From Massilia sp. MS-15 (GTDB taxonomy: Bacteria > Pseudomonadota > Gammaproteobacteria > Burkholderiales > Burkholderiaceae_D): a stretch of DNA of 64,000 nt. The notes below the pieces were generated by a model. That model was not told where the DNA came from. It ran no database searches and saw only the letters and a program-made list of their open reading frames with translations. The stretch covers positions 310,001-374,000 of the forward strand of contig NZ_JAIWIA010000001.1 of the NCBI RefSeq assembly GCF_020176695.1. The letters run 5' to 3'. Shown here one piece after another: positions 1 to 64,000 of the stretch. A program made the position numbers and the translations under genes. Position 1 is the stretch's first letter. The number at the start of each line of letters is the position of its first letter.

Positions 1-477
1 TTCGTGGTCGGCCATCGGCACCGTCAGGATCGATTGCGAGCGGTAGCCGAAGCTGGCGTCGAAGCGGCGGATGCCGGAAAAATTGAACACGTCGGCCTGG
101 TAGACATCTTCGATGTTCACCGACTGGTGGAAGTTGGCGGCATAGGCCGCCACCGAGCTCACGTTCTGGTTGCCGTGGCCGTCGTAGAGCGGCACCGGTG
201 CCATCGCGATCGGCGCGCCATGCACGCCGCCCTGGCAGATGCCAAGGGTGTCGTAGATCGAGATGTGGAAGCACAGGTGGCTGCGGTCTTCGCTGGGACG
301 GTACAGGGTACCGCCATCGGCGCCTGTCATGTGCTTGGCGACCCGCAGAATACGGTCGAGCAGCGGGTCGAGCGGGTCGAGCCGGGCGGCGGAGCCGTGC
401 ATGTACCCGAGCGCCAGGCTGACCTCGGTCAGCTGGTGCAGGCGCTGCGCAATCTGCTCGGGGTTCAGCTCATCCAT
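1..477 (-). CDS. GAF-domain signalling protein, N-terminal part only
   Basis: The gene reads leftward and leaves the window at base 1, so only the first 159 residues are seen, beginning MDELNPEQIAQ. The visible part is a GAF-like sensory domain: a short helical lead, then RVAKHMTGADGGTLY (about residues 45-59), a central YDGHGNQNVSSVAAY segment and the typical GAF ending FGYRSQSILTVPM near the edge. GAF domains bind small ligands or act as dimeric sensors. In bacteria this type usually precedes an HD-GYP, cyclase, kinase or phosphatase output domain, which lies outside the window, so the activity cannot be named. An in-frame ATG 21 bases upstream (at 498) is an alternative start. Neither start has a clear Shine-Dalgarno sequence. 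A minus-strand TTGACA at 519-524 could be part of the promoter. Confidence 0.7.
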   Translation of the reverse strand, partial: MDELNPEQIAQRLHQLTEVSLALGYMHGSAARLDPLDPLLDRILRVAKHMTGADGGTLYRPSEDRSHLCFHISIYDTLGICQGGVHGAPIAMAPVPLYDGHGNQNVSSVAAYAANFHQSVNIEDVYQADVFNFSGIRRFDASFGYRSQSILTVPMADHE

Positions 478-789
478 GATGGTGGTTCTGCGATACATAC
501 CATTACAGCAATTTTATTTGTCAAAAAGCAATTTTACGCAGTGTAGCTTTCTTGTGTCCGGCTGTATATGGGCATTGGGTAAATAGCCCGACAATTACAA
601 ATTTGAGACGCTTTTCAGGACAAACCCGCGATGATGATTTGATGTTCAAAAGCATAACGATCAATGCGCGGACGCCTTGCATCCTGCCGGCGCGCCAAGG
701 AATTGCCGCCCTCACCGATAACAAGACGGTCAGGTTGGCTTGCCTCAGGTAGTTGCGCTACCTGCCTTCCATCCTTCAGGAGAAGTTTG
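478..789. other. Divergent intergenic region
   Basis: No gene is supported in these 312 bases. They separate the leftward GAF gene from the rightward lipoproteins, so they should hold both promoters. Visible elements are a minus-strand TTGACA (519-524), a small hairpin with arms CAGGTAG (746-752) and CTACCTG (758-764), and an AGGAGA ribosome-binding site just before the first lipoprotein start at 790. Short ORFs here show no family resemblance. Confidence 0.5.
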
Positions 790-1038
790 ATGAAATACCT
801 GCCTCTTTCCGCGGCCCTCGCCCTGGTCTTCAGCCTGGCCGGCTGCGCCACCGAAACCCCGGCCAATGGCGAGAAAGTCGTTCGCGAAGAAGCCTATGCG
901 CCGGTCGGCACCATGATTCCACGCAAGAACGGCACCGGGCTGGGCGCCGCGCCGATCACCGCGGTCAGCAAGACCGCCGTCGAGAACGCCCGTGCGATGC
1001 AGTCGAACGGCATCGCCGGCCTGCCGGCCCAGCCTTGA
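790..1038 (+). CDS. Small lipoprotein, paralogue 1 of 3
   Basis: An 82-residue predicted lipoprotein of unknown function. It has a short Lys-containing N-terminus, a hydrophobic stretch and the lipobox LAGC at residues 17-20, so the mature protein should begin at a lipid-modified Cys and sit in the envelope. The mature part is short and carries the motif YAPVGTMIPRKNGTGLG, shared in altered form by the next two genes (Y-x-P-T/V-G-x-x-I-x-R-K-x-G). It ends with a segment containing TAVENARAM, also shared. The start at 790 is preceded by AGGAGA at a good distance; a longer in-frame reading from 664 has no such site and would bury the signal sequence. A strong terminator follows at 1072-1102, so it is probably transcribed on its own. 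Confidence 0.8.
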   Translation: MKYLPLSAALALVFSLAGCATETPANGEKVVREEAYAPVGTMIPRKNGTGLGAAPITAVSKTAVENARAMQSNGIAGLPAQP

Positions 1039-1071
1039 AGCGGCGCGCGGGCGCGCCCTGTCCGGTAGCGG

Positions 1072-1102
1072 AACCAGGCGCGGCAACGCTCCTGGTTTTT
1101 TT
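1072..1102 (+). terminator. Rho-independent terminator after lipoprotein 1
   Basis: Perfect 7-bp stem AACCAGG / CCTGGTT with a 12-base loop and a T run (T6-7). It lies 34 bases after the first lipoprotein's stop codon. Confidence 0.85.
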
Positions 1103-1206
1103 GCGCCCGCGCTCCATCCTGACAGGGTAATTGCAGGTCGAAGAGCCAAAAAAAGGTTTTTTACCTTGATGTAACACTACAATGGCTGAGGCCAGTTTCA
1201 GTAATC

Positions 1207-1235
1207 GGCGATCCATGCATGGCGCCTGGATCGCC
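1207..1235 (+). promoter_or_regulatory. Leader hairpin before lipoprotein 2
   Basis: Arms GGCGATCCA (1207-1215) and TGGATCGCC (1227-1235) form a perfect 9-bp stem that ends a few bases before the AAGGAGGTG ribosome-binding site of the second lipoprotein. It could shape translation or transcript stability; no function is shown. A weak TACAAT -10-like element lies upstream at 1178-1183. Confidence 0.4.
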
Positions 1236-1256
1236 CTTGAAAGGAGGTGAGCGGTG

Positions 1257-1502
1257 ATGAAGAACATTCTTGGCTTGGGCCTGACATTGGCCTGTGGCAT
1301 GCTGGCCGGCTGCGCCAGCCCGGGTTCCAACCCACCGGGCGCGAAGGTCGCCGATACCAGCGGCTATGCGCCGACCGGCACCTTTATCAAGCGCAAGGAT
1401 GGCGAGGGGCTGGGTCCGACCCTGATCGGCACCGTTCCCAAGCAGGAGACCGAGAACGCGCGCGCCATGATGTCCTCGGGACAGGGTTCACGCTACTGGT
1501 AA
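1257..1502 (+). CDS. Small lipoprotein, paralogue 2 of 3
   Basis: An 81-residue predicted lipoprotein of unknown function, clearly related to its neighbours. It has the signal sequence MKNILGLGLTLACGMLAGC with lipobox LAGC, a mature segment with YAPTGTFIKRKDGEGLGP, and ETENARAMM near the end, matching the VENARAM of paralogue 1. It has a very strong ribosome-binding site (AAGGAGGTG, 1241-1249). GTG at 1254 directly precedes the ATG at 1257; the ATG is preferred on spacing. Only 53 bases separate it from paralogue 3, with no terminator between, so the two probably share a transcript. Confidence 0.8.
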   Translation: MKNILGLGLTLACGMLAGCASPGSNPPGAKVADTSGYAPTGTFIKRKDGEGLGPTLIGTVPKQETENARAMMSSGQGSRYW

Positions 1503-1555
1503 GCCAGGGGCGGCAAGCGCCTCTCACAAATCGACAGAAAAGGAGCAGTACCAAG

Positions 1556-1789
1556 ATGAAGAAGTTGATGATGGCCGCCGCGGCCAGCACCCTGCTGGGC
1601 GGTTGCGCCTACTACGCTCCATCCGCGGGCGAGAACGTGGCGGCGGAAGGACGCTATGTCCCCACCGGCAGTAATATTCCACGCAAGAAGGGCGAAGGCA
1701 CGAGCGTGGTCAGCACCATGAGCGCCGTCGAGCTTGAAAGCGCGCGCATGAATCCGGGCACGGCGCCAGAACTGCCGCCTGGCCAGTAA
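1556..1789 (+). CDS. Small lipoprotein, paralogue 3 of 3
   Basis: A 77-residue predicted lipoprotein of unknown function. It has the signal sequence MKKLMMAAAASTLLGGC with lipobox LGGC, then YVPTGSNIPRKKGEGTS, the third version of the family motif, and VELESARM corresponding to the ENARAM of the other two. The start at 1556 follows AAGGAGCAG at about 8 bases. A longer in-frame reading from 1247 would run through the second gene and is not credible. The gene ends at the bidirectional terminator 1857-1891, facing the phosphate transporter. Confidence 0.8.
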   Translation: MKKLMMAAAASTLLGGCAYYAPSAGENVAAEGRYVPTGSNIPRKKGEGTSVVSTMSAVELESARMNPGTAPELPPGQ

Positions 1790-1856
1790 GCCACTACGCC
1801 GCGCGCCCGGCAAGACGCGGAAGGCGGCGTCCGGTCCGCCCATCTGCTGATCGCGA

Positions 1857-1891
1857 AAAACAAAAGGCCAGGAATCCTGGCCTTTTGTTTT
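1857..1891. terminator. Bidirectional terminator between lipoprotein 3 and pit
   Basis: AAAACAAAAGGCCAGG and CCTGGCCTTTTGTTTT are perfect inverted arms around AAT. T-rich tails on both strands suit the convergent genes on each side. Confidence 0.9.
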
Positions 1892-1915
1892 GGTGGCCCG
1901 CCACAGCGGGCGCGC

Positions 1916-2926
1916 TTACATGATATGGGTGCCGATCCACCAGGCAATCGCAGCCATGAAGGCGGATGCCGGGATGGTGAAGATCCAGGCCCAGACGATG
2001 TTGCCCGCCACGCCCCAGCGCACCGCTGAGGCTTTCTGCGAGGCGCCCACGCCGACGATCGCGCCGGTGATGGTGTGGGTGGTCGAGACCGGGATGCCGA
2101 AGAAGCTCGACATCAGGAGGGTCATGGCACCGCCGGTTTCCGCGCAGAAGCCGCCGACCGGCTTGAGCTTGGTGATCTTCTGGCCCATGGTCTTGACGAT
2201 GCGCCAGCCGCCGAACAGCGTGCCGAAGGCGATCGCCGCGTAGCAGGAAATGATGACCCAGGCCGGCGGATGCGTATCGCTGGCGCTGACGTAGCCGGCC
2301 GCGATCAGCAGCATCCAGATGATGCCCATGGTTTTCTGCGCATCGTTGCCGCCGTGACCCAGCGAGTAGGCGGCGGCCGAGACCAGCTGCAGGCGGCGGA
2401 ACCAGGTGTCGACCTTGCGCGGGGTCGATTTCACGAACAGCCAGGACACGATCAGCATGATGATCGAACCCAGCACGAAGCCGAGCAGCGGCGCCACCAC
2501 GATGAAGGCCACGGTCTTGATCAGGCCGCCGGAGACCAGCGAGCCGGTGCCGGCCTTGGCCACGGCCGCGCCGACCAGGCCGCCGATCAGGGCGTGCGAG
2601 GACGAGGACGGGATGCCGTAGTACCAGGTGATGATGTTCCAGGTGATCGCCCCGACCAGGGCGCCGAAGATCACGTAGTGGTCGACCACATGCGGGTCGA
2701 TGGTGCCCTTGCCGATGGTCTGGGCGACTTTCATGTTCACCACGAAGATGGCGATGAAATTGAAGAAGGCAGCCATGGCCACCGCGTGCTGCGGCTTGAG
2801 GACACCGGTCGACACCACGGTGGCGATCGAGTTCGCCGAATCGTGGAAGCCGTTCATGAAGTCGAACACCAGTGCCAGCAGCACCAGGAAGCCCAGCACG
2901 TAAATGCTGATGGTTATAGTTTCCAT
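1916..2926 (-). CDS. pit: Inorganic phosphate transporter, PiT family
   Basis: A 336-residue polytopic inner-membrane protein that imports phosphate, probably as a metal-phosphate complex driven by the proton gradient. The two inverted PiT halves are visible: the N-terminal signature FDFMNGFHDSANSIATVV (about residues 19-36) and the second signature GHGGNDAQKTMGI in the middle, with a third Asn-poor but conserved PVSTTHTITGAIVG near the C-terminus. The start METITISIYVLG at 2926 puts the first membrane helix at the N-terminus. An in-frame extension to 3238 runs into the upstream gene and is rejected. It lies 35 bases downstream of the DUF47 gene, the usual PiT partner, so the two form a transport/regulation operon. 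Confidence 0.93.
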   Translation of the reverse strand: METITISIYVLGFLVLLALVFDFMNGFHDSANSIATVVSTGVLKPQHAVAMAAFFNFIAIFVVNMKVAQTIGKGTIDPHVVDHYVIFGALVGAITWNIITWYYGIPSSSSHALIGGLVGAAVAKAGTGSLVSGGLIKTVAFIVVAPLLGFVLGSIIMLIVSWLFVKSTPRKVDTWFRRLQLVSAAAYSLGHGGNDAQKTMGIIWMLLIAAGYVSASDTHPPAWVIISCYAAIAFGTLFGGWRIVKTMGQKITKLKPVGGFCAETGGAMTLLMSSFFGIPVSTTHTITGAIVGVGASQKASAVRWGVAGNIVWAWIFTIPASAFMAAIAWWIGTHIM

Positions 2927-2961
2927 GTTTATTCTTGTTGTGCGCGTGGCGCGGTTGACCG

Positions 2962-3588
2962 TTACGCGTTTTCGACGATGATGCCTTCGACAATGTTCGC
3001 CACGTCTTCGCAGCGGTCGGTGACGGTCTCGAGGATCTCGTAGATCGCTTTCATCTTGATCAGGTTGCGCACGTCCGGCTCGTCGCGGAACAGCTTGGAC
3101 ATGGCGGCGCGCATCACGTGGTCGGCATCCGACTCGAAGCGGTCGATCTCTTCGCAGATGGCGACGATCTTCTGGGCGTTGCCCATGTCGTGCAGCAGGG
3201 AAACGGCTTCCTGTACCTTCTTGCAGGCCGACAGGCACAGCTCGGCCAGGCGTGCCGCTTCCGGGGTCACCGCGTGCAGGTCATACAGCGACACGGTCTG
3301 GGCTGCGTCTTCCATCATGTCGAGGATGTCGTCCATGCTGGTGATCAGCTTGTGGATGTCGTCGCGGTCGATCGGGGTGATGAAGGTCTTGTGCAGCAGG
3401 TCGACGGTGGTGTAGGTGATCTTGTCCGCCTGTTTCTCGATGCTCTCCACCGCATGGGTGCGGTTTTCCAGGTCGTCGAAATGGGTCATCAGGCCGACCA
3501 TTTCCTGCGCACCTTTCACGCACAGCGCGGCGTGCTGGTTGAACAGGTCGAAAAATTTGCCCTCCTGGGGCATCAGGCGTCCAAACAT
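2962..3588 (-). CDS. DUF47 family PhoU-like protein
   Basis: A 208-residue all-helical protein of the PhoU/DUF47 type. It begins MFGRLMPQEGKFFDLFNQHA, characteristic of the family, and contains repeated acidic metal-binding-like segments such as DDIHKLITSMDDILDMMEDAA (the E/DxxxD pattern of PhoU). Members coupled to Pit are thought to modulate phosphate uptake. A GGAGAAC ribosome-binding site precedes the start. It is the first gene of the two-gene operon with pit. Confidence 0.9.
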   Translation of the reverse strand: MFGRLMPQEGKFFDLFNQHAALCVKGAQEMVGLMTHFDDLENRTHAVESIEKQADKITYTTVDLLHKTFITPIDRDDIHKLITSMDDILDMMEDAAQTVSLYDLHAVTPEAARLAELCLSACKKVQEAVSLLHDMGNAQKIVAICEEIDRFESDADHVMRAAMSKLFRDEPDVRNLIKMKAIYEILETVTDRCEDVANIVEGIIVENA

Positions 3589-3624
3589 ATTGTTCTCCGT
3601 TATGAATCTCTTGGGACTTCGCCA

Positions 3625-3646
3625 CCGCCGCCAGGACTGGCGGCGG
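3625..3646 (-). terminator. GC-rich hairpin downstream of dnaB
   Basis: Perfect arms CCGCCGCCAG / CTGGCGGCGG around GA, 29 bases after the dnaB stop. There is no T run on the minus strand, so it may stabilise the 3' end or act as an imperfect terminator before the DUF47 gene. Confidence 0.45.
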
Positions 3647-3674
3647 CAAAGTACATTGACTTCGAATGTGCGGC

Positions 3675-5060
3675 TTAGTCGCCCTGGTAGATGGCGAGGT
3701 TGCCGCTGTAGTTGCCAAACTTGGTATAGGAGCCGATCCAGGTAAGGCGAATCGCCCCGATCGGGCCGTTACGCTGCTTACCGATGATGATCTCGGCGGT
3801 TCCCTTATCAGGCGAGTCGGGGTTGTAGACCTCGTCGCGATACAGGAAAATGATAACGTCCGCATCCTGTTCGATAGCGCCCGATTCGCGCAGGTCGGAC
3901 ATGACGGGTCGTTTGTTGGGTCGCTGTTCCAGCGAGCGGTTCAGCTGGGACAGTGCGATGACTGGGCAATGCAGTTCCTTGGCCAGGCCCTTGAGCGAAC
4001 GCGAGATCTCGGAAATCTCGGCTGCCCGGTTGTCGCCCGGCTGGCTGCCCTGCATCAGCTGCAGGTAGTCGACGATGATCAGGCCCAGCTTGCCGCACTG
4101 GCGCGCCAGGCGCCGCGCACGGGCGCGCATCTCGATCGGGTTCAGCGCCGGGGTCTCGTCGATGTAGAGCTGGGCGTCGTTCATCTTCTGGATGGCGTGC
4201 GTCAGGCGCGGCCAGTCCTCGTCGTTCAGGCGGCCAGTACGCAGGCGGTGCTGGTCGAGCTGGCCGACCGAGCCGAGCATACGCATGGCCAGCTGGGCGC
4301 CGCCCATCTCCATCGAGAACACGGCCACCGGCAGGCCGGCTTCGATCGCCACGTTCTCGCCGATGTTGACCGAGAACGCGGTCTTGCCCATCGAGGGACG
4401 GCCGGCGACGATGACCAGGTCGCCCGGCTGCAGGCCCGAGGTCATGCGGTCGAGGTCGATGAAGCCGGTCGGCACGCCGGTGATCTCGCCCTGGTTCTCG
4501 CGCGAATACAGTTCGTCGATGCGCTCGACCACCTGGGTCAGCAGTGGCTGGATCGGGTTCCAGCCCTGCTGGCCGCGCGCGCCGGTCTCGGCGATCGCGA
4601 AGATCTTCGACTCGGCTTCGTCGAGCATCTGCTTGACTTCCTTGCCCTGCGGGTTGAAGGCGTTGCCCGAGATTTCGTCGGCCACCGTGATCAGGTTGCG
4701 CAGGATGCCGCGGTCGCGCACGATCTCGGCATAGCGGCGGATGTTCGCTGCCGAGGGCGTGTTCTGCGCCATCGCGTTCAGGTATTGCAGGCCGCCCACT
4801 TCCTCGGCCTTGCCCAGCATGTTGCAGGCTTCATAGACCGTGATCACGTCGGCTGGCTTGCCGGCGTTGATCAGGCGGACCATCTGTTCGAAGATGATGC
4901 GGTGGTCGTAGCGGTAGAAATCCTCCGCGTGCATGAAGTCGGCGATGCGGTCCCACGCGGCATTGTCGCGCAGGAGGCCGCCGATGACGGACTGCTCTGC
5001 TTCGATGGAATGCGGTGGGATGCGCAGGGAATCGACTTGCGGATCGGATGGGGAATTCAT
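3675..5060 (-). CDS. dnaB: Replicative DNA helicase DnaB
   Basis: A 461-residue protein close to the usual DnaB length (about 470). It is the hexameric 5'-3' helicase that unwinds the replication fork with primase. The N-terminal primase-interacting domain (about 10-120: RIPPHSIEAEQSVIGG) is followed by the RecA-like ATPase with Walker A GRPSMGKTA (220-228), the DYLQLM Walker B and the DLRESGAIEQDAD segment of the C-terminal domain. The start at 5060 (MNSPSDPQ) is preferred; ATG at 5069 adds three residues, and a longer reading to 5150 crosses the rplI terminator. It follows the rpsF-priB-rpsR-rplI operon, a common arrangement in betaproteobacteria, but is separated from it by a terminator. 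Confidence 0.95.
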   Translation of the reverse strand: MNSPSDPQVDSLRIPPHSIEAEQSVIGGLLRDNAAWDRIADFMHAEDFYRYDHRIIFEQMVRLINAGKPADVITVYEACNMLGKAEEVGGLQYLNAMAQNTPSAANIRRYAEIVRDRGILRNLITVADEISGNAFNPQGKEVKQMLDEAESKIFAIAETGARGQQGWNPIQPLLTQVVERIDELYSRENQGEITGVPTGFIDLDRMTSGLQPGDLVIVAGRPSMGKTAFSVNIGENVAIEAGLPVAVFSMEMGGAQLAMRMLGSVGQLDQHRLRTGRLNDEDWPRLTHAIQKMNDAQLYIDETPALNPIEMRARARRLARQCGKLGLIIVDYLQLMQGSQPGDNRAAEISEISRSLKGLAKELHCPVIALSQLNRSLEQRPNKRPVMSDLRESGAIEQDADVIIFLYRDEVYNPDSPDKGTAEIIIGKQRNGPIGAIRLTWIGSYTKFGNYSGNLAIYQGD

Positions 5061-5120
5061 GGCGGGCATTATACCGTTTCCGGTCATCCGGCTGAAATAA
5101 TTGGCGAGTTTCCAGGAATA

Positions 5121-5147
5121 AAAAAAGCCGGGCGAACCCGGCTTTTT
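5121..5147 (-). terminator. Terminator of the rpsF-rplI operon
   Basis: Symmetric AAAAAGCCGGG - CGAA - CCCGGCTTTTT directly after the rplI stop. The minus-strand transcript ends in a long U run. Confidence 0.9.
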
Positions 5148-5165
5148 CATTTATACAACAACTGC

Positions 5166-5618
5166 TTAGGCAGCTTCGCCCACCACCGCGATGGTGATTT
5201 CCGAGACGACGTCGGTGTGCAGCGCGACGGCGACCGGGAACTCGCCGGTGGTCTTCAGCGGACCGGTCGGCATGCGGACTTGCGACTTCTCGACGGCGAA
5301 ACCTTGCTTGCTCAGGGCTTCGGCGATGTCGAAGTTGGTGACCGAACCGAACAGACGGCCGTCCACGCCCGCCTTCTGGGCGATGGTGACGGTCATGCCG
5401 CTCAGCTTGTCGCCTTGCGCCTGGGCAGCCGACAGCTTTTCAGCTGCTGCTTTTTCCAGTTCGGCGCGCTTGACTTCGAACTCGGCCACGGCGGCCTGGG
5501 TGGCGCGGCGCGCCATCTTTTGCGGGATCAGGAAATTACGTGCGTAACCGTCCTTGACTTTGACGACGTCGCCCAGGTTGCCGACGTTGACGACTTTTTC
5601 GAGCAGAATAACTTGCAT
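5166..5618 (-). CDS. rplI: 50S ribosomal protein L9
   Basis: 150 residues, the normal length. The N-terminal RNA-binding domain begins [32 protein letters not shown], followed by the long central helix and the C-terminal domain with [17 protein letters not shown]9 binds 23S rRNA near the base of the L1 stalk. It is the last gene of the operon and ends at the terminator at 5121-5147. Confidence 0.97.
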
Positions 5619-5656
5619 GTTTTTTTCTCCAGGATTTCTAGCTGACGTGCCGCAAT

Positions 5657-5947
5657 TTAAGCGTTGTGCAGGTCGGTGTACGGCAGCAGCGCGAGGTAGC
5701 GTGCGCGCTTGATGGCGGTGTCGACCTGGCGCTGGTAGTGCGCCTTGGTGCCGGTCAGGCGTGCCGGCATGATCTTGCCGTTTTCCTGGACGAAGTCCTT
5801 CAGGGTGTCGACGTCCTTGTAGTCCACCTGTTCCACGCCTGCGGCGGTGAAGCGGCAGAATTTCTTGCGCTTGAACAGCGGATTCTGCTGTTTGCGCTTC
5901 ATTTTTTCTTTGGCTTTGTTTTTGTCGAACTTTTTACCGAATGCCAT
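5657..5947 (-). CDS. rpsR: 30S ribosomal protein S18
   Basis: 96 residues. It has a basic N-terminal extension ([21 protein letters not shown]), then [21 protein letters not shown] and the RNA-contacting [26 protein letters not shown]18 pairs with S6 on the platform of the small subunit, and the pair may bind the leader of its own mRNA (see 6726-6753). Confidence 0.97.
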
Positions 5948-5989
5948 TTTGAGGCTCCTGTATCTGTAATCTAAATAGGCCGGGTACTG

Positions 5990-6280
5990 TTACGCGGCAC
6001 TGAAATCAATGATGTGAAACACCAAGGCTTTGCTGTTGCGGTTCTTCCTTGCGAGGAATCCTTCGAAGCGGTAGGCGGCGCCGAGTTCAGCGCTTTCCAG
6101 CCTGCCTGAAATCTCGCCCGCGCCGAGCGCAGGGATTTCAAACGCGACCTGCCTTGCCACTCCGGCCTCGACCTGCTGCGAATCGTGCATCAGGATCGCG
6201 CCCACGATGGGGACGCCGGCCGGGGTGAAACGCAGTACGTCTCGCTCCGCGATGGTCGCGATGAGCTGGAACTGATTCAC
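5990..6280 (-). CDS. priB: Primosomal replication protein N (PriB)
   Basis: 96 residues with a single OB fold. It starts MNQFQLIATIAERDVLRFTPAG and ends KNRNSKALVFHIIDFSA. PriB is an SSB-like dimer that stabilises PriA on DNA during replication restart. Its place between rpsF and rpsR is the typical beta/gammaproteobacterial arrangement and links replication restart to ribosomal protein expression. Confidence 0.93.
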   Translation of the reverse strand: MNQFQLIATIAERDVLRFTPAGVPIVGAILMHDSQQVEAGVARQVAFEIPALGAGEISGRLESAELGAAYRFEGFLARKNRNSKALVFHIIDFSAA

Positions 6281-6307
6281 TGCGCTCTACGAATTCCCGA
6301 GAAAAAC

Positions 6308-6694
6308 TTAAGCAGCTGCGGCCGGGGCAGCGGCTGCTGCTTCTGCGCGGTGGCTCTTGGCTGCGTCTTCGCGCTGGACCGACTTCATCATCGGCGACGG
6401 TGCGGTTTCGGCCTTCTTCATCTTGACGGTCAGGTGACGCAGGACGGCATCATTGAACTTGAATGCGGTTTCCAGCTCGACCAGGGTCTCGTTGTCGCAC
6501 TCGATGTTCATGCAGATGTAGTGGGCTTTCGGCAGCTTCTGGATCTGGTACGCCATTTGACGGCGGCCCCAGTCTTCCACGCGATGGATGTTACCGCCGC
6601 GGCTGGTCACCGTGGTCTTGTAACGCTCGATCATCGCCGGAACTTGCTCGCTCTGGTCCGGGTGGACGATAAAAACGATTTCATAATGACGCAT
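6308..6694 (-). CDS. rpsF: 30S ribosomal protein S6
   Basis: 128 residues beginning [19 protein letters not shown]. The body [29 protein letters not shown] is diagnostic, and the Ala/Glu-rich C-terminal tail is longer than the minimal S6. The start at 6694 is set by AAGGAG about 7 bases upstream; the in-frame extension to 6730 is not needed. It is the first gene of the operon rpsF-priB-rpsR-rplI. Confidence 0.96.
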
Positions 6695-6725
6695 GCAACA
6701 CTCCTTGAGGACGTTTAAACAAATG

Positions 6726-6753
6726 CCCACCTCGGCGTCAAGACGAGTGTGGG
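6726..6753 (-). promoter_or_regulatory. Candidate S6:S18-binding leader hairpin
   Basis: In the rpsF mRNA leader, CCCAC (6749-6753) pairs with GTGGG (6726-6730). Inside, CTCGTC pairs with the GACG...AG side so that a CCG trinucleotide (complement of 6733-6735) is left as a bulge below a CTTG tetraloop. A stem with a bulged CCG is the known recognition motif by which the S6:S18 complex represses its own mRNA. Position, gene and bulge all fit; the fold was made by eye. Confidence 0.65.
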
Positions 6754-6768
6754 AAGGGAAAGCCTGAC

Positions 6769-6774
6769 ATTATA
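6769..6774 (-). promoter_or_regulatory. -10 box of the rpsF operon promoter
   Basis: Read on the minus strand, GGCTATAATG contains a consensus TATAAT about 75 bases before the rpsF start. No good -35 is visible. The leader starting just after it would contain the whole S6:S18 motif. Confidence 0.6.
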
Positions 6775-6840
6775 GCCGGAAAATCACGCGGATGGGAACC
6801 GGGACCTGGCTGTCATGGTCGCGATGGCGCCTTCGACTGC

Positions 6841-6854
6841 GTGGCGTACGCCAC
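6841..6854. repeat. 14-bp perfect palindrome
   Basis: GTGGCGTACGCCAC, between the divergent rpsF and lexA promoters. It could be an operator; no regulator can be named. Confidence 0.35.
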
Positions 6855-6929
6855 AATCGGGCGCACGCGACCCGCGTTGCAGCATTTTTTTGCAGTTTTC
6901 CCGTGTTTGCCCTTGCGCATCCGGGAATA

Positions 6930-6945
6930 CTGTACAAAAATACAG
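6930..6945 (+). promoter_or_regulatory. LexA (SOS) box
   Basis: CTGTACAAAAATACAG fits the CTGT-N8-ACAG consensus of proteobacterial LexA. It lies 32 bases before the lexA start and overlaps its promoter, as expected for autorepression. Confidence 0.9.
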
Positions 6946-6959
6946 TCTGCTCTTATAAC
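6931..6959 (+). promoter_or_regulatory. lexA promoter
   Basis: TGTACA (6931-6936) as -35 and TATAAC (6954-6959) as -10 are 17 bases apart. The -35 lies inside the LexA box, so bound LexA would block polymerase. Confidence 0.6.
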
Positions 6960-6977
6960 TCATGCCGTAGACCACCC

Positions 6978-7610
6978 ATGCTCAAGCTCACTGTAAGGCA
7001 AGAACAGATCCTGAACCTGATCAAGGAAGCGATCGAAAACACCGGCTTTCCGCCGACCCGCGCCGAAATCGCGGCCGAGCTGGGTTTCAAGTCGGCAAAT
7101 GCCGCCGAAGAACACCTGCAGGCCCTGGCGCGCAAGGGCGCCATCGAGATCTCGCCAGGCACCTCGCGCGGCATCCGCCTGGTTGGCGCCTCGGTCGAGC
7201 AGATCCCGATGCCGCCCCCGAATCTCATGATGTCGCTGCCGCTGGTCGGCCGCGTCGCCGCCGGTTCGCCCATCCTGGCCCAAGAACACGTGGAAGCCAC
7301 CTACTCCGTCGATGCCGCGATGTTCTCGGCCCGTCCCGACTTCCTGCTGAAGGTCAAGGGCTGGTCGATGCGCGATGCGGGCATCTGCGACGGCGACTTC
7401 CTTGCCGTCAAGAAAATCGACAGCGCCAAGAACGGCCAGATCGTGGTGGCGCGCCTGGGCGAAGAGGTCACCGTCAAGCGCTACCGCAAGACCGGAAACC
7501 TGGTCGAACTGCTGCCGGAAAATCCGGACTTCAAGGTCATCCAGGTAAAGCCAGAAGACGAGTTCGCGCTGGAAGGGCTGGCGGTCGGGCTGATGCGCAG
7601 CTGGCACTAA
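6978..7610 (+). CDS. lexA: LexA repressor
   Basis: 210 residues, a self-cleaving repressor of the SOS response. The N-terminal winged helix (1-70) includes [26 protein letters not shown]. The cleavage site is Ala95-Gly96 in GRVAAGSP, and the catalytic dyad is Ser130 ([13 protein letters not shown]) with Lys167 (EVTVK). The residue before the catalytic Ser is Trp129, where many LexA proteins have Met (GMSM). The start at 6978 gives the standard N-terminus [12 protein letters not shown]; an upstream in-frame extension would cross the promoter. It is preceded by its own SOS box. Confidence 0.96.
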
Positions 7611-7638
7611 GGCTGAGACTGACACTAGCGGACTGCCT

Positions 7639-7811
7639 GTCAGTGAAGAGGTGCTGCTCATCCTTAGCGTGGGCGGGTCTCCCGCCCACGCGATCAAATT
7701 ACACTACTGCAGCCCGCGCGACTGTTCATATCACGTCGATCACCGCGTGGGGTGATCCGGTCCAGTGGACCGGATCACGAGCCGCCCACCCTACGATCAT
7801 CCTTCACTGAC
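7639..7811. repeat. Compound hairpin intergenic repeat, copy 1
   Basis: The region between lexA and the Sel1 gene is mostly one palindromic composite. Outer arms GTCAGTGAAG (7639-7648) and CTTCACTGAC (7802-7811) are perfect inverted repeats. Inside are a hairpin GTGGGCGGG-TCT-CCCGCCCAC (7669-7689), a near-perfect palindrome with 13-base arms starting GTGATCCGG (7752-7764) and ending CGGATCAC (7766-7778), and an end GCCGCCCACCCTACG (7781-7795). The 24 bases starting GTGGGCGGGTCTCCCGCCC and the end GCCGCCCACCCTACG recur inverted at 27386-27500. A further small hairpin ACTGACA/TGTCAGT (7618-7644) follows the lexA stop and may end its transcript. Confidence 0.75.
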
Positions 7812-7845
7812 TGGCATTGGGCTGCATGCCTGCCTTTTTTGCCCT

Positions 7846-8568
7846 TTATTTACCCTTCAGCAGGGTCGAGTTGTTGCTCTTGACCATCTTGTTGTGCTCG
7901 GAGACATAGGCGTCGGTCGCCTTGCGCCAGGCCTCGAAGTCGGCCAGCACCAGTTTCGAACTCACCTTCGCCTCTTCCTGCAGGTTGGCCTGCAACTGCT
8001 CCAGGTAGGCGGTCGACTTTTCCAGCTCGTCCTTCTTCATCAGCTTGCGGATGTCGTCGGGGACGCGCTTGGTGAGCGGCGTGGCCGCGTTCAGGTTGGT
8101 CACGTACCGGTTGTAGCAATCCTGCCAGGTCGTGATGGCGGCGCCGATGCGGTCGATGTCGGCATTGATCTTCGACATCGTCGGAATGCGCGGTGTCGCG
8201 CAGCGGAATTCGCCCGATTTCAGGTCTTCGCCGTCGTAGCCGCTGATCCAGTAGTCGATGTCCTTGCGGCGCTTGACGCGCTGCTCCATCACCGCAAGCG
8301 AGGCGGCCGCGACCTTGTTGCCCTTGGCGGCCGATTTCTTGAACAGCGCCTCGGCCTTGGCCTCGTCCACCTGACCCGCTTCGCCGTACCAGTACATCTG
8401 GCCCAGCGCCTGCTGTGCTTCCGGGTTGCCGGCATCGGCCAGCTTCGTATAGATCTTCAGCGCGCCCGCATAATCCTTCTTCTCGAACAGGGCGTTGGCG
8501 TTGTCCAGTTCGCCGGCATGGGCGGCGCCGCACAGCAGCAGGGATGCAAGGAACAGCTTGGTTTTCAT
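7846..8568 (-). CDS. Secreted Sel1-repeat protein
   Basis: 240 residues. It has a cleavable signal peptide MKTKLFLASLLLCGAAHAGE (cut after AHA) and then tetratricopeptide/Sel1-like helices in the first 100 residues: ALKIYTKLADAGNPEAQQALGQMYW and AEALFKKSAAKGNKVAAASL. The rest is a helical, charged domain with two Cys (in FRCATP and QDCYNR) that could form a periplasmic disulfide. Sel1 repeats mediate protein-protein contacts; the partner is unknown. The start at 8568 places the signal peptide correctly; a longer reading adds a hydrophobic Leu-rich lead without a better ribosome site. It stands alone between the repeat region and a terminator. Confidence 0.8.
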   Translation of the reverse strand: MKTKLFLASLLLCGAAHAGELDNANALFEKKDYAGALKIYTKLADAGNPEAQQALGQMYWYGEAGQVDEAKAEALFKKSAAKGNKVAAASLAVMEQRVKRRKDIDYWISGYDGEDLKSGEFRCATPRIPTMSKINADIDRIGAAITTWQDCYNRYVTNLNAATPLTKRVPDDIRKLMKKDELEKSTAYLEQLQANLQEEAKVSSKLVLADFEAWRKATDAYVSEHNKMVKSNNSTLLKGK

Positions 8569-8634
8569 GGCAGCTCGGAGTGGCAAAAGAAGACCCATGA
8601 TAAGGGCAAGCCGGTACCCCGCTCAACCGCTGAA

Positions 8635-8662
8635 ACAAAAATGGCAGCCCGCGGGCTGCCAT
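8635..8662 (-). terminator. Terminator after the Cys/Met PLP enzyme
   Basis: Perfect arms ATGGCAGCCC / GGGCTGCCAT around GC. The minus-strand transcript continues into a U-rich tail. It lies 18 bases after the stop at 8680. Confidence 0.8.
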
Positions 8663-8679
8663 GATGATGTTTCGGGTGC

Positions 8680-9921
8680 TCAGGACGCAAGCGCCTGGCG
8701 GAAGTCCGCCAGCAGGTCTTCGGTATCCTCGATCCCCACCGAGACGCGGATCAGGGACTCGGCGATGCCCATGCTGGCGCGCCGCTCCGCCCCCATCTCG
8801 AAGAAGATCGTGTGCGCCACCGGAATCACCAGGGTACGGGTATCGCCCAGGTTGCTGGCCGGGATGCCGAGTTTCAGGCGGTTCAGGTAGTCGAAGGGAT
8901 CGATCTCGTCAACCAGCTCGAAGCTCAGCAGCGAACCGCCGCTGCGGAACAGCGATCCCACCAGGGCGTGCTGCGGATGCGAGGCCAGGCCCGGGTAGTG
9001 CACCGCGGCCACGCGCGGATCGGCTTCCAGCATGCGCGCCAGCGCCAGCGCATTGGCGCAGGTGCGCTCCATGCGCAGCGCCAGCGTCTCGGCGCCCACC
9101 GCGATATGGTGCGCCGCTTCCGGCCCCAGCGCCGCGCCGAAGTCGCGCAGGGCCTTGGCGCGCAGCTGGGCCAGGCCCTGGTTCGCTGGCGCCTGCTTGC
9201 GGAAGTTGGCGGCGATGTTCGGATACGCGCTCCAGTCGAACAGGCCGGTGTCGGTCAGGGCGCCGCCCAGCGCGATGCCATGCCCGCCGATCGACTTGGT
9301 CAGCGAATTGACCACCAGGCCCGCCCCCACCGCCCTGGGACGGAACAGCCAGGGCGTGGTCATGGTGTTGTCCACCACGTACAGGATGCCGCGCTCGCGG
9401 CACAGCTGGCCGATGCGCGCCAGGTCGGCCACCTGGGTGCGCGGGTTGGCGATGGTCTCGACGAAGACGATGCGCGTGTCCGGCCGCAGCGCCGCTTCGA
9501 CCTTGGCGGCATCGGTGGCGTCGACGAAGTCTACCGCCACGCCCTGTCCGGCCACCGTCTGCCACAGGCTGTTGGTGTTCCCGAACAGGAACGAGGACGA
9601 GACCACATGGTCGCCCGACTTCAGGAGCGCCTGGAACAGCGCGCCGATGGCGCCCATGCCGGTGGCGAAGCACAGGGTGCCGACGCCGTCTTCCATCTTG
9701 CTGATCTTGTCTTCCAGCGCGGCGACGGTCGGATTGCCCTGGCGCCCGTAGCGGAAGCCCGGCTCCCGGCCCTGGAACACGGCCGCCAGCTGGCGCGCGT
9801 CGCCGTAGCCGAAGGCGACCGAGGTGTGCACCGGCTTGTGCAGCGAGCCCTGCTCGACCGGCTTGCGGCGGTCGTTGTGCAGGATGGTGGTAGTGAAGCC
9901 GTAGGGGTTCGTTTCGCTCAT
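8680..9921 (-). CDS. Cys/Met metabolism PLP-dependent enzyme
   Basis: 413 residues of the cystathionine gamma-synthase-like fold-type I family. Recognisable parts are GREPGFRYGRQGNPTVAALE (substrate/PLP phosphate loop of the neighbouring subunit), FATGMGAIGALF, VDNTMTTPWLF with the PLP-ring Asp, and NSLTKSIGGHG with the Schiff-base Lys. Members make or break C-S bonds of homocysteine, cystathionine or methionine. In Burkholderiales a sulfhydrylase (MetZ type) is often found next to purF, which favours a role in methionine synthesis. However, the N-terminus (YGFTTTILHNDRRKPVEQG) is that of the less well characterised 'cystathionine gamma-synthase family', so the exact reaction stays open. It lies 17 bases after purF, in the same operon. 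Confidence 0.85.
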   Translation of the reverse strand: MSETNPYGFTTTILHNDRRKPVEQGSLHKPVHTSVAFGYGDARQLAAVFQGREPGFRYGRQGNPTVAALEDKISKMEDGVGTLCFATGMGAIGALFQALLKSGDHVVSSSFLFGNTNSLWQTVAGQGVAVDFVDATDAAKVEAALRPDTRIVFVETIANPRTQVADLARIGQLCRERGILYVVDNTMTTPWLFRPRAVGAGLVVNSLTKSIGGHGIALGGALTDTGLFDWSAYPNIAANFRKQAPANQGLAQLRAKALRDFGAALGPEAAHHIAVGAETLALRMERTCANALALARMLEADPRVAAVHYPGLASHPQHALVGSLFRSGGSLLSFELVDEIDPFDYLNRLKLGIPASNLGDTRTLVIPVAHTIFFEMGAERRASMGIAESLIRVSVGIEDTEDLLADFRQALAS

Positions 9922-9938
9922 GGCAGTCGCCGTCCCGC

Positions 9939-11462
9939 CTACTCGGCCACCGCCGGGGTGTTCAGGTTGAGCTGCGTGCGCACCGGATCCTCGACCTGGC
10001 CGGTCTTCGGGCTGTGGCGCGCGGATTCCTGGCGGTCCAGGTATTCCGGAGTCACGTCGCCGGTGACATACACGCCGTCGAAGCAGGATGCCTCGAAGTT
10101 GGTCAGGGCCGGGTTGACGTCCGAGATCGCTTTTTTGAGCGCATCGATGTCCTGGTAGACCAGGCGGTCGGCCGTGATCTCCCTGCACACTTCCTCGACC
10201 GTGCGGCCGTGGGCGATCAGCTCGTCGCGGGTCGGCATGTCGATGCCGTACACGTTCGGGTACAGCACCGGCGGCGCGGCCGACGCGAAGAACACCTTGC
10301 GCGCGCCGGCGTCGCGCGCCATCTGCACGATCTCGCGGCTGGTGGTGCCGCGCACGATCGAATCGTCCACCAGCAGCACGTTCTTGTCCTTGAACTCGGA
10401 GGCGATCGCATTGAGTTTCTGGCGCACCGATTTCTTGCGCATGCCCTGGCCCGGCATGATGAAGGTGCGGCCGATGTAGCGGTTCTTGATGAAGCCTTCG
10501 CGGTATTCGACGCCCAGCTTCAGCGCCAGCTGGATCGCGGCCGGACGCGAGGAATCGGGGATCGGCATCACCACGTCGATGTCCTCGACCGGGATCTCCT
10601 GGCGGATCTTGTCGGCCAGGTATTCGCCCATGCGCAGGCGGGTCGCGTAGACCGAGGCGCCATCGATCACCGAGTCCGGGCGCGCCAGGTACACGTATTC
10701 GAAGGCGCACGGGTTCAGCGAGGGGTTCTCGGCGCACTGCTGCTGCGACATGTTGCCGTCGTTGTCGATGAACACGGCCTCGCCCGGCGCGATATCGCGC
10801 ACGAAGCGGAAGCCCAGGCCTTCCAGCGCCACCGATTCGCTCGCCACCAGGTACTCAAGGCCGGCTTCGCCCTCGTTCACGCCCAGGCACAGCGGACGGA
10901 TGCCGAACGGATCGCGGAAGGCCAGCATGCCGTGGCCGGCGATCTGCGCCACCACGGCGTACGCCCCGCGCACGCGGCGGTGCACCGCGGCCACAGCCTT
11001 GAATACGGCGTCCTTGTCCAGCTTGTAGCCGTCGGCCGCTTCCTGGATCTCGTGGGCCAGCACGTTGAGCAGCACCTCCGAGTCGGAATCGGTGTTGATG
11101 TGGCGGCGGTCGTTGCGGAACAGCTCTTCCTTGAGCTGGGCCTGGTTGGTGAGGTTGCCGTTGTGGGCCAGCGTGATGCCGAACGGGGCGTTCACGTAGA
11201 AGGGCTGCGCTTCCTCTTCGCTGGACGAGCCGGCGGTCGGGTAGCGGCAATGGCCGATCCCGGTATTGCCCTGCAGCGAGCGCATATTGCGCGTACGGAA
11301 CACGTCGCGTACCAGGCCATTGGCCTTGTACATCGAGAACATGCTGCTGTGATTGGTTGCAATGCCCGCAGCGTCCTGGCCGCGGTGCTGCAGCAGCAGC
11401 AATGCGTCATAGAGAAGCTGGTTGACGGGATTGTGCGAGACGACGCCGACGATGCCACACAT
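9939..11462 (-). CDS. purF: Amidophosphoribosyltransferase
   Basis: 507 residues. It catalyses the first committed step of purine synthesis, making phosphoribosylamine from PRPP and glutamine. After Met removal the N-terminal Cys ([14 protein letters not shown]) is the glutaminase nucleophile. The glutaminase domain includes [19 protein letters not shown] and AHNGNLTN; the C-terminal phosphoribosyltransferase domain carries the PRPP loop [18 protein letters not shown]. Downstream of cvpA as in many proteobacteria. Confidence 0.97.
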
Positions 11463-11512
11463 GGTGCGCTCCTAGAACTGGACTGCCTGATTACAAGAAT
11501 GTCAAAACGAAT

Positions 11513-12001
11513 CTAAAAATGGATGTGCTGCGCCAGTGCAGCAGGAAGGAAAGGTTTCACCGTGCGCGCCCCGGTTTCCGCCATTGGCGAGAGCAGCGCG
11601 TTCCTCCAGAAATCCTGTTGCGGGATGGCAGTCATCCCGCACAATATGACGGCGCTCAGCACGATTACAATGCCGCGCGCCAGGCCGAACAGGCCTCCCA
11701 GACCACGGTCCGCCAGGCTCAGCCCGGTGGCCGTGATCAGGGCGCCAATCGCCAATGACAGCAGGCCCATCAGTATCCGCACGCCCAGGAACAGGATGAT
11801 GAAGGCCGAGATCAGGCGCGCCGTCTCGCCCGGCAGCAGCCCGGGCAGCAGGGGCGCCAGCTGCGCGCCGTAGGCGTTGGCCACGACGAAGGCCACGATC
11901 CAGCCCAGCAGCGACAGGATTTCCTTCACCAGCCCGCGCAAGGTGGAAATGATGACGGACGCGCCCAGCACGAACAGCACCAGGTAATCGAAAATCGTCA
12001 C
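11513..12001 (-). CDS. cvpA: CvpA family membrane protein
   Basis: 162 residues with four predicted membrane helices (for example FDYLVLFVLGASVIISTLRG and ISAFIILFLGVRILMGLLSLAIG). The family, named for colicin V production, has been linked to envelope stress and purF expression; its molecular job is unclear. The start codon is GTG (11999-12001), giving MTIFDYLVLF, with GGAAGG upstream. It sits between the SPOR-domain gene and purF, the conserved order. Confidence 0.9.
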   Translation of the reverse strand: MTIFDYLVLFVLGASVIISTLRGLVKEILSLLGWIVAFVVANAYGAQLAPLLPGLLPGETARLISAFIILFLGVRILMGLLSLAIGALITATGLSLADRGLGGLFGLARGIVIVLSAVILCGMTAIPQQDFWRNALLSPMAETGARTVKPFLPAALAQHIHF

Positions 12002-12020
12002 GCCCCGCGCACCTTCCCGT

Positions 12021-12923
12021 TCAGAGCGGCATCAGGCTGCCGGACAGGCCCATGCCGATGAGCTTCGAACGGATCTTCTCACCCTCTTCCTTGGTGTACG
12101 GGCCCACGCGCACCCGGATCAGGGAACCGGATTTCTCGGTGAAGGAAGACACGCCGGCCGCGCGCAGGCGGCCCTGCAATTCGTCGACCTTTTCCTGGGT
12201 CGCCAGCGCCGCCACCTGCACCACGTATTTCTGGACCGGGCCAGCCGCGCTGGCCGGCTTGCCTTCGAGGATGGCGATGGCGCGCGCGGCATCGTCCTGG
12301 CGCGGGCGTGCTTCGGCCGGTTTCGGCTCGGCCGGCTTCACTGCCGGCTTCTTCGCTTCCTGTTCGGCGAGCCTGGTCGGGGCCTCGGCCTTCGGTTCGC
12401 GCTTCGGTTCGGGCGGCGTTTCGTGTTTCAGCGGCGCCGGCGTGACGGTGCCGGACTCCAGCTTCGCTTCCGGCTTCGGTACCGGGGAAGGAGCCGGGGT
12501 ATCGAGCGTGCGCAGGGGCGGCGGATCGGCCGGCGCCGGCTCGGTGGCCTCGGGCTCGACGATCTCCTCGCCGCTATCGACGCTGGCGGCGGCCGGCACC
12601 GGCAGCGGCGCGGCCTTGTCCTTGGCAGGAATGTTGATGGCGATATCGGCGCCGAGTGGCTGGGGCCCGGAATCGAGCAGCATCGGCAGGCCGACCGCGG
12701 CCGCCAGCGCCAGCGCGATCGCACCGACCAGGCGGCGGCGGGCGCGCTTCTTTTCGGGGAGGATGGGGTCGGCGCCACGTCCGCGGCGCGCGCCGTCGCC
12801 GGCGTGCGAGGCGCGCTTGGCGCGGGCCTGCTGGCCATAGGCGGCATCGTCGTCCTTGACGAAATGGCCGCTGTCCCGGACCGTGTCTTGCCTGTTTTTG
12901 CTACCGAACGAGAACAAGCCCAT
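12021..12923 (-). CDS. SPOR-domain division protein, DedD type
   Basis: 300 residues. A cytoplasmic N-terminus (MGLFSFGSKNRQD) is followed by one membrane helix (RRRLVGAIALALAAAVGLPMLL, about 63-84), a long periplasmic Pro/Ala/Glu/Lys-rich linker (about 95-220) and a C-terminal SPOR domain (KYVVQVAALATQEKVDELQ to the end). SPOR domains bind glycan strands stripped of peptides at the division septum. Layout and place between folC and cvpA match DedD of other proteobacteria. Confidence 0.88.
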   Translation of the reverse strand: MGLFSFGSKNRQDTVRDSGHFVKDDDAAYGQQARAKRASHAGDGARRGRGADPILPEKKRARRRLVGAIALALAAAVGLPMLLDSGPQPLGADIAINIPAKDKAAPLPVPAAASVDSGEEIVEPEATEPAPADPPPLRTLDTPAPSPVPKPEAKLESGTVTPAPLKHETPPEPKREPKAEAPTRLAEQEAKKPAVKPAEPKPAEARPRQDDAARAIAILEGKPASAAGPVQKYVVQVAALATQEKVDELQGRLRAAGVSSFTEKSGSLIRVRVGPYTKEEGEKIRSKLIGMGLSGSLMPL

Positions 12924-12935
12924 GCGATTCTAGAG

Positions 12936-14234
12936 TCAGTGTAGAGAGGATTTGCGGGCCGCCATCACGCCGGCGACCGTGTAGAACGAGCCAAAGACCA
13001 CAATTCTATCATTCTCCCCTGCCCGGCTCACGGCGTTTGCATAGGCCTCGGCCGGCGTGGCGAAGGCGGTCACCGAGAACTCGCCTTCTTTCGCGCCGGC
13101 CGGCGCCAGCGCCGCCAGCCTGTGCGCCAGCTGCTGCGGGTCGCTCGCGCGCGCCGAAGGCAGCCCGCACACGCACCAGTGGTCGACGATGCCCTTCAGC
13201 GGGGCGATCACGGCGTCGATGTCCTTGTCTTCCATGATGCCGAACACCGCATAGGTGTAGCGGTGGAAGCCCATGTTGCCGAGGTTGTGGGCCAGCGCGG
13301 CGGCGGCGTGGGGGTTATGGGCCACGTCCAGCACCTGGGTCGGGCGCCCCGGCAGCACCTGGAAGCGGCCCGGCAGCTCGACCATGGCGAGGCCGGCGCG
13401 CACTTCCTGGGCGCCGCAGGGCAGCTGCAGGCGCAACACTTCGAGCGCGGCCAGCGCGGCCGAGGCGTTGAGCAGCTGGTTGGCGCCGCGCAGGGCCGGA
13501 TAGGCCAGCGCGTTGCGGCGCTGCGTGCGACCGCCGTAGCTCCACTGCTGCTGGTCGCCCTGGTAGTTGAAGTCGCGCCCCAGCAGCCACAGGTCGGCGC
13601 CGATGTCCTCGGCATGCTTGATGAGCGTTGCCGGTGGCACCGGATCGCTGCAGATCGCGGCCTTCCCGGGCCGGAAGATGCCCGCCTTCTCGAAGCCGAT
13701 CTGTTCGCGGGTATCGCCCAGGTAGGCCGTATGGTCGATGTCGACGCTGGTGACGATCGCCACGTCGGCGTCGATCACGTTGACGGCGTCCAGGCGTCCG
13801 CCCAGGCCGACCTCGAGGATGGCCACGTCCACGCCGGCATGCGCGATCAGGTGCATGATCGCCAGGGTGGTAAATTCAAAATAGGTCAGCGGCACCTCGC
13901 CGCGCACGCGCTCGACCGCCTCGAAAGCCTGCACCAGCGCGGCGTCGCTCGCCATCTCGCCGTTGATGCGGGCACGCTCGTTAAAGTCGAGGAAGTGCGG
14001 CTTGATGTACAGGCCGACGCGGTAGCCGGACTGCAGCAGCACGGTTTCCAGCATGGCGCAGGTCGAGCCCTTGCCATTGGTGCCCGCTACCATGATCACG
14101 GGGCAATCGAAGGCCAGCTGCAGGCGCTCCTTGACGGCGCGCACGCGGTCCAGGCCCATGTCGATGTGGGTTTCGGCATGGCGCGACTCGAGCAGCGCCA
14201 GCCAGTCGGGCAAGGTGGTCGGGAGAGGTGGCAT
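12936..14234 (-). CDS. folC: Bifunctional folylpolyglutamate synthase/dihydrofolate synthase
   Basis: 432 residues, a Mur-ligase-like enzyme that adds glutamate to dihydropteroate and then to folates. The ATP loop is GTNGKGSTCAML near residue 51, followed by SVDIDHTAYLGDTREQIGFEKAGIFR with the carbamylated-Lys region, and VLDVAHNPHAAAALA in the C-terminal domain. It lies 12 bases before the SPOR gene and 81 bases after accD. That gap has a small hairpin with TGCGGA / TCCGCA arms (14269-14290). Confidence 0.95.
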   Translation of the reverse strand: MPPLPTTLPDWLALLESRHAETHIDMGLDRVRAVKERLQLAFDCPVIMVAGTNGKGSTCAMLETVLLQSGYRVGLYIKPHFLDFNERARINGEMASDAALVQAFEAVERVRGEVPLTYFEFTTLAIMHLIAHAGVDVAILEVGLGGRLDAVNVIDADVAIVTSVDIDHTAYLGDTREQIGFEKAGIFRPGKAAICSDPVPPATLIKHAEDIGADLWLLGRDFNYQGDQQQWSYGGRTQRRNALAYPALRGANQLLNASAALAALEVLRLQLPCGAQEVRAGLAMVELPGRFQVLPGRPTQVLDVAHNPHAAAALAHNLGNMGFHRYTYAVFGIMEDKDIDAVIAPLKGIVDHWCVCGLPSARASDPQQLAHRLAALAPAGAKEGEFSVTAFATPAEAYANAVSRAGENDRIVVFGSFYTVAGVMAARKSSLH

Positions 14235-14315
14235 TGGATGAACTTCGGTATGCGTGCGGAGAGCACGGGTGCGGAGGCCGAGGCGTCCGCACCGGATGGG
14301 AGGTTAAGCTGTCAC

Positions 14316-15188
14316 TCAGGCCAGCGCGTCGGCGGCCTGGTTTTGCAGCAGCGCCAGCAGGCGGGCGATTTCTTCGCGCATCTTGCGGCGGTCGACGATC
14401 ATGTCGACGGCGCCCTTCTGCACCAGGAATTCGGCGCGCTGGAAGCCTTCCGGCAGCTTCTCGCGCACGGTGTTCTCGATCACGCGCGGGCCGGCGAAGC
14501 CGATCAGGGCTTTCGGCTCGGCGATGACGACGTCACCCATGAAGGCGAACGAGGCCGAGACGCCGCCCATGGTCGGGTCGGTCAGCACCGAGATGAAGGG
14601 CAGCTTTTTCTCCGACAGCTTGGTCAGCATGGCGGTGGTCTTGGCCATCTGCATCAGCGACAGCAGGCCTTCCTGCATGCGGGCACCGCCGGTGGCGGTG
14701 ATGCAGATGAAAGGCACCTTCTGTTCCAGCGCCACCTGGGCGCCGCGCACGAAGCGCTCGCCGACGACCGAACCCATCGAGCCACCCATGAATTCGAATT
14801 CGAAGCAGGCGACGACGACCGGCAGGCTCATGATCGAGCCGCCCTGCACGATGAGGGCATCGGTTTCGCCGGTGGCGTCCATGGCCTGCTTGAGGCGGTC
14901 CGGGTATTTCTTGCTGTCCTTGAACTTCAGGGTATCGACCGGCAGGGCTTCCTGGCCGATGTCATAGCGGCCGCCCTCGTCGAGCAGCGCATCGAGGCGC
15001 TCGCGGGCGCGGATGCGCATGTGATGGTCGCACTTGGGGCAAACGTGCTGGTTGGTTTCCAGGTCGGCGCGGTACAGCACCGATTCGCACGACGGGCACT
15101 TGACCCACAGCCCTTCGGGCATGGTCTTGCTCTTGGCGGCATCGGAGCGCTGGATCCGTGGGGGCAGCAGTTTTTCTAGCCAACTCAT
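14316..15188 (-). CDS. accD: Acetyl-CoA carboxylase carboxyltransferase subunit beta
   Basis: 290 residues. With AccA it transfers the carboxyl group from biotin to acetyl-CoA, making malonyl-CoA for fatty acid synthesis. The N-terminal zinc ribbon CPSCESVLY...CPKCDHH is complete. The carboxyltransferase core includes [17 protein letters not shown] and [21 protein letters not shown]. The start [13 protein letters not shown] at 15188 is standard and preceded by AAGGAG; a longer reading to 15236 is not. Confidence 0.96.
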
Positions 15189-15288
15189 CTTTTCTCCTTG
15201 CGGCAAGTCTTCGAAGTGGCGGTAGTGTAGCCGCAAGCGCCCCGCTTGTCGAATGATGTCGCCCCACCAATTATCTTCCTGCCAAGAT

Positions 15289-15394
15289 TGGGGTCAGAGT
15301 CAAATTGTCGAGCAATTACCCGCGCCTCAAATAGGGTCAGAGTCGAATTATTGGGAAACTCTGCAATCTTTCCCAACAATTCGACTCTGACCCT
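15289..15394. repeat. REP-like GGGTCAGAGTC repeat cluster
   Basis: Three copies of the word GGGTCAGAGTC[AG]AATT between accD and the small membrane gene: direct at 15290-15305 and 15334-15348, and inverted (AATTCGACTCTGACCC) at 15378-15393. The second and third form a long hairpin extended by TTGGGA / TCCCAA. Such units resemble REP elements mobilised by REP-associated tyrosine transposases (RAYTs); no such gene lies in the window. Confidence 0.75.
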
Positions 15395-15399
15395 CATTG

Positions 15400-15666
15400 T
15401 TAATGGACGTCGGTGGTGGTGAATTCGAAGCCGCCGATCTTGCTGGCGACGAGGTTGTACACCCAGGCGCCCAAGGCGGTGAAGATGAAGCCGAAGACGG
15501 TGTACAGGACCGGCATCAGGACCAGCATGCCGAGCGAAAACCCCTGGCCGGATGCCATGGCCGGGATGGCCATCAGCAGCACCATCGGCACCGACAGCAC
15601 CAGGTAGATGACCGCCATGACCTTGGCGGATTGAAGAATGGAAACGTTGACGATCTGCTTTTTCAT
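15400..15666 (-). CDS. Small two-helix membrane protein of unknown function
   Basis: 88 residues: MKKQIVNVSILQSAKV, then two hydrophobic helices (VMAVIYLVLSVPMVLLMAIPAM, and MLVLMPVLYTVFGFIFTALGAWVYNLVA) and the short tail SKIGGFEFTTTDVH. The pattern resembles small proteins grouped as DUF3566-like transmembrane proteins, but this is only a visual likeness. Codon use fits the neighbours. It interrupts the otherwise conserved trpA-accD junction and is separated from trpA by a terminator and from accD by a REP cluster, so it is probably an independently expressed insertion. Confidence 0.72.
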   Translation of the reverse strand: MKKQIVNVSILQSAKVMAVIYLVLSVPMVLLMAIPAMASGQGFSLGMLVLMPVLYTVFGFIFTALGAWVYNLVASKIGGFEFTTTDVH

Positions 15667-15765
15667 GGCGTGCCTGGTGGGTTGATTGACGGATTGCTAC
15701 CTCACCAATGTAACCCAGGCCGTGGCATTCGGGAATGCCCCGGCGACATCCCATTCATGGCGCGT

Positions 15766-15795
15766 AAAACGGGACGCCACGCAGGCGCCCCGTTT
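15766..15795 (-). terminator. Terminator after trpA
   Basis: On the minus strand, AAACGGGGCGC and GCGTCCCGTTTT pair with one mismatch and end in a T run, 10 bases after the trpA stop. Confidence 0.7.
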
Positions 15796-15804
15796 CCAGC
15801 GAGC

Positions 15805-16602
15805 TCAGGCGTCGAGCGCGCTGCGGATGCCGGAGGTAAAGGCGCGCACCGCCTCAACCGCCCCTTCCCGCGGCACCGATTCCAGCTCCTGAATGATGCG
15901 GCTGCCGATCACCACCGCATCCGCCACCTGCGCCACCGCGCGCGCCGTGGCGCCATCGCGGATGCCGAAACCGACCCCGATCGGCAGCTTGACGTGCTCG
16001 CGGATCGCGCCCACCCGGCGCGCCACGTCTTCCGTATCGATGCTGCCCGCCCCGGTCACGCCCTTGAGCGAGACGTAGTAGCTGAAGCCGCTGCCGTAGC
16101 GCGCCACCTGCTGCACGCGCTGGGTGGTCGAGGTGGGGGCCAGCAGGAAGACCAGGTCGAGGCCGTTCGCGCGCATGGCCTCGGCAAAGGCTGCGCACTC
16201 TTCGGGCGGATAGTCGACCACGATCGCGCCGTCGGCACCGGCTTCCTTCGCGCAGCGGATGAAGTTGTCGGGGCCGATGCGTTCGATCGGGTTGGCGTAG
16301 CCCATCAGGACCACCGGGGTCGTCGTGTTCGTCTCGCGGAATGCGCGCACGAAGCCGAACACGTCGTGCAGGCCGACGTTGAACTTCAGTGCGCGCTCGC
16401 AGGCGCGCTGAATCACCGGGCCTTCGGCCATCGGATCGGAAAACGGCACACCCAGTTCGAGGACGTCGGCGCCGCCCTCCACCAGGGCGTGCATCAGCGG
16501 CACGGTCAGGTCGGGACCGGGGTCGCCGGCGGTGATGAAAGTGACCAGGCCGGTCTTGTTCTGCGCCTTGAGGGCGGCAAAGGTCGATGCAATACGGGAC
16601 AT
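15805..16602 (-). CDS. trpA: Tryptophan synthase alpha chain
   Basis: 265 residues with a TIM barrel. It cleaves indole-3-glycerol phosphate and channels indole to TrpB. The catalytic Glu and Asp lie in [21 protein letters not shown] (about residues 44-64). [13 protein letters not shown] and [12 protein letters not shown] form the phosphate-binding loops. It lies 43 bases after trpB with AAGGAT before the start. It is the last gene before the terminator at 15766-15795. Confidence 0.96.
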
Positions 16603-16645
16603 GCTGTTCTATCCTTTAAAAGTTCACGAAGCTGCGGGAAGACGG

Positions 16646-17870
<1,225 letters not shown>

Positions 17871-17887
<17 letters not shown>

Positions 17888-18563
17888 GATGGTTCTCACT
17901 CGAATGGATGGCGTCGGCGGCCCGCACGGCCTTGATGAAGTCATCAATCCTGCGGGCATCCTTGATGCCCTTCTGCGCTTCGACGCCACTGCTGACGTCG
18001 ACCGCGAACGGGCGAACACGTAGCACCGCGTCAGTCGCGTTTTGTACGTTCAAGCCACCACTCAAAACGACCCGAGGCGCGAGCTCTTTTGGGACGAGAG
18101 ACCAATCGAATGCCTTTCCTGCGCCGCCGTAGGCGTCCACCCAGGTATCCAGCAACAGGCCGGAGAACCAGGGACTGGCGGCGCGGTATCTACGCTCGTA
18201 TTCTAGCAGTTCGTCCGGGCTTGTGTCCGGCCTGACCCGGAAGGCTTTCACGAAAGGACGCTGGACGGCGGCGGCAAGCGTTGCGCACTCTTCGACCGTT
18301 TCGTCGCCGTGAAACTGGATCAGCGCCAGCGGCGCCGCTGCAGCGACCGCCCTCACCTTGTCCAGCGTCGCGTTGACGAACAGCGCGACCGCGCTCACAT
18401 AGGGCGGCAGCGCCTGGCACAGGTCGGCCGCCTGCTGCGGGGTGACGTAGCGCGGGCTTTTTGGATAGAAGACGAAACCAAGCGCGTCGGCGCCGGCACT
18501 GACGGCCGCGCGCAGGTCTTCCTCGCGCGTGATGCCGCAAATCTTGATACGGGTGCGTTGCAT
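17871..18563 (-). CDS. trpF: Phosphoribosylanthranilate isomerase
   Basis: 230 residues with a TIM barrel. It performs the Amadori rearrangement in tryptophan synthesis. The general base Cys is in [12 protein letters not shown] (about residue 8) and the general acid Asp in [19 protein letters not shown]; the C-terminal loop [10 protein letters not shown] binds phosphate. The start at 18563 ([10 protein letters not shown]) is preferred to a longer reading to 18623 that enters truA. It lies 14 bases after truA. The other trp genes (trpE, G, D, C) are not in the window. Confidence 0.95.
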
Positions 18564-18577
18564 GACGATCCTCGAAC

Positions 18578-19378
18578 TTACAGCCAGGGCAAAGGGTGCG
18601 CAGGCTCCTGGGGCAGGCCCCACTTGGGATCGTAATCGATTTTGGCGAGATACAGGCCGTCCGGCATGAAGGTCGGCGCCGCGACGTCGCGCGAGCGGCT
18701 CTCCAGCACCTCTTTCATCCAGTCCGGCTCGTTGCGGCCGGTGCCCACGTAGATCAGCGAGCCGACGATGTTGCGCACCATGTGGTGGAGAAAAGCGCTG
18801 GCGCGTACCGTGAACACCAGCACGTCGCCGTAGCGCCGGATGCTCACCTCGTGCATCTGCTTGACCGGCGAATTGGCCTGGCAGCCGGAAGCGCGAAAGG
18901 CCGAGAAATCGTGCTCGCCAATCAGGTGCTGGCCGGCCTGCACCATGCGCTCCACGTCCAGCGGGCGGAACACCCAGCCGGCCCGGCCGGCCAGCAGCGC
19001 CGACGGGTTCGGGTGGTTGTAGAGCACGTAGTGATAGGTGCGCGCGCGCGCCGAGAAGCGCGCATGGAATTCGTTGCCGTCCGCATCGGGCGCGACCTCG
19101 TGGGCCCAGCGCACCACGATCGAATCGGGCAGGAAGGCGTTCACGCCGCGCACCCAGCTCTGCATGGCGCGGTCCAGTTCCGTGTCGAAGTGGACCACCT
19201 GCTCGATGCCGTGCACGCCGGCGTCGGTGCGGCCGGCGCAGGTGGTATTCAGGGGCGTGCAGGCGAAGCGCTCGAGGGCGATCTCGAGCCGGTCCTGGAC
19301 CGTGTTGCGCGCCGGCTGCTTCTGGTAGCCGTTCCAGTCGGTGCCGACATACTGGACACCCAGTGCGATGCGCCTCAC
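18578..19378 (-). CDS. truA: tRNA pseudouridine(38-40) synthase TruA
   Basis: 266 residues. It isomerises uridines 38-40 in tRNA anticodon stems. The catalytic Asp lies in [13 protein letters not shown] (about residue 53), and the N-terminal [21 protein letters not shown] is standard. The start is GTG (19376-19378), overlapping the fimV stop as GTGA, which implies coupled translation with fimV upstream and trpF downstream. Confidence 0.95.
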
Positions 19379-22300
19379 GCCAGCAGGGAGCGCATTGCGC
19401 TGGCCTTGCTCACCTGTTCGCTGTTGCCACCCTTGATGACTTCATCGAGCAGCTCGCGTGCGCCTTCCTTGTCGCCGATTTCCTGGTAGGCGAGTGCGAG
19501 GTCGAGCTTGGTTTCCATTTCCATGAGTTCCGGCGACAGCGCTGCCGCTTCCAGTGCGGGTTCGGAGGCCGCGCCTGCCCCCGGCGCCGCCGGCGCCGCC
19601 GGCATGTCGAGGGCAGGCAGGTCGAGGTCGATGTCGGCCAGGTCGAAGGCCGCGTCCTTCGGTGCCGGGGCGGATGGCTCGGGCAGCGCGAACGGATCGT
19701 CCAGCGCGCCGGCGGCGGGCGCAACGTCGAACTCGAAAGGCGCGAATGGTGCCGGCGCGGCCGACGCGGTTGGTGCGGCCGGGGCAGCGGTCGTGTCGGC
19801 CGGATCGCCGAAGTCCATGGCATCGAGGTCGAACAGCGGATCCCCGGCCGCCGGCACTGCCGGCGCCACCGCATTCTCAGGGCCGAGCTGCTCCAGCATC
19901 TGGTCGTGGAAAGGCGTCGCCTCGGCCACCGCGCTGGCCGCGGCCGGCGTGGCCGGCTGGCCGAAGTCCATCATGTCGAGGTCGAACAGCGGATCCTCTT
20001 CGGCGGCCGCGGCCACCGTGTCTTCCTCCACCGCCGGCAGCGGCGGCAGGTCGAACTCGGCGGCCAGGCCGGCCAGGTCGATGTCGGTGTTCGGCGCCGC
20101 CGCGTCCACCGGTGCCTCGGCCGGCGGCGCGCCAGCCGGCGCTTCCGGATCGGCGAAGCTCATGTCGAAGGCCAGGTCGAAGGGCTCCTCGGCGGACGCT
20201 GCCGGCGCCGGCGCCTCCTGCAGGTCGGCCGGAGTGACGGGGTCGAGCACGAAATCGAGGTCCGGCACGGCGGTGTCGTCGCTCTCCGGAGCCTGTTCCG
20301 GCTCGCCCGCGCCCACCGGCTCGAAACTCAGGTCGCCCAGGTCGAAGTCGAGCGCGTTGTCATCGTGCGCCGCGTCCTGTGCCGGCACGGCGGTCGCGTC
20401 CTGGGCGTCGTCCAGGTCGGCCGCCGACATCGCATAGGCCGCGCCGACCGCCGGCGCGCCGCCGCGGAAGGCGTCTTCGAGCTGCTTCGACAGCAGCGAC
20501 TGCTGGTCGCGCTCCTGCGGGCTCTGGACGGGCGCCACCGGGACCGCCCCGGCGCCGGCGTACAGCGGATTGGACGGATCGATGCCCAGGCCAAGCGCGG
20601 CCGCCTGGGCCCACTCGTCGCCCTGGCCGCGGGTCAGGCCAAACAGTTCGCTGGCCTGGGCCTCGAAGGCGCGCAGGTCCTTGCGCGCGGCGTAGATCTC
20701 GAGCAGCTTGAGGCGCACCGGATGGCGTTCCGGATGGGTGCGCAGCGCCTCCTTCAGGATTTCCTCGGCCTGGGCATCGCGGCCATAGGCGATATACACG
20801 TCGGCTTCGGCGACCGGGTCGACTTCATTGGTATCGAGCTGCGAGGCGGAGGGCGCGAAGCTCGAGTTGAACACGCTGTTGCTGGTATCGACGCTCTGGC
20901 CGCCCGTTTCCGAGTACAGCGAGTGCGCGGCCTGGCCCGGCACGCCCAGCACCGAGGGCTCGGCCACCACCGGCCGCGCCTCCTCCTGGCGCTTCTTGCG
21001 GCGCTGCGAGATGCCGAGTGCCGCCAGCAGCAGCACGATGGCGCCGCCGGCGACGTAGTTGATGTTGTCCATCAGGGTGTCGGCGAGCCCCTTCTCTTCG
21101 GGAGCCGGCGCCTTCGGCTTGGCGCTGGCGGCGGGCGTGGCCGGCTTTACCGGCCGGGCGGGCGCGGGGGCGGCCGCCTCGGCGTCGCTGCCGGCGTCGG
21201 CACCGGCGGCGGCATTCTGCGCCTCGCTGCCGGCCCGGCTCTTCACCGTCATCATCTGTTCCAGCTCGCTGACGTTGCGCTCGAGTTCCTTCACCCGTTC
21301 CTGGGCCTGGGCCAGCTCGCGTTCGCGCGCGATCGCGTCCTCGGCGCTGGCGGTGTCGCCGCCCGTGCCGCCGGCCGCCTGGGTCGCTTTCGACAGGCGC
21401 AACTGGTCCTGCGCTTCCCTGGCCGCGGTCGGGCCTTCCTCGACCTTGGCGGTGATCCTGCCGGACGCGCTCTGGCCCGCCTGCGGCGTGCGCTGCGGCG
21501 CCGCGTTCGCCACCTGCCCCGCCAGCTTGTTGCGGTAGGCATTGAAGTCGGCCGCATGCGCGACGACCACGCCGCGCGCTTCGGTTTCGCCACCGCCGCT
21601 GCGCATGGCGTCGGTATCGGGCACCGCCAGGATCTGGCCCGACTTCAGGCGGTTCATGTTGTTACCGATAAAGGCATCCGGATTGGCGCGGTACAGGGCC
21701 ACCAGCATCATGTCGAGCGAGATGTCGGCGGGCTTCAGTCGCGCCGCGATCTTGCCGAGGGTGTCGCCGCGCCGCACGCGGTAGCTGGACGGCGGCTGCG
21801 CCGCTGTTGCTGGTGCTGCTGCTGCGCTTGCCGCCGCGGCGGCGCGCGGCGCCGGTGCGGCCGTGTCGCGTCGCGCCTCCTGGGGTGCGGCCGGCGTGAC
21901 CGGCGCCGCCGGCGCTTGCGGCGCCGGTCGCGTTGGCGCCGCCGGCGCGGCCTGGGCCGGCTGGGTGGCGCGTAATTCGGCCGGGTCGAGCAGGAAGGTG
22001 TATTCGCGCACCAGGCGTCCGCTGTTCCAGGACAGCTCGATCAGCATGTCGACGAAGGGCTCGTTCAGCGGCTGGCCGGAACTGACGCGGATATAGGGGC
22101 GTCCGGCGCGCTGCTCGACGCTGAAGCGCAGCGACAGCAGCGCCGGGTTGAATTCGATGTTGGCCGTACGGAAGGCTTCCGGGGAAGCCAGCTTCACGGC
22201 CATGCTGGACACGTCCTCGCCAGCGGTCGTCGTCAGTTCGATTTCGGCGCGCAGCGGCTGGCCGAGCGCCGACAGCACCGTCAGCTTCCCGAGGCCCGCG

Positions 22301-22398
22301 GCATGCGCGGCAGACGACAGGAGCACGGCACTGGCCACAGCCGCGGTGACCGCTTTCAGCGCTGGTGCCATGAACGGAGGACGATGTGGAAAATGCAT
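19375..22398 (-). CDS. fimV: FimV/HubP family polar motility hub protein
   Basis: 1007 residues, an inner-membrane peptidoglycan-binding hub that places type IV pili and other machinery at the pole. The order is: signal sequence; FimV N-terminal domain ([23 protein letters not shown]); LysM domain [16 protein letters not shown] (about 205-265); Ala/Pro-rich linker with coiled coil ([22 protein letters not shown]); one membrane helix ([20 protein letters not shown], about 440-460); a cytoplasmic TPR-like segment ([22 protein letters not shown]); a long acidic region with repeated DPLFDLD-x-MDFG units; and the C-terminal FimV domain ([24 protein letters not shown]). Two starts are possible: 22398, or 22371 (MAPALKAV), which gives a cleaner signal peptide. 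It is the first gene of the co-oriented block ending in trpA. Confidence 0.93.
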
Positions 22399-22630
22399 AG
22401 TGGACAGTGAGGACAGTTGGCCAAAGAAAGTTGACTCTAGGAAAGGCGATTTCCCGGGTGTCCCAACATATCATCATGCCTTGGAGCATGCAAGCATCCC
22501 GCATGCATCGCCACTCCCGCAGCAAGCGATCTGTGGCCAGAATGCGCGCTGCAGGCCGGGAATGATAATGTTTGATTACCAGCGATTAGCAAGATGGCAG
22601 CAGGTATGGCAAGCCTGCCAATGAAGGATG

Positions 22631-22652
22631 CCTGGCCGCGCGCGCGGCCAGG
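22631..22652 (-). terminator. GC hairpin after asd
   Basis: Perfect palindromic arms CCTGGCCGCGC / GCGCGGCCAGG, 7 bases after the asd stop. It lacks a U run on the minus strand, so it may be a weak or Rho-assisted terminator before fimV. Confidence 0.5.
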
Positions 22653-22659
22653 GGACGCT

Positions 22660-23793
22660 TTACTGGTCCAGTACGATGCGCAGCATGCGGCGCAGCGGCT
22701 CGGCCGCGCCCCACAGCAGCTGGTCGCCGACGGTGAACGCGGACAGGTAGTCATTCCCCATCGCCATCTTGCGCAGGCGGCCGACCGGAATGCCCAGCGC
22801 GCCGCTCACGGCGGCCGGCGACAGCGCGCGCATCGAGGCTTCGCGCGTGTTCGGCACCACCTTCACCCACGCATTGTGGGAGCCGATGATGTCCTCGATC
22901 TCGTCGAGCGGAACGTCGCGGGTGAGCTTGATGGTCAGCGCCTGCGAATGGCAGCGCATCGCGCCGATGCGCACGCACAGGCCGTCCACCGGAATCGGCT
23001 GCGTGCCCGCGAAGCCGGCGCCGCGGCCGAGGATCTTGTTGGTCTCGGCGCCGGCCTTCCACTCTTCCTTCGACTGGCCGTTGCCCAGGTCCTTGTCGAT
23101 CCAGGGAATCAGGTTGCCGGCCAGCGGCACGCCGAACTGCTTCGTTTCCTCGGGCGACAGGCCGTGCTGGGTGGCCAGCACCGTGCGGTCGATCTCGAGG
23201 ATGGCCGAGGCCGGGTCGTCCAGCAGCGGCCTGACGGCGCCGTTGATGGTGCCGAACTGGCTCAAGAGTTCGCGCATGTGCTGGGCGCCCCCGCCGGATG
23301 CCGCCTGGTAGGTCATGGAGCTCATCCACTCGACCAGGCCCTGCTCGAACAGGCCGCCCAGGCCGATCAGCATGCACGACACGGTGCAGTTGCCGCCAAT
23401 GTAGTTCTTCACGCCGCGCGCCATGGCGTTCTTGATCACGTCCTGGTTGACCGGATCGAGCACGATGACGGCGTCGTCGTTCATGCGCAGGGTCGAGGCG
23501 GCGTCGATCCAGTAGCCGTTCCAGCCGGAAGCGCGCAGCTGCGGGAACACCTCGGTCGTGTAGTCGCCGCCCTGGCACGAGACGATGATCTCGCACTTGG
23601 CCAGCTCGGCGATATCGAGCGCGCTCTTGAGCGTGGTCTCGTTCTTCGCCATCTTCGGCGCGGCGCCGCCCGGGTTCGAGGTCGTGAAGAACACCGGCTC
23701 GATGTGGTCGAAATCTCCCTCTTCCTGCATGCGCTGCATCAGGACCGAGCCCACCATGCCACGCCAGCCTACCAGGCCTACTAATTTCATCAT
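22660..23793 (-). CDS. asd: Aspartate-semialdehyde dehydrogenase
   Basis: 377 residues. It reduces aspartyl phosphate to aspartate semialdehyde, the branch point to lysine/diaminopimelate, methionine and threonine. NADP-binding is through [17 protein letters not shown], and the nucleophile Cys is in [17 protein letters not shown]. The C-terminal [16 protein letters not shown] contributes substrate-binding residues. Two adjacent ATGs (23793 and 23790) can start it. It follows leuB by 41 bases, as in other betaproteobacteria, so it may be co-transcribed with the leu genes. Confidence 0.96.
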
Positions 23794-23834
23794 TGTCTTT
23801 CAGGTATAAAAATGGATTGAATCGGCTTAACGCA

Positions 23835-24905
23835 TCAGCCCAGCGCCGCGACGACAGCGTCGCCCATGTCGCTGGTGCCGACCCGGCTTGTGCCCGGCTC
23901 GTGGATGTCGGGCGTGCGCAGGCCCTGGGCCAGCACGCGCTTGACGGCGTCCTCGATGCGTGTGGCCTGCCCGGCCAGGCCGAAGCTGTAGCGCAGCATC
24001 ATCGCCGCCGACAGGATGGTCGCGAGCGGATTGGCCACGCCCTGGCCGGCGATGTCCGGCGCCGAGCCGTGCGAAGGCTCGTACAGGCCTTTGCCGGACG
24101 CATCCAGCGAGGCCGAGGGCAGCATGCCGATCGAGCCGGTCAGCATGGCGGCCGCATCCGACAGGATGTCGCCGAACATGTTGCCGGTGACGATGACGTC
24201 GAATTTCTTTGGCGCCCGCACCAGCTGCATGGCTGCGTTATCGACATACATGTGTTCGAGTTCGACGTCCGGGTAGTCGGCGTGCACCTCGGTGACGACG
24301 TCGCGCCAGAACTGGAAGGTTTCCAGCACGTTCGCCTTGTCCACGCTGGTCACGCGCCGCCCGCGCTTCCTGGCCGCCTGGAAGGCGACGTGGGCGATGC
24401 GGCGGATCTCGCCGTCGGCGTAGCGCATCGTGTCGAAGCCTTCGCGCTGGCCGGCGAAGGGCCCGTCCGGACAGGTGCGCACGCCGCGCGGCTTGCCGAA
24501 ATAGATGTCGCCGGTGAGTTCGCGGATGATCAGGATGTCCAGCCCGGACACGACCTCGGGCTTGAGGGTGGACGCGCCGGCCAGCTCCGGATACAGGATG
24601 GCCGGGCGCAGGTTGGCGAACAGGCCAAGTTCGCGCCGCAGGCCGAGGATCGCCTGCTCCGGACGCAGCGCGCGCTCCAGCGTGTCGTAGCGGTAGTCGC
24701 CGACGGCGCCGAACAGCACCGCGTCGGCCTGGCGCGCCAGCTGCAGGGTGGCCTGCGGCAGCGGATGGCCATGGGCGGCATAGCCGGCCCCGCCCACCTC
24801 GGCGCGCTCCATCTCGAAGCCTTCGCCCAGGGCCTGCAGCACTTTCACCGCTTCGTCCATGATTTCGGGGCCGATGCCGTCGCCCGGCAGGATCGCGATC
24901 TTCAT
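23835..24905 (-). CDS. leuB: 3-isopropylmalate dehydrogenase
   Basis: 356 residues. It oxidatively decarboxylates 3-isopropylmalate in leucine synthesis. It starts [16 protein letters not shown]. The substrate and NAD sites show [57 protein letters not shown] and [18 protein letters not shown]. The ATG at 24905 overlaps the leuD stop as ATGA; a longer frame into leuD is rejected. Confidence 0.97.
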
Positions 24906-25561
24906 GCGCGCTCTCCGATCGTGTTGGCCAGCCAGGGCTGGGACGCCAGGTGGCGCGCTTCGAAAGCGCGGATCTCGTCGGCATGACGCAGGGTCAGGCC
25001 GATGTCGTCCAGGCCCTTGAGCAGGCAGTACTTGCGGAAGGCGTCGATCTCGAAACCGTAGGAAATGCTGCCGTCGCGGGTGCCGATGCGCTGCTGTTCC
25101 AGGTCGACCACCAGGCGAAAGCCCGGGTTCGCCGCCACCGTCCGGAACAGGCCGTCGACCTCGACTTCCGACAGCACGATCGGCAGCAGGCCGCTCTTGT
25201 AGCAGTTGTTGAAGAAGATGTCGGCGAAGCTGGGCGCGACGATGGCCTTGATGCCGAATTGCTGCAAGGCCCAGGGGGCGTGCTCGCGCGAGGAGCCGCA
25301 GCCGAAGTTCTTGCGCGCCAGCAGGATCGAAGCGTCCGCGTAGCGCGCCTGGTTCAGCACGAAGTCCGGGTTCAGCGGGCGGGTGCTGCAATCCTGGCCC
25401 GGCTCGCCGTGGTCCAGGTAGCGCCACTCGTCGAACAGATTGGGGCCGAAGCCGGTGCGGCGGATCGACTTCAGGAACTGCTTGGGAATGATGGCATCGG
25501 TATCGACATTGGCGCGGTCGAGCGGCGCCACCACGCCTTCGTGTACGGTGAACTTGTCCAT
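24902..25561 (-). CDS. leuD: 3-isopropylmalate dehydratase small subunit
   Basis: 219 residues, the swivelling domain that closes over the LeuC active site. It has the diagnostic [19 protein letters not shown] and [26 protein letters not shown]. It overlaps leuB by 4 bases and follows the entericidin-like gene by 16 bases. Confidence 0.96.
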
Positions 25562-25577
25562 GGTCGCGCCTTCCCGC

Positions 25578-25700
25578 TTACCTGCCGCCGGCGCTGGTGA
25601 CCACCTGGCCGACCTTCTGCACGTCGCGGCCGATGCCGGAAATGGTGTTGCAGCCGCTCAGGACAATGGCGGCGAGGACGAATGCGAATGCTTTTTTCAT
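25578..25700 (-). CDS. Entericidin A/B-like small lipoprotein
   Basis: A 40-residue ORF. The signal [17 protein letters not shown] ends in lipobox LSGC, then [17 protein letters not shown] and a Gly/Ala tail. This matches the entericidin family (CNTxxGxGxDxxxxGxxI), tiny envelope lipoproteins linked in enterobacteria to a stress-regulated antidote/toxin pair. Only one copy is present. It lies in the leu operon between leuC (39 bases) and leuD (16 bases), on the same strand. An AGGAA-like ribosome site precedes it. A leucine link is not implied by family knowledge. Confidence 0.8.
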
Positions 25701-25739
25701 GATGTTCCTAGTTCGGTACAACGGATTGCGTGGATCGGT

Positions 25740-27140
25740 TCAGAGGGCGCGCACGTCGACGAAGCGGCCGGCGATGCCCGCCGCCGCCGCCATCGCGGGC
25801 GAGACCAGGTGGGTGCGGCCGCCCTGGCCCTGGCGGCCCTCGAAGTTGCGGTTCGAGGTCGAGGCGCAGCGCTCGCCCGGTTCGAGGCGGTCGGCGTTCA
25901 TGGCCAGGCACATCGAGCAGCCCGGCTCGCGCCATTCGAAACCTGCATCCCTGAAGATGCGGTCCAGGCCTTCGCGTTCGGCCTGCTCCTTCACCAGGCC
26001 GGAGCCCGGCACCACCATCGCCAGCTTGACGCTCGCCGCGCGCCGGCGGCCGCGCACCACTTCGGCGGCGGCGCGCAGGTCCTCGATGCGCGAATTGGTG
26101 CAGGAACCGATGAAGACCTTGTCGATCCGGATGTCTTCGATCGGGGTGTTCGGCGCCAGGTCCATGTAGGCCAGCGCCTTCTCGATGGCGTCGCGGCGCA
26201 CGGCGTCGGGCTCCTGGCCGGGGTCGGGCACGCGGCCGTCCACCGGTATCACCATTTCGGGCGAGGTGCCCCAGGTGACCTGCGGGAGGATCTGTGCCGC
26301 GTCGAGTTGCACGACGGTGTCGAACACCGCGCCCTCGTCCGAATGCAGGGTGCGCCAGTAGGCGAGCGCCCCCTCCCATTGCCCGCCCTGGGGCGAGAAC
26401 GGGCGGCCCTTGACATAGTCGATGGTGGTGTCGTCCACCGCCACCATGCCGGCGCGCGCGCCCGCTTCGATCGCCATGTTACAGACCGTCATCCGGCCTT
26501 CCATCGACAGCGCGCGAATCGCCGAGCCGCCGAACTCGATGGCGTAGCCGGTGCCGCCGGCGGTGCCGATCTTGCCGATCACGGCCAGCACGATGTCCTT
26601 GGCGGTAACGCCCGGCCCGAGTTCGCCGTCGACCTGCACCAGCATGGATTTCGACTTCTTGGCCAGCAGCGTCTGCGTGGCCAGCACGTGTTCGACTTCC
26701 GAGGTGCCGATGCCGTGCGCCAGGCAGCCGAAGGCGCCGTGGGTCGAAGTATGCGAGTCGCCGCAGACCACGGTCATGCCGGGCAGCGTGGCGCCCTGCT
26801 CCGGGCCGATCACGTGGACGATGCCCTGGCGCTTGTCGTTCATGTCGAAATAGGTCAGGCCGAAGCTTTTCGCGTTGGCGTCCAGGGTCTCGACCTGCAG
26901 GCGCGAGGTGGCGTCCAGGATGCCGTGGGCGCGGTCGGTGGTCGGCACGTTGTGGTCGGCCACGGCCAGGTTGGCGGAGGTGCGCCATAGCCCGCGCCCG
27001 GCCTCGCGCAGGCCCTCGAAGGCTTGCGGGCTGGTGACTTCGTGCACCAGGTGGCGATCAATGTAGAGGACCGTGGTGCCATCGGCGTCGGCACGCACGA
27101 CATGGGAATCCCAGAGTTTGTCGTAGAGCGTTTTTTGCAT
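25740..27140 (-). CDS. leuC: 3-isopropylmalate dehydratase large subunit
   Basis: 466 residues. With LeuD it isomerises 2- to 3-isopropylmalate using a [4Fe-4S] cluster. The cluster Cys lie in [19 protein letters not shown] and [42 protein letters not shown] is diagnostic. It is the first gene of leuC-(entericidin-like)-leuD-leuB. Confidence 0.97.
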
Positions 27141-27302
27141 GGTCTGTCCGGTGAGGGCGGCCCCGCGGCGATGCCGGGACGGGGTGGATTTTGATTATGC
27201 CATAATTGTGCAGTGCCGCACCAAGCCGGGGAGGCGCATTTTTCTGCCAATCAATCCGCCCTCATGCAAATTTTATTTGCATAGACAACTTACAGTGCAA
27301 AT
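27141..27302 (-). promoter_or_regulatory. leuC upstream region with two palindromes
   Basis: No gene in this stretch, which runs on into the terminator and repeat up to 27495. It holds a 13-base palindrome ATTATG-C-CATAAT (27194-27206), whose minus-strand CATAAT may also serve as -10 of the leuC promoter. It also has an AT-rich inverted repeat ATGCAAAT-TTT-ATTTGCAT (27264-27282) with a further TGCAAAT at 27296-27302. These look like operator sites, but no leader peptide rich in Leu codons was found. Confidence 0.45.
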
Positions 27303-27335
27303 AAAAAAAGCCTGAGCAGGCTTGCCCAGGCTTTT
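27303..27335 (-). terminator. Terminator after cheA
   Basis: AAAAGCCTG / CAGGCTTTT with a 12-base loop. A long U run follows on the minus strand, ending the cheZ-cheA transcript before the leu operon. Confidence 0.8.
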
Positions 27336-27385
27336 GTATGCGCTTTTGTCACAGAGTGGCGCAACGGTCATATTGCGCGTTGCAC

Positions 27386-27500
27386 CGTAGGGTGGGCGGC
27401 TTTGGCCGCCCACATGGTGATCGATGCGGGCTCCGCTCTCGGGCGCAATGATCTTGCTGCTGACTATCACCGCGTGGGCGGGAGACCCGCCCACCCTACG
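27386..27500. repeat. Compound hairpin intergenic repeat, copy 2 (inverted)
   Basis: Ends CGTAGGGTGGGCGG (27386-27399) and CCGCCCACCCTACG (27487-27500) are perfect inverted repeats. Each end also forms its own hairpin: GTGGGCGGC-TTT-GGCCGCCCAC and GTGGGCGGG-AGA-CCCGCCCAC. Read on the minus strand it matches the repeat at 7666-7795, including 24 identical bases at one end and GCCGCCCACCCTACG at the other. Its right end overlaps the TAG stop codon of the cheA gene (27496-27498). Confidence 0.75.
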
Positions 27501-29370
27501 CCGCCAGGCGGACGTTCGAACGGCACCCGTCCATCAGGAAGGACAGGCCCACCACCAGCACCAGTTCGCCCTCGGCCGAACGCGCGGTACCGGTGATGCC
27601 TTCGACCGACAGCGCGGTCATCGGCTTGATCACCAGGTCGGCCGTGCCATCCACGGCCTCCACCGCCAGGATGTAGGGCTGGGGCGCGTTGACGACGATG
27701 CCGACCCGTTCCGAGCACGCTTCGTAGCCCAGCGCCAGCGCCAGCGAACGCACCGGCAGCGGGCGGCCCTGGTCCTTCAGCACCGGAGCGCCGCCCACGC
27801 ACTGGAACTCTTCCGGCAGCTCGACCACGCGTTCGACCACGGCCATCGGCAGCGCCAGCGAGGCGCCCGAGGTCGAGACCAGCATGGTCGGCACGATCGA
27901 CAGCTCGATCGGCAGTCGGATCGCGAAGCGGGTGCCCGCGCCCAGGGTCGATTCGATCCGGATCGCGCCGCGGTTCTTCTCGACCGCGGTCTTGACCACG
28001 TCCATGCCCACGCCGCGGCCCGACACCGAGGACGCCACTTCCTTGGTCGAGAAGCCCGGCAGGAACACCAGCTGGTAGGCATCGTCGTCGTTGGGGGCGC
28101 CGTTCTCGCCGATCAGGCCCTTGTCGATCGCCTTGCGGCGCAGCTTGACCGGATCCATGCCCTTGCCGTCGTCCTGCAGCACGATCATGACGCTGTTCGC
28201 TTCCTGCCAGGCTTTCAGCAGGATGAAGGCCTTGGCCGGCTTGCCGGCGGCGACGCGCTCTTCCGGCGACTCGACGCCGTGGTCGAGCGCGTTACGGAGC
28301 ATGTGCACCAGCGGGTCGTACAGGCTGTCCACCACGACGCGGTCGACCTCGGTCTCGGCGCCTTCGATGGTCAGCTCGACGTCCTTGCCGAGGTCCTTGG
28401 CCAGCTCGCGCACCAGGCGCGGGAATTTCTGGAACAGGCGGCCCACCGGCTGCATGCGGGTCGCCAGCGTGGCGCGCTGCAGTTCGGCCGAGTAGCGCGA
28501 AGCGCGTTCCAGGGTCTCGGTGAGCGTGGCCATGAGCGCGGCGGCCGGCCCCTCGAACTTGAACTGCTGCAGGCGCTCGAGCAGCACGGCGGCCTGGTTG
28601 GCGGCCTGCACCGATTCGCCCGCCACTTCCAGCAGGGCGTCCAGCTTGACCGCATCGATGCGGATGCTTTCGTCCTTGGCCGGCGCGGCGGCGGCGCGCG
28701 CATCGGCCACCTTGTCGTTCTGGCGGCGGTCGATGCCATCCCAGCCGCCCTGTTTCGCCGCCGGCGTGGCTACGGCGGCCACCGGTGCCGCAGCCGGCGC
28801 GGCGCTTCCCGCCGTGGCGGGAGCCGCAGCTGCCGCGATCGCGGAAGCGGCAGGCACCACCGCGTTGTACATGCCGATCCAGTCCAGTTCGTCCCCGCCC
28901 ACCGCCGGCGCAGCCGGCGCAACCGCGACCGCAGGGGCGGCCGCGACCGGGGCAGGCGCGGCGACCGGCGCCGGTGCGCTCGCGCCCTTGCCTTCGATCG
29001 CATCCTTCAGGATGCGCTCGAGCGCTTCCGGCATCGAGGCCAGGCCTTCCGGCGGCGTGCCGTTGTTCAGGTCGTTCAGCTGGTCCGCCACGAAGCCGGA
29101 GGCTTCGAGCGCCGCTTCGATCGCCAGCGGCGTCACCGGCGCGGCGCCGGTGCGCAGCGCATCGAACAGGTTCTCGGTGAGGTGGCAGGCGGCGACCAGT
29201 GCGGGCAGTCCCATGAAGCCCGCCCCACCCTTGATGGTGTGGAAGGAACGGAACACCGCGTTCAGCGTTTCCTTGTTGTCCGGATCGCGTTCGAGGCGCA
29301 GCAAATGTTCTTCAACATTCACCGCAAGGTCCATCGCCTCGACGACGAAGTCCTTGAGCATATCGTCCAT
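27496..29370 (-). CDS. cheA: Chemotaxis histidine kinase CheA
   Basis: 624 residues, a soluble kinase controlled by receptors through CheW. An Hpt domain has phospho-accepting His44 (SFHTIKGGAGF). An Ala/Pro-rich linker (about 130-240) follows, without an obvious CheY-binding P2 domain. Then come the dimerisation domain (RIDAVKLDALLEVAGE), HATPase with N box RNALDHG, G1 DDGKGMD, F box FLPGFSTKE and G2 GRGVGMDVV, and a C-terminal CheW-like domain. The start overlaps the cheZ stop by one base (TAATG). It ends inside a repeat that supplies the stop codon. No CheY, CheW or receptor gene lies nearby. Confidence 0.92.
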   Translation of the reverse strand: MDDMLKDFVVEAMDLAVNVEEHLLRLERDPDNKETLNAVFRSFHTIKGGAGFMGLPALVAACHLTENLFDALRTGAAPVTPLAIEAALEASGFVADQLNDLNNGTPPEGLASMPEALERILKDAIEGKGASAPAPVAAPAPVAAAPAVAVAPAAPAVGGDELDWIGMYNAVVPAASAIAAAAAPATAGSAAPAAAPVAAVATPAAKQGGWDGIDRRQNDKVADARAAAAPAKDESIRIDAVKLDALLEVAGESVQAANQAAVLLERLQQFKFEGPAAALMATLTETLERASRYSAELQRATLATRMQPVGRLFQKFPRLVRELAKDLGKDVELTIEGAETEVDRVVVDSLYDPLVHMLRNALDHGVESPEERVAAGKPAKAFILLKAWQEANSVMIVLQDDGKGMDPVKLRRKAIDKGLIGENGAPNDDDAYQLVFLPGFSTKEVASSVSGRGVGMDVVKTAVEKNRGAIRIESTLGAGTRFAIRLPIELSIVPTMLVSTSGASLALPMAVVERVVELPEEFQCVGGAPVLKDQGRPLPVRSLALALGYEACSERVGIVVNAPQPYILAVEAVDGTADLVIKPMTALSVEGITGTARSAEGELVLVVGLSFLMDGCRSNVRLAA

Positions 29371-30215
29371 TAGAACCCCAGATCGGCCAGAAGATCGTCA
29401 ACGCTGTCCTGGTTCAGTGCCGTGTCCGGCACCGACGGGCCCTGCATCAGCGGCGCAGGTGCTGGCGGGGCTTCCTTCTTCGCCAGCTTTTCCTTCAGGT
29501 CGGCCGGCGCGTTGTCGCGCAGTAACTGGGCCAGTTCCGATTCGACGGTCTGGGTGATCTTGACCACTTTCTTGATCAGCTGGCCGGTAATGTCCTGGAA
29601 ATCCTGGGCCATCATGATTTCGAGCAGGCGGGCCTTCTCGGCTTCCGTGGCTTCGTTGACGGTGGCGGCGAACTGGCGCGCGTCGCCAGCCAGGGCCTTG
29701 AACTCATCCAGGCTGAGCTTGCCCGAGAACAGGTCGGCCCAGCGGCTTTCCATGTCCTTGGCCTGCTTCGACAGCAGGTCCTGGGCCGGCATGCCTTCGT
29801 CCAGGGTATTCAGCACCTTGTTGGCGGCCTGCTCGGTGAGGGTAGCGACGTATTCCAGGCGGTCCTGGGCGTCGACGATGGCCGACGAGGCCTCGGTCAG
29901 CGCCTTGTCGTAGCCGAGTTCGCGCAGCGAATCGTGCAGCAGGCGCACGATGCCGCCGAGGCGCTCGTACATGCCGTGCTCGCCATCGCCGCCAGTGGCC
30001 GCCGCCGGCGCCGGCGCCGGATCGGCGGCGTCCGTAGTGGGCGCCGCTGCGGGCGCCGCGACGCTGGCTGCGGCCACCTGGTCGAACAGGGATTCGAGGT
30101 CGTCTTCGTCAGTCACGACGGCGACCGGCTCGGGCGCCGGGGCGGCGGGAGCGTTGGCGCGCTGCGCCGCCACTTCCTCGAATAGTGCGTCGAAATCGTC
30201 AGCGGCGTCGGTCAT
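29370..30215 (-). CDS. cheZ: Protein phosphatase CheZ
   Basis: 281 residues. It dephosphorylates CheY-P to reset the flagellar switch. The long-helix core contains the catalytic segment MMAQDFQDITGQLIKKV, and the extreme C-terminus DDLLADLGF is the CheY-docking peptide. It is longer than the E. coli protein (214) because of an N-terminal extension of about 80 residues with two related motifs, DALFEEVAAQ and ESLFDQVAAA, in Ala/Pro-rich sequence. It is first in the operon with cheA. Confidence 0.9.
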   Translation of the reverse strand: MTDAADDFDALFEEVAAQRANAPAAPAPEPVAVVTDEDDLESLFDQVAAASVAAPAAAPTTDAADPAPAPAAATGGDGEHGMYERLGGIVRLLHDSLRELGYDKALTEASSAIVDAQDRLEYVATLTEQAANKVLNTLDEGMPAQDLLSKQAKDMESRWADLFSGKLSLDEFKALAGDARQFAATVNEATEAEKARLLEIMMAQDFQDITGQLIKKVVKITQTVESELAQLLRDNAPADLKEKLAKKEAPPAPAPLMQGPSVPDTALNQDSVDDLLADLGF

Positions 30216-30599
30216 AATCCCTGCTTCTCCATGAATATATAAGTTCGCAATGCGCTCTTGCGTCGGTATTGGATGCGTCCATCCGGCCGCGCCCTGGCGC
30301 CGTCAAGGATGGTGAAAATCTGCATGGGAGTGTAGCAGTGTGGTTGCCGTAGGTAAATCTCAGAGACTGAGACACAACAAAATGGACAGCGAAACTTAAT
30401 TCCGCGACAATTAAACAGCTGGGTTCCTGAATATTTACGCAAGCCAGGTGTTGTTTTTCGTAACGTATGCACTGTTGACATCGTTTCCTGCGACCCGGTT
30501 GCAGTTTCGAAAGTTTGACCGGGATCAATAGCTTGAGTTTTTGCAATGACGGCCGCGACCGCGACGTTCCAGAATGGCGTGGCCCTTGGAGGAATGACC
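30216..30599. other. Divergent intergenic region cheZ / usp
   Basis: 384 bases between the leftward cheZ-cheA operon and the rightward universal stress gene, so both promoters should be here. A small palindrome CTCAG-AGA-CTGAG (30359-30371) is visible. A minus-strand TTAAGTTT resembles a flagellar sigma28 -35 but lacks a matching -10. No gene is supported. Confidence 0.4.
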
Positions 30600-31106
30600 A
30601 TGTACCGCAAAATCCTGATCACCACCGATGGCTCGGCCGTCTCGCAACATACGGCCTGCGCCGGCGTCAAGTTTGCACAGCAGATGGGCGCAGAAGTACT
30701 GGCCCTGTTCGTCGCGCCCGACTACCAGTATCCGGTGTATGTGGAAATCATCCCGCCCTCCTACCCCAGCGAAGAGGAATACATCGCCCAGATGCGCCGC
30801 ATGGGCGAGGAATACATGGGAAGGATCATGCGTTCCTGCGCCAATGCCGGCCTGCAGCATAGCTGCATGACCGCGTTTTCCGACAACGCCGCGCTGAAGA
30901 TCGTCGAGGTCGCCGAGCAGGAAGGCTGCGACCTGATTTTCATGGGTTCGCACGGCCGCAGCGGCTGGGGCCAGCTGCTGCTGGGCAGCGTGACCAACAA
31001 GGTCCTGTCGCACACCAGCAAGCCGGTGCTGGTGCACCGCCTGATCAGCGAACCGTCGCCGGACAGCCACGACACGCCGCCAGCGCCGGGTGCCGTGCCC
31101 GGCTAA
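30600..31106 (+). CDS. Universal stress protein (UspA family)
   Basis: 168 residues with one Usp domain. It starts MYRKILITTDGSAVSQHTA and has the ATP-binding C-terminal motif GSHGRSGWGQLLLGSVTNKVL (G-x2-G-x9-G-S/T), so it should bind ATP. Usp proteins accumulate in stress and starvation. GGAGGA (30588-30593) lies 6 bases before the ATG at 30600; the ATG at 30594 is too close to it. The context GGAGGAATGACCATGTA is identical to that of the gene ending at 33098. Confidence 0.88.
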   Translation: MYRKILITTDGSAVSQHTACAGVKFAQQMGAEVLALFVAPDYQYPVYVEIIPPSYPSEEEYIAQMRRMGEEYMGRIMRSCANAGLQHSCMTAFSDNAALKIVEVAEQEGCDLIFMGSHGRSGWGQLLLGSVTNKVLSHTSKPVLVHRLISEPSPDSHDTPPAPGAVPG

Positions 31107-31178
31107 AGTGGGACGAATTGCCGGCAATCCTGTGTTAGCCTGCCCAAGCCCAGTCGCTGCCACCTGAAGGAAGGATCC

Positions 31179-31823
31179 ATGATACGCATCGTAATTGCCG
31201 ACGACCATACCATCATGCGCGAAGGCCTCAAGCGGATCCTGGACGGCGCCGCGGATATCGCCATCACGGGGGAAGCAACGAATGGCTTCGAAGTCCTGGC
31301 GCAGGTGCGGCAAGGGGGCTTCGACCTGCTGCTGCTCGATCTGTCGATGCCGGGCCGCAGCGGCGTCGACCTGATCCGCCAGGTGCGCAGCGAAGCGCCC
31401 AAGCTGGCGATCCTGATCCTGACCATGCACGAGGAAGAACAGTACGCGGTGCGCGCCATCCGCGCCGGTGCCGGGGGCTATCTCACCAAGGAAAGCGCCG
31501 GCACCCAGCTGGTGGGCGCGATCCGCAAGGTCGCTTCGGGACGGCCCTATATCAGTACCGAAGTGGCCGAGCAGCTGGCGCTAAACATCATGGCGCCGAG
31601 CGAGCAGCTGCTGCACAAGCAGTTGTCGGACCGGGAGTTCGAGGTCTTTTCCCACCTCGTCGGCGGCAGGTCGATTACCGAGATCGCGCACGGCCTGCAC
31701 CTGTCGGTCAAGACCGTCAGCACCCACAAGACGCGCATCATGCAGAAGATGGGCATGAGCTCGCTTTCCGAAATGGTGCAATACGCCGTGGCGCACCGCC
31801 TGCTGTCACCCATGAACGCCTAG
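31179..31823 (+). CDS. NarL/FixJ family response regulator
   Basis: 214 residues. The receiver domain has IADDHT acidic residues, phospho-acceptor Asp in LLLLDLSMPG, Thr in ILILTMHEE and Lys in YLTKESAG. The C-terminal LuxR HTH is LSDREFEVFSHLVGGRSITEIAHGLHLSVKTVSTHKTRIM. No sensor kinase is adjacent, so it is an orphan here. It ends at a terminator (31843-31875). Confidence 0.92.
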   Translation: MIRIVIADDHTIMREGLKRILDGAADIAITGEATNGFEVLAQVRQGGFDLLLLDLSMPGRSGVDLIRQVRSEAPKLAILILTMHEEEQYAVRAIRAGAGGYLTKESAGTQLVGAIRKVASGRPYISTEVAEQLALNIMAPSEQLLHKQLSDREFEVFSHLVGGRSITEIAHGLHLSVKTVSTHKTRIMQKMGMSSLSEMVQYAVAHRLLSPMNA

Positions 31824-31842
31824 GTCAAACGAATTAGACAAA

Positions 31843-31875
31843 AAACCGCCGGTTTGGTGCCGACGGTTTTTTTTT
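31843..31875 (+). terminator. Terminator after the NarL-type regulator
   Basis: ACCGCCGG / CCGACGGT pair around TTTGGTG with one internal mismatch, followed by a run of nine or more T. Confidence 0.85.
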
Positions 31876-32177
31876 GCGTTGCCTCCTCGCCACTCATCAA
31901 CGCTTCCGCGCGCAGGTTCGCATGCCACTTCTCCTCTATAGGCTAGCGATCGACGTCAGAGCATTCCTACAAAGCGATCATCCGTCCTACATACATATTC
32001 AGCACTTGCTGATATCCGAGCCGGACTCGTGTTGGCATACTGAATTCAGCGTTTTGACTTGCTTGCGATCCAAGTCCCAGTGAGCCAGCCTGCGGCGGGG
32101 CCTTAGCCTCCACCGCGGTGCCTGCGGCTCCACCCCGTGGTCGCCGCCTGAAACCCAGTCTTTCACCGGAGATGAGC
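31876..32177. other. Intergenic region before the Crp/Fnr gene
   Basis: About 300 bases with no supported gene. It presumably holds the promoter of the Crp/Fnr regulator. The last 90 bases are GC-rich and include a palindrome CACCGCGGTG. GGAG at 32168-32171 is the ribosome-binding site of the next gene. Confidence 0.4.
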
Positions 32178-33029
32178 ATGCAGTCCCAGCCAACGTCAGA
32201 ACAACGCAACCTCACCCAGCCCACCCTGCATACCCCCATGGAAGCCGGTCGTCAGCGCCAGGGGCGCCTCTGGTCGAATCTGAAGGAAGTCTGCGACCTG
32301 CTGCGCATTCCCGCCAGCGTCTCGGTCACCTCCGAGGAACTCCTGTTCCAGCACGTGCAATTCAAGACCGGACAACGCGTGCACACCATCGGCCAGGCGT
32401 TCGACACCCTGTACATCGTGAATTCGGGTTTCCTGAAGACCGTGCTCATCGACGAATTCGGCAACGAGCAGGTGCTGAGCTTCCCCATGAAGGGCGACAT
32501 GCTCGGCGTGGATGGCATCCATACCCGCCACTACGCGTCGGAAGCGGTGGCCCTGTCCGACTGCGACCTGATCCTGCTGCCGTTCAAGAAGCTCACCGCC
32601 CTCGGCCGCGTCCACGCCGAACTCGAGAACATGATGTACGGCGTCATGAGCCGCGAACTGGTGCGCGAGCAGACCATGATCGGCATGCTGGGCGCGCTGT
32701 CGGCCGAAGCACGCGTGGCGCGCTTCCTGGTCTCGCTGGCGGACCGCTTCGCCGCCATGGGTTATTCGAGCAAGCTGTTCAACCTGCGCATGACGCGCCA
32801 CGAGATCGGCAGCTACCTGGGCCTGACCCTGGAAACCGTGAGCCGCACCTTGTCGGCCTTCAATGAAATCGGCCTTATCACCGTCGACCAGCGCACCATC
32901 GGCATCAAGGACGCCGACGCGCTCAAGACCCTGCGGCGCCTGCCCCCATCGCGCTCGCGCACCAAGGGCGCGCGCCAGAAGGCGGAAAGCGAACTGCCGG
33001 GCGACGACCAGGTCCTGGCGACGGCCTGA
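32178..33029 (+). CDS. Crp/Fnr family transcription regulator, no FeS ligands
   Basis: 283 residues. The cyclic-nucleotide-binding fold spans about 35-165 (FDTLYIVNSGFLKTVLIDEFGNEQVLSFPMKGDMLG), followed by the dimer helix and a winged HTH with TRHEIGSYLGLTLETVSRTLSAF, whose E--SR pattern is that of FNR and predicts an FNR-like DNA half-site (TTGAT). Only two Cys are present, Cys39 and Cys129; the N-terminal Cys cluster that holds the [4Fe-4S] centre in FNR is missing. Cys129 (SDCDLILLPF) sits where FNR has its fourth ligand. So oxygen sensing by an FNR-type cluster is unlikely. A Lys/Arg-rich C-terminal tail is extra. ATG at 32172 is an alternative start. Confidence 0.85.
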   Translation: MQSQPTSEQRNLTQPTLHTPMEAGRQRQGRLWSNLKEVCDLLRIPASVSVTSEELLFQHVQFKTGQRVHTIGQAFDTLYIVNSGFLKTVLIDEFGNEQVLSFPMKGDMLGVDGIHTRHYASEAVALSDCDLILLPFKKLTALGRVHAELENMMYGVMSRELVREQTMIGMLGALSAEARVARFLVSLADRFAAMGYSSKLFNLRMTRHEIGSYLGLTLETVSRTLSAFNEIGLITVDQRTIGIKDADALKTLRRLPPSRSRTKGARQKAESELPGDDQVLATA

Positions 33030-33049
33030 ACGACCAGCCAGCAGCAAAC

Positions 33050-33076
33050 GGCCGGCCTCCCGATGGGACGCCGGCC
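33050..33076. terminator. Terminator-like hairpin between convergent genes
   Basis: GGCCGGC and GCCGGCC arms with a 13-base loop between the Crp/Fnr gene and the glycine-zipper gene. No long T run. Confidence 0.5.
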
Positions 33077-33097
33077 ATTGCTTTGCCCCGCTGCGCC

Positions 33098-34180
33098 TTA
33101 CTGGTCGCGCACGAGCACGCCCTTGTTGACGCGCACCCGGTCGCCCTGGCGGAAGCCCGGATCGTTCTCGTACTGCAGGGTCTGGAGTGCGCCACTGTTG
33201 GTATAGCGCACCACGACCTCGTAGCGCTGTTCGCGGTGCATGTTGCGCTCGATATTCCGGCCGGCGATACCGCCCGCCACCGCGCCGGCCACCGACGCCG
33301 CGGTACGGCCACTGCCACTGCCGACCTGGCTGCCGAGCAGGCCGCCGACCACGGCGCCGCCCACCGTGCCCAGGTAGCTGCCATTGCCCGACACCTCGAT
33401 CACATTCACCGTTTCCACCACCGCGCAATTGCTGCAGTAGCGGGCCTGGCGTGGTGCCTCCATGCGCCCACCGCCCAGCAGCGGCCGGCCCAGCACCGAG
33501 GTGGTATAGCGGCCATTGGCGCGGATGGTGGCGGTGACGCGGCTGTCGGGCGCGATGCGGTCGGCGCCGCGGATCGTGTAGACGGCATCGTATTCGCCGG
33601 GACGCACTTCCGGCAGGAAGAACACGCCGCGCGCGCCCGCGATCGCGACCTCGACCCGGCCGCCCGGCGTGCCGAACACGGTGAAGCGCAGTTCGTTGCC
33701 CGGGCTCAGTTCCGGGCTGCCCTGCACTTCGAAGCGCTCGATGGCCGGCATCGAAGCCAGCTGGCCGCTGCGGCTGCGCGGCGCATTCGCCCGCAGCAGC
33801 GATTCGCGCAGCAGGCTGGTCGCCACCTGGTTGCCCAGGCGCAGGTTGGCGGTGACGCCGCTTTCCGGACGGATGCGGTCATGGGTGCCAATGATGTAGG
33901 TGCCGCTGTACTGGCCGGGCTCGACCTCGGTCAGGTTCAGGTTGCGCGTGGCGCCATCGATGCGCAGCGTGGCGCTGCCGCCCGGGGTGCCGTAGAGCTC
34001 GAAGTGCAGCTCGACGCCGGGCGTCAGGCGCCGCACTTCCTCGACGTTGAATCCATTGATGATGGGCGTGTAGACGCGGTTGCTCTGGTATGACTGCGCC
34101 TGGGCATGCGCGCCCATGGCGAGCGGGCCCAGCGCCAGCAGCGCGGCGCACACGGCTTGCAGCAGCTTGCGGAAATACAT
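33098..34180 (-). CDS. Exported glycine-zipper envelope protein with duplicated domain
   Basis: 360 residues, function unknown. The signal peptide MYFRKLLQAVCAALLALGPLAMGAHA ends at AHA. Two related modules of about 90 residues follow: one has LTPGVELHFELYGTPGGSATL and VEPGQYSGTYIIG, the other LSPGNELRFTVFGTPGGRVEV and VRPGEYDAVYTIRG, with matching spacing, so an internal duplication. Then comes a glycine-zipper segment (GTVGGAVVGGLLGSQVG...AGAVAGGIAGRN), the kind that inserts in the outer membrane or oligomerises, and a C-terminal SH3-like GDRVRVNKGVLVRD. ATG at 34186 is an alternative start, but GGAGGA is spaced best for 34180. Confidence 0.83.
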   Translation of the reverse strand: MYFRKLLQAVCAALLALGPLAMGAHAQAQSYQSNRVYTPIINGFNVEEVRRLTPGVELHFELYGTPGGSATLRIDGATRNLNLTEVEPGQYSGTYIIGTHDRIRPESGVTANLRLGNQVATSLLRESLLRANAPRSRSGQLASMPAIERFEVQGSPELSPGNELRFTVFGTPGGRVEVAIAGARGVFFLPEVRPGEYDAVYTIRGADRIAPDSRVTATIRANGRYTTSVLGRPLLGGGRMEAPRQARYCSNCAVVETVNVIEVSGNGSYLGTVGGAVVGGLLGSQVGSGSGRTAASVAGAVAGGIAGRNIERNMHREQRYEVVVRYTNSGALQTLQYENDPGFRQGDRVRVNKGVLVRDQ

Positions 34181-34275
34181 GGTCATTCCTCCCTGTCGAC
34201 GATGTGATGGGAACACCTTGCTATCCGGGTGGAATGTACGCCCGCCCGTGCTGGGGGTCGGTACGCTAACGAACG

Positions 34276-34950
34276 CTAGCCTATGCCGTGGACGGCCTCG
34301 CCCGAACTGACGTAGATGCGTTCGCCCGGCGCGGGGCGGATCGCATGGCCGCCGGTGAACGCGCCGAAGGAAGGCAGGATCATGCGCTCGGGTCCGACCA
34401 CGAAACAGGGCAGGCGCAAGGCGTCGAAGCGGGTCGCCAGCACGTACACCGGGTGGATGTGGCCGGCCAGCGCATAGCCCGCGGCTGCCCGGTCCAGCGC
34501 CAGGTCCGGATGGTGGCAGAAGGCGAAGGGGCCGAGCGTGTGCGGCTCGTCGACCAGGGCGATGCGCAGCAGCGCGGCCGGGTCGCCCGCATGGCGATCA
34601 TGGTTGCCGCGCACCAGGGTCAGCGCCAGGTCGCGGCGCCGCTCGCGCCAGGCCAGCATCGCTGCCTGGGTGGCGCTGGCGTGCGCCGCGCGCGCATGCA
34701 GGAAGTCGCCCAGGAACACCACGTGGCGCGCGCCGTGCGCGTCCACCAGGGCGTCCAGCCCGGCCAGGTTCTCGCTGGTGGTCCCGCGTGGCACCGGCAC
34801 CCCGAGGGCGCGGAAGGCGGCCGCCTTGCCGAAGTGGATGTCGGCGATCACCAGCATCTGTTCATGGGGCCAGTACAGGGCCTTCTCGGGCAGCAGCAGC
34901 ACCCGCTCGCCCGCCACCTCGACCGCCAGCGCGCCCTGTGCGGCCGTCAT
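34276..34950 (-). CDS. pdeM: Ligase-associated phosphoesterase PdeM
   Basis: 224 residues, a calcineurin-like metallophosphoesterase. The metal ligands are visible in order: DIHFGK, GDFLHAR, RGNHDRH, HHPD and GHIHPVY. It belongs to the 'ligase-associated DNA damage response' set found with an ATP ligase, a DEXH helicase and an MBL exonuclease; all four are here. It acts on DNA or nucleotide ends, though the substrate is not settled. It overlaps the helicase stop by 4 bases and ends the operon. Confidence 0.9.
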
Positions 34951-37409
34951 GCCGCGGCCGCCTTTTCCAGTTCGCGCACCATGCGCGCCACGCGGTCGGA
35001 CAGCTTCTCGGTGCTGACCTTTTCGCGGAAACGCTCCACCATCAGCGCGAAGCCGAAGGGCGTGGCGCGCCTCACCTCGCGCAGGACGATGCGGCGCCGG
35101 TGCAGTTCGTCCAGCGTCCCGCGCAGCCGGGTCAGTTCCAGCTCCTGCTCCAGCACCTCGCGCTGGGCCTGGGTGAGCAGCAGGTTGCCGCTGTCATGCT
35201 TGCGGAAGACTTCGAAGAACAGCGAGGACGAGGCCTGCAGTTGCCGGTTCGATTTCGGCTGGCCCGGATAGCCCTGGAACACCAGGCCGGCGATGCGCGC
35301 CACCTCGCGAAAGCGCTGTTGCGACAGCTGGGTCGCGTTCAGGCTGTCCAGCACGTCCTCGAGCAGGCAGCCGGTACCGAGGAGGGCGACATCGGCGCCG
35401 GTGGCGCCGGCGAACAGGCGCTCCCAGCCCACCGGCTCCGGCGTGAGCAGCTCGAACCCGTAGTCGTTGACCGCGATCGAGAAGGTCGCGGGCTGCATGC
35501 GCCCCAGCCGGTAGGCCAGCAGCGCGGCCAGGCCGGTATGCACCGAGCGGCCGCCGAACGGATACACGAACAGGTGGTGGCCTTCGCGGCTCTTCATGCT
35601 TTCGATGACCAGGGTCTCGTTGGTCGGCAGCGCCGACCAGCGGCACTGGATCTCGATCAGCGGGCGCAGCGCCTGCATTTCCGGGCCGTCGTAGATGCCC
35701 TGCGAGGCCAGGCGCAGTTCTTCCAGCGCCGCGTGCGCCAGCTCCGAGGACATCGGCATCTTGGCCCCGCCCCAGCGCGCGATGGCGCCGCGGCTGGCGT
35801 TCGCGCGCTTCACGAAGGCCGTCATCTCGTGCACCCGCACGAATTCCAGGATGCGCCCGCCGAACAGGAAATGGTCGCCCGGCTTCAGGCGCGCGATGAA
35901 GGATTCCTCGACGCTGCCGATGCGCCCTCCGCTCATGTACTTCACCGAGATGCTGGCATCGGACACGATGGTGCCGATGCCCATGCGGTGGCGGCGCCCG
36001 ATGGCGGCGTCGGGCACGCGGTAGACGCCCTCCTCGTCCGGCAGCACGCGCCGGTATTCCGGGTACACGGTCAGGCTCTGGCCGCCGCGCGCGACGAAGT
36101 CGAGCGCCCACTGCCATTCTTCCTCGTCCAGGTGCCGGTAGGACCAGGCGCGCCTGACTTCCTGGTACAGTTCGCCGGAGCGGAACCCGCCGCCCAGCGC
36201 CACCGTCACCAGGTGCTGCACCAGCACGTCGAAGGGTTTGTTGGGCACGTAGCGGCCCTCGATGCGGCGCGCCGCCACCGCTTTCTTGGCGCCGGCGGCC
36301 TCCAGCAGTTCCAGGCTGTTGGTCGGCACCAGGGTCACGCGCGACACCCGTCCCGGTGCGTGGCCACTGCGTCCGGCGCGCTGCAGCAGGCGCGCGATGC
36401 CCTTGGCGCTGCCCACCTGCAGCACGCGCTCGACCGGCAGGAAGTCCACGCCCAGGTCCAGGCTGGCGGTGCAGATCACGGCCTTCAGCTCGCCCTTCTT
36501 CAAGCCCGCCTCGACCCATTCGCGCACCTCGCGGTCGAGCGAACCGTGGTGCAATGCGAGCACGCCCGCCCAGTCGGGGCGCGCATCGATGATGTTCTGG
36601 TACCAGATCTCGGACTGGGCCCGGGTGTTGGTGAAGACCAGGGTCGCAGCGTGTCCTTCGATCTCGCGGATCACCGGCTCCAGCATCTGCAGGCCCATGT
36701 GGCCGCCCCAGGGAAAGCGCGCCACGTTCTCCGGGATCAGGCAATCGACCTGGATCTTCTTGCGCAGGTCGCCCTCGACCAGCACGCCCTCGTCGCCGCC
36801 CAGCAGCACCTGGCGCGCCAGGTCGAGGTCGCCCATGGTGGCCGACACGCCCCACACCAGCAGCTCCGGACGCCAGTGGCGCAGCCTGGCCAGCGCCAGC
36901 TGCACCTGCACCCCGCGCTTGCTGCCCATCAGTTCGTGCCACTCGTCGATGACGATCATGTCCAGCTGCCGGAACTGCTCGGCCGCCTGCGCATGGCTCA
37001 GCATCAGCGACAGGCTCTCGGGCGTGGTCACCAGGGCGGCCGGCATCCTGCGCGTCTGGCGCGCGCGCTCGGCGCTGGACGTGTCGCCGGTGCGCGCGCC
37101 GACCTGCCATTCGGGCAGCAGCTGGGCGGTGCTCTCTTCCAGCGCGCGCATGGTGTCGGCCGCCAGCGCCCGCATCGGCGTGATCCACAGCACCCGCAGA
37201 CCGCTTCCTGCGCGGCCGCCCTGCAGGCCGGCACGCTGCAGGGCCGCGAACCAGACGGCGAAGGTCTTGCCGGCGCCGGTGTTCGCATGCAGCAGGCCGG
37301 ACTCACCCTGCAGCGCCGCCTTCCACACCGCGCGCTGGAAGGGAAAAGGCTTCCAGCCGCGCGCCGCGAACCAGGCGTCGACGCGCTCGGTGACGGGGTT
37401 TTTACTCAT
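34947..37409 (-). CDS. Ligase-associated DEXH-box helicase (Lhr-like)
   Basis: 820 residues. It starts [32 protein letters not shown] (Q-motif-like); motif I is [14 protein letters not shown], motif [14 protein letters not shown] (a DEWH variant) and motif [14 protein letters not shown]. The C-terminal half is the Lhr winged-helix/beta-barrel part ([22 protein letters not shown]). Lhr-type enzymes are 3'-5' DNA translocases that unwind RNA:DNA hybrids. The start overlaps the ligase stop by 4 bases. Confidence 0.93.
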
Positions 37410-39067
37410 GCTTGGCCCATGCCTTCGCCATGGCCCGGCCCTGCCGCGGCCAGCAGGCCCTTCAGGGTGTCGAGGGTATCCGCGTCCTCGACCGGCTTGT
37501 CGTCGCGGCGCCGCAGGATGCGCGGGAAGCGCACCGCGATGCCGGCCTTGTGGCGGGTCGACAGGGCGATGCCCTCGAAGCCGATCTCGAACACCATGGT
37601 CGGCTTCACCGAGCGCACCGGCCCGAATTTCTCGATGGTGGTCTTGCGCACGGCATGGTCGACCTGCCGGATCTCGGCGTCGGTCAGGCCGGAATAGGCC
37701 TTGGCGAACGGCACCAGGCGGCGCTCCTCCGCTTCACCATCCCAGACCGCGAAGGTGTAGTCGGTGTACAGCGAGGCGCGCCGCCCGCTGCCGGCCTGGG
37801 CATAGATCAGCACCGCGTCCACCGTATACGGATCGATCTTCCACTTCCACCAGGTGCCGACATCCTTGGTGCGGCCCACCCCGTAGCGGGCGTCGCGCGC
37901 CTTGAGCATCATGCCCTCGACGCCGCGCGCGCGCGACTCGGCGCGCAGGACCGCGAGCGCGTCCCAGCTGTCGGACCGGATCACCGGCGCCAGACGCAGC
38001 TGCGGCGCCGCGATCGCCGCCAGTTCGGTCTCCAGCAGCGCGCGCCGTTCGTGCTGGGGCAGCGCACGCAGGTCGACGCCACCGAATTCGAGCAGGTCGT
38101 AGCAGCACAGCACGGCCGGCAGCTCGGCCAGCAGCTTCGGGCCGAGGGTCTTGCGCCCGATGCGCTTCTGCAGGTCGGCGAAGGGCGCCGGCGCCTCGCA
38201 GCCGGGCTGCCAGATCAGCACTTCGCCATCGAGCACCGTCCCTTCCGGAAGGCGCAGGTTGGCCAGTTCCGGGAAGCGTTCGGTGATCAGGTCTTCGCCG
38301 CGCGACCACAGGAAATTCTGGCCGCCGCGGCGCACCAGCTGGGCGCGGATGCCGTCGTACTTCCACTCCACCTGCCAGTCGTCGATCTCGCCCAATGCCG
38401 CCGGCTCGCCCTGCAGCTGGTGGGCCAGGAAGAAGGGATAGGGCTGGCCGCCGCGCAGCTGGTGCTCTTCGTCCGACTGGGCGGCGATCAGCTGCAGGAA
38501 GCTGGCGGCAGTCGGCCGCACCGAATTGTCGGTCCAGCCCATCAGGCGCTGCGCCACCAGCTTGCTGTCCACCGCGGCGATCGCCGCCAGCGCGCGCGTC
38601 ACCAGCAGGCGCGAGACGCCGACCCGGAATCCGCCGCCGATCAGCTTGACGAACAGGAAGCGCTCGCGCCAGTCGAGTTCATCCCAGGCCGCGAACAGGG
38701 CTGCGCGGATGGTACCCGGGTCGGCGCCGCGCAAGGGACCGATCCTCTCCTCCATCCATTCGGCCAGGCCGACATCGCTGCGCCGGCTCGGCGGCGGCAG
38801 GATATGGGCGATGGTCTCGGCCATGTCGCCCACGGCGTGGTAGGACTCGTCGAACAGCCACTCGTCCAGGCCCGCGTATTCGATCGCGTACTGGCGCAGC
38901 AGCTTGGTGGGCACGGCCTGGCGCGGCTTGCCGCCGGCCAGGAAGTACACCGCCCAGGCCGCGTTCTCGGGCGCGGCCTGCGAGAAATAGGATTGCAGGG
39001 CGTCGAGCTTGCGGGTGGTGGACGTGGTGTCGTCGAGTTCGGCGTAAAGGCGGGCGAATTCACGCAT
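37406..39067 (-). CDS. ATP-dependent DNA ligase
   Basis: 553 residues. An N-terminal helical DNA-binding domain (about 1-200, with [18 protein letters not shown]) is followed by the adenylation domain with nucleophilic Lys in [14 protein letters not shown], then motif [12 protein letters not shown], motif [11 protein letters not shown], motif V WWKWK and an OB fold ending [12 protein letters not shown]. It seals nicks and breaks in repair rather than at the replication fork, where LigA (not in the window) works. It overlaps the exonuclease end by 8 bases. Confidence 0.93.
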
Positions 39068-40115
39068 CGGGCGCTCCTTCCGGCGCCGCCTCCCTGCCCG
39101 CTGCCGCCCCGGCCGGCGGCAGCGCCTCGTCCTCTTCCTCGTCGCCGTACTCGGTGTCGAAACCCTTGGCGTCCAGGCCGTTCTGGCACAGCCAGCGCAC
39201 CATGGTCGGGATCGAACCGTGGGTGACGATCACCTGTTCGGCGCCGGTGGCCTGGATCGCGCTCATCAGCCCCGGCCAGTCGGCATGGTCGGACAGCACG
39301 AAACCGCGGTCCACGCCGCGCCGGCGGCGCGCCCCGCGCAGCAGCATCCAGCCGCTGGCGAAGGAATCGCTGTAGTCGCCGAAGCGCTTCATCCAGGGCG
39401 AGCCGCTGCTCGACGGCGGTGCGATCACGATGGCCCGGCGCAGCAGGGCCTTGTCGATCTCGCTGACCATGTGGGTTTCCGGCAGCGCGACGCCGCCCGC
39501 GCGGTAGACGCGGTTGAGCGGCTCCACCGCGCCGTGGCAGACGATCGGGCCGATCGATGGATCCAGGCGCGACAGGATACGCTGGGCCTTGCCGAAGGAA
39601 TACGCGAACACCACGCTGCAGCGCCCCTCGTCCGCGTTGCGGCGCCACCAGGCGTTCATCTCGTCGATCACCTGCTGTTCCGGGTCCCAGCGGTAGATCG
39701 GCAGGCCGAAGGTCGATTCGGTGATGAAGGTGTCGCAGCGCACCGGCTCGAAAGGCGCGCAGGTTTTATCGGGTTCCACCTTGTAGTCGCCCGAGGCGAC
39801 CCAGACTTCGCCGCCGCACTCCATGCGGATCTGGGCCGAACCAAGCACGTGGCCGGCCGGGTGCAGTGAAATGCGCACGCCGTTGTGGGTGACCGTCTCG
39901 CCGTATTCCAGGCCCTGTACGTGGATGTCGCCGAGGCGCGACTTCAGCACGCCGACGCCGGGCGCCGCTGCCAGGTAGTGGCCATGGCCGTAGCGCGCAT
40001 GGTCGCCGTGGGCATGCGTGATCACGGCGCGGTCGACCGGGCGCCAGGGGTCGATGTAGAACCCGCCGGGCACGCAGTACAGGCCCTCCTTGCGAACGAC
40101 GACCATGTCTCCCAT
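39060..40115 (-). CDS. Ligase-associated MBL-fold exonuclease
   Basis: 351 residues, metallo-beta-lactamase/beta-CASP fold as in SNM1/Pso2 and CPSF nucleases. The metal motif ITHAHGDHARYG (HxHxDH) is near residue 33, then LHPAGHVLGSAQI and SGDYKVEPD. The beta-CASP part contains VLSDHADWPGL. It should trim or open damaged DNA ends. The acidic, Ala-rich C-terminal tail overlaps the ligase start. The start at 40115 has AAAGGA upstream. Confidence 0.92.
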   Translation of the reverse strand: MGDMVVVRKEGLYCVPGGFYIDPWRPVDRAVITHAHGDHARYGHGHYLAAAPGVGVLKSRLGDIHVQGLEYGETVTHNGVRISLHPAGHVLGSAQIRMECGGEVWVASGDYKVEPDKTCAPFEPVRCDTFITESTFGLPIYRWDPEQQVIDEMNAWWRRNADEGRCSVVFAYSFGKAQRILSRLDPSIGPIVCHGAVEPLNRVYRAGGVALPETHMVSEIDKALLRRAIVIAPPSSSGSPWMKRFGDYSDSFASGWMLLRGARRRRGVDRGFVLSDHADWPGLMSAIQATGAEQVIVTHGSIPTMVRWLCQNGLDAKGFDTEYGDEEEDEALPPAGAAAGREAAPEGAPDA

Positions 40116-40131
40116 GCGGTCCTTTCCCGGT

Positions 40132-41856
40132 TCAGTGCTGTGCGTCGGCCGGCGCGAGAAACTCGGCCAGGAAGGTGCGCGGCTCTTCCTGGTCCGCGAA
40201 CGCCAGGGTCACCTGGTCGCCGGCGATGGCGACCACGGTCCCTTCCCCATATTTCGGCGACTTCGCGCGGCCGCCGACTTCGAACTGCGGACCACTCGGC
40301 GCAGGCACAGGGTCATGGGCGAACTCGTCGTCGCGGATGACGATGTCCTCCGTGAGCGTGAGCGCCGGCGGATTCAGGCAGTTGTCGCACTTGCAGCACT
40401 TCTCGAAGCCCTCGACCGTGTCGCCAAAATAGTCCAGCAACAACTTCCAGCGGCAAAAACCGCTGACGGCATAGCCTACCATCTGGTCAAGCGCTTCGCG
40501 ATCCCGTTCGGCCTTCTGGACATAGACCTCGGCCAGTTCCGTGAACTGTCCCGGGTCAGGTTCCTTACTCGTCAACAAGAACTCGAGCTTGCGGTTCTGG
40601 CGCAGCAGCTTGCCGTCCTTGAGCAGCTTGAGGCAGACCTTCAGCTTGGCCTCGCCCGCCTCTTCCAGCGTCTCACCGAGGCGTTCGTAGATGACCGCGC
40701 CCTCCTGCGCCAGTTCGCGCACGGCGCCATACACGGTCTGCAGCTCGGCGGCGCTCGGATAGTGCTTCACCAGGAAGAATTGCTGGATGCGCTTGTCGTC
40801 CTGCAGGAAGAGCAGCGTGCAGTGCGCATCCAGACCGTCACGTCCGGCGCGGCCCGATTCCTGGTAGTAGGACTCGAGGTTGGCGGGAATCTGCAGGTGG
40901 ATCACGAAGCGGGTGTCGCTCTTGTCGATCCCCATGCCGAAGGCATTGGTGGCCACCATCACGCGGCGTTCGCCGTTCATGAACATGTCCTGGTTCAGCT
41001 TGCGCTCGGCCGCCGGCAGTTTGCCGTGGTAGATCGTGACCGATTCGCCCGCCTCTTCCAGCACGGCCAGCATCTCCTCGGCCACCTTGACGGTGGCGGC
41101 GTAGACGATGCCGACGCCGTCGGTGTCCTGCACCAGCTTCAAGGCCTGCGCCAGCTTTTCCTGCGGATTGGTCACCTGCACCACGCCATAGTGCAGATTC
41201 GGCCGGTAGATGCCGGTGTTAATCACGTTCATCCTGGGGCGGCCCAACTGCTTGCGGATGTCGGCGATCACGTCCTCGGTGGCGGTCGCGGTCAGGGCCA
41301 GCACCGGCGGCTTGCCGAGCGCATCGATGGCGGCGGCGATGCCGATGTAGGCCGGGCGGAAGTCGTGCCCCCACTGCGAGATGCAGTGGGCTTCGTCGAT
41401 CACCACGATGTCGAGCGTGACCCCCTTGAGCACCGCGATGAACTCGGGCGAGAGCAGGCGCTCCGGGGTACAGAACACGATCTCGCAGTCTTCGTTCGCA
41501 ATCGCCTCGATGGCGGCCGCTTCTTCCTCGGCATTCAGGCTGCTGTTGACCTGGACCGAGCGGATGCCCAGCTCTTCGAGTTTCTCGAGCTGGTCCTTCA
41601 TCAGCGAGATCAGGGGCGAGACCACGATGGTGATCCCGTCCAGCATCTTGGCGGGGATCTGGTAGCACAGCGATTTGCCGCCGCCGGTCGGCATGATCGC
41701 CAGCGTGTCCTTGCCGTCGAGGACGCTGTCGATGACCTGTTGCTGGCCTTCGCGCAGCTGCTCGATACCGAAAACGGAGCGCAGCAGGCGACGGATGGTG
41801 TTGCGGCGCACGGCCAGCAGGCCGCGGTGCAGGAGTTTGGGTTCGTGTCGGGTCAT
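40132..41856 (-). CDS. recQ: RecQ family DNA helicase
   Basis: 574 residues, a 3'-5' helicase. Motif 0 is FGIEQLREGQQQVI, motif I PTGGGKSLCYQ, motif II VIDEAHCISQWGHDFRP and motif VI QESGRAGRDG. The zinc-binding domain is CRWKLLLDYFGD...CCKCDNC. There is no HRDC domain; the last 70 residues end in VGGRAKSPKYGEGTVVAIAGDQVTLAF, which resembles the Tudor-like C-terminal module of UvrD/PcrA and may bind partner proteins. The start at 41856 (MTRHEPKLLHRG) is chosen over a longer reading to 41892. It stands first in the repair block, 16 bases before the exonuclease. No LexA box is visible upstream. Confidence 0.92.
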   Translation of the reverse strand: MTRHEPKLLHRGLLAVRRNTIRRLLRSVFGIEQLREGQQQVIDSVLDGKDTLAIMPTGGGKSLCYQIPAKMLDGITIVVSPLISLMKDQLEKLEELGIRSVQVNSSLNAEEEAAAIEAIANEDCEIVFCTPERLLSPEFIAVLKGVTLDIVVIDEAHCISQWGHDFRPAYIGIAAAIDALGKPPVLALTATATEDVIADIRKQLGRPRMNVINTGIYRPNLHYGVVQVTNPQEKLAQALKLVQDTDGVGIVYAATVKVAEEMLAVLEEAGESVTIYHGKLPAAERKLNQDMFMNGERRVMVATNAFGMGIDKSDTRFVIHLQIPANLESYYQESGRAGRDGLDAHCTLLFLQDDKRIQQFFLVKHYPSAAELQTVYGAVRELAQEGAVIYERLGETLEEAGEAKLKVCLKLLKDGKLLRQNRKLEFLLTSKEPDPGQFTELAEVYVQKAERDREALDQMVGYAVSGFCRWKLLLDYFGDTVEGFEKCCKCDNCLNPPALTLTEDIVIRDDEFAHDPVPAPSGPQFEVGGRAKSPKYGEGTVVAIAGDQVTLAFADQEEPRTFLAEFLAPADAQH

Positions 41857-41952
41857 GATGGAAGCTACTCTATGCCTGCCCCATGCGCACAACTATAGGA
41901 CGCCACCTACCAAACCCGTAGGAAGTCATCGATAACACGGCCTCGAACCGTC

Positions 41953-41965
41953 GTGACAATGTCAC
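41953..41965. repeat. 13-bp palindrome between recQ and the small ORF
   Basis: GTGACA-A-TGTCAC. On the plus strand it lies about where a -35 would be for a TACAAT -10 at 41978-41983. A candidate operator for the small gene at 42075, or for recQ. Confidence 0.4.
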
Positions 41966-42074
41966 AAGGTTTATTCCTACAATTGGACGGAGTTTTTGCC
42001 GATGGCAAGCAATGAGGGCGATGCCTAAGATGACACCATCGCTACTACGCATTCAACCGATTAGGAGTCTCATC

Positions 42075-42194
42075 ATGGCACGCCACCATCCAATGACCTG
42101 GACCGCAGTCCACCTGGCCCTGGCCAGCGCGGCCACCTGGCTGCTGCTCGAGACCGAAGCGCTGACCGGCGCCCTGTTGGTGGCGTTTCACTGA
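42075..42194 (+). CDS. Possible 39-residue membrane peptide
   Basis: MARHHPMTWTAVHLALASA..., with one hydrophobic helix (about 9-35) and an AGGAG ribosome-binding site 7 bases before the ATG. No family is recognised. It is the only plus-strand gene in the 34-55 kb interval and faces the hybrid kinase convergently, with a palindrome and possible promoter upstream. In-frame longer readings lack a ribosome site. Real or spurious cannot be decided from sequence alone. Confidence 0.5.
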   Translation: MARHHPMTWTAVHLALASAATWLLLETEALTGALLVAFH

Positions 42195-42234
42195 CTGGTG
42201 CCCTGGCTACCCTGCTCGATGGAGCAGGAAGTGC

Positions 42235-45063
42235 TCAGGCGGTGACTGTCGCGGCCTGCAGCGCTGTCCGTAGCATATCCAGGGAATACGGCTTCGGCAG
42301 GATTTCCACACCGCTTTCTTCCATGAGCCCGCCAATGCCGCTTGCCATCAAGAATTGGAGGTGGGGGTAACGGGCTTTCGCGAGCTGGACCAGGTCATCG
42401 CCCTGGATACCTGGCAACTGGTGGTCAGTCATCAGGATCTGGATGTCGGGTGCGAGCTTTGCCAACGCTTCCTCCGCGCTAGCGACCGCCACTACCGCAT
42501 ATCCCAGGAACTCGACCATGTCGCGCGTATTGGCACGGATATCGGCGTCGTCTTCCACCAGCAATACCTTGACGCATGCAGATGCAGGCGACGAGATTTC
42601 GCAAGCGGCCTCGAGTGGCAACTGTGCCTGCGGGGCGACGTGCCGCTGCTTTTCGTTGGCCAAAACATGCCGGATCTTTCTGGCCAGACCCTCCGTGGTG
42701 TAAGGCTTCCCAATCAGCTCGACGCCGCGGTCGAGGCGGCCTCCGTGGACAATCGCATTCTCCGTATAGCCTGAAGTGAAGAGTACGGCAAGTGCTGGCA
42801 GGCGCTCTTTCGCCTTACGCGCAAGTTCCGGGCTGCGCAAGGGCCCCGGCATCACGACGTCGGTGAACAGCAGGTCGATGTGCACGCCGCTGTCGATGAC
42901 GGTCAGCGCGGCGCTGGCATCATTGGCCTTGAGCACGCGGTATCCCAGCGTGGTCAGGATATCGACCGCCGTCGCCCGCACAGCATCGTCATCCTCGACC
43001 ACCAGGACGGTTTCGCTGCCCCCCACCACCGGCTGCGTCTCCAGAGGGACATAGGCATCTTCTGCATCGAGCGAACGCGGCAGGTAAAGCTTGATGGTCG
43101 TGCCTTCGCCGATCTCGCTGTAGATCTTGATGTGCCCTCCGGACTGCTTGACCAGGCCATACACCATCGATAGTCCCAGGCCCGTGCCCTTTCCTTCCGC
43201 CTTGGTCGAAAAGAAGGGTTCGAAGGCCTGGCGCATGACTTCGGGTGTCATGCCGCTGCCCGTATCGGTGACGGCGATGACCACGTATTGCCCAGGAGAA
43301 ACATCCGGATGGGTGGTGCAGTAAGCGGCATCGAGCAAGGCGTTGTTGACTTCGATCGTCAGCTTGCCGAGGCCGTCCATCGCATCGCGCGCGTTGATGG
43401 CCAGGTTGAGTATGGCGTTTTCCAGTTGCACGATGTCGACCGAGGTGCTCCAGAGGCCACCGGAGACTACCGATTCCATCTCGATTTCCTCGCCCAGGCT
43501 GCGGCGCAGCATGTCTTCGATGCCCGTGATCAGGCGACCGACCTTGATCACCTTTGGTTCAAGCGGCTGCTTGCGCGCGAAGGACAGCAGGGAGCTGGCC
43601 AGCTTGGCGCCGCGCTCGACGCTGGCCAGCGCATTCTCGGCCCTGCGGCGAACGGATGGCATGGCGTTCACCTCGGCCGCCATCAATTGCAGGTTACCGG
43701 AGATCACCTGCAGGAGATTGTTGAAGTCGTGGGCCACGCCGCCGGTCAGCTTCCCGATCGTTTCCATTTTCTGGGCTTGTTGCAGGGCCGCTTCGGTCTG
43801 CCGCATGGCCTCGGCATGTTGCAGCTCCGCGGTGATGTCCCTGCCGATCGCGTGGATGAAATGCGCATCGGGCACGGCCGTCCACGACAGTGTGCAATAC
43901 GTGCCATCCACCCGGCGGTAGCGATTCTCGAAACGGAACACATGGGCGCCACTGCTCAGTGAGCTGACGCGCTCGATGGTAGCCTGCACATCGTCGGGAT
44001 GGACGAAGTCGAGGAAGGACGTCCCGATGACGTCCTGCTCGCGCCAGCCCAGGGTGGACATGAATGCGGGGTTGACGGCCGTCAGGCTGGCATTGAAGTC
44101 GGCGATGAGCATGATGTCTTTCGACAGGCGCCAGATGCGGTCGCGCTCGGCAGTCCTGACCGAGACCTGTTCCTCCAGGGTTGCGTTGAGGCTGACGAGT
44201 GCCTGGGCGGTCGCCTTCTGCTCTTCGATATCGGTGTTACTTCCGATCCAGCGCACCACCTCGCCATGCTCGTTGCGCATCGGCACGCCCCGCACCAGGT
44301 GCCAGCGGTAGGCGCCGTCCTGGCGCCGGATGCGGAACTCCACTTCGTATTCGATCCCGGCCGCGATCGATGCGGACCAGCGCTCGACGACAGTCGGCAG
44401 GTCGTCCGGGTGGATGATGCTGGCCCAGGCATCGCCATCGAGTTCGCCTTCGCGGACGCCGGAATACGCATAGACGCGCTGGTTGAACCAGTCGAGCCGG
44501 CCATCGGCCGGCGCCGTCCATACGTGGTGCGGCATTGCCTGGGCAAAGGTGCGGAATTTGACCTCGCTCTCACGCAGTGCCGCTTCGGCCTTGATCTTCA
44601 GGCTGGTTTCGATAACGACCGCTAGCACGCCGACGATGCCGCCGTTCTCGTCGACGACCGGAGAATAGTCGAGGTTCATCCAGACCTGTTCCGGCGCGCC
44701 GCTTCGGTGCAGGGTGAGCTCCTGGTCAACATAACTGAGCGTTTCGCCACGCATGACGCACTTCATCACATTGTCGTTGAAGTCCGCCACTTCGGGCCAC
44801 CCTTCCCGCACTTTCGAGCCGAGCAGCTGCGGATGACGTCCTCCGGCAAAGCCCGAGTACGCATCGTTATAGATCATGAAGCCATCCTCGCCCCACAAGG
44901 TCACGATGGGTACCGGCGAGCGAAGGATCGCGCCGACCGTGGTCTTGAGCACACCAGGCCAGCCATGAATCGGCCCCAGTGCGGTCCGGTCCCATGGATA
45001 GGCGCGAATCAGTTCTGCGGTCTTGCTACCGACGTTCATGAAGCCGAAAGGATCGAGTGGCAT
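42235..45063 (-). CDS. PAS-containing hybrid histidine kinase with two receivers
   Basis: 942 residues, with no membrane segments, so cytoplasmic. Three PAS domains occupy about 15-425 (first LWGEDGFMIYNDAYSGFAG, second WTAPADGRLDWFNQRVYAYSG, third LIADFNASLTAVNPAFMSTLGW), followed by the His box GGVAHDFNNLLQVISGN, HATPase (N box NLAINARDAMD, G boxes DTGSGM and GTGLGLSMVYG) and two receiver domains (VLVVEDDDAVRATAV with Asp in LLFTDVVMPG; VLLVEDDADIRAN with Asp in ILMTDHQLPG). It presumably senses an internal signal and phosphorelays to an unlinked partner. Confidence 0.92.
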   Translation of the reverse strand: MPLDPFGFMNVGSKTAELIRAYPWDRTALGPIHGWPGVLKTTVGAILRSPVPIVTLWGEDGFMIYNDAYSGFAGGRHPQLLGSKVREGWPEVADFNDNVMKCVMRGETLSYVDQELTLHRSGAPEQVWMNLDYSPVVDENGGIVGVLAVVIETSLKIKAEAALRESEVKFRTFAQAMPHHVWTAPADGRLDWFNQRVYAYSGVREGELDGDAWASIIHPDDLPTVVERWSASIAAGIEYEVEFRIRRQDGAYRWHLVRGVPMRNEHGEVVRWIGSNTDIEEQKATAQALVSLNATLEEQVSVRTAERDRIWRLSKDIMLIADFNASLTAVNPAFMSTLGWREQDVIGTSFLDFVHPDDVQATIERVSSLSSGAHVFRFENRYRRVDGTYCTLSWTAVPDAHFIHAIGRDITAELQHAEAMRQTEAALQQAQKMETIGKLTGGVAHDFNNLLQVISGNLQLMAAEVNAMPSVRRRAENALASVERGAKLASSLLSFARKQPLEPKVIKVGRLITGIEDMLRRSLGEEIEMESVVSGGLWSTSVDIVQLENAILNLAINARDAMDGLGKLTIEVNNALLDAAYCTTHPDVSPGQYVVIAVTDTGSGMTPEVMRQAFEPFFSTKAEGKGTGLGLSMVYGLVKQSGGHIKIYSEIGEGTTIKLYLPRSLDAEDAYVPLETQPVVGGSETVLVVEDDDAVRATAVDILTTLGYRVLKANDASAALTVIDSGVHIDLLFTDVVMPGPLRSPELARKAKERLPALAVLFTSGYTENAIVHGGRLDRGVELIGKPYTTEGLARKIRHVLANEKQRHVAPQAQLPLEAACEISSPASACVKVLLVEDDADIRANTRDMVEFLGYAVVAVASAEEALAKLAPDIQILMTDHQLPGIQGDDLVQLAKARYPHLQFLMASGIGGLMEESGVEILPKPYSLDMLRTALQAATVTA

Positions 45064-45175
45064 GTGCGACGCCCGGATGAGCCAAAGAGCACGATTTTAC
45101 GCGGACACGTGCGCGGATGGTAGCGCCACGCCAAGCGTGCGCGGGCTTGGGCAGCGTTCCGGCTGCATCGCCTGC

Positions 45176-45703
45176 TCAGAGATGCTTGTAGAAGAAGCTC
45201 GTCGCGCAGAATGTGCCGTCGGGCATCAGCGCAAACTTCGGCACCACGCCCGCGCGCTGCCAGCCGGCCCGCGCGTACAGGCGTTCAGCGTCGCCGCCCG
45301 TCACCGTATCGAGCACCAGCACCGTTCTGCCCTCTTCCCGCGCCACCGCGTCGAGCGCCGCCAGCAGCCGCTGGCCGACGCCGGCGCGGCGCGCGCGGCG
45401 GTGCACAAGCATCTTGGCGACGTCGGCCCGGTGTGGCTGGTTGTCCGGCAGCGCCATGAGCAGCTGCACGGTGCCGGCGATGCGGCCGGCGCCGTCCTCG
45501 GCAACCAGCAGGGCGCGCTCGCCGCGGGCGACGGCGTCGGCCACGCCACGCCAGAACCCCAGCGCCCTGTCGCGCGCCAGCGGCAGCATGAAGCCCACCG
45601 AAGCACCCCCTTCGACGCAGTCGACCAGGACGTCGGTCAACGCCTCGACCGCGGCGGCGGCTTCGCGGGAGCCGAGGCGCCGTACGGTGATGGTGCCGCT
45701 CAT
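45176..45703 (-). CDS. GNAT family N-acetyltransferase
   Basis: 175 residues. The acetyl-CoA motif is RRAGVGQRLLAALDAVAREEG, followed by LVLDTVTGGDAERLYARAGWQRAGVVPKFAL. The substrate is unknown. ATGA overlap with the upstream XRE-cupin gene suggests that gene controls it. Confidence 0.88.
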   Translation of the reverse strand: MSGTITVRRLGSREAAAAVEALTDVLVDCVEGGASVGFMLPLARDRALGFWRGVADAVARGERALLVAEDGAGRIAGTVQLLMALPDNQPHRADVAKMLVHRRARRAGVGQRLLAALDAVAREEGRTVLVLDTVTGGDAERLYARAGWQRAGVVPKFALMPDGTFCATSFFYKHL

Positions 45704-46278
45704 GGCTTCCTCCAGTTCGACGTGACCAGGCTCACCAGGTAGCGCGCCGCCTTGCCGCCTGGATTATGGAAGCTGACCGGCCGGTCCACGCGCATGGCCA
45801 GGCAGTCGCCGGTATCCAGGTGCCATAGCGCGTCGCCGACCGTGATATCCATGCCTCCTTCGAGCATCCACACCTGCCGCTGGATGTCGACGTCGCGGGT
45901 CGAGCTGTCGAAGGCGACCCGCTGCCCGGGCGGGAACACCACTTCGACCAGCTGGATCGGAGACGGCGCCGCGGGCGACAGGTGGCGGCGCAGGTAGCCG
46001 CTCACGGGATCGGTCCATACCGGCTGCTGCGCGGCACGCGCCACTGGCGAGGGCTCGGAACTGTCACCATCAGGCTGCTCGAACAGCGAGGCGAGAGGAA
46101 CCCCAAGGGCGCTGGCCAGCTTGTCGAGCACCGTGGCAGTGGCACTGCTCTCGCCGCGCTCGATGAGCGAAATGGTGGAACGGCCAACGCTACTCCGCTC
46201 GGCAAGTGTCGCCAGGGAGTGGCCACGTTCCTCGCGCAATGCCCGCACGCGGCGGGAAATCACATTGTTGATGTCCAT
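45700..46278 (-). CDS. XRE-family regulator with cupin domain
   Basis: 192 residues. The N-terminal HTH (SRRVRALREERGHSLATLAERSSVGRSTISLIERGES, about 7-43) is followed by a C-terminal cupin (about 110-185: VFPPGQRVAFDSS, QVWMLEGGMDITVGDALWHLDTGDCLAMRVDRPVSFHN). This architecture is typical of local metabolic repressors that bind a small ligand in the cupin. The start at 46278 (MDINNVISRRV) is preferred; a longer frame to 46329 lacks a ribosome site. It forms a two-gene operon with the acetyltransferase. Confidence 0.9.
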   Translation of the reverse strand: MDINNVISRRVRALREERGHSLATLAERSSVGRSTISLIERGESSATATVLDKLASALGVPLASLFEQPDGDSSEPSPVARAAQQPVWTDPVSGYLRRHLSPAAPSPIQLVEVVFPPGQRVAFDSSTRDVDIQRQVWMLEGGMDITVGDALWHLDTGDCLAMRVDRPVSFHNPGGKAARYLVSLVTSNWRKP

Positions 46279-46332
46279 GATTCCATCATACTGGATTATT
46301 TCTTCCAGTAAAGCGGATTCTACAGACAAAGA

Positions 46333-46366
46333 AACACGCCATCCCCATAACAGGAATGGCGTTTTT
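46333..46366. terminator. Terminator between ahpF and the XRE gene
   Basis: ACGCCATCCC / GGAATGGCGT stem with one mismatch, T5 on the plus strand. On the minus strand it lies 18 bases after the ahpF stop, where it ends in a short T run (GTGTTTC). Confidence 0.6.
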
Positions 46367-46384
46367 GCTTAGCCGGACGTCAGC

Positions 46385-47962
46385 TTACGCGGCCTTGGCT
46401 TGCTCGGTCTCGTCTTCCACCGGCAGGCGCATCAGGTAGTCGAATGCCGCCAGCGAAGCCTTGGCGCCCTCCCCCACCGCGATGACGATCTGCTTGAACG
46501 GCACCGTGGTGACATCGCCCGCTGCGAACACGCCCGGCACCGAGGTCTGGCCCTTGGCGTCGACCTCGATCTCGCCGTGCGCCGACAGGTCCATCGTGCC
46601 CTTGAGCCATTCGGCGTTCGGCACCAGGCCGATCTGGACGAACACGCCTTCCAGGTCAACGCGCTTGAGTTCGCCACTGTTGCGGTCCTTGTAGGACAGG
46701 CCGTTGACGATCTTGCCGTCGCCGTGGATCTCGGTGGTCTGCGCCGACTTGATCACGGTAACGTTCTTCAGCGAGTACAGCTTGCGCTGCAGGACCGCAT
46801 CGGCACGCAGCTCGGCGCCGAACTCGATCAGGGTCACTTCCCTGACGATGCCGGCCAGGTCGATCGCCGCTTCGACGCCCGAGTTGCCGCCGCCGATCAC
46901 GGCCACGCGCTTGCCCTTGAACAGCGGACCATCGCAGTGCGGGCAATAGGCCACGCCCTTGTTGCGGTACTCGCGCTCGCCCGGCACGTTGATCTCGCGC
47001 CAGCGCGCGCCGGTGGCAATGATCACCGATTTCGACTTGAGCACGGCGCCGCTCTCGGTATGCACCTCGATCAGCTTGCCCTCGACCAGCTTGCTGGCGC
47101 GCTGGGTGTTCATGATGTCGACCTCGTAGTGCTTCACGTGCTCTTCGAGGGCAACGGCGAATTTCGGGCCGTCGGTTTCCTTCATCGAGACGAAGTTCTC
47201 GATGGCGAGCGTATCGAGCACCTGGCCGCCAAAGCGGTCGGCCAGCACGCCGGTACGGATGCCCTTGCGGGCGGCGTAGATCGCCGCGGCCGCGCCGGCA
47301 GGACCGCCGCCGACGATCAGCACGTCGAACGGGTCTTTCTGGTTCAGTTCTGCGGCCTTGCGGGCGCCGGCCTTGGTGTCGATCTTGGCCAGGATCTCTT
47401 CCACGCTGGTGCGGCCCTGGCCGAAGTGCTGGCCGTTCAGGAACATCATCGGTACCGCCATGATCTGGCGCGCTTCGACTTCTTCCTTGAACACGCCGCC
47501 ATCGATGGCGACGACCTTGATGCGCGGGTTAATCACCGACATCGAATTGAGCGCCTGCACCACTTCCGGGCAGTTATGGCAGGACAGCGAGATAAAGGTT
47601 TCGAAGACGTAGTCGCCTTCCAGGTTCTTGATCTGGTCGATCACGGCCTGGTCCAGCTTGATCGGGTGGCCACCCACCTGCAGCAGGGCCAGCACCAGCG
47701 AGCTGAATTCGTGGCCGAGCGGGATGCCGGCGAAATCCACGCCGATATCGGTGCCCACGCGGCGGATCGAGAACGAAGGCTTGCGGGCGTTGTTGCCATC
47801 ATTGCGCACGGTGATCTTGTCGCTCAACGCGGCAATTTCGCGGAGCAGTTCATCCATGTCGCGCGCCTTCGGCGAATCATCCAGCGATGCAACGAGCTCA
47901 ATCGGCTGCACCACTTTTTCCAGATAGGCTTGCAACTGCTTCTTGAGGGTTGCGTCCAGCAT
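46385..47962 (-). CDS. ahpF: Alkyl hydroperoxide reductase subunit F
   Basis: 525 residues, a flavin disulfide reductase that passes electrons from NADH to AhpC. The N-terminal tandem thioredoxin fold has redox pair CHNC (about 129-132). The FAD-binding [17 protein letters not shown] is near 215, the second redox pair CPHC near 345, and the NADH-binding [15 protein letters not shown] follows. It lies 88 bases after ahpC with a hairpin between. Confidence 0.96.
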
Positions 47963-48006
47963 GATGTATTTTCCTTAAAATTCGTTAAACCAGACCAGAA
48001 AAGAAA

Positions 48007-48028
48007 CGGGCCGCCGCGGCGGCCCGGC
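48007..48028 (-). promoter_or_regulatory. ahpC-ahpF intergenic hairpin (partial terminator)
   Basis: The perfect 20-base palindrome CGGGCCGCCGCGGCGGCCCG (48008-48027) is followed on the minus strand by GTTTCTTTT. It may partly stop transcripts so that ahpC is made in excess over ahpF. Confidence 0.6.
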
Positions 48029-48050
48029 TCCGTACTACTGCACTACTTGC

Positions 48051-48614
48051 TTAGATCTTGCCGACCAGGTCCAGCGACGGGGTCAGGGTTTCCGCGCCTT
48101 CGGTCCACTTGGCCGGGCACACTTCGCCCGGGTGCGATGCGACGTACTGGGCAGCCTTGACCTTGCGCATCAGTTCCGATGCGTCGCGGCCGATGCCATT
48201 GTCGTGCACTTCCATGACCTTGATCTGGCCTTCCGGGTTCATCACGAAGGTGCCGCGCAGTGCCATGCCTTCTTCTTCGATCATGACTTCGAAGTTGCGC
48301 GCCAGGGTGCCGGTCGGGTCGCCGATCAGCGGGTAGTTCACTTTCTTGATGGCGTCCGAGGTGTCGTGCCATGCCTTGTGCGCGAAGTGGCTGTCGGTCG
48401 ACACGCCGTAGACGTTCACGCCCATCTTTTCGAATTCAGGCTGGAAAGCAGCGAGGTCTTCTAGTTCGGTCGGGCAGACGAAGGTGAAGTCGGCCGGGTA
48501 GAACATCAGGATCGACCAGGTGCCCTTGAAGTTCTCTTCCGTCAGATCGATGAACTTGCCGTTGTGGTAAGCGGTGGCTTTGAACGGCTTGATCTGGGTG
48601 TTGATGAGGGACAT
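48051..48614 (-). CDS. ahpC: Alkyl hydroperoxide reductase subunit C (peroxiredoxin)
   Basis: 187 residues, a typical 2-Cys peroxiredoxin that reduces H2O2 and organic peroxides. Peroxidatic Cys47 is in FVCPTE and resolving Cys166 in [13 protein letters not shown] precedes the start. An OxyR site and promoter lie just upstream (48658-48723). Confidence 0.97.
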
Positions 48615-48657
48615 GTAATCTCCTGTTTTCGGGTGGTTGAAAGATTTGATAGACGCC

Positions 48658-48687
48658 AGTGTACCGACCTGGACGACTTTTGTGAAA
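48658..48687 (-). promoter_or_regulatory. Putative ahpC promoter
   Basis: On the minus strand TTTCAC (48682-48687) and TACACT (48658-48663) are 18 bases apart, 44 bases before the ahpC start. The -35 touches the OxyR site, as expected for activation. Confidence 0.55.
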
Positions 48688-48723
48688 TTGATTGATGCGA
48701 TACTCGCGATTGATTTTAACTAT
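48687..48723 (-). promoter_or_regulatory. OxyR binding site
   Basis: Minus strand: ATAG-N7-CAAT-N7-ATCG-N7-CAAT, matching the OxyR pattern ATAG-N7-CTAT-N7-ATAG-N7-CTAT in all spacings, with 13 of 16 bases. It lies just upstream of the predicted ahpC -35. Confidence 0.75.
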
Positions 48724-48844
48724 CGTGCAAGTATTGCTCTTCCAATTCGAGGGCCATCACGCCGGCACGCCGGCGCAATCCGTGAAGTGTGGACGAAATG
48801 ACAGCGGCGTGCAACCCGCGCTTCGTTTGGGCCGCTGCGCCGGC

Positions 48845-50059
48845 TCAGCTCATGGTGGCGGCCGGCACGGTCTGCTCGCAGGTCGGCAGCACCAGCGTGA
48901 ACGTCGAGCCCTCGCCCGGCCTGCTCGTCACGCGCAGCTCGCCGCCGTGCGACAGCGCCAGCTGGCGCGAAATGTACAGGCCCAGTCCCAGGCCCTTGGG
49001 CTCGCCGTTGCGCGCGCCGCGCTCGTAGGGTTCGAAGATGCGTTCCAGGTCGTTCGGCGAAATGCCCTTGCCTTCGTCGCGCACGTGGATGCTGACCAGG
49101 TCCTGCGCATACTGCACGCTCACCTCGACCGGCTGGCCGCCGCCGTAGCGCAGCGCATTGGTGAGCAGGTTGACCACCACCTGCTCGATGCGGAACTCGT
49201 CCCAGCATCCCTGGACCGGCGGGTGCGGCAGCAGCGACAGCCTGCAGCCGGTGGCCGCGGCCTGCAGCGACAGGTCGCTCACCACCCGCTCGAGCAGGTC
49301 CATCAGCTGGACCTGGCCGGGCCGGATCGACAGCTGGCCGCTGCGCATGCGCGACACGTCCAGCATGTCGTCGATCAGGCGGATCATCGACTTGATCTGG
49401 CGCTCGTCGCGCCGGATCATGGCCTCGAACTGCTCCGGGGCGATGGTCGCCAGGGTGCCCCGCTTGAGCTGCAGGCTGCGCATCTGCGCTTCCAGGAACA
49501 GGGTGTTGAGCGGCGTGCGCAGCTCGTGCGCCACCAGCGACATGAACTCGTCGCGCATGCGCAGGGAGCGCTGCAGCTCTTCCTGGGTCTGGTGCAGCTC
49601 GCGCAGCAGGGTTTCCTGCTCCTGGCGGCTGTGCTCCAGGGCCGCCATCTGGCGCTGCATCTGGCGCCGCTGCTGGTCGAGCGTGACGAACACGTTGACC
49701 TTGCTGCGCACCGCATCGGAGTCGAGCGGCTTGTACAGGAAATCGACCGCGCCCGTCTCGTAGCCCTTGAAGGCGTAGTTCAATTCGCGTCCGGCGGCCG
49801 ACACGAACACGATCGGGATGTTGCGGGTGCGCGAGGTCGAGCGCATCACCTCGGCCAGCTCGAAGCCGTCCATGCCCGGCATCTGCACGTCGAGGATGGC
49901 GAGCGCGAAGTCGTGCTCGAGCATCAGCGTCAGCGCTTCCTCGCCCGACGCGGCCTGGTACACCGCGCGGTCCTCGCCGCGGATCAGGGCATCCAGCGCG
50001 CGCAGGTTTTCCGGCAGGTCGTCGACGATCAGGAGTTTGCTCGGATCTTGGGAATTCAT
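48845..50059 (-). CDS. Receiver-histidine kinase
   Basis: 404 residues. The N-terminal receiver has acidic pair IVDD and phospho-Asp57 (LAILDVQMPGMDGF) with switch Lys110 (FLYKPLD). A coiled coil (about 125-168) leads to the kinase with His178 in SLVAHELRTPLN and HATPase boxes LLTNALRYGG, DEGKGIS and GLGLGLYISRQLA. It has no sensor or output domain, so it probably takes phosphate or input from the hybrid kinase at 51509 and acts last in the operon. The ATG overlaps the CheB stop by 4 bases. In-frame extension upstream would enter cheB and is rejected. Confidence 0.9.
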   Translation of the reverse strand: MNSQDPSKLLIVDDLPENLRALDALIRGEDRAVYQAASGEEALTLMLEHDFALAILDVQMPGMDGFELAEVMRSTSRTRNIPIVFVSAAGRELNYAFKGYETGAVDFLYKPLDSDAVRSKVNVFVTLDQQRRQMQRQMAALEHSRQEQETLLRELHQTQEELQRSLRMRDEFMSLVAHELRTPLNTLFLEAQMRSLQLKRGTLATIAPEQFEAMIRRDERQIKSMIRLIDDMLDVSRMRSGQLSIRPGQVQLMDLLERVVSDLSLQAAATGCRLSLLPHPPVQGCWDEFRIEQVVVNLLTNALRYGGGQPVEVSVQYAQDLVSIHVRDEGKGISPNDLERIFEPYERGARNGEPKGLGLGLYISRQLALSHGGELRVTSRPGEGSTFTLVLPTCEQTVPAATMS

Positions 50060-50673
50060 GGGGTCCTCAGCATGGGAAGCAGGGTCCGGATGCCGGACAG
50101 GGGCAGCACGAGATGCGGCGCGCAGCGGCGGATCGCTTCCTCGGGCATCGCGCTGGAGGAGGCCTCGGCCGGGTCCTGCACCACGGTCAGGCCACCGCGC
50201 TCGCGGATCCGGCGCATGCCGTCGGCGCCGTCGTGGTTGGCGCCGGTGAGCAGGATGCCGGCCAGGCGCGGTCCGTAGGCGTCGGCGGCGGACTCCATCA
50301 GCACGTCGATCGCCGGCCGCGCGAACTGCACCGGCGGCTCGCAGCTGAGCGAGAAGCAGCGCTCGCGCTCGACCGACAGATGATAGCCCGAACCGGCGAA
50401 ATAGATCACCCCCGGCATCAAGGGCTCCTTGTCGCGCGCCTCGCGCACCGGCAGCGCGGCGCGCAGTTCGAACAGTTCGGCCAGGCGGCTGTCGCGGTCG
50501 GCCGGCACGTGCAGGATGCAGACCACGGTGGGGCCGTAACCGGCCGGCAGTTCCGGCAGCAGGCCGATCAGCGCGTCGACGCCGCCGGCCGAGCCGCCGA
50601 TCACGACCAGCTCGATGCGCCGGCCCTGCAGCGCCGGACCGATATCGCCGATGCGGTCGGCCGCGCTGCTCAT
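50056..50673 (-). CDS. Single-domain CheB-type methylesterase
   Basis: 205 residues. It is the catalytic domain of CheB only, with no regulatory receiver domain. The triad is visible: Ser28 (VIGGSAGGVDAL), His55 (ILHVPADRD) and Asp148 (LLTGANHDGADGM). CheB demethylates or deamidates receptor glutamates, but no receptor gene lies here. Overlaps of 4 bases on both sides tie it to cheR upstream and the receiver-kinase downstream. Confidence 0.9.
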   Translation of the reverse strand: MSSAADRIGDIGPALQGRRIELVVIGGSAGGVDALIGLLPELPAGYGPTVVCILHVPADRDSRLAELFELRAALPVREARDKEPLMPGVIYFAGSGYHLSVERERCFSLSCEPPVQFARPAIDVLMESAADAYGPRLAGILLTGANHDGADGMRRIRERGGLTVVQDPAEASSSAMPEEAIRRCAPHLVLPLSGIRTLLPMLRTP

Positions 50674-51512
50674 GCGGCGCTCTTGCGGTAGAGGCGCTCG
50701 CGCCGGGCCAGCACGTCGAAGCGCCCGGCGTAGCTGGAGAACTCGATGCTCTCCTTGCTGCCCAGGCCCAGGAAGCCACGGTAGCACAGCGACTCGTGGA
50801 ACAGGCCCAGCACGCGGTCCTGCAGCTTGCGGTTAAAGTAGATCAGCACGTTGCGGCAGCTGACGAAATGGGTTTCCGAGAACACGCTGTCGGTGGCCAG
50901 GCTGTGGTCGGCGAAGGTCACGTTCTCGACCAGCGCACGGTCGAACAGGGCGCCATCGTAGGCCGCCGTGTAGTAATCGGAAAAAGCGCGCTTGCCCCCC
51001 GCCTTCTGGTAGTTCTCGGTGTACAGGCGCATGCGCTCGAGCGCGAACACGCCGCGCCGCGCCGCCTCCAGCGAGGCCGGGTTGATGTCGGTGGCGTAGA
51101 TCAGGCTGCGTTCCAGCAGGCCTTCTTCCTGCAGCAGGATGGCGAGCGAATAGACCTCTTCCCCGGTGCTGCAGCCGGCGACCCACAGTTTCAGCGAAGG
51201 ATAGGTCCTGAGCAGCGGCACCACATGCTCGCGCAGCGCGACCCAGTATTCCGGGTCGCGAAACATCTCGGTGACGGGAATCGTCAGGTACTGCAGCAGC
51301 TGGGCGAAGCCGTCCGGCTCGTGCATCACCCGGGCCTGCAGCGCGGACACGGTATCGCAATCCATCTCGCGCATCGCGACCAGGACGCGCCGCTTCTGCG
51401 AGGCCCCCGTATAGTCGCGGAAGTCGTAGTTGTACTTCAGGTAGACGGCCTCCACCAGCATCTTCAGCTCGATGTCGAAGTTGTCCGGCTCCTGCGGGTC
51501 GAGCGGCTTCAC
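50670..51512 (-). CDS. CheR-type methyltransferase
   Basis: 280 residues. The N-terminal helical CheR domain (YNYDFRDYTGASQKRRVLVAM) is followed by the SAM-binding domain with LWVAGCSTGEEVYSLAILL, ATDINPASLEAARRGVF and VSCRNVLIYF. It should methylate glutamate side chains. The start codon is GTG (51510-51512), overlapping the stop of the hybrid kinase as GTGA. There is no C-terminal TPR as in many CheR paralogues. Confidence 0.9.
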   Translation of the reverse strand: MKPLDPQEPDNFDIELKMLVEAVYLKYNYDFRDYTGASQKRRVLVAMREMDCDTVSALQARVMHEPDGFAQLLQYLTIPVTEMFRDPEYWVALREHVVPLLRTYPSLKLWVAGCSTGEEVYSLAILLQEEGLLERSLIYATDINPASLEAARRGVFALERMRLYTENYQKAGGKRAFSDYYTAAYDGALFDRALVENVTFADHSLATDSVFSETHFVSCRNVLIYFNRKLQDRVLGLFHESLCYRGFLGLGSKESIEFSSYAGRFDVLARRERLYRKSAA

Positions 51513-54500
51513 ATGCGCTCCAGTGCCGGCATCCAGACCCGCAGCAGCGAGTACAGGCGCGACAGGTCGATCGGCTTGGCCAGGTAGTCGTTGGCGCCCG
51601 CGGCCAGGCACTGCTCCTGGTCGTCCTTCATGGCCTTGGCCGTGATCGCGATCACCGGCAGGCGGTCGAAGCGTCCGTCGGCACGGATGCGGCGCGTCGC
51701 TTCCAGCCCGTCCATGCCCGGCATCATCACGTCCATCAGCACCAGGTCGATGCCCGGCACCTCGTCCAGCTTGGCCAGGGCCTCGAAGCCATTGCGGCCT
51801 ACCTCGACTTTCGCCCCACGCGACTCCAGTGCGCTGGTCAGGGCGAACACGTTGCGCACATCGTCGTCCACCAGCAGGATGGTACGGCCTTCGAACACAC
51901 GGTCGCGTCCGCGCACCGCCTTCAGCATGGTCTGGCGCTCGGACGACAGCTCGCTCTCCACCTTGTGCAGGAACAGCGTGACCTCGTCCAGCAGGCGCTC
52001 GGGCGAACGCGCGCCCTTGATGATGATCGAGCGCGAATACTTGAGCAGCTGGGCTTCCTCGTCGCGCGTCAGGTTGCGGCCCGTGTAGACGATCACCGGC
52101 GGGAACGAGCAGACTTCCTCCCCCGCCATCCGTTCCAGCAGCTCGCCGCCCTGCATGTCGGGCAGCTTGAGGTCGATGACCATGCAGTCGAAGATCTGCT
52201 CCTTCAGCAGGGCCAGGGCCTCGCCGCCGGTGCCGACCGCGCGGATTTCGACGTCGGCGTCGGCGATCAGCTGCACCACGCTCTCGCGCTGGCGTTCGTC
52301 GTCCTCGACCAGCAGCACGCGCTTGATCTTCTGGCTCGATTTCTCCTGCAGCTTGCGGAACACCTCTTCGAGCTGCTCGCGGCTGGCGGGCTTGAGCGCA
52401 TAGCCGATCGCACCCAGGTGCAGGGCCTCGCCGCCGTTCTCGACGCTGGAGACCACGTGTACCGGGATGTGGCGGGTGGCGGGATTGTCCTTCAGCTGCT
52501 GCAGCACCGTTAGGCCCGAGCTGTCGGGCAGGCGGATGTCGAGCAGCACCGCGTCCGGCTTCTGGCTGGCGGCCAGCGCCAGGCCTTCACCGGCGCTCAG
52601 GCCCACCAGGCAGCGGTAGTCGAGTTCGTGCGCCAGGTCGAACAGGATGCGCGCGAATTCCGGCTCGTCCTCGATCACCAGCACGGTGCGCCGGCCCGGT
52701 GCCGGCTGGTCGCGGTCATCCGGGAAGCTGGCCGGCGGCATGGTATCGGCGGGTCCGCCGCCTGCGGCCGGCGCGGCTGCGAACGCCGGGGCCGCGGCCG
52801 GCGCTGGCGCCGCAGCCGGCGCTGGCGGCGCACCGGGTGGCGGCAGCATAGGCGCGGCCGGCGGGGTGGCCGACACCGCGCCGCTGCGCGGCAGGCTGAG
52901 GGTGAACAGGCTGCCCTCGCCCGGCGTGCTGGCCACCGCCAGGCTGCCGCCCAGCAGGTTGGTCAGGTCGCGCGAGATCGACAGGCCCAGGCCGGTGCCG
53001 CCGAAGCGGCGGCTGGTAGTGCCGTCGGCCTGGTGGAAGGCATCAAAAATCTTGTCCTGCTGGTCGGGCGCGATGCCGATGCCGGAATCGCGCACCCCGA
53101 ACTGCACCCAGCCCTCGGGCGTGGCCGACACCGTCATCTCGACCTGGCCGCTGTCGGTGAACTTGACGGCATTCGACAGCAGGTTCTTGAGGATCTGCTC
53201 GACGCGCTGGCGGTCGGTGGTGATCGCGGCCGGCACGTTCGGCGCCACCGTCACGCTGAAGGACAGCGACTTCTGGCGCGCCAGCGGCTCGAAGGTGCGC
53301 GCCAGGCCCTCGACCATGCGGCGCAGCGGCACCTCTTCCGGCAGCAGTTCGAGCTTGCCCGCTTCGACTTTCGAGATATCGAGGATGTCGTTGATCAGGT
53401 GAAGCAGGTCGTTGCCGGCCGAATAGATGGTCTGGGCGAAGCGCACCTGTTCCTCGCTCAGGTTGCCGCCCGTGTTATCGGCCAGCAGCTTGGCCAGGAT
53501 CAGGGAACTGTTCAGCGGCGTGCGCAGCTCGTGCGACATATTGGCCAGGAATTCCGACTTGTAGCGGCTGGCGCGTTCGAGTTCCAGCGCGCGCTGGCGC
53601 AGCTGCTCCTGGGCGCCGGTCAGGGCCGCGTTCTTCATGTCCAGGTTCAGGGCCTGTTCGGCCAGCTGGTCGTTGGTGGCGCGCAGCTCGGACTGCTGGT
53701 TTTCCAGCGCCGTCTGCGACTCTTCCAGCGCGCGTGACTGCTCTTCGAGTTCCTCGTTGGCGGTACGCAGTTCTTCCTGCTGCACCTGCAGTTCCTCGTT
53801 CAGGGTTTGCGTTTCCTCCAGCGCGTGCTGCAGGCGCAGGCGGTACAGCACCGCCGCCATCGAGGCGCCGACCGCCGGCGCGATCAGTTCCATGAACTCG
53901 CGGTCGCGCGCTTCCACCTTGTGCAGGAAACCGATCTCGATCACGCCCTTGATCTTGCCATGATTGTGGACCGGGGCGATCAGGAGTTCGCGCGGCGCCG
54001 CATTGCCCAGGCCCGAGGCCACCTTGATGTAGCCGTCCGGCAGGTCGTGCAGCACCAGCGACCGGCGCTCGATGGCGGCGCGGCTGGCCAGCGAATCGCC
54101 CGGCATCAGGACCTGGGCGTCGTCGGCCTTGTCGAAGGCGAAGCCGTAGGCGCCGATGCGGCGCAGCACGCCGTCCTCGCCGTGCACGTACATGGCCGCC
54201 ACCGCGCCGTCCAGGTAGCGTACCAGGTAGTTGAGGACGGCCTCGGCCAGCGGTTCCAGCGCGTGGATGCCGGCGCTCAGCGCGGCCAGCTCGGCCTGGC
54301 CGGAGCGCAGCCAGTCCTGGTGGCGCAGCTGGGCATTGTGCTCGGCCTCGTGTTCCAGCGTTTCCTGGTAGGAATCGGACAGCATCATCAGCTGGCGACG
54401 CCCGAACAGGGCCAATCCGACGCCCGCCAGCAGGCTCAGGACCAGGAATCCCACCACAGACCAGGTCGTGACGCGGCGCGCTTCGTCATTCCGTTCACGT

Positions 54501-55018
54501 AGCTGGCGCCGTTCAAGGTCGAGAAAATCCTCGAAGGAGCGGCGGATCTCGTCGGTCAGGATCTTGCCGCGGCCGCTGCGCACGGCGTCGAGGTAGCTGG
54601 GATCGTTGCGGCGGCGGCGCTCGATCATCTCGGCGGCAAACTCTTTCCACTGGGCCTGCGAGCCACGGATGCGCTGGATGCGCTGGATCTGGAACGGGTT
54701 GTCCGCCACCTGCTCGGTCATGATTCCGAGTCCGCTCTGCACGCGCTGCATCGCCAGCAGATAAGGGGAGAGGAAAGCTTCGTCCCCGGCCAGCAGGTAG
54801 CCGCGCATGCCGGCCTCCATGTCGGCCACCATCTTGCTGGTTTCCTGGGCAGTGCCGATCGCCCGCTCGGACTGCTCGACCCGGTTCAGGACATTGATCA
54901 GATAGGCGATGATGGCGACGAAGACGATCGCGGTGACGACGCTCAATCCCAGCGGCAAGGCCACATTGCGGGTCAGGATGCGGCGGAATTGTGAATTATC
55001 GATGGATGAGCCGGTCAT
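51509..55018 (-). CDS. CHASE3-GAF hybrid histidine kinase with three receivers
   Basis: 1169 residues. Membrane helix 1 is at about 20-42, a CHASE3-like extracytoplasmic domain (TAQETSKMVADMEAGMRGYLLAGDEAFL) at about 43-185, and membrane helix 2 (WSVVGFLVLSLLAGVGLALF) near 190-209. Then come a GAF domain (about 245-395), a long coiled coil (EELQVQQEELRTANEELEEQ), the His box FLANMSHELRTPLN, and HATPase with NLLSNAVKF, DSGIGI and GTGLGLSISRDL. An Ala/Pro linker precedes three receivers (VLVIEDEPEFARI / LLDIRLPD; VLLVEDDERQRES / VIDLKLPD; ILLVDDDVRNVFAL / LMDVMMPGMDG). It is first in an operon with cheR, cheB and a receiver-kinase. Confidence 0.93.
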   Translation of the reverse strand: MTGSSIDNSQFRRILTRNVALPLGLSVVTAIVFVAIIAYLINVLNRVEQSERAIGTAQETSKMVADMEAGMRGYLLAGDEAFLSPYLLAMQRVQSGLGIMTEQVADNPFQIQRIQRIRGSQAQWKEFAAEMIERRRRNDPSYLDAVRSGRGKILTDEIRRSFEDFLDLERRQLRERNDEARRVTTWSVVGFLVLSLLAGVGLALFGRRQLMMLSDSYQETLEHEAEHNAQLRHQDWLRSGQAELAALSAGIHALEPLAEAVLNYLVRYLDGAVAAMYVHGEDGVLRRIGAYGFAFDKADDAQVLMPGDSLASRAAIERRSLVLHDLPDGYIKVASGLGNAAPRELLIAPVHNHGKIKGVIEIGFLHKVEARDREFMELIAPAVGASMAAVLYRLRLQHALEETQTLNEELQVQQEELRTANEELEEQSRALEESQTALENQQSELRATNDQLAEQALNLDMKNAALTGAQEQLRQRALELERASRYKSEFLANMSHELRTPLNSSLILAKLLADNTGGNLSEEQVRFAQTIYSAGNDLLHLINDILDISKVEAGKLELLPEEVPLRRMVEGLARTFEPLARQKSLSFSVTVAPNVPAAITTDRQRVEQILKNLLSNAVKFTDSGQVEMTVSATPEGWVQFGVRDSGIGIAPDQQDKIFDAFHQADGTTSRRFGGTGLGLSISRDLTNLLGGSLAVASTPGEGSLFTLSLPRSGAVSATPPAAPMLPPPGAPPAPAAAPAPAAAPAFAAAPAAGGGPADTMPPASFPDDRDQPAPGRRTVLVIEDEPEFARILFDLAHELDYRCLVGLSAGEGLALAASQKPDAVLLDIRLPDSSGLTVLQQLKDNPATRHIPVHVVSSVENGGEALHLGAIGYALKPASREQLEEVFRKLQEKSSQKIKRVLLVEDDERQRESVVQLIADADVEIRAVGTGGEALALLKEQIFDCMVIDLKLPDMQGGELLERMAGEEVCSFPPVIVYTGRNLTRDEEAQLLKYSRSIIIKGARSPERLLDEVTLFLHKVESELSSERQTMLKAVRGRDRVFEGRTILLVDDDVRNVFALTSALESRGAKVEVGRNGFEALAKLDEVPGIDLVLMDVMMPGMDGLEATRRIRADGRFDRLPVIAITAKAMKDDQEQCLAAGANDYLAKPIDLSRLYSLLRVWMPALERM

Positions 55019-55042
55019 TCGCTGTGGGAAATGCGGAAAAGT

Positions 55043-55062
55043 TAGGAAAAAAATATCCTAAG
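55043..55062. promoter_or_regulatory. AT-rich inverted repeat before the hybrid kinase
   Basis: TTAGGA-N8-TCCTAA, 25 bases before the kinase start and inside its likely promoter region. Candidate operator. Confidence 0.4.
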
Positions 55063-55106
55063 TGTAACGCATGACCCTGGTTTTGGTCACACAATTGAAT
55101 GCACAT

Positions 55107-55129
55107 CCAGCATCTCAATTGCATGCTGG
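55107..55129 (-). terminator. Hairpin after the UvrA-like gene
   Basis: CCAGCAT / ATGCTGG arms with a 9-base loop, 12 bases after the stop at 55141. No U run, so weak. Confidence 0.45.
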
Positions 55130-55140
55130 AAATAGCATTC

Positions 55141-57705
55141 CTAGGGATGCGCCTGGCCGAGCTGGCGCGCCAGGTAGGGCGCCGTTCGGCTGGCCTTGCA
55201 GCGCGCCACCTCTTCCGGCGGCCCTGCACAGACCAGCTTGCCGCCTTCGTCGCCCGCGCCGGGGCCGACGTCGATCACCCAGTCGCATGCCGCCACCACC
55301 CGCATGGTGTGCTCGACCAGGATCACGGTGTTGCCGGCGTCGACCAGGCGGTCCAGCTGGAGCACGAGGCGGTCGGCATCGAACGGATGCAGGCCGGTGG
55401 TGGGCTCGTCCAGCACGTACAGGGTATTGCCCTTGCCAGCGCGCTGCAGCTCGGTCGCCAGCTTGATGCGCTGCGCCTCGCCGCCGGACAGTTCGGTGGC
55501 CGGTTGCCCCAGGCGCAGGTAGTCCAGCCCCACCTCGCGCAGCACCGCCAGCGCACGTTCGACCAGCGGCTCGCCCGCGAAGAAGTCGATCGCCTCGCCC
55601 ACCGTCATGCCCAGCACCTCGGCGATGTTCCTGCCGCGGTAGCGCACCTCCAGCGTCTGCGCGTTGTAGCGCGCCCCCTCGCAGGTCGGACAGGGCGCGT
55701 ACACGCTGGGCAGGAACAGCAGCTCGACCATGACAAAGCCCTCGCCGGCGCAGTGCTCGCAGCGGCCCTTGGCCACGTTGAAGGAAAAGCGCCCGGCGTC
55801 GTAGCGGCGCTTCCTGGCGTCCGGCGTGGCGGCGAACAGCTTGCGCACGCCGTCGAACAGGCCGGTGTAGGTGGCCAGGTTGGAACGCGGGGTACGGCCG
55901 ATCGGCTTCTGGTCGACCCGCACCATGCGCCGGATGCCTTCCATGCCGGCCGCGATGCGTCCTTCGAGTGGCAGGGCCGCTTCCTGTTCCAGGCCGGCTT
56001 CCTCGCCCTCCGCCACCTCCGCCTCGGCGCCGCCCGGGCCGAGCGCGGCGCCTACCAGTTCCACCAGCACCTGGCTGACCAGGCTCGATTTGCCGGAACC
56101 GGACACGCCGGTGACCGCCGTCATCACTCCCAGCGGAAACGCGGCGCTGATGCCGTCCAGGTTATTGCGGCGCACCCCCTCCAGGCGCAGCCAGCCGGCC
56201 GGCTGGCGCGGACTGCGCGCTGCCAGCGGCGCCTCGCCGAACAGGTAGCGCCGCGTATGCGATGCCTCGACCGTCTTCAGTCCTTCCGGCGCCCCGCTAT
56301 ACAGGATCTGCCCGCCCTTCTCACCCGCCTGCGGGCCGACGTCGACGATCCAGTCGGCCTGGCGGATCACGTCGAGCGCATGCTCGACCACGAACAGCGA
56401 GTTGCCGGCCGCCTTCAGCTGGGCCAGCGCGTCGAGCAGGGCTTCGGTATCGGCCGGATGCAGGCCGGCCGAGGGCTCGTCCAGCACGTACACCACGCCG
56501 AACAGGTTGGAGCGTACCTGGGTCGCCAGGCGCAGGCGCTGCAGTTCGCCGGGTGACAGGGTCGGCGTGCTGCGGTCCAGCGCGAGGTAGCCCAGGCCCA
56601 GGTCGAGCAGCACGCCAAGGCGCGCGCACAAGTCCTGGGCGATGCGCTGGGTGACGATCATCTGTTCCGGGTGTTCTTTTGCGCGCGTCTTGTCCCTGGC
56701 CGCCTCGCCCGCCGCATAGGGCTTGAGCAGCTCGGCCAGCCGGGCCAGCGGCATGCGCGACAGCTCCATGATGTCGATACCGGCAAAGGTCACGGAGAGC
56801 GATTCCTGGCGCAGGCGCTTGCCGCGGCACAGCGGGCATTCGGTACTGACCATGTAGCGCGCCACCCGCTTCTTCATGGAGGCGCTCTCGGTATTCGCGA
56901 ACGTCTGCAGCACATAGCGGCGCGCGCCGGTGAAGGTGCCCTGGTAGCTGGGGGTTTCCTTGCGCTTGAGCGCCGCCCTGGTTTCCTTCGGACTCAAGCC
57001 GGCATAGACCGGCACGGTCGGCGTCTCGTCGGTGAACAGGATCCAGTCGCGGTCCTTTTTCGGCAGCTCGCGCCAGGGGGTGTCGACGTCGTAGCCGAGC
57101 GTGACCAGGATGTCGCGCAGGTTCTGGCCGTGCCAGGCCGGCGGCCACGCCGCCACCGCTCGCTCGCGAATGGTGAGGGTATCGTCCGGCACCATCGACT
57201 GTTCGGTCACCTCGTACACCCGGCCCAGGCCGGAGCACTGTGGACAGGCGCCTTCGGGGGTGTTCGGCGAGAAGGATTCGGCGTACAGCAGCGCCAAGCC
57301 GGGCGGATAGTCGCCGGCGCGCGAATACAGCATGCGCAGCGAGTTCGACAGGGTGCTGACGCTGCCCACGGAGGAGCGCGCGGTGGGCGAGCCGCGCTGC
57401 TGCTGCAGGGCGACCGCCGGCGGCAGGCCGTCGATCGCGTCCACCTCCGGCACCGCCATCTGGTGGAACAGGCGGCGCGCGTAGGGCGAGACCGACTCCA
57501 GGTAGCGCCGCTGGGCCTCGGCGTACAGCGTGCCGAAGGCAAGCGAAGACTTGCCGGATCCGGACACCCCGGTAAACACCACGAGCGCACCGCGCGGGAT
57601 GTCGACGTCGACGTTCTTCAGGTTGTGCTCGCGGGCGCCGCGTACGTGAACGTAGCCTTCCCGGCTCTCGCCCGCGGCGGACGGCGCAGTGGTCTTGTGG
57701 CGCAT
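55141..57705 (-). CDS. UvrA paralogue (class II, UvrA2-like)
   Basis: 854 residues against about 940 for canonical UvrA; the shortfall fits loss of the UvrB-binding insertion. Two ABC modules: Walker A VFTGVSGSGKSSLAFGTLYAE and later TGVSGSGKSSLVSQVL; signatures LSPGELQRLRLAT (Gly replaced by Pro) and LSGGEAQRIKLATEL; Walker B VYVLDEPSAGLHP and LYVLDEPTTGLHP. Zinc-binding pairs are CPQCSGLG, CPLCRGKR, CEHCAGEG and CPTCEGAR. Such paralogues bind DNA and have been linked to drug or DNA-damage tolerance, but do not replace UvrA. A Glu/Ala-rich insert follows the second Walker A. The start at 57705 (MRHKTTAP) is chosen; a reading to 57777 enters the glycosyltransferase side. Confidence 0.9.
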   Translation of the reverse strand: MRHKTTAPSAAGESREGYVHVRGAREHNLKNVDVDIPRGALVVFTGVSGSGKSSLAFGTLYAEAQRRYLESVSPYARRLFHQMAVPEVDAIDGLPPAVALQQQRGSPTARSSVGSVSTLSNSLRMLYSRAGDYPPGLALLYAESFSPNTPEGACPQCSGLGRVYEVTEQSMVPDDTLTIRERAVAAWPPAWHGQNLRDILVTLGYDVDTPWRELPKKDRDWILFTDETPTVPVYAGLSPKETRAALKRKETPSYQGTFTGARRYVLQTFANTESASMKKRVARYMVSTECPLCRGKRLRQESLSVTFAGIDIMELSRMPLARLAELLKPYAAGEAARDKTRAKEHPEQMIVTQRIAQDLCARLGVLLDLGLGYLALDRSTPTLSPGELQRLRLATQVRSNLFGVVYVLDEPSAGLHPADTEALLDALAQLKAAGNSLFVVEHALDVIRQADWIVDVGPQAGEKGGQILYSGAPEGLKTVEASHTRRYLFGEAPLAARSPRQPAGWLRLEGVRRNNLDGISAAFPLGVMTAVTGVSGSGKSSLVSQVLVELVGAALGPGGAEAEVAEGEEAGLEQEAALPLEGRIAAGMEGIRRMVRVDQKPIGRTPRSNLATYTGLFDGVRKLFAATPDARKRRYDAGRFSFNVAKGRCEHCAGEGFVMVELLFLPSVYAPCPTCEGARYNAQTLEVRYRGRNIAEVLGMTVGEAIDFFAGEPLVERALAVLREVGLDYLRLGQPATELSGGEAQRIKLATELQRAGKGNTLYVLDEPTTGLHPFDADRLVLQLDRLVDAGNTVILVEHTMRVVAACDWVIDVGPGAGDEGGKLVCAGPPEEVARCKASRTAPYLARQLGQAHP

Positions 57706-57804
57706 GGATTCCCCGGCATGGTCAGCTCGATGCCCTATTTCAACGCAGGCGCGCGGAACCGTCGGTGCGCTTCCCAACAGTGCGGCCAGGGCGGCCGGCT
57801 GCGC

Positions 57805-59055
57805 TCAGGCGGCCAGCGCTTCCAGGCGCCGGCACAGCGGCTCCAGGTCGGCCGGGCCGGCGATGGCGGACAGCCGGCTGCAGGCCTGCGCCACCGCGGC
57901 GTTGTCCAGCAGTGCCGCCAGGCGCTGCTCCAGCCGTGCCGGGGTCAGGCGGGTGGCGCGCAGGCTGGCGCCCACGCCCAGTGCCCGCACCCGCGCGGCA
58001 TTGTCGAACTGGTCGTGCGCCAGCGGCACCACCAGCTGCGGCGTGCCCGCGCGCAGGGCTTCGGCCAGCGTGCCGATCCCGCCGTGGTGCACCAGCGCCG
58101 CCACCTGCGGCAGCAGCAGGCGCAGCGGCACGTAGTCCTGCCACAGCACGGAATCCGGCAGCTCGGCCGGCAGCTGCGCGCGGTGCGGCGTCAGCAGGAT
58201 CGCGCGCCGGCCAAGCCGGGCGCAGGCCTGAAGCGCGCAGCGGAAGTAATGGGCCGCCTGGCGGTTGCCGGTGCCGGGCGTGAACACCAGCGGCGGCGCG
58301 CCCGCGGCCAGGAAGGCCGCCAGCTGGGGCGCCAGCGCGGCGTCGGGCGAAGGGTCGTACAGTGGAAAACCGGCGCGCAGCAGCGGCTGCGGCCAGTCCG
58401 GCTGGGTCGGTGCGAACCAGTCGGGGAACAGGGTCAGGGACAGGTCCGGCACCGCCATGATATGGCCGAGCAGGTCGCGTACCGGCGCCAGGCCGTGGGC
58501 GGCGCGCGCCGCGTTCACGTCCGGCAGCGCCACCGGATTGACCAGCCGCCGGGCCAGGCAGCGCCACAGCCAGCCGCGCACGTCCAGCGGTATCCAGCGC
58601 GGTACCGGCCATGGTCCGAGCAGCAGCGGGTCGTGCACGGTCGGCAGGTTCGAGGGCGCAAGGTAGGCCGCCGCCACCCGCAGACCGGGACGCAGCGCGC
58701 GGCACAGGTCGGCCTCGGGCAGGGCCAGCGGATGCACCAGCAGCAGCCCGCGCTCGTCCGGCGGCAGCGTGGCGGCGAAGGCCGGCAGCTGCGCCATGGC
58801 CGGGCGCGTGGCGCGCCAGACCAGGGGCAGGCCGCGGGTTGGATGCCACAGGTCGGGATGGTCGAGCACCGCTTCGTCGGCCGGCAGGCCGACGAAGCGC
58901 AGGCCGGTCGGCTCCACGAACGGGGCGTGCTGCACGGGACCGAGCATGCTGACCCGGTGCCCCGCATCCCGCAAGGCCAGCGCCACGCGCATGAAGGGAA
59001 ACAGGTCGCCGGCCGAGCCGATGGTGGCGACGATGAAGTGACGTGAACCGGTCAT
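57805..59055 (-). CDS. UGT-like glycosyltransferase (GT1 type)
   Basis: 416 residues with two Rossmann halves. The N-terminal FIVATIGSAGDLFPFMRVALALRDAGHRV is the acceptor side. The donor signature is GTPQLVVPLAHDQFDNAARV, preceded by VHHGGIGTLAEALRAG, as in bacterial UGT/rhamnosyl- and macrolide glycosyltransferases. The acceptor (sterol, lipid, antibiotic or flavonoid) cannot be told. It lies 99 bases before the UvrA-like gene and 10 bases after the PPOX gene. Confidence 0.88.
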   Translation of the reverse strand: MTGSRHFIVATIGSAGDLFPFMRVALALRDAGHRVSMLGPVQHAPFVEPTGLRFVGLPADEAVLDHPDLWHPTRGLPLVWRATRPAMAQLPAFAATLPPDERGLLLVHPLALPEADLCRALRPGLRVAAAYLAPSNLPTVHDPLLLGPWPVPRWIPLDVRGWLWRCLARRLVNPVALPDVNAARAAHGLAPVRDLLGHIMAVPDLSLTLFPDWFAPTQPDWPQPLLRAGFPLYDPSPDAALAPQLAAFLAAGAPPLVFTPGTGNRQAAHYFRCALQACARLGRRAILLTPHRAQLPAELPDSVLWQDYVPLRLLLPQVAALVHHGGIGTLAEALRAGTPQLVVPLAHDQFDNAARVRALGVGASLRATRLTPARLEQRLAALLDNAAVAQACSRLSAIAGPADLEPLCRRLEALAA

Positions 59056-59065
59056 GCGCCACCCG

Positions 59066-59602
59066 TCAGAAGCTGAGCGTGCCTTCGATCGAGTCGTCGA
59101 GCGTCTTGCCGAGGACGGCGCCCACCACCACCTTGGCCCCGGCGACGGCATCGCCGTGCTTGTTGTCCCAATAATAGCCGTGACGCGGAATCACGCGGAT
59201 GGCGGTGATGCGCGGGTCGTCTTCGCCCTCGGTGAACCAGGTCTTGAGCATGAAATTCCACAGTTCACCGATGCGCCGGCGGTCCGTGACGAGCTCGGCG
59301 TGGCCGTCGACCTCGAGGAAGCCGGAGTGCGCGCCCTGCTGGAAATACAGCTTCACGCCGGGCTGCGCCGCGATCTCCGCGTTCTTGTGGCTGTCGTTGG
59401 CGCTGAGGAACCACAGGTGGCCCGCCTCATCCACTTCGCGCACGCTCATCGGCCGCACGCCCCGGTTCGGGCCAAGGCCGCCATCGGTGACGAAGAAGCA
59501 GCTGTCGGCATCCTTCGCCATCTCGCGCAGGCGCTGTACCGCCTGCGGGCCGCTGAGGTCGAGCCGGTTCGGTTCCGCCTGGTTGCGGTTGATCGAGTCC
59601 AT
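59066..59602 (-). CDS. PPOX-fold flavin-binding protein (general stress protein 26 type)
   Basis: 178 residues. Split-barrel fold with DADSCFFVTDGGLGPNRGVRPMSV, GHLWFLSANDSHKNAEIAAQPGVKLYFQ and FLEVDGHAELV, typical of pyridoxamine-oxidase-like, FMN- or F420-binding stress proteins. The start at 59602 (MDSINRNQAEPN) is set by GGAGATGCG just upstream; the longer frame to 59677 has none. First of a possible two- or three-gene operon with the glycosyltransferase. Confidence 0.87.
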   Translation of the reverse strand: MDSINRNQAEPNRLDLSGPQAVQRLREMAKDADSCFFVTDGGLGPNRGVRPMSVREVDEAGHLWFLSANDSHKNAEIAAQPGVKLYFQQGAHSGFLEVDGHAELVTDRRRIGELWNFMLKTWFTEGEDDPRITAIRVIPRHGYYWDNKHGDAVAGAKVVVGAVLGKTLDDSIEGTLSF

Positions 59603-59904
59603 CGCATCTCCTGCTAGCTTGTCGGATGGGTCGACTCTACCCGGAACACGATTGCCGGTATGTTGGCGCGCGTACACTCCGCGTCAACTTCCTGTCAAAG
59701 GCTGGTTCACGGAATGAGAGGACCGGCGATCCCACCCAGAGCCAGCTCCAGCGGAACAGGTCGCCGCCGACGATCTTGAATGCGTCGACTGAAACAGGCG
59801 CCGGTCCCCTTGCAGATGGTCGCGTACATGGCCAGCATGGTACCGGGCTTCATTCGAGAAAAACGGTAGCGCGAGCGGACGAGCAAGCGGGTTCGACAGG
59901 CCGA
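59603..59904. other. Intergenic region, no supported gene
   Basis: About 300 bases between the DUF1854 gene and the PPOX gene. A 29-codon plus-strand ORF (59780-59869) and a minus-strand stretch reading FKIVGGDLFRWSWLWVG look protein-like but have no ribosome site or intact frame; they may be relics of a lost gene. The PPOX promoter should lie here. Confidence 0.35.
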
Positions 59905-60372
59905 TTACAGGAAGCGGTCCAGGATCCTGCGGCTATTCTTATCGATGCGGAACATGTCGCGCACCAGGAAGTTGATGCCGTGGTTGTCCGCGACCAGCAG
60001 CGAGGTCTCGCCGACGCGGCGGATGTCCTCGTCCACCTTCAGCACGAACTCGGTGTCGCCGCGATCGGTCTGCACGTACCAGGTGCAGGGCGTGGCGAAG
60101 CTCGAGACGTCCTTGATGCGCAGGATCTCGGGAATGAACTCGCGGCCCGCGATCTCTTCCTGCACCAGCCGGCGCACGGCCTCGGGCGCCGCGTCCAGGT
60201 CGTCGATCCAGGCCACTTCCTTGCCGCCCTCGCGCACCAGCGAGATGCCGCGCGTCGGCGCCTGGATCGGAAAGGCGCGCACCGGTATCACGCCGACGTG
60301 CTCCTCACCCTCGGCGGTGGTAAGCACCAGCTTGCCGAATGCATCGCGGCGCAGTTGAAAAGTCGTACCCAT
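59905..60372 (-). CDS. DUF1854 protein linked to cyanophycin metabolism
   Basis: 155 residues, beta-rich in the first half: MGTTFQLRRDAFGKLVLTTAEGEEHVGVIPVRAFPI, ISLVREGGKEVAWIDDLDA, then FIPEILRIKDVSSFATPCTWYVQTDRGDTEFVLKVDEDIRR and DNHGINFLVRDM. The family (DUF1854) has no known reaction; it is named in annotation for travelling with cyanophycin genes and this type of ABC exporter. It lies 14 bases after the exporter, in the same operon. Confidence 0.88.
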   Translation of the reverse strand: MGTTFQLRRDAFGKLVLTTAEGEEHVGVIPVRAFPIQAPTRGISLVREGGKEVAWIDDLDAAPEAVRRLVQEEIAGREFIPEILRIKDVSSFATPCTWYVQTDRGDTEFVLKVDEDIRRVGETSLLVADNHGINFLVRDMFRIDKNSRRILDRFL

Positions 60373-60386
60373 CAGTCTTCCCGCAT

Positions 60387-62663
60387 TTATTCGTTATCGT
60401 CCGGATCCTGGTCCACGTTGCGCGCCTGCGCTTCGTAGAGGCGGTGGTAGGCGCCCTCGCGCGCCATCAGCGCGTCGTGGCTGCCCTCTTCCACCACCAC
60501 GCCGCGGTCGAGCACCACCAGGCGGTCGGCCCGGTGCAGCGTGGACAGGCGGTGCGCGATGGCGATGGTGGTGCGGCCCTGCACCAGGTTGTCGAGCGCC
60601 TTCTGGATTTCCTTTTCCGTTTCCGAATCCACCGAGGACGTCGCTTCGTCGAGGATCAGGATCGGCGGGTCGATCAGCAGCGCGCGCGCGATCGAGATGC
60701 GCTGGCGCTCGCCGCCCGACAGGCCCTGGCCGCGTTCTCCCACCATCGAGTCGTAGCCCTGCGGCAGGCGCAGGATGAACTCGTGGGCGTGGGCCGCGCG
60801 CGCCGCCGCGATGATTTCTTCGCGGGAGGCCCCTGGCTTGCCGTAGGCGATGTTCTCGGCAATCGTACCGAAGAACAGGAAGGGCTCCTGCAGCACCAGG
60901 CCGATATGGCGGCGGTAGTCCGCCACCGCGAACGAGCGGATGTCGGTGCCGTCGAGCAGGATCGCGCCTTCGGCCACGTCGTAGAAGCGGCAGATCAGGT
61001 TGACCAGCGTGCTCTTGCCCGAACCCGAATGGCCGACCAGGCCGACCATCTCGCCCGCTTTGATGTTGAGCGAGATGCCACGGTTGACCGCGCGGTTGCC
61101 GTAGCGGAAACCGACTTCGCGCAGCGCGATGTCGCCGCGTACCTTGTCCACCTTGACCGGGTTGACCGGGTCCGGCACGCTCGAGACGTGGTCGAGGATG
61201 TCGAAGATGCGCTTGGCCGCCGAGGCCGATTTTTGCGTCACCGAGACGATGCGGCTCATCGAATCGAGCTTCACGTAGAAGCGGCCGCTGTAGGCGATGA
61301 AGGCGGTCAACGTGCCGACCGTGATCTCGCCGCGCGAGACCTGCCAGATGCCGAAGATCCAGATCACCAGCAGCCCCATTTCGGTCAGCAGGGAGACGGT
61401 CGGCGAGAACAGCGACCAGACCTTGTTCAATTTGTCGTTGACGGCCAGGTTGTGCCTGTTCGCTTCGCGGAAGCGCGCCGCTTCGCGCTTTTCCTGGGCA
61501 AAGGCTTTGACCACCCGGATGCCCGGGATGGTGTCGGCCAGCACGTTGGTCACCTCGCCCCACACGCGGTCGATCTTCTCGAAACCGGTGCGCAGCCGGT
61601 CGCGCACCACGTGGATCATCCAGGCGATGAAGGGCAGCGGCACCAGGGTCACCAGCGCCAGCCAGGGATTCATGCTGAACAGGATCACGCCCGTCATGAT
61701 GATCAGGAGGACGTCCGACAGGAAGTCGAGCAGGTGCAGCGACAGGAACACGCTGATCCGGTCGGAGCCGCTGCCGATGCGCGACATCAGGTCGCCGGTG
61801 CGCTTGCCGCCGAAGTATTCCAGCGACAGGCGCAGCAGGTGTTCATAGGTGGTCGATCGCAGGTCGGCGCTGATGCGCTCGGAGGCCAGCGCCAGCACGT
61901 AGGTCTTGCCCCAGCCCAGCGCCCAGGCCAGCAGCGCCGCGCCGAACAGGCCGCCCATGTATAAATAGACAAGCGAGCCGTCGATGGTCTGGCCGTTCTG
62001 GTACGGGATCAGGACATTGTCCATCAGCGGCTTGGTCAGATACGGGGGAATCATGTGCGCCCCGGTCGACCCCACCATCAGCAGGAAGCCCAGCAGCAGC
62101 TGGCCCTTGTAGGGCCGGGCGAAGCGCCACAGGCGCAGCAGCGTCCAGGTCGAGGGCGGGGTGTGCAGCACCTTGGCGCACACCGCGCATTCGGCGTCGT
62201 CGGCCTCGAGCGGCGCCTTGCAGCTCGGGCAGGCATGGCCTTCCGGCAGGGTCACGGGCACGCCCGTCACCGCGCTCTTGAGCTGCTCGCCGAAATGGTC
62301 CACCACCCGGATCGCGTTCAGGTTCTGGCCCAGGGTGAAGCGCCAGGCGGCCAGCAGGCCCTCGGTATCGACCAGCTCCAGGTGGCCGACGCCGGCATGG
62401 TCGTGGTGGCGCAGCGCCAGGCCGGGACGGTAGGTCCAGTCGCGCCAGGCATCCTCGCCGGGGCCACGGGCCAGCAGGCGGCGCTCGGTCACGACCACCA
62501 GGCCCTTCCTGAAATGTAATTTCGCATCGAGGTCAACCTCGACGCTGGTCAAAACGTTTTCCCCAGGTGCAAGCTGTTTCGCAACGTCATTTTGCCAGTG
62601 TTCAGGCAATACAGCGCTGGCCACCGCCAGGGACGACGGGATAGCAAGTTGTTGAGTTGTCAT
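60387..62663 (-). CDS. ABC exporter of the cyanophycin-associated type
   Basis: 758 residues, longer than a standard half-transporter (about 580). The extra N-terminus (1-150) is a beta-rich, PH-like module (LAPGENVLTSVEVDLDAKLHFRKGLVVVTERRLLA) followed by a zinc ribbon, CPSCKAPL...CAVCAK. Then six membrane helices (about 175-460) and the ATPase: Walker A VGLVGHSGSGKSTLVN, signature GLSGGERQRISIARA, Walker B ILILDEATSSVDSETE, switch His in AIAHRLSTLHRADR. Such transporters are found with cphA and DUF1854; the cargo is unknown. It is divergent from cphA. Confidence 0.92.
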   Translation of the reverse strand: MTTQQLAIPSSLAVASAVLPEHWQNDVAKQLAPGENVLTSVEVDLDAKLHFRKGLVVVTERRLLARGPGEDAWRDWTYRPGLALRHHDHAGVGHLELVDTEGLLAAWRFTLGQNLNAIRVVDHFGEQLKSAVTGVPVTLPEGHACPSCKAPLEADDAECAVCAKVLHTPPSTWTLLRLWRFARPYKGQLLLGFLLMVGSTGAHMIPPYLTKPLMDNVLIPYQNGQTIDGSLVYLYMGGLFGAALLAWALGWGKTYVLALASERISADLRSTTYEHLLRLSLEYFGGKRTGDLMSRIGSGSDRISVFLSLHLLDFLSDVLLIIMTGVILFSMNPWLALVTLVPLPFIAWMIHVVRDRLRTGFEKIDRVWGEVTNVLADTIPGIRVVKAFAQEKREAARFREANRHNLAVNDKLNKVWSLFSPTVSLLTEMGLLVIWIFGIWQVSRGEITVGTLTAFIAYSGRFYVKLDSMSRIVSVTQKSASAAKRIFDILDHVSSVPDPVNPVKVDKVRGDIALREVGFRYGNRAVNRGISLNIKAGEMVGLVGHSGSGKSTLVNLICRFYDVAEGAILLDGTDIRSFAVADYRRHIGLVLQEPFLFFGTIAENIAYGKPGASREEIIAAARAAHAHEFILRLPQGYDSMVGERGQGLSGGERQRISIARALLIDPPILILDEATSSVDSETEKEIQKALDNLVQGRTTIAIAHRLSTLHRADRLVVLDRGVVVEEGSHDALMAREGAYHRLYEAQARNVDQDPDDNE

Positions 62664-62997
62664 GTAGTGCGCCCGACATCAGGCATGGGTTCTGGTGGAG
62701 TGAGCAGCATGCGGCAAACGCGCGCCAGACATGTGCTACATCGGCAGCGTTGCACGGGAGTGCCGGAATGTCCGTTTGCGTGAAACGCTCCACAAACAGG
62801 CATAACGTTTCTGCCTATCCTTTGGATGACAGGAATATCCCTAACTGGCAGAAAAGGTTTCGGCCCGGTAAGCTGCGGGCCGGCAAGTATACAGGATGTG
62901 CGCAACGGACCGGCGGCAAGCTTCCGTCGTGACAGGCAGGCAACCACAGGCAAGATCGGCGGCACGCACAGCGCGCAGCCAGCAAAGGCACTATTTC
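62664..62997. promoter_or_regulatory. Divergent promoter region, ABC exporter / cphA
   Basis: 334 bases with no supported gene between the divergent cyanophycin genes. A hairpin CGGCCCG / CGGGCCG (62861-62882) lies just before a GTATAC core. No clear -35 was seen. Shared regulation of both directions is likely. Confidence 0.5.
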
Positions 62998-64000
62998 ATG
63001 AACAAGAAGAACGACATCCAGTTCCTCCGCGTGACCCACCTGCGCGGCCCGAACATCTGGACCTACCGCCCGGTGATCGAGGCCTGGCTCGATATCGGCG
63101 AACTCGAAGACTATCCCTCGAATACCCTGCCCGGCTTCACCGAGCGCCTGGTCGCCTGGCTGCCGGGGCTGGTGGCGCACCACTGCGGCGTCGGCCGCCA
63201 CGGCGGCTTCGTCGAGCGCCTGCAGGACGGCACCTGGGCCGGCCACATCCTGGAACACATCGTCCTCGAGCTGCAGAACCTGGCCGGCATGCAGACCGGC
63301 TTCGGCAAGACCCGCTCCACGGCCCAGCGCGGCGTGTACAAGATGGCCTTCCGCACCCGCGACGAGACCGTCGGCCGCGCCGCCCTGGAAGCGGGCCACG
63401 CGCTGATGATGGCCGCCATCAACGATACCCCCTTCGACCTGGACGCCGCCGTGCGCGGGCTGGCCGAACTGGTGGACCGCTGGTGCCTGGGCCCGTCCAC
63501 CGCCCACATCGTCGATGCCGCCACCGAGCGCCGCATTCCCTCGATCCGCCTCACCGAGGGCAACCTGGTGCAGCTCGGCCACGGCGCCGCCCAGCGCCGC
63601 ATCTGGACCGCCGAGACCGACCGCACCAGCGCCATCGGCGAAGGAATCGCCAGCGACAAGGACCTGACCAAGACCCTGCTCGCCTCCTGCGGCGTGCCGG
63701 TGCCGGAAGGCGCGCTGGTGCGCAGCGCCGACGCCGCCTGGGAAGAAGCGCAGGACATCGGCCTGCCGGTCGTGCTCAAGCCGGTCGACGGCAACCACGG
63801 GCGCGGCGTGACCCTGAACCTGGTGAGCGAGGCGGACGTGCGGGCCGCCTACGCGATCGCCGCGCAGGCCGGCGACAGCAGCGCCGTGCTGGTCGAGCGC
63901 TTCATCACCGGCAACGAACACCGCCTGCTGGTGGTGGGCCGCGAAGTGGTGGCCGCCGCCCGCGGCGAATCGCTGTGGGTCACGGGCGACGGCCAGTCCA
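62998..64000 (+). CDS. cphA: Cyanophycin synthetase, N-terminal part
   Basis: 334 residues are visible; the gene continues past the right edge. The protein polymerises aspartate and arginine into cyanophycin, a nitrogen store. The N-terminal domain (LRVTHLRGPNIWTYRPVIEAWLDIGELED, HHCGVGRHGGFVERL, GHILEHIVLELQNLAG) is followed by the start of the ATP-grasp domain that adds Asp (SDKDLTKTLLASCGVPVPEG, VVLKPVDGNHGRGVTLNL, VERFITGNEHRLLVV). The start ATG is 62998-63000 (MNKKNDIQFLR). Whether a second cphA copy follows, as is common in betaproteobacteria, is outside the window. Confidence 0.95.
   Translation, partial: MNKKNDIQFLRVTHLRGPNIWTYRPVIEAWLDIGELEDYPSNTLPGFTERLVAWLPGLVAHHCGVGRHGGFVERLQDGTWAGHILEHIVLELQNLAGMQTGFGKTRSTAQRGVYKMAFRTRDETVGRAALEAGHALMMAAINDTPFDLDAAVRGLAELVDRWCLGPSTAHIVDAATERRIPSIRLTEGNLVQLGHGAAQRRIWTAETDRTSAIGEGIASDKDLTKTLLASCGVPVPEGALVRSADAAWEEAQDIGLPVVLKPVDGNHGRGVTLNLVSEADVRAAYAIAAQAGDSSAVLVERFITGNEHRLLVVGREVVAAARGESLWVTGDGQS

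Follow-up and report, generated by a model that had tools for sequence, protein, structure and literature searches.

What do a CheR-type methyltransferase and a CheB-type methylesterase act on when their genes lie between those of two histidine kinases? In the window, that is, the whole stretch of 64,000 nucleotides of Massilia sp. MS-15 analysed here, four minus-strand genes follow one another (48845-55018) in the order hybrid kinase, cheR, cheB and receiver-kinase, with a 4-base overlap at all three junctions (GTGA, ATGA and ATGA). Gene calls and overlap letters agree with the single operon described in the first-pass annotation, and the Pfam domains agree with the composition given there. 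For the hybrid kinase, Pfam returned CHASE3, GAF, HisKA (residues 487-554), HATPase (602-711) and three receivers; the CheR carries CheR_N and CheR, the CheB carries CheB_methylest alone, without a receiver, and the receiver-kinase combines a receiver with HisKA and HATPase. Among the NCBIfam matches listed, no family scored above its cut-off, and a PDB sequence search gave only chemotaxis CheR and CheB structures. A scan for promoters and terminators at the operon remained at chance level. The features are as follows.

51509..55018, minus strand: CHASE3-GAF-S-helix hybrid histidine kinase with three receivers, CfcA/RsbK-like (ATG start, 1169 aa)
54485..54886, minus strand: CHASE3 domain, residues 45-178 (Pfam E 1.6e-31), predicted periplasmic
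53864..54256, minus strand: GAF domain, residues 255-385 (Pfam GAF_2, E 6.8e-13)
53735..53797, minus strand: predicted methyl-acceptor region, the conserved core of the S-helix, which spans residues 408-428 and contains three EE heptads
53771..53773, minus strand: E416, second Glu of QQEEL; putative principal methylation site, from register and conservation
53531..53533, minus strand: H496, phospho-acceptor histidine of the hybrid kinase, in the H-box
50670..51512, minus strand: CheR-type methyltransferase (GTG start, 280 aa), SAM motif intact, grouping with RsbM-type CheRs
50056..50673, minus strand: CheB methylesterase domain without receiver (ATG start, 205 aa); S28, H55 and D148 invariant in 17/17
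48845..50059, minus strand: receiver-histidine kinase, CfcD-like (ATG start, 404 aa)

The survey of gene order in other genomes that had been proposed as a check bore out this unit. We fetched 20 regions around CheB matches of the host's order (15 top-scoring and 5 lower-scoring) and found the same four genes in the same order in all 15 top-scoring regions and in one of the five lower-scoring ones (L066). Given this recurrence, the arrangement is not chance. The kinase was cut by the contig start in L058 and L062, a gap of 1.4 kb lay upstream of cheR in L064, and CHASE3 was not detected with the BLAST reference in L055, L056, L057, L063 and L064. The four-gene order was also present in named Pseudomonas, Variovorax, Sphingomonas and others.

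The first-pass annotation had placed the methylation either on the long coiled coil of the hybrid kinase or on its CHASE3 helices. Visual inspection of the sequence places a hydrophobic segment on either side of CHASE3 (approximately residues 21-41 and 187-205). CHASE3 is thus inferred to be periplasmic, where a cytoplasmic CheR could not reach it, and we therefore rejected its helices as a target. Across 35 chosen kinases, conservation of the S-helix core was similar to that of HisKA, in contrast to the variable CHASE3 and GAF domains. Within this core, 12 of the 21 columns were at least 95% conserved, and E415, E416 and E425 were present in 35/35. The predicted methyl acceptors are the second Glu of each EE pair (E409, E416 and E423); judged from the sequence, E416 is most likely the principal site. 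Counted over kinases that were picked by similarity, with a motif set after the data had been inspected, so that counts only are given, a Q-x-EE-L/M heptad occurred in 94/95 kinases adjoining an intact CheR and at least two EE pairs in register in 93/95. At least two EE pairs were also found in 7/12 kinases without an adjacent CheR, so EE heptads are not tied to CheR exclusively.

The coiled-coil half of the proposal has a direct precedent, since RsbM of Bacillus cereus methylates the S-helix of the CHASE3-GAF hybrid kinase RsbK and thereby holds it off, according to the available text of PMC4574943. We built a CheR tree of 131 rows comprising module, RsbM-type, degenerate, chemotaxis and CheB-CheR-fusion CheRs. 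RsbM itself lies outside this tree and was represented by ten Bacillota loci of RsbK-M type, two of them recognised by Pfam and the rest by architecture. With this stand-in, the window CheR grouped with the RsbM-type CheRs of Bacillota: a 100/100 branch held the module CheRs, the ten RsbM-type and three degenerate CheRs against 19 chemotaxis and CheB-CheR-fusion CheRs, at a split where, as the tree tool warned, long branches meet. The closest CheRs to that of the window came from its own genus. In the two Bacillota relatives recognised by Pfam, a CHASE3-HAMP-GAF-HK-REC kinase adjoins a gene for a REC-SpoIIE phosphatase, which is the RsbK-M-Y layout.

Alternatively, the CheR and CheB of the operon could modify ordinary MCPs in trans and merely be housed beside the kinases. 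Such enzymes are able to act in trans, and the host genome has a chemotaxis system, with 22 MCP matches and 9 CheW-domain matches (Pfam). The window itself encodes a CheA-like kinase (27496-29370) and CheZ (29370-30215) about 20 kb from the operon, so the absence of MCP, CheA and CheW noted at first pass holds within the operon but not for the window or the genome. We searched 49 genomes holding a CheR of the module clade for MCP and, by Pfam, for CheW. MCPs were present in 37 of them; however, 12 gave no MCP match, and a CheW match was likewise absent in 12/12. All 12 of these genomes nevertheless carry a CheR (a single one in two of them) and 10/12 carry a CheB. Because neither MCP nor CheW was seen there, these hosts offer a clean background for a test; Sediminibacterium is an example of a module carrier without an MCP match. 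Also against MCPs as substrate, the host genome has a separate cheR adjoining cheW and a second CheW-domain gene, with a receiver-bearing CheB (L170) nearby, and the window CheR falls apart from the chemotaxis CheRs in the tree. For the P. putida counterparts CfcB and CfcC, a chemotaxis role was reportedly excluded (PMC4951495, in its available text, citing Garcia-Fontana 2013). Taken together, action on MCPs appears very improbable, and CheR and CheB most likely tune the hybrid kinase itself rather than chemotaxis receptors.

The enzymes could also have a different partner, for instance another hybrid kinase reached in trans or the coil of the receiver-kinase, or CheB could be mainly a glutamine deamidase; these options seem unlikely, if somewhat less so than action on MCPs. 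The window receiver-kinase does have one EE pair before its H-box, but this pair was missing in both relatives compared (L209 and L254; two sequences), and a receiver-kinase is missing from several RsbK-type loci that do have the kinase and CheR (e.g., L121, L123, L137, L138 and L140). Six of the seven EE-bearing kinases without an adjacent CheR (L168, L243, L247-L250) share their genome with a module-type CheR encoded elsewhere, which is compatible with action in trans; another (L244, G499) comes from a genome without a CheR-alignment match at E 1e-10. It is also conceivable, though we give it little credence, that the two enzymes serve the kinase complex as structural components and that their catalysis is of little weight. 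In favour of such a role, a CheR-like protein with a broken SAM motif adjoins a hybrid kinase in 3/4 sampled genomes of the window's genus, where it has been kept with 63 and 78% identity to the copy in the host genome. Yet EE pairs were found in 0/3 of the kinases paired with these SAM-motif-less paralogues, whereas window-type operons retained the SAM motif of CheR in 17/17 and the CheB triad (S28, H55 and D148) in 17/17. The proposal that CheR and CheB act on coiled-coil glutamates of the kinase is supported by the kinship with RsbM/RsbK, the genomes without MCP and CheW, and the conserved EE heptads.

We consider it probable, on comparative sequence evidence, that the operon encodes a two-component module of the CfcA type that carries its own methylation control, with the S-helix of the kinase as substrate. 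We infer the substrate and its sites in this operon, the role of CheB as eraser, adaptation and output as follows. The periplasmic CHASE3 and cytoplasmic GAF sensors would signal through the long signalling helix to the HisKA/HATPase core and the three receivers. CheR would methylate E416, the second Glu of its EE pair, and probably the corresponding residues E409 and E423 of the other two heptads. CheB, which lacks a receiver, would strip the methyl groups from the helix. The state of the helix, and hence the output of the kinase, would then be set by a slow, reversible mark, MCP-like but without MCP, CheA and CheW. The receiver-kinase would belong to the same pathway, and a response regulator from another locus would deliver the final output. 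This regulator may be a diguanylate cyclase, like that of P. putida, where the CfcA kinase drives c-di-GMP synthesis (PMC4951495, available text). When we sought a cognate regulator in the host genome by receiver similarity, the best match was a REC-HK-REC protein and no clear candidate emerged. A REC-PAS-GGDEF protein (L280) is a weak candidate for the output regulator, since its receiver is only 36% like that of the receiver-kinase and ranks 4/29, counting the query itself.

Chances seem evenly balanced for the broader reading that this is a complete, MCP-independent adaptation system by reversible Glu methylation on the signalling helix of hybrid kinases, present in Pseudomonadota, Bacteroidota, Verrucomicrobiota, Cyanobacteriota and others, of which the Bacillota keep the writer only. 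CheB was absent from all 16 Bacillota loci, and for B. cereus demethylation was termed unlikely and RsbM called an orphan methyltransferase (PMC4574943, available text). In the available text of the literature (PMC4574943, PMC12848376, PMC8175716, PMC4951495, PMC7937890, PMC12125118, PMC6849547, PMC10950880), we found no case of a CheB acting on a kinase. If the broader reading is true, chemotaxis-type adaptation would be a general device of two-component signalling. Reversible methylation memory would exist in histidine kinases as well as in chemoreceptors, which would matter for salt sensing, for c-di-GMP and for biofilm control. The comparison names a candidate substrate and candidate residues, namely E409, E416 and E423 together with the matching residues of CfcA from P. 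putida.

The gene set itself, whose novelty the first-pass annotation had implied, is already known from Pseudomonas. In P. putida, cfcABCD(E) comprises CfcA (PP_3761), the CheR/CheB pair CfcB/CfcC, and CfcD (PMC4951495, available text), and the window shows the same gene order, with a CHASE3-GAF hybrid kinase with three receivers, CheR, receiver-less CheB and receiver-kinase. The P. putida locus L073, which judging by its gene make-up is probably cfc, encodes CHASE3-GAF-HK-3REC, CheR, CheB and REC-HK in the order of the window, and its CheR is 70% identical to the window CheR. BmsA of P. alkylphenolica belongs to the same locus type, and PMC8175716 (available text) describes a bmsA orthologue (gene 3082 of the strain examined there) that neighbours cheR, cheB and a hybrid kinase. 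In contrast to cfcABCD(E), the fifth gene and CfcR were not found beside the window operon, and the nearest relatives of its CheR come from its own genus. In P. putida the crinkle phenotype persisted when cfc genes apart from cfcA were mutated (authors' unpublished results in PMC4951495, available text), so CheR and CheB are dispensable for this output. The literature examined, as far as its text was available, names no substrate of the CheR/CheB pair beside CfcA-type kinases.

In MCP adaptation, glutamate pairs sit in heptads on a coiled coil, and the operon resembles it in this pattern and in its CheR and CheB families. It differs from a chemotaxis set in that it holds no MCP, CheA or CheW, its CheB is receiver-less and its CheR belongs to a separate group. 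Nor is the operon an RsbK/RsbM pair proper, because Pfam finds three receivers and a CheB, whereas RsbK has HAMP and one receiver, lacks a CheB and a receiver-kinase, and acts through the RsbY phosphatase and sigma B. Relative to the RsbK methylation sites, which we take to be E439/E446 (H-66/H-59), the EE pairs of the window lie in the same heptad register but one to three heptads farther from the H-box; Glu occupies the exact positions H-66 and H-59 in 10/10 Bacillota kinases, but the window kinase carries Ala at both, so the agreement extends to motif and heptad register only. Both systems place a CHASE3-GAF hybrid kinase with an S-helix next to a CheR-type methyltransferase; the window CheR and those of RsbK-M-type loci share one side of the tree, and the EE heptads have a common register.

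The first-pass annotation had placed here a four-gene set with a 4-base overlap at every junction; both positions and overlaps were confirmed, on the minus strand. Pfam likewise bore out the lack of a receiver in CheB and the other domains of the operon. The features concerned are as follows.

48845-55018, minus strand: the module, comprising a CHASE3-GAF hybrid kinase with three receivers (the window kinase), cheR, a receiver-less cheB and a receiver-kinase.
42235-45063, minus strand: a further large hybrid kinase with several PAS domains and two receivers; the genes between it and the module include neither CheR nor CheB.
27496-30215, minus strand: a CheZ gene and, immediately downstream of it, a CheA-like kinase (domains Hpt, H-kinase_dim, HATPase and CheW), some 20 kb away from the module.

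The claim that MCP, CheA and CheW are missing stood for the operon, but not for the window, with its CheA-like kinase and CheZ, nor for the genome (22 MCP and 9 CheW-domain matches). Both enzymes look intact across 17 aligned members: CheB S28, H55 and D148 were unchanged in all, and CheR kept its GCxxGEE, TD and CRN motifs in all 17, with small variants at other positions; these are the catalytic and SAM-binding residues.

The gene set is not new, contrary to what had been implied, since cfcABCDE was already described in Pseudomonas putida. In the relevant passages of PMC4951495, cfcA is the first gene of the cluster, the diguanylate cyclase CfcR requires CfcA, cfcB and cfcC form a CheR/CheB pair whose participation in chemotaxis is described as excluded, and mutants of the cfc genes other than cfcA retain the phenotype. 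A passage of PMC10950880 (citing Tagua 2022) cites CfcA as involved in salt sensing, and one of PMC8175716 places cheR, cheB and a hybrid kinase alongside a bmsA orthologue in another Pseudomonas. In Bacillus cereus, according to passages of PMC4574943, the hybrid kinase RsbK is methylated on its signalling helix (S-helix) and held inactive by the CheR-type RsbM, and the pair is described there as being without a cognate methylesterase.

With the window CheB as query, some CheB was found at E 1e-15 in 135 of 200 genomes of the order, and a match at E < 2e-37 in 16 (own genome counted); the 15 other top-scoring genomes all have the same four-gene order. The module also occurs in one lower-scoring genome (G129, CheB at E 1e-30) and not in the other four lower-scoring regions fetched; the score boundary between module and non-module genomes is not sharp. 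At L204 (G268), the module's hybrid kinase is spread over several frames that overlap, the gene being either broken or misassembled. When named genomes were scanned with a CheR profile, the best 80 of 581 relatives spanned Pseudomonadota, Bacteroidota, Verrucomicrobiota, Planctomycetota, Cyanobacteriota, Bacillota, Gemmatimonadota and others, a breadth that is a lower bound and biased to close relatives. Among these best 80, a hybrid kinase adjoins CheR at most loci (none was seen at L092, L100, L102, L106 and L132), and a same-strand CheB occurs at 57 (L094 has a fragment at a contig end) and at none of the 16 Bacillota loci.

Receptors were surveyed in 49 genomes drawn from these 80 loci. 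MCP matches were present in 37 and absent from 12 (eight isolates and four metagenome assemblies). None of the 12 had a CheW match and all had a CheR; the module CheB was found in ten, Paracoccus zeaxanthinifaciens (L108) and Neobacillus cucumis (L123) being the exceptions. Sediminibacterium goheungense and Chryseobacterium takakiae have no CheR match besides that of the module. As far as these 12 genomes are complete, their enzymes cannot serve MCPs.

A candidate substrate lies in the kinase S-helix, with its Glu-Glu pairs (EE heptads). The helix was usable in 120 of 134 loci, the other 14 being dropped (e.g., L237, kinase at a contig end). Where an intact CheR adjoins (n = 95), a Q-x-EE-L/M heptad was present in 94 kinases and at least two in-register EE pairs in 93. 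Ten CheRs had been marked non-canonical by the script; six looked working on inspection (L108, L111, L115, L124, L129 and L149), having a variant motif or, at L111, the wrong CheR picked, and five of their six kinases carry at least two EE pairs. At L252 CheB and CheR are fused and the kinase has two pairs, and the last three, all from the window's genus, combine a CheR without SAM motif with a kinase without EE pair. The 12 kinases without adjacent CheR, which do not form a random sample beside the others because rows with CheR were mostly chosen by CheR and rows without mostly by helix similarity, had at least two pairs in seven cases, one in one and none in four. For six of the seven, the genome encodes a module-type CheR at another place (G119, G380, G524); the CheRs in the genomes of the four EE-less kinases are distant (best E 1e-16 to 6e-44, versus 1e-124 for the module type). 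EE heptads can exist without the enzyme: L244 is an EE-bearing kinase in a 1.9 Mb genome (G499) without CheR-alignment match at E 1e-10. Three more kinases lie near contig ends, with four EE pairs each at L169 and L255 and none at L239.

The helix-similarity search covered 274 genomes of the class and gave 21 places, spread over 17 genomes; 20 of these places were fetched. When the helix alone was run against 200 genomes of the order (E 1e-8), it matched at 17 places, in 16 genomes: CheR adjoined in 15, one lay at a contig end and for one (L168) the 13 kb fetched contained no CheR. L168 (G119, contig C12) is a CHASE3-GAF hybrid kinase with a full EE S-helix, and a different contig of that genome carries a complete module. 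Together, the link between EE heptads and CheR is strong, not exclusive.

A tree was built from 131 CheRs. One of its branches separates 19 chemotaxis or fusion CheRs from those of the module, ten RsbM-type sequences (two labelled via Pfam, eight via architecture) and three degenerate copies; its 100/100 support may flatter, as the tree tool warned of long branches meeting at this split, and the tree was rooted for display only. By Pfam, two Bacillota loci show the RsbK-M-Y layout, receiver-SpoIIE phosphatase included. A degenerate pair occurs in the window's own genome (L171, contig C50, about 145960-150000), where a HAMP-GAF hybrid kinase without EE heptads accompanies a CheR-like protein without GCxxGEE motif. 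Two genus relatives keep this copy (78 and 63% identity), likewise motif-less; the fourth genus member sampled has none (3/4 genomes have one). In the tree, the degenerate CheRs, which sit on a branch of 2.33, have L064 as their nearest intact relative; the support for this (94/87) falls short of the starred level. A single QQEEL heptad is present in the kinase of L064, and the degenerate pairs lack the seven-residue stretch that holds it. This paired loss of CheR motif and EE heptad, its direction inferred, counts as no more than a single evolutionary event rather than three.

The methylation sites of RsbK, ascribed to Chen 2012, are reportedly E439 (main) and E446 (minor); its phospho-histidine is H505. 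These sites correspond to the offsets H-66 and H-59, counted back from the phospho-acceptor His, where all ten Bacillota RsbK-type kinases have Glu, each the second of an EE pair. The window kinase has Ala at both, which slightly favours the alternative that CheR and CheB act on another partner, such as the receiver-kinase coil or other hybrid kinases in trans. Its own EE pairs (408-409, 415-416 and 422-423; second Glu at H-87, H-80 and H-73) share the heptad register of the RsbK-type pairs, but lie one to three heptads farther from the H-box than H-66. In a set of 35 selected module kinases, columns at least 95% conserved made up 12 of 21 in residues 408-428 (limits chosen after the sequences were seen), 40 of 70 in HisKA, 3 of 150 in GAF and 0 of 134 in CHASE3. 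E415, E416 and E425 are kept in all 35; farther down the same coil chiefly leucines are.

The proposal that CheR and CheB act on the kinase's coiled coil appears right as far as the comparison shows, while the CHASE3 helices were wrongly suggested as a target. We propose that the operon encodes a sensory module of the CfcA type: CheR would write methyl esters on the signalling helix of the hybrid kinase, CheB would erase them, and the marks would set kinase activity, as adaptation does in MCPs; the receiver-less CheB may be always on or controlled by partner contact. In RsbK, methylation holds the kinase off; in the window kinase it may act with either sign. The dispensability of the other cfc genes for the P. 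putida crinkle phenotype fits a tuning role and equally a minor one. The step put forward, a predicted reversible methylation of the kinase, is now sharply testable.
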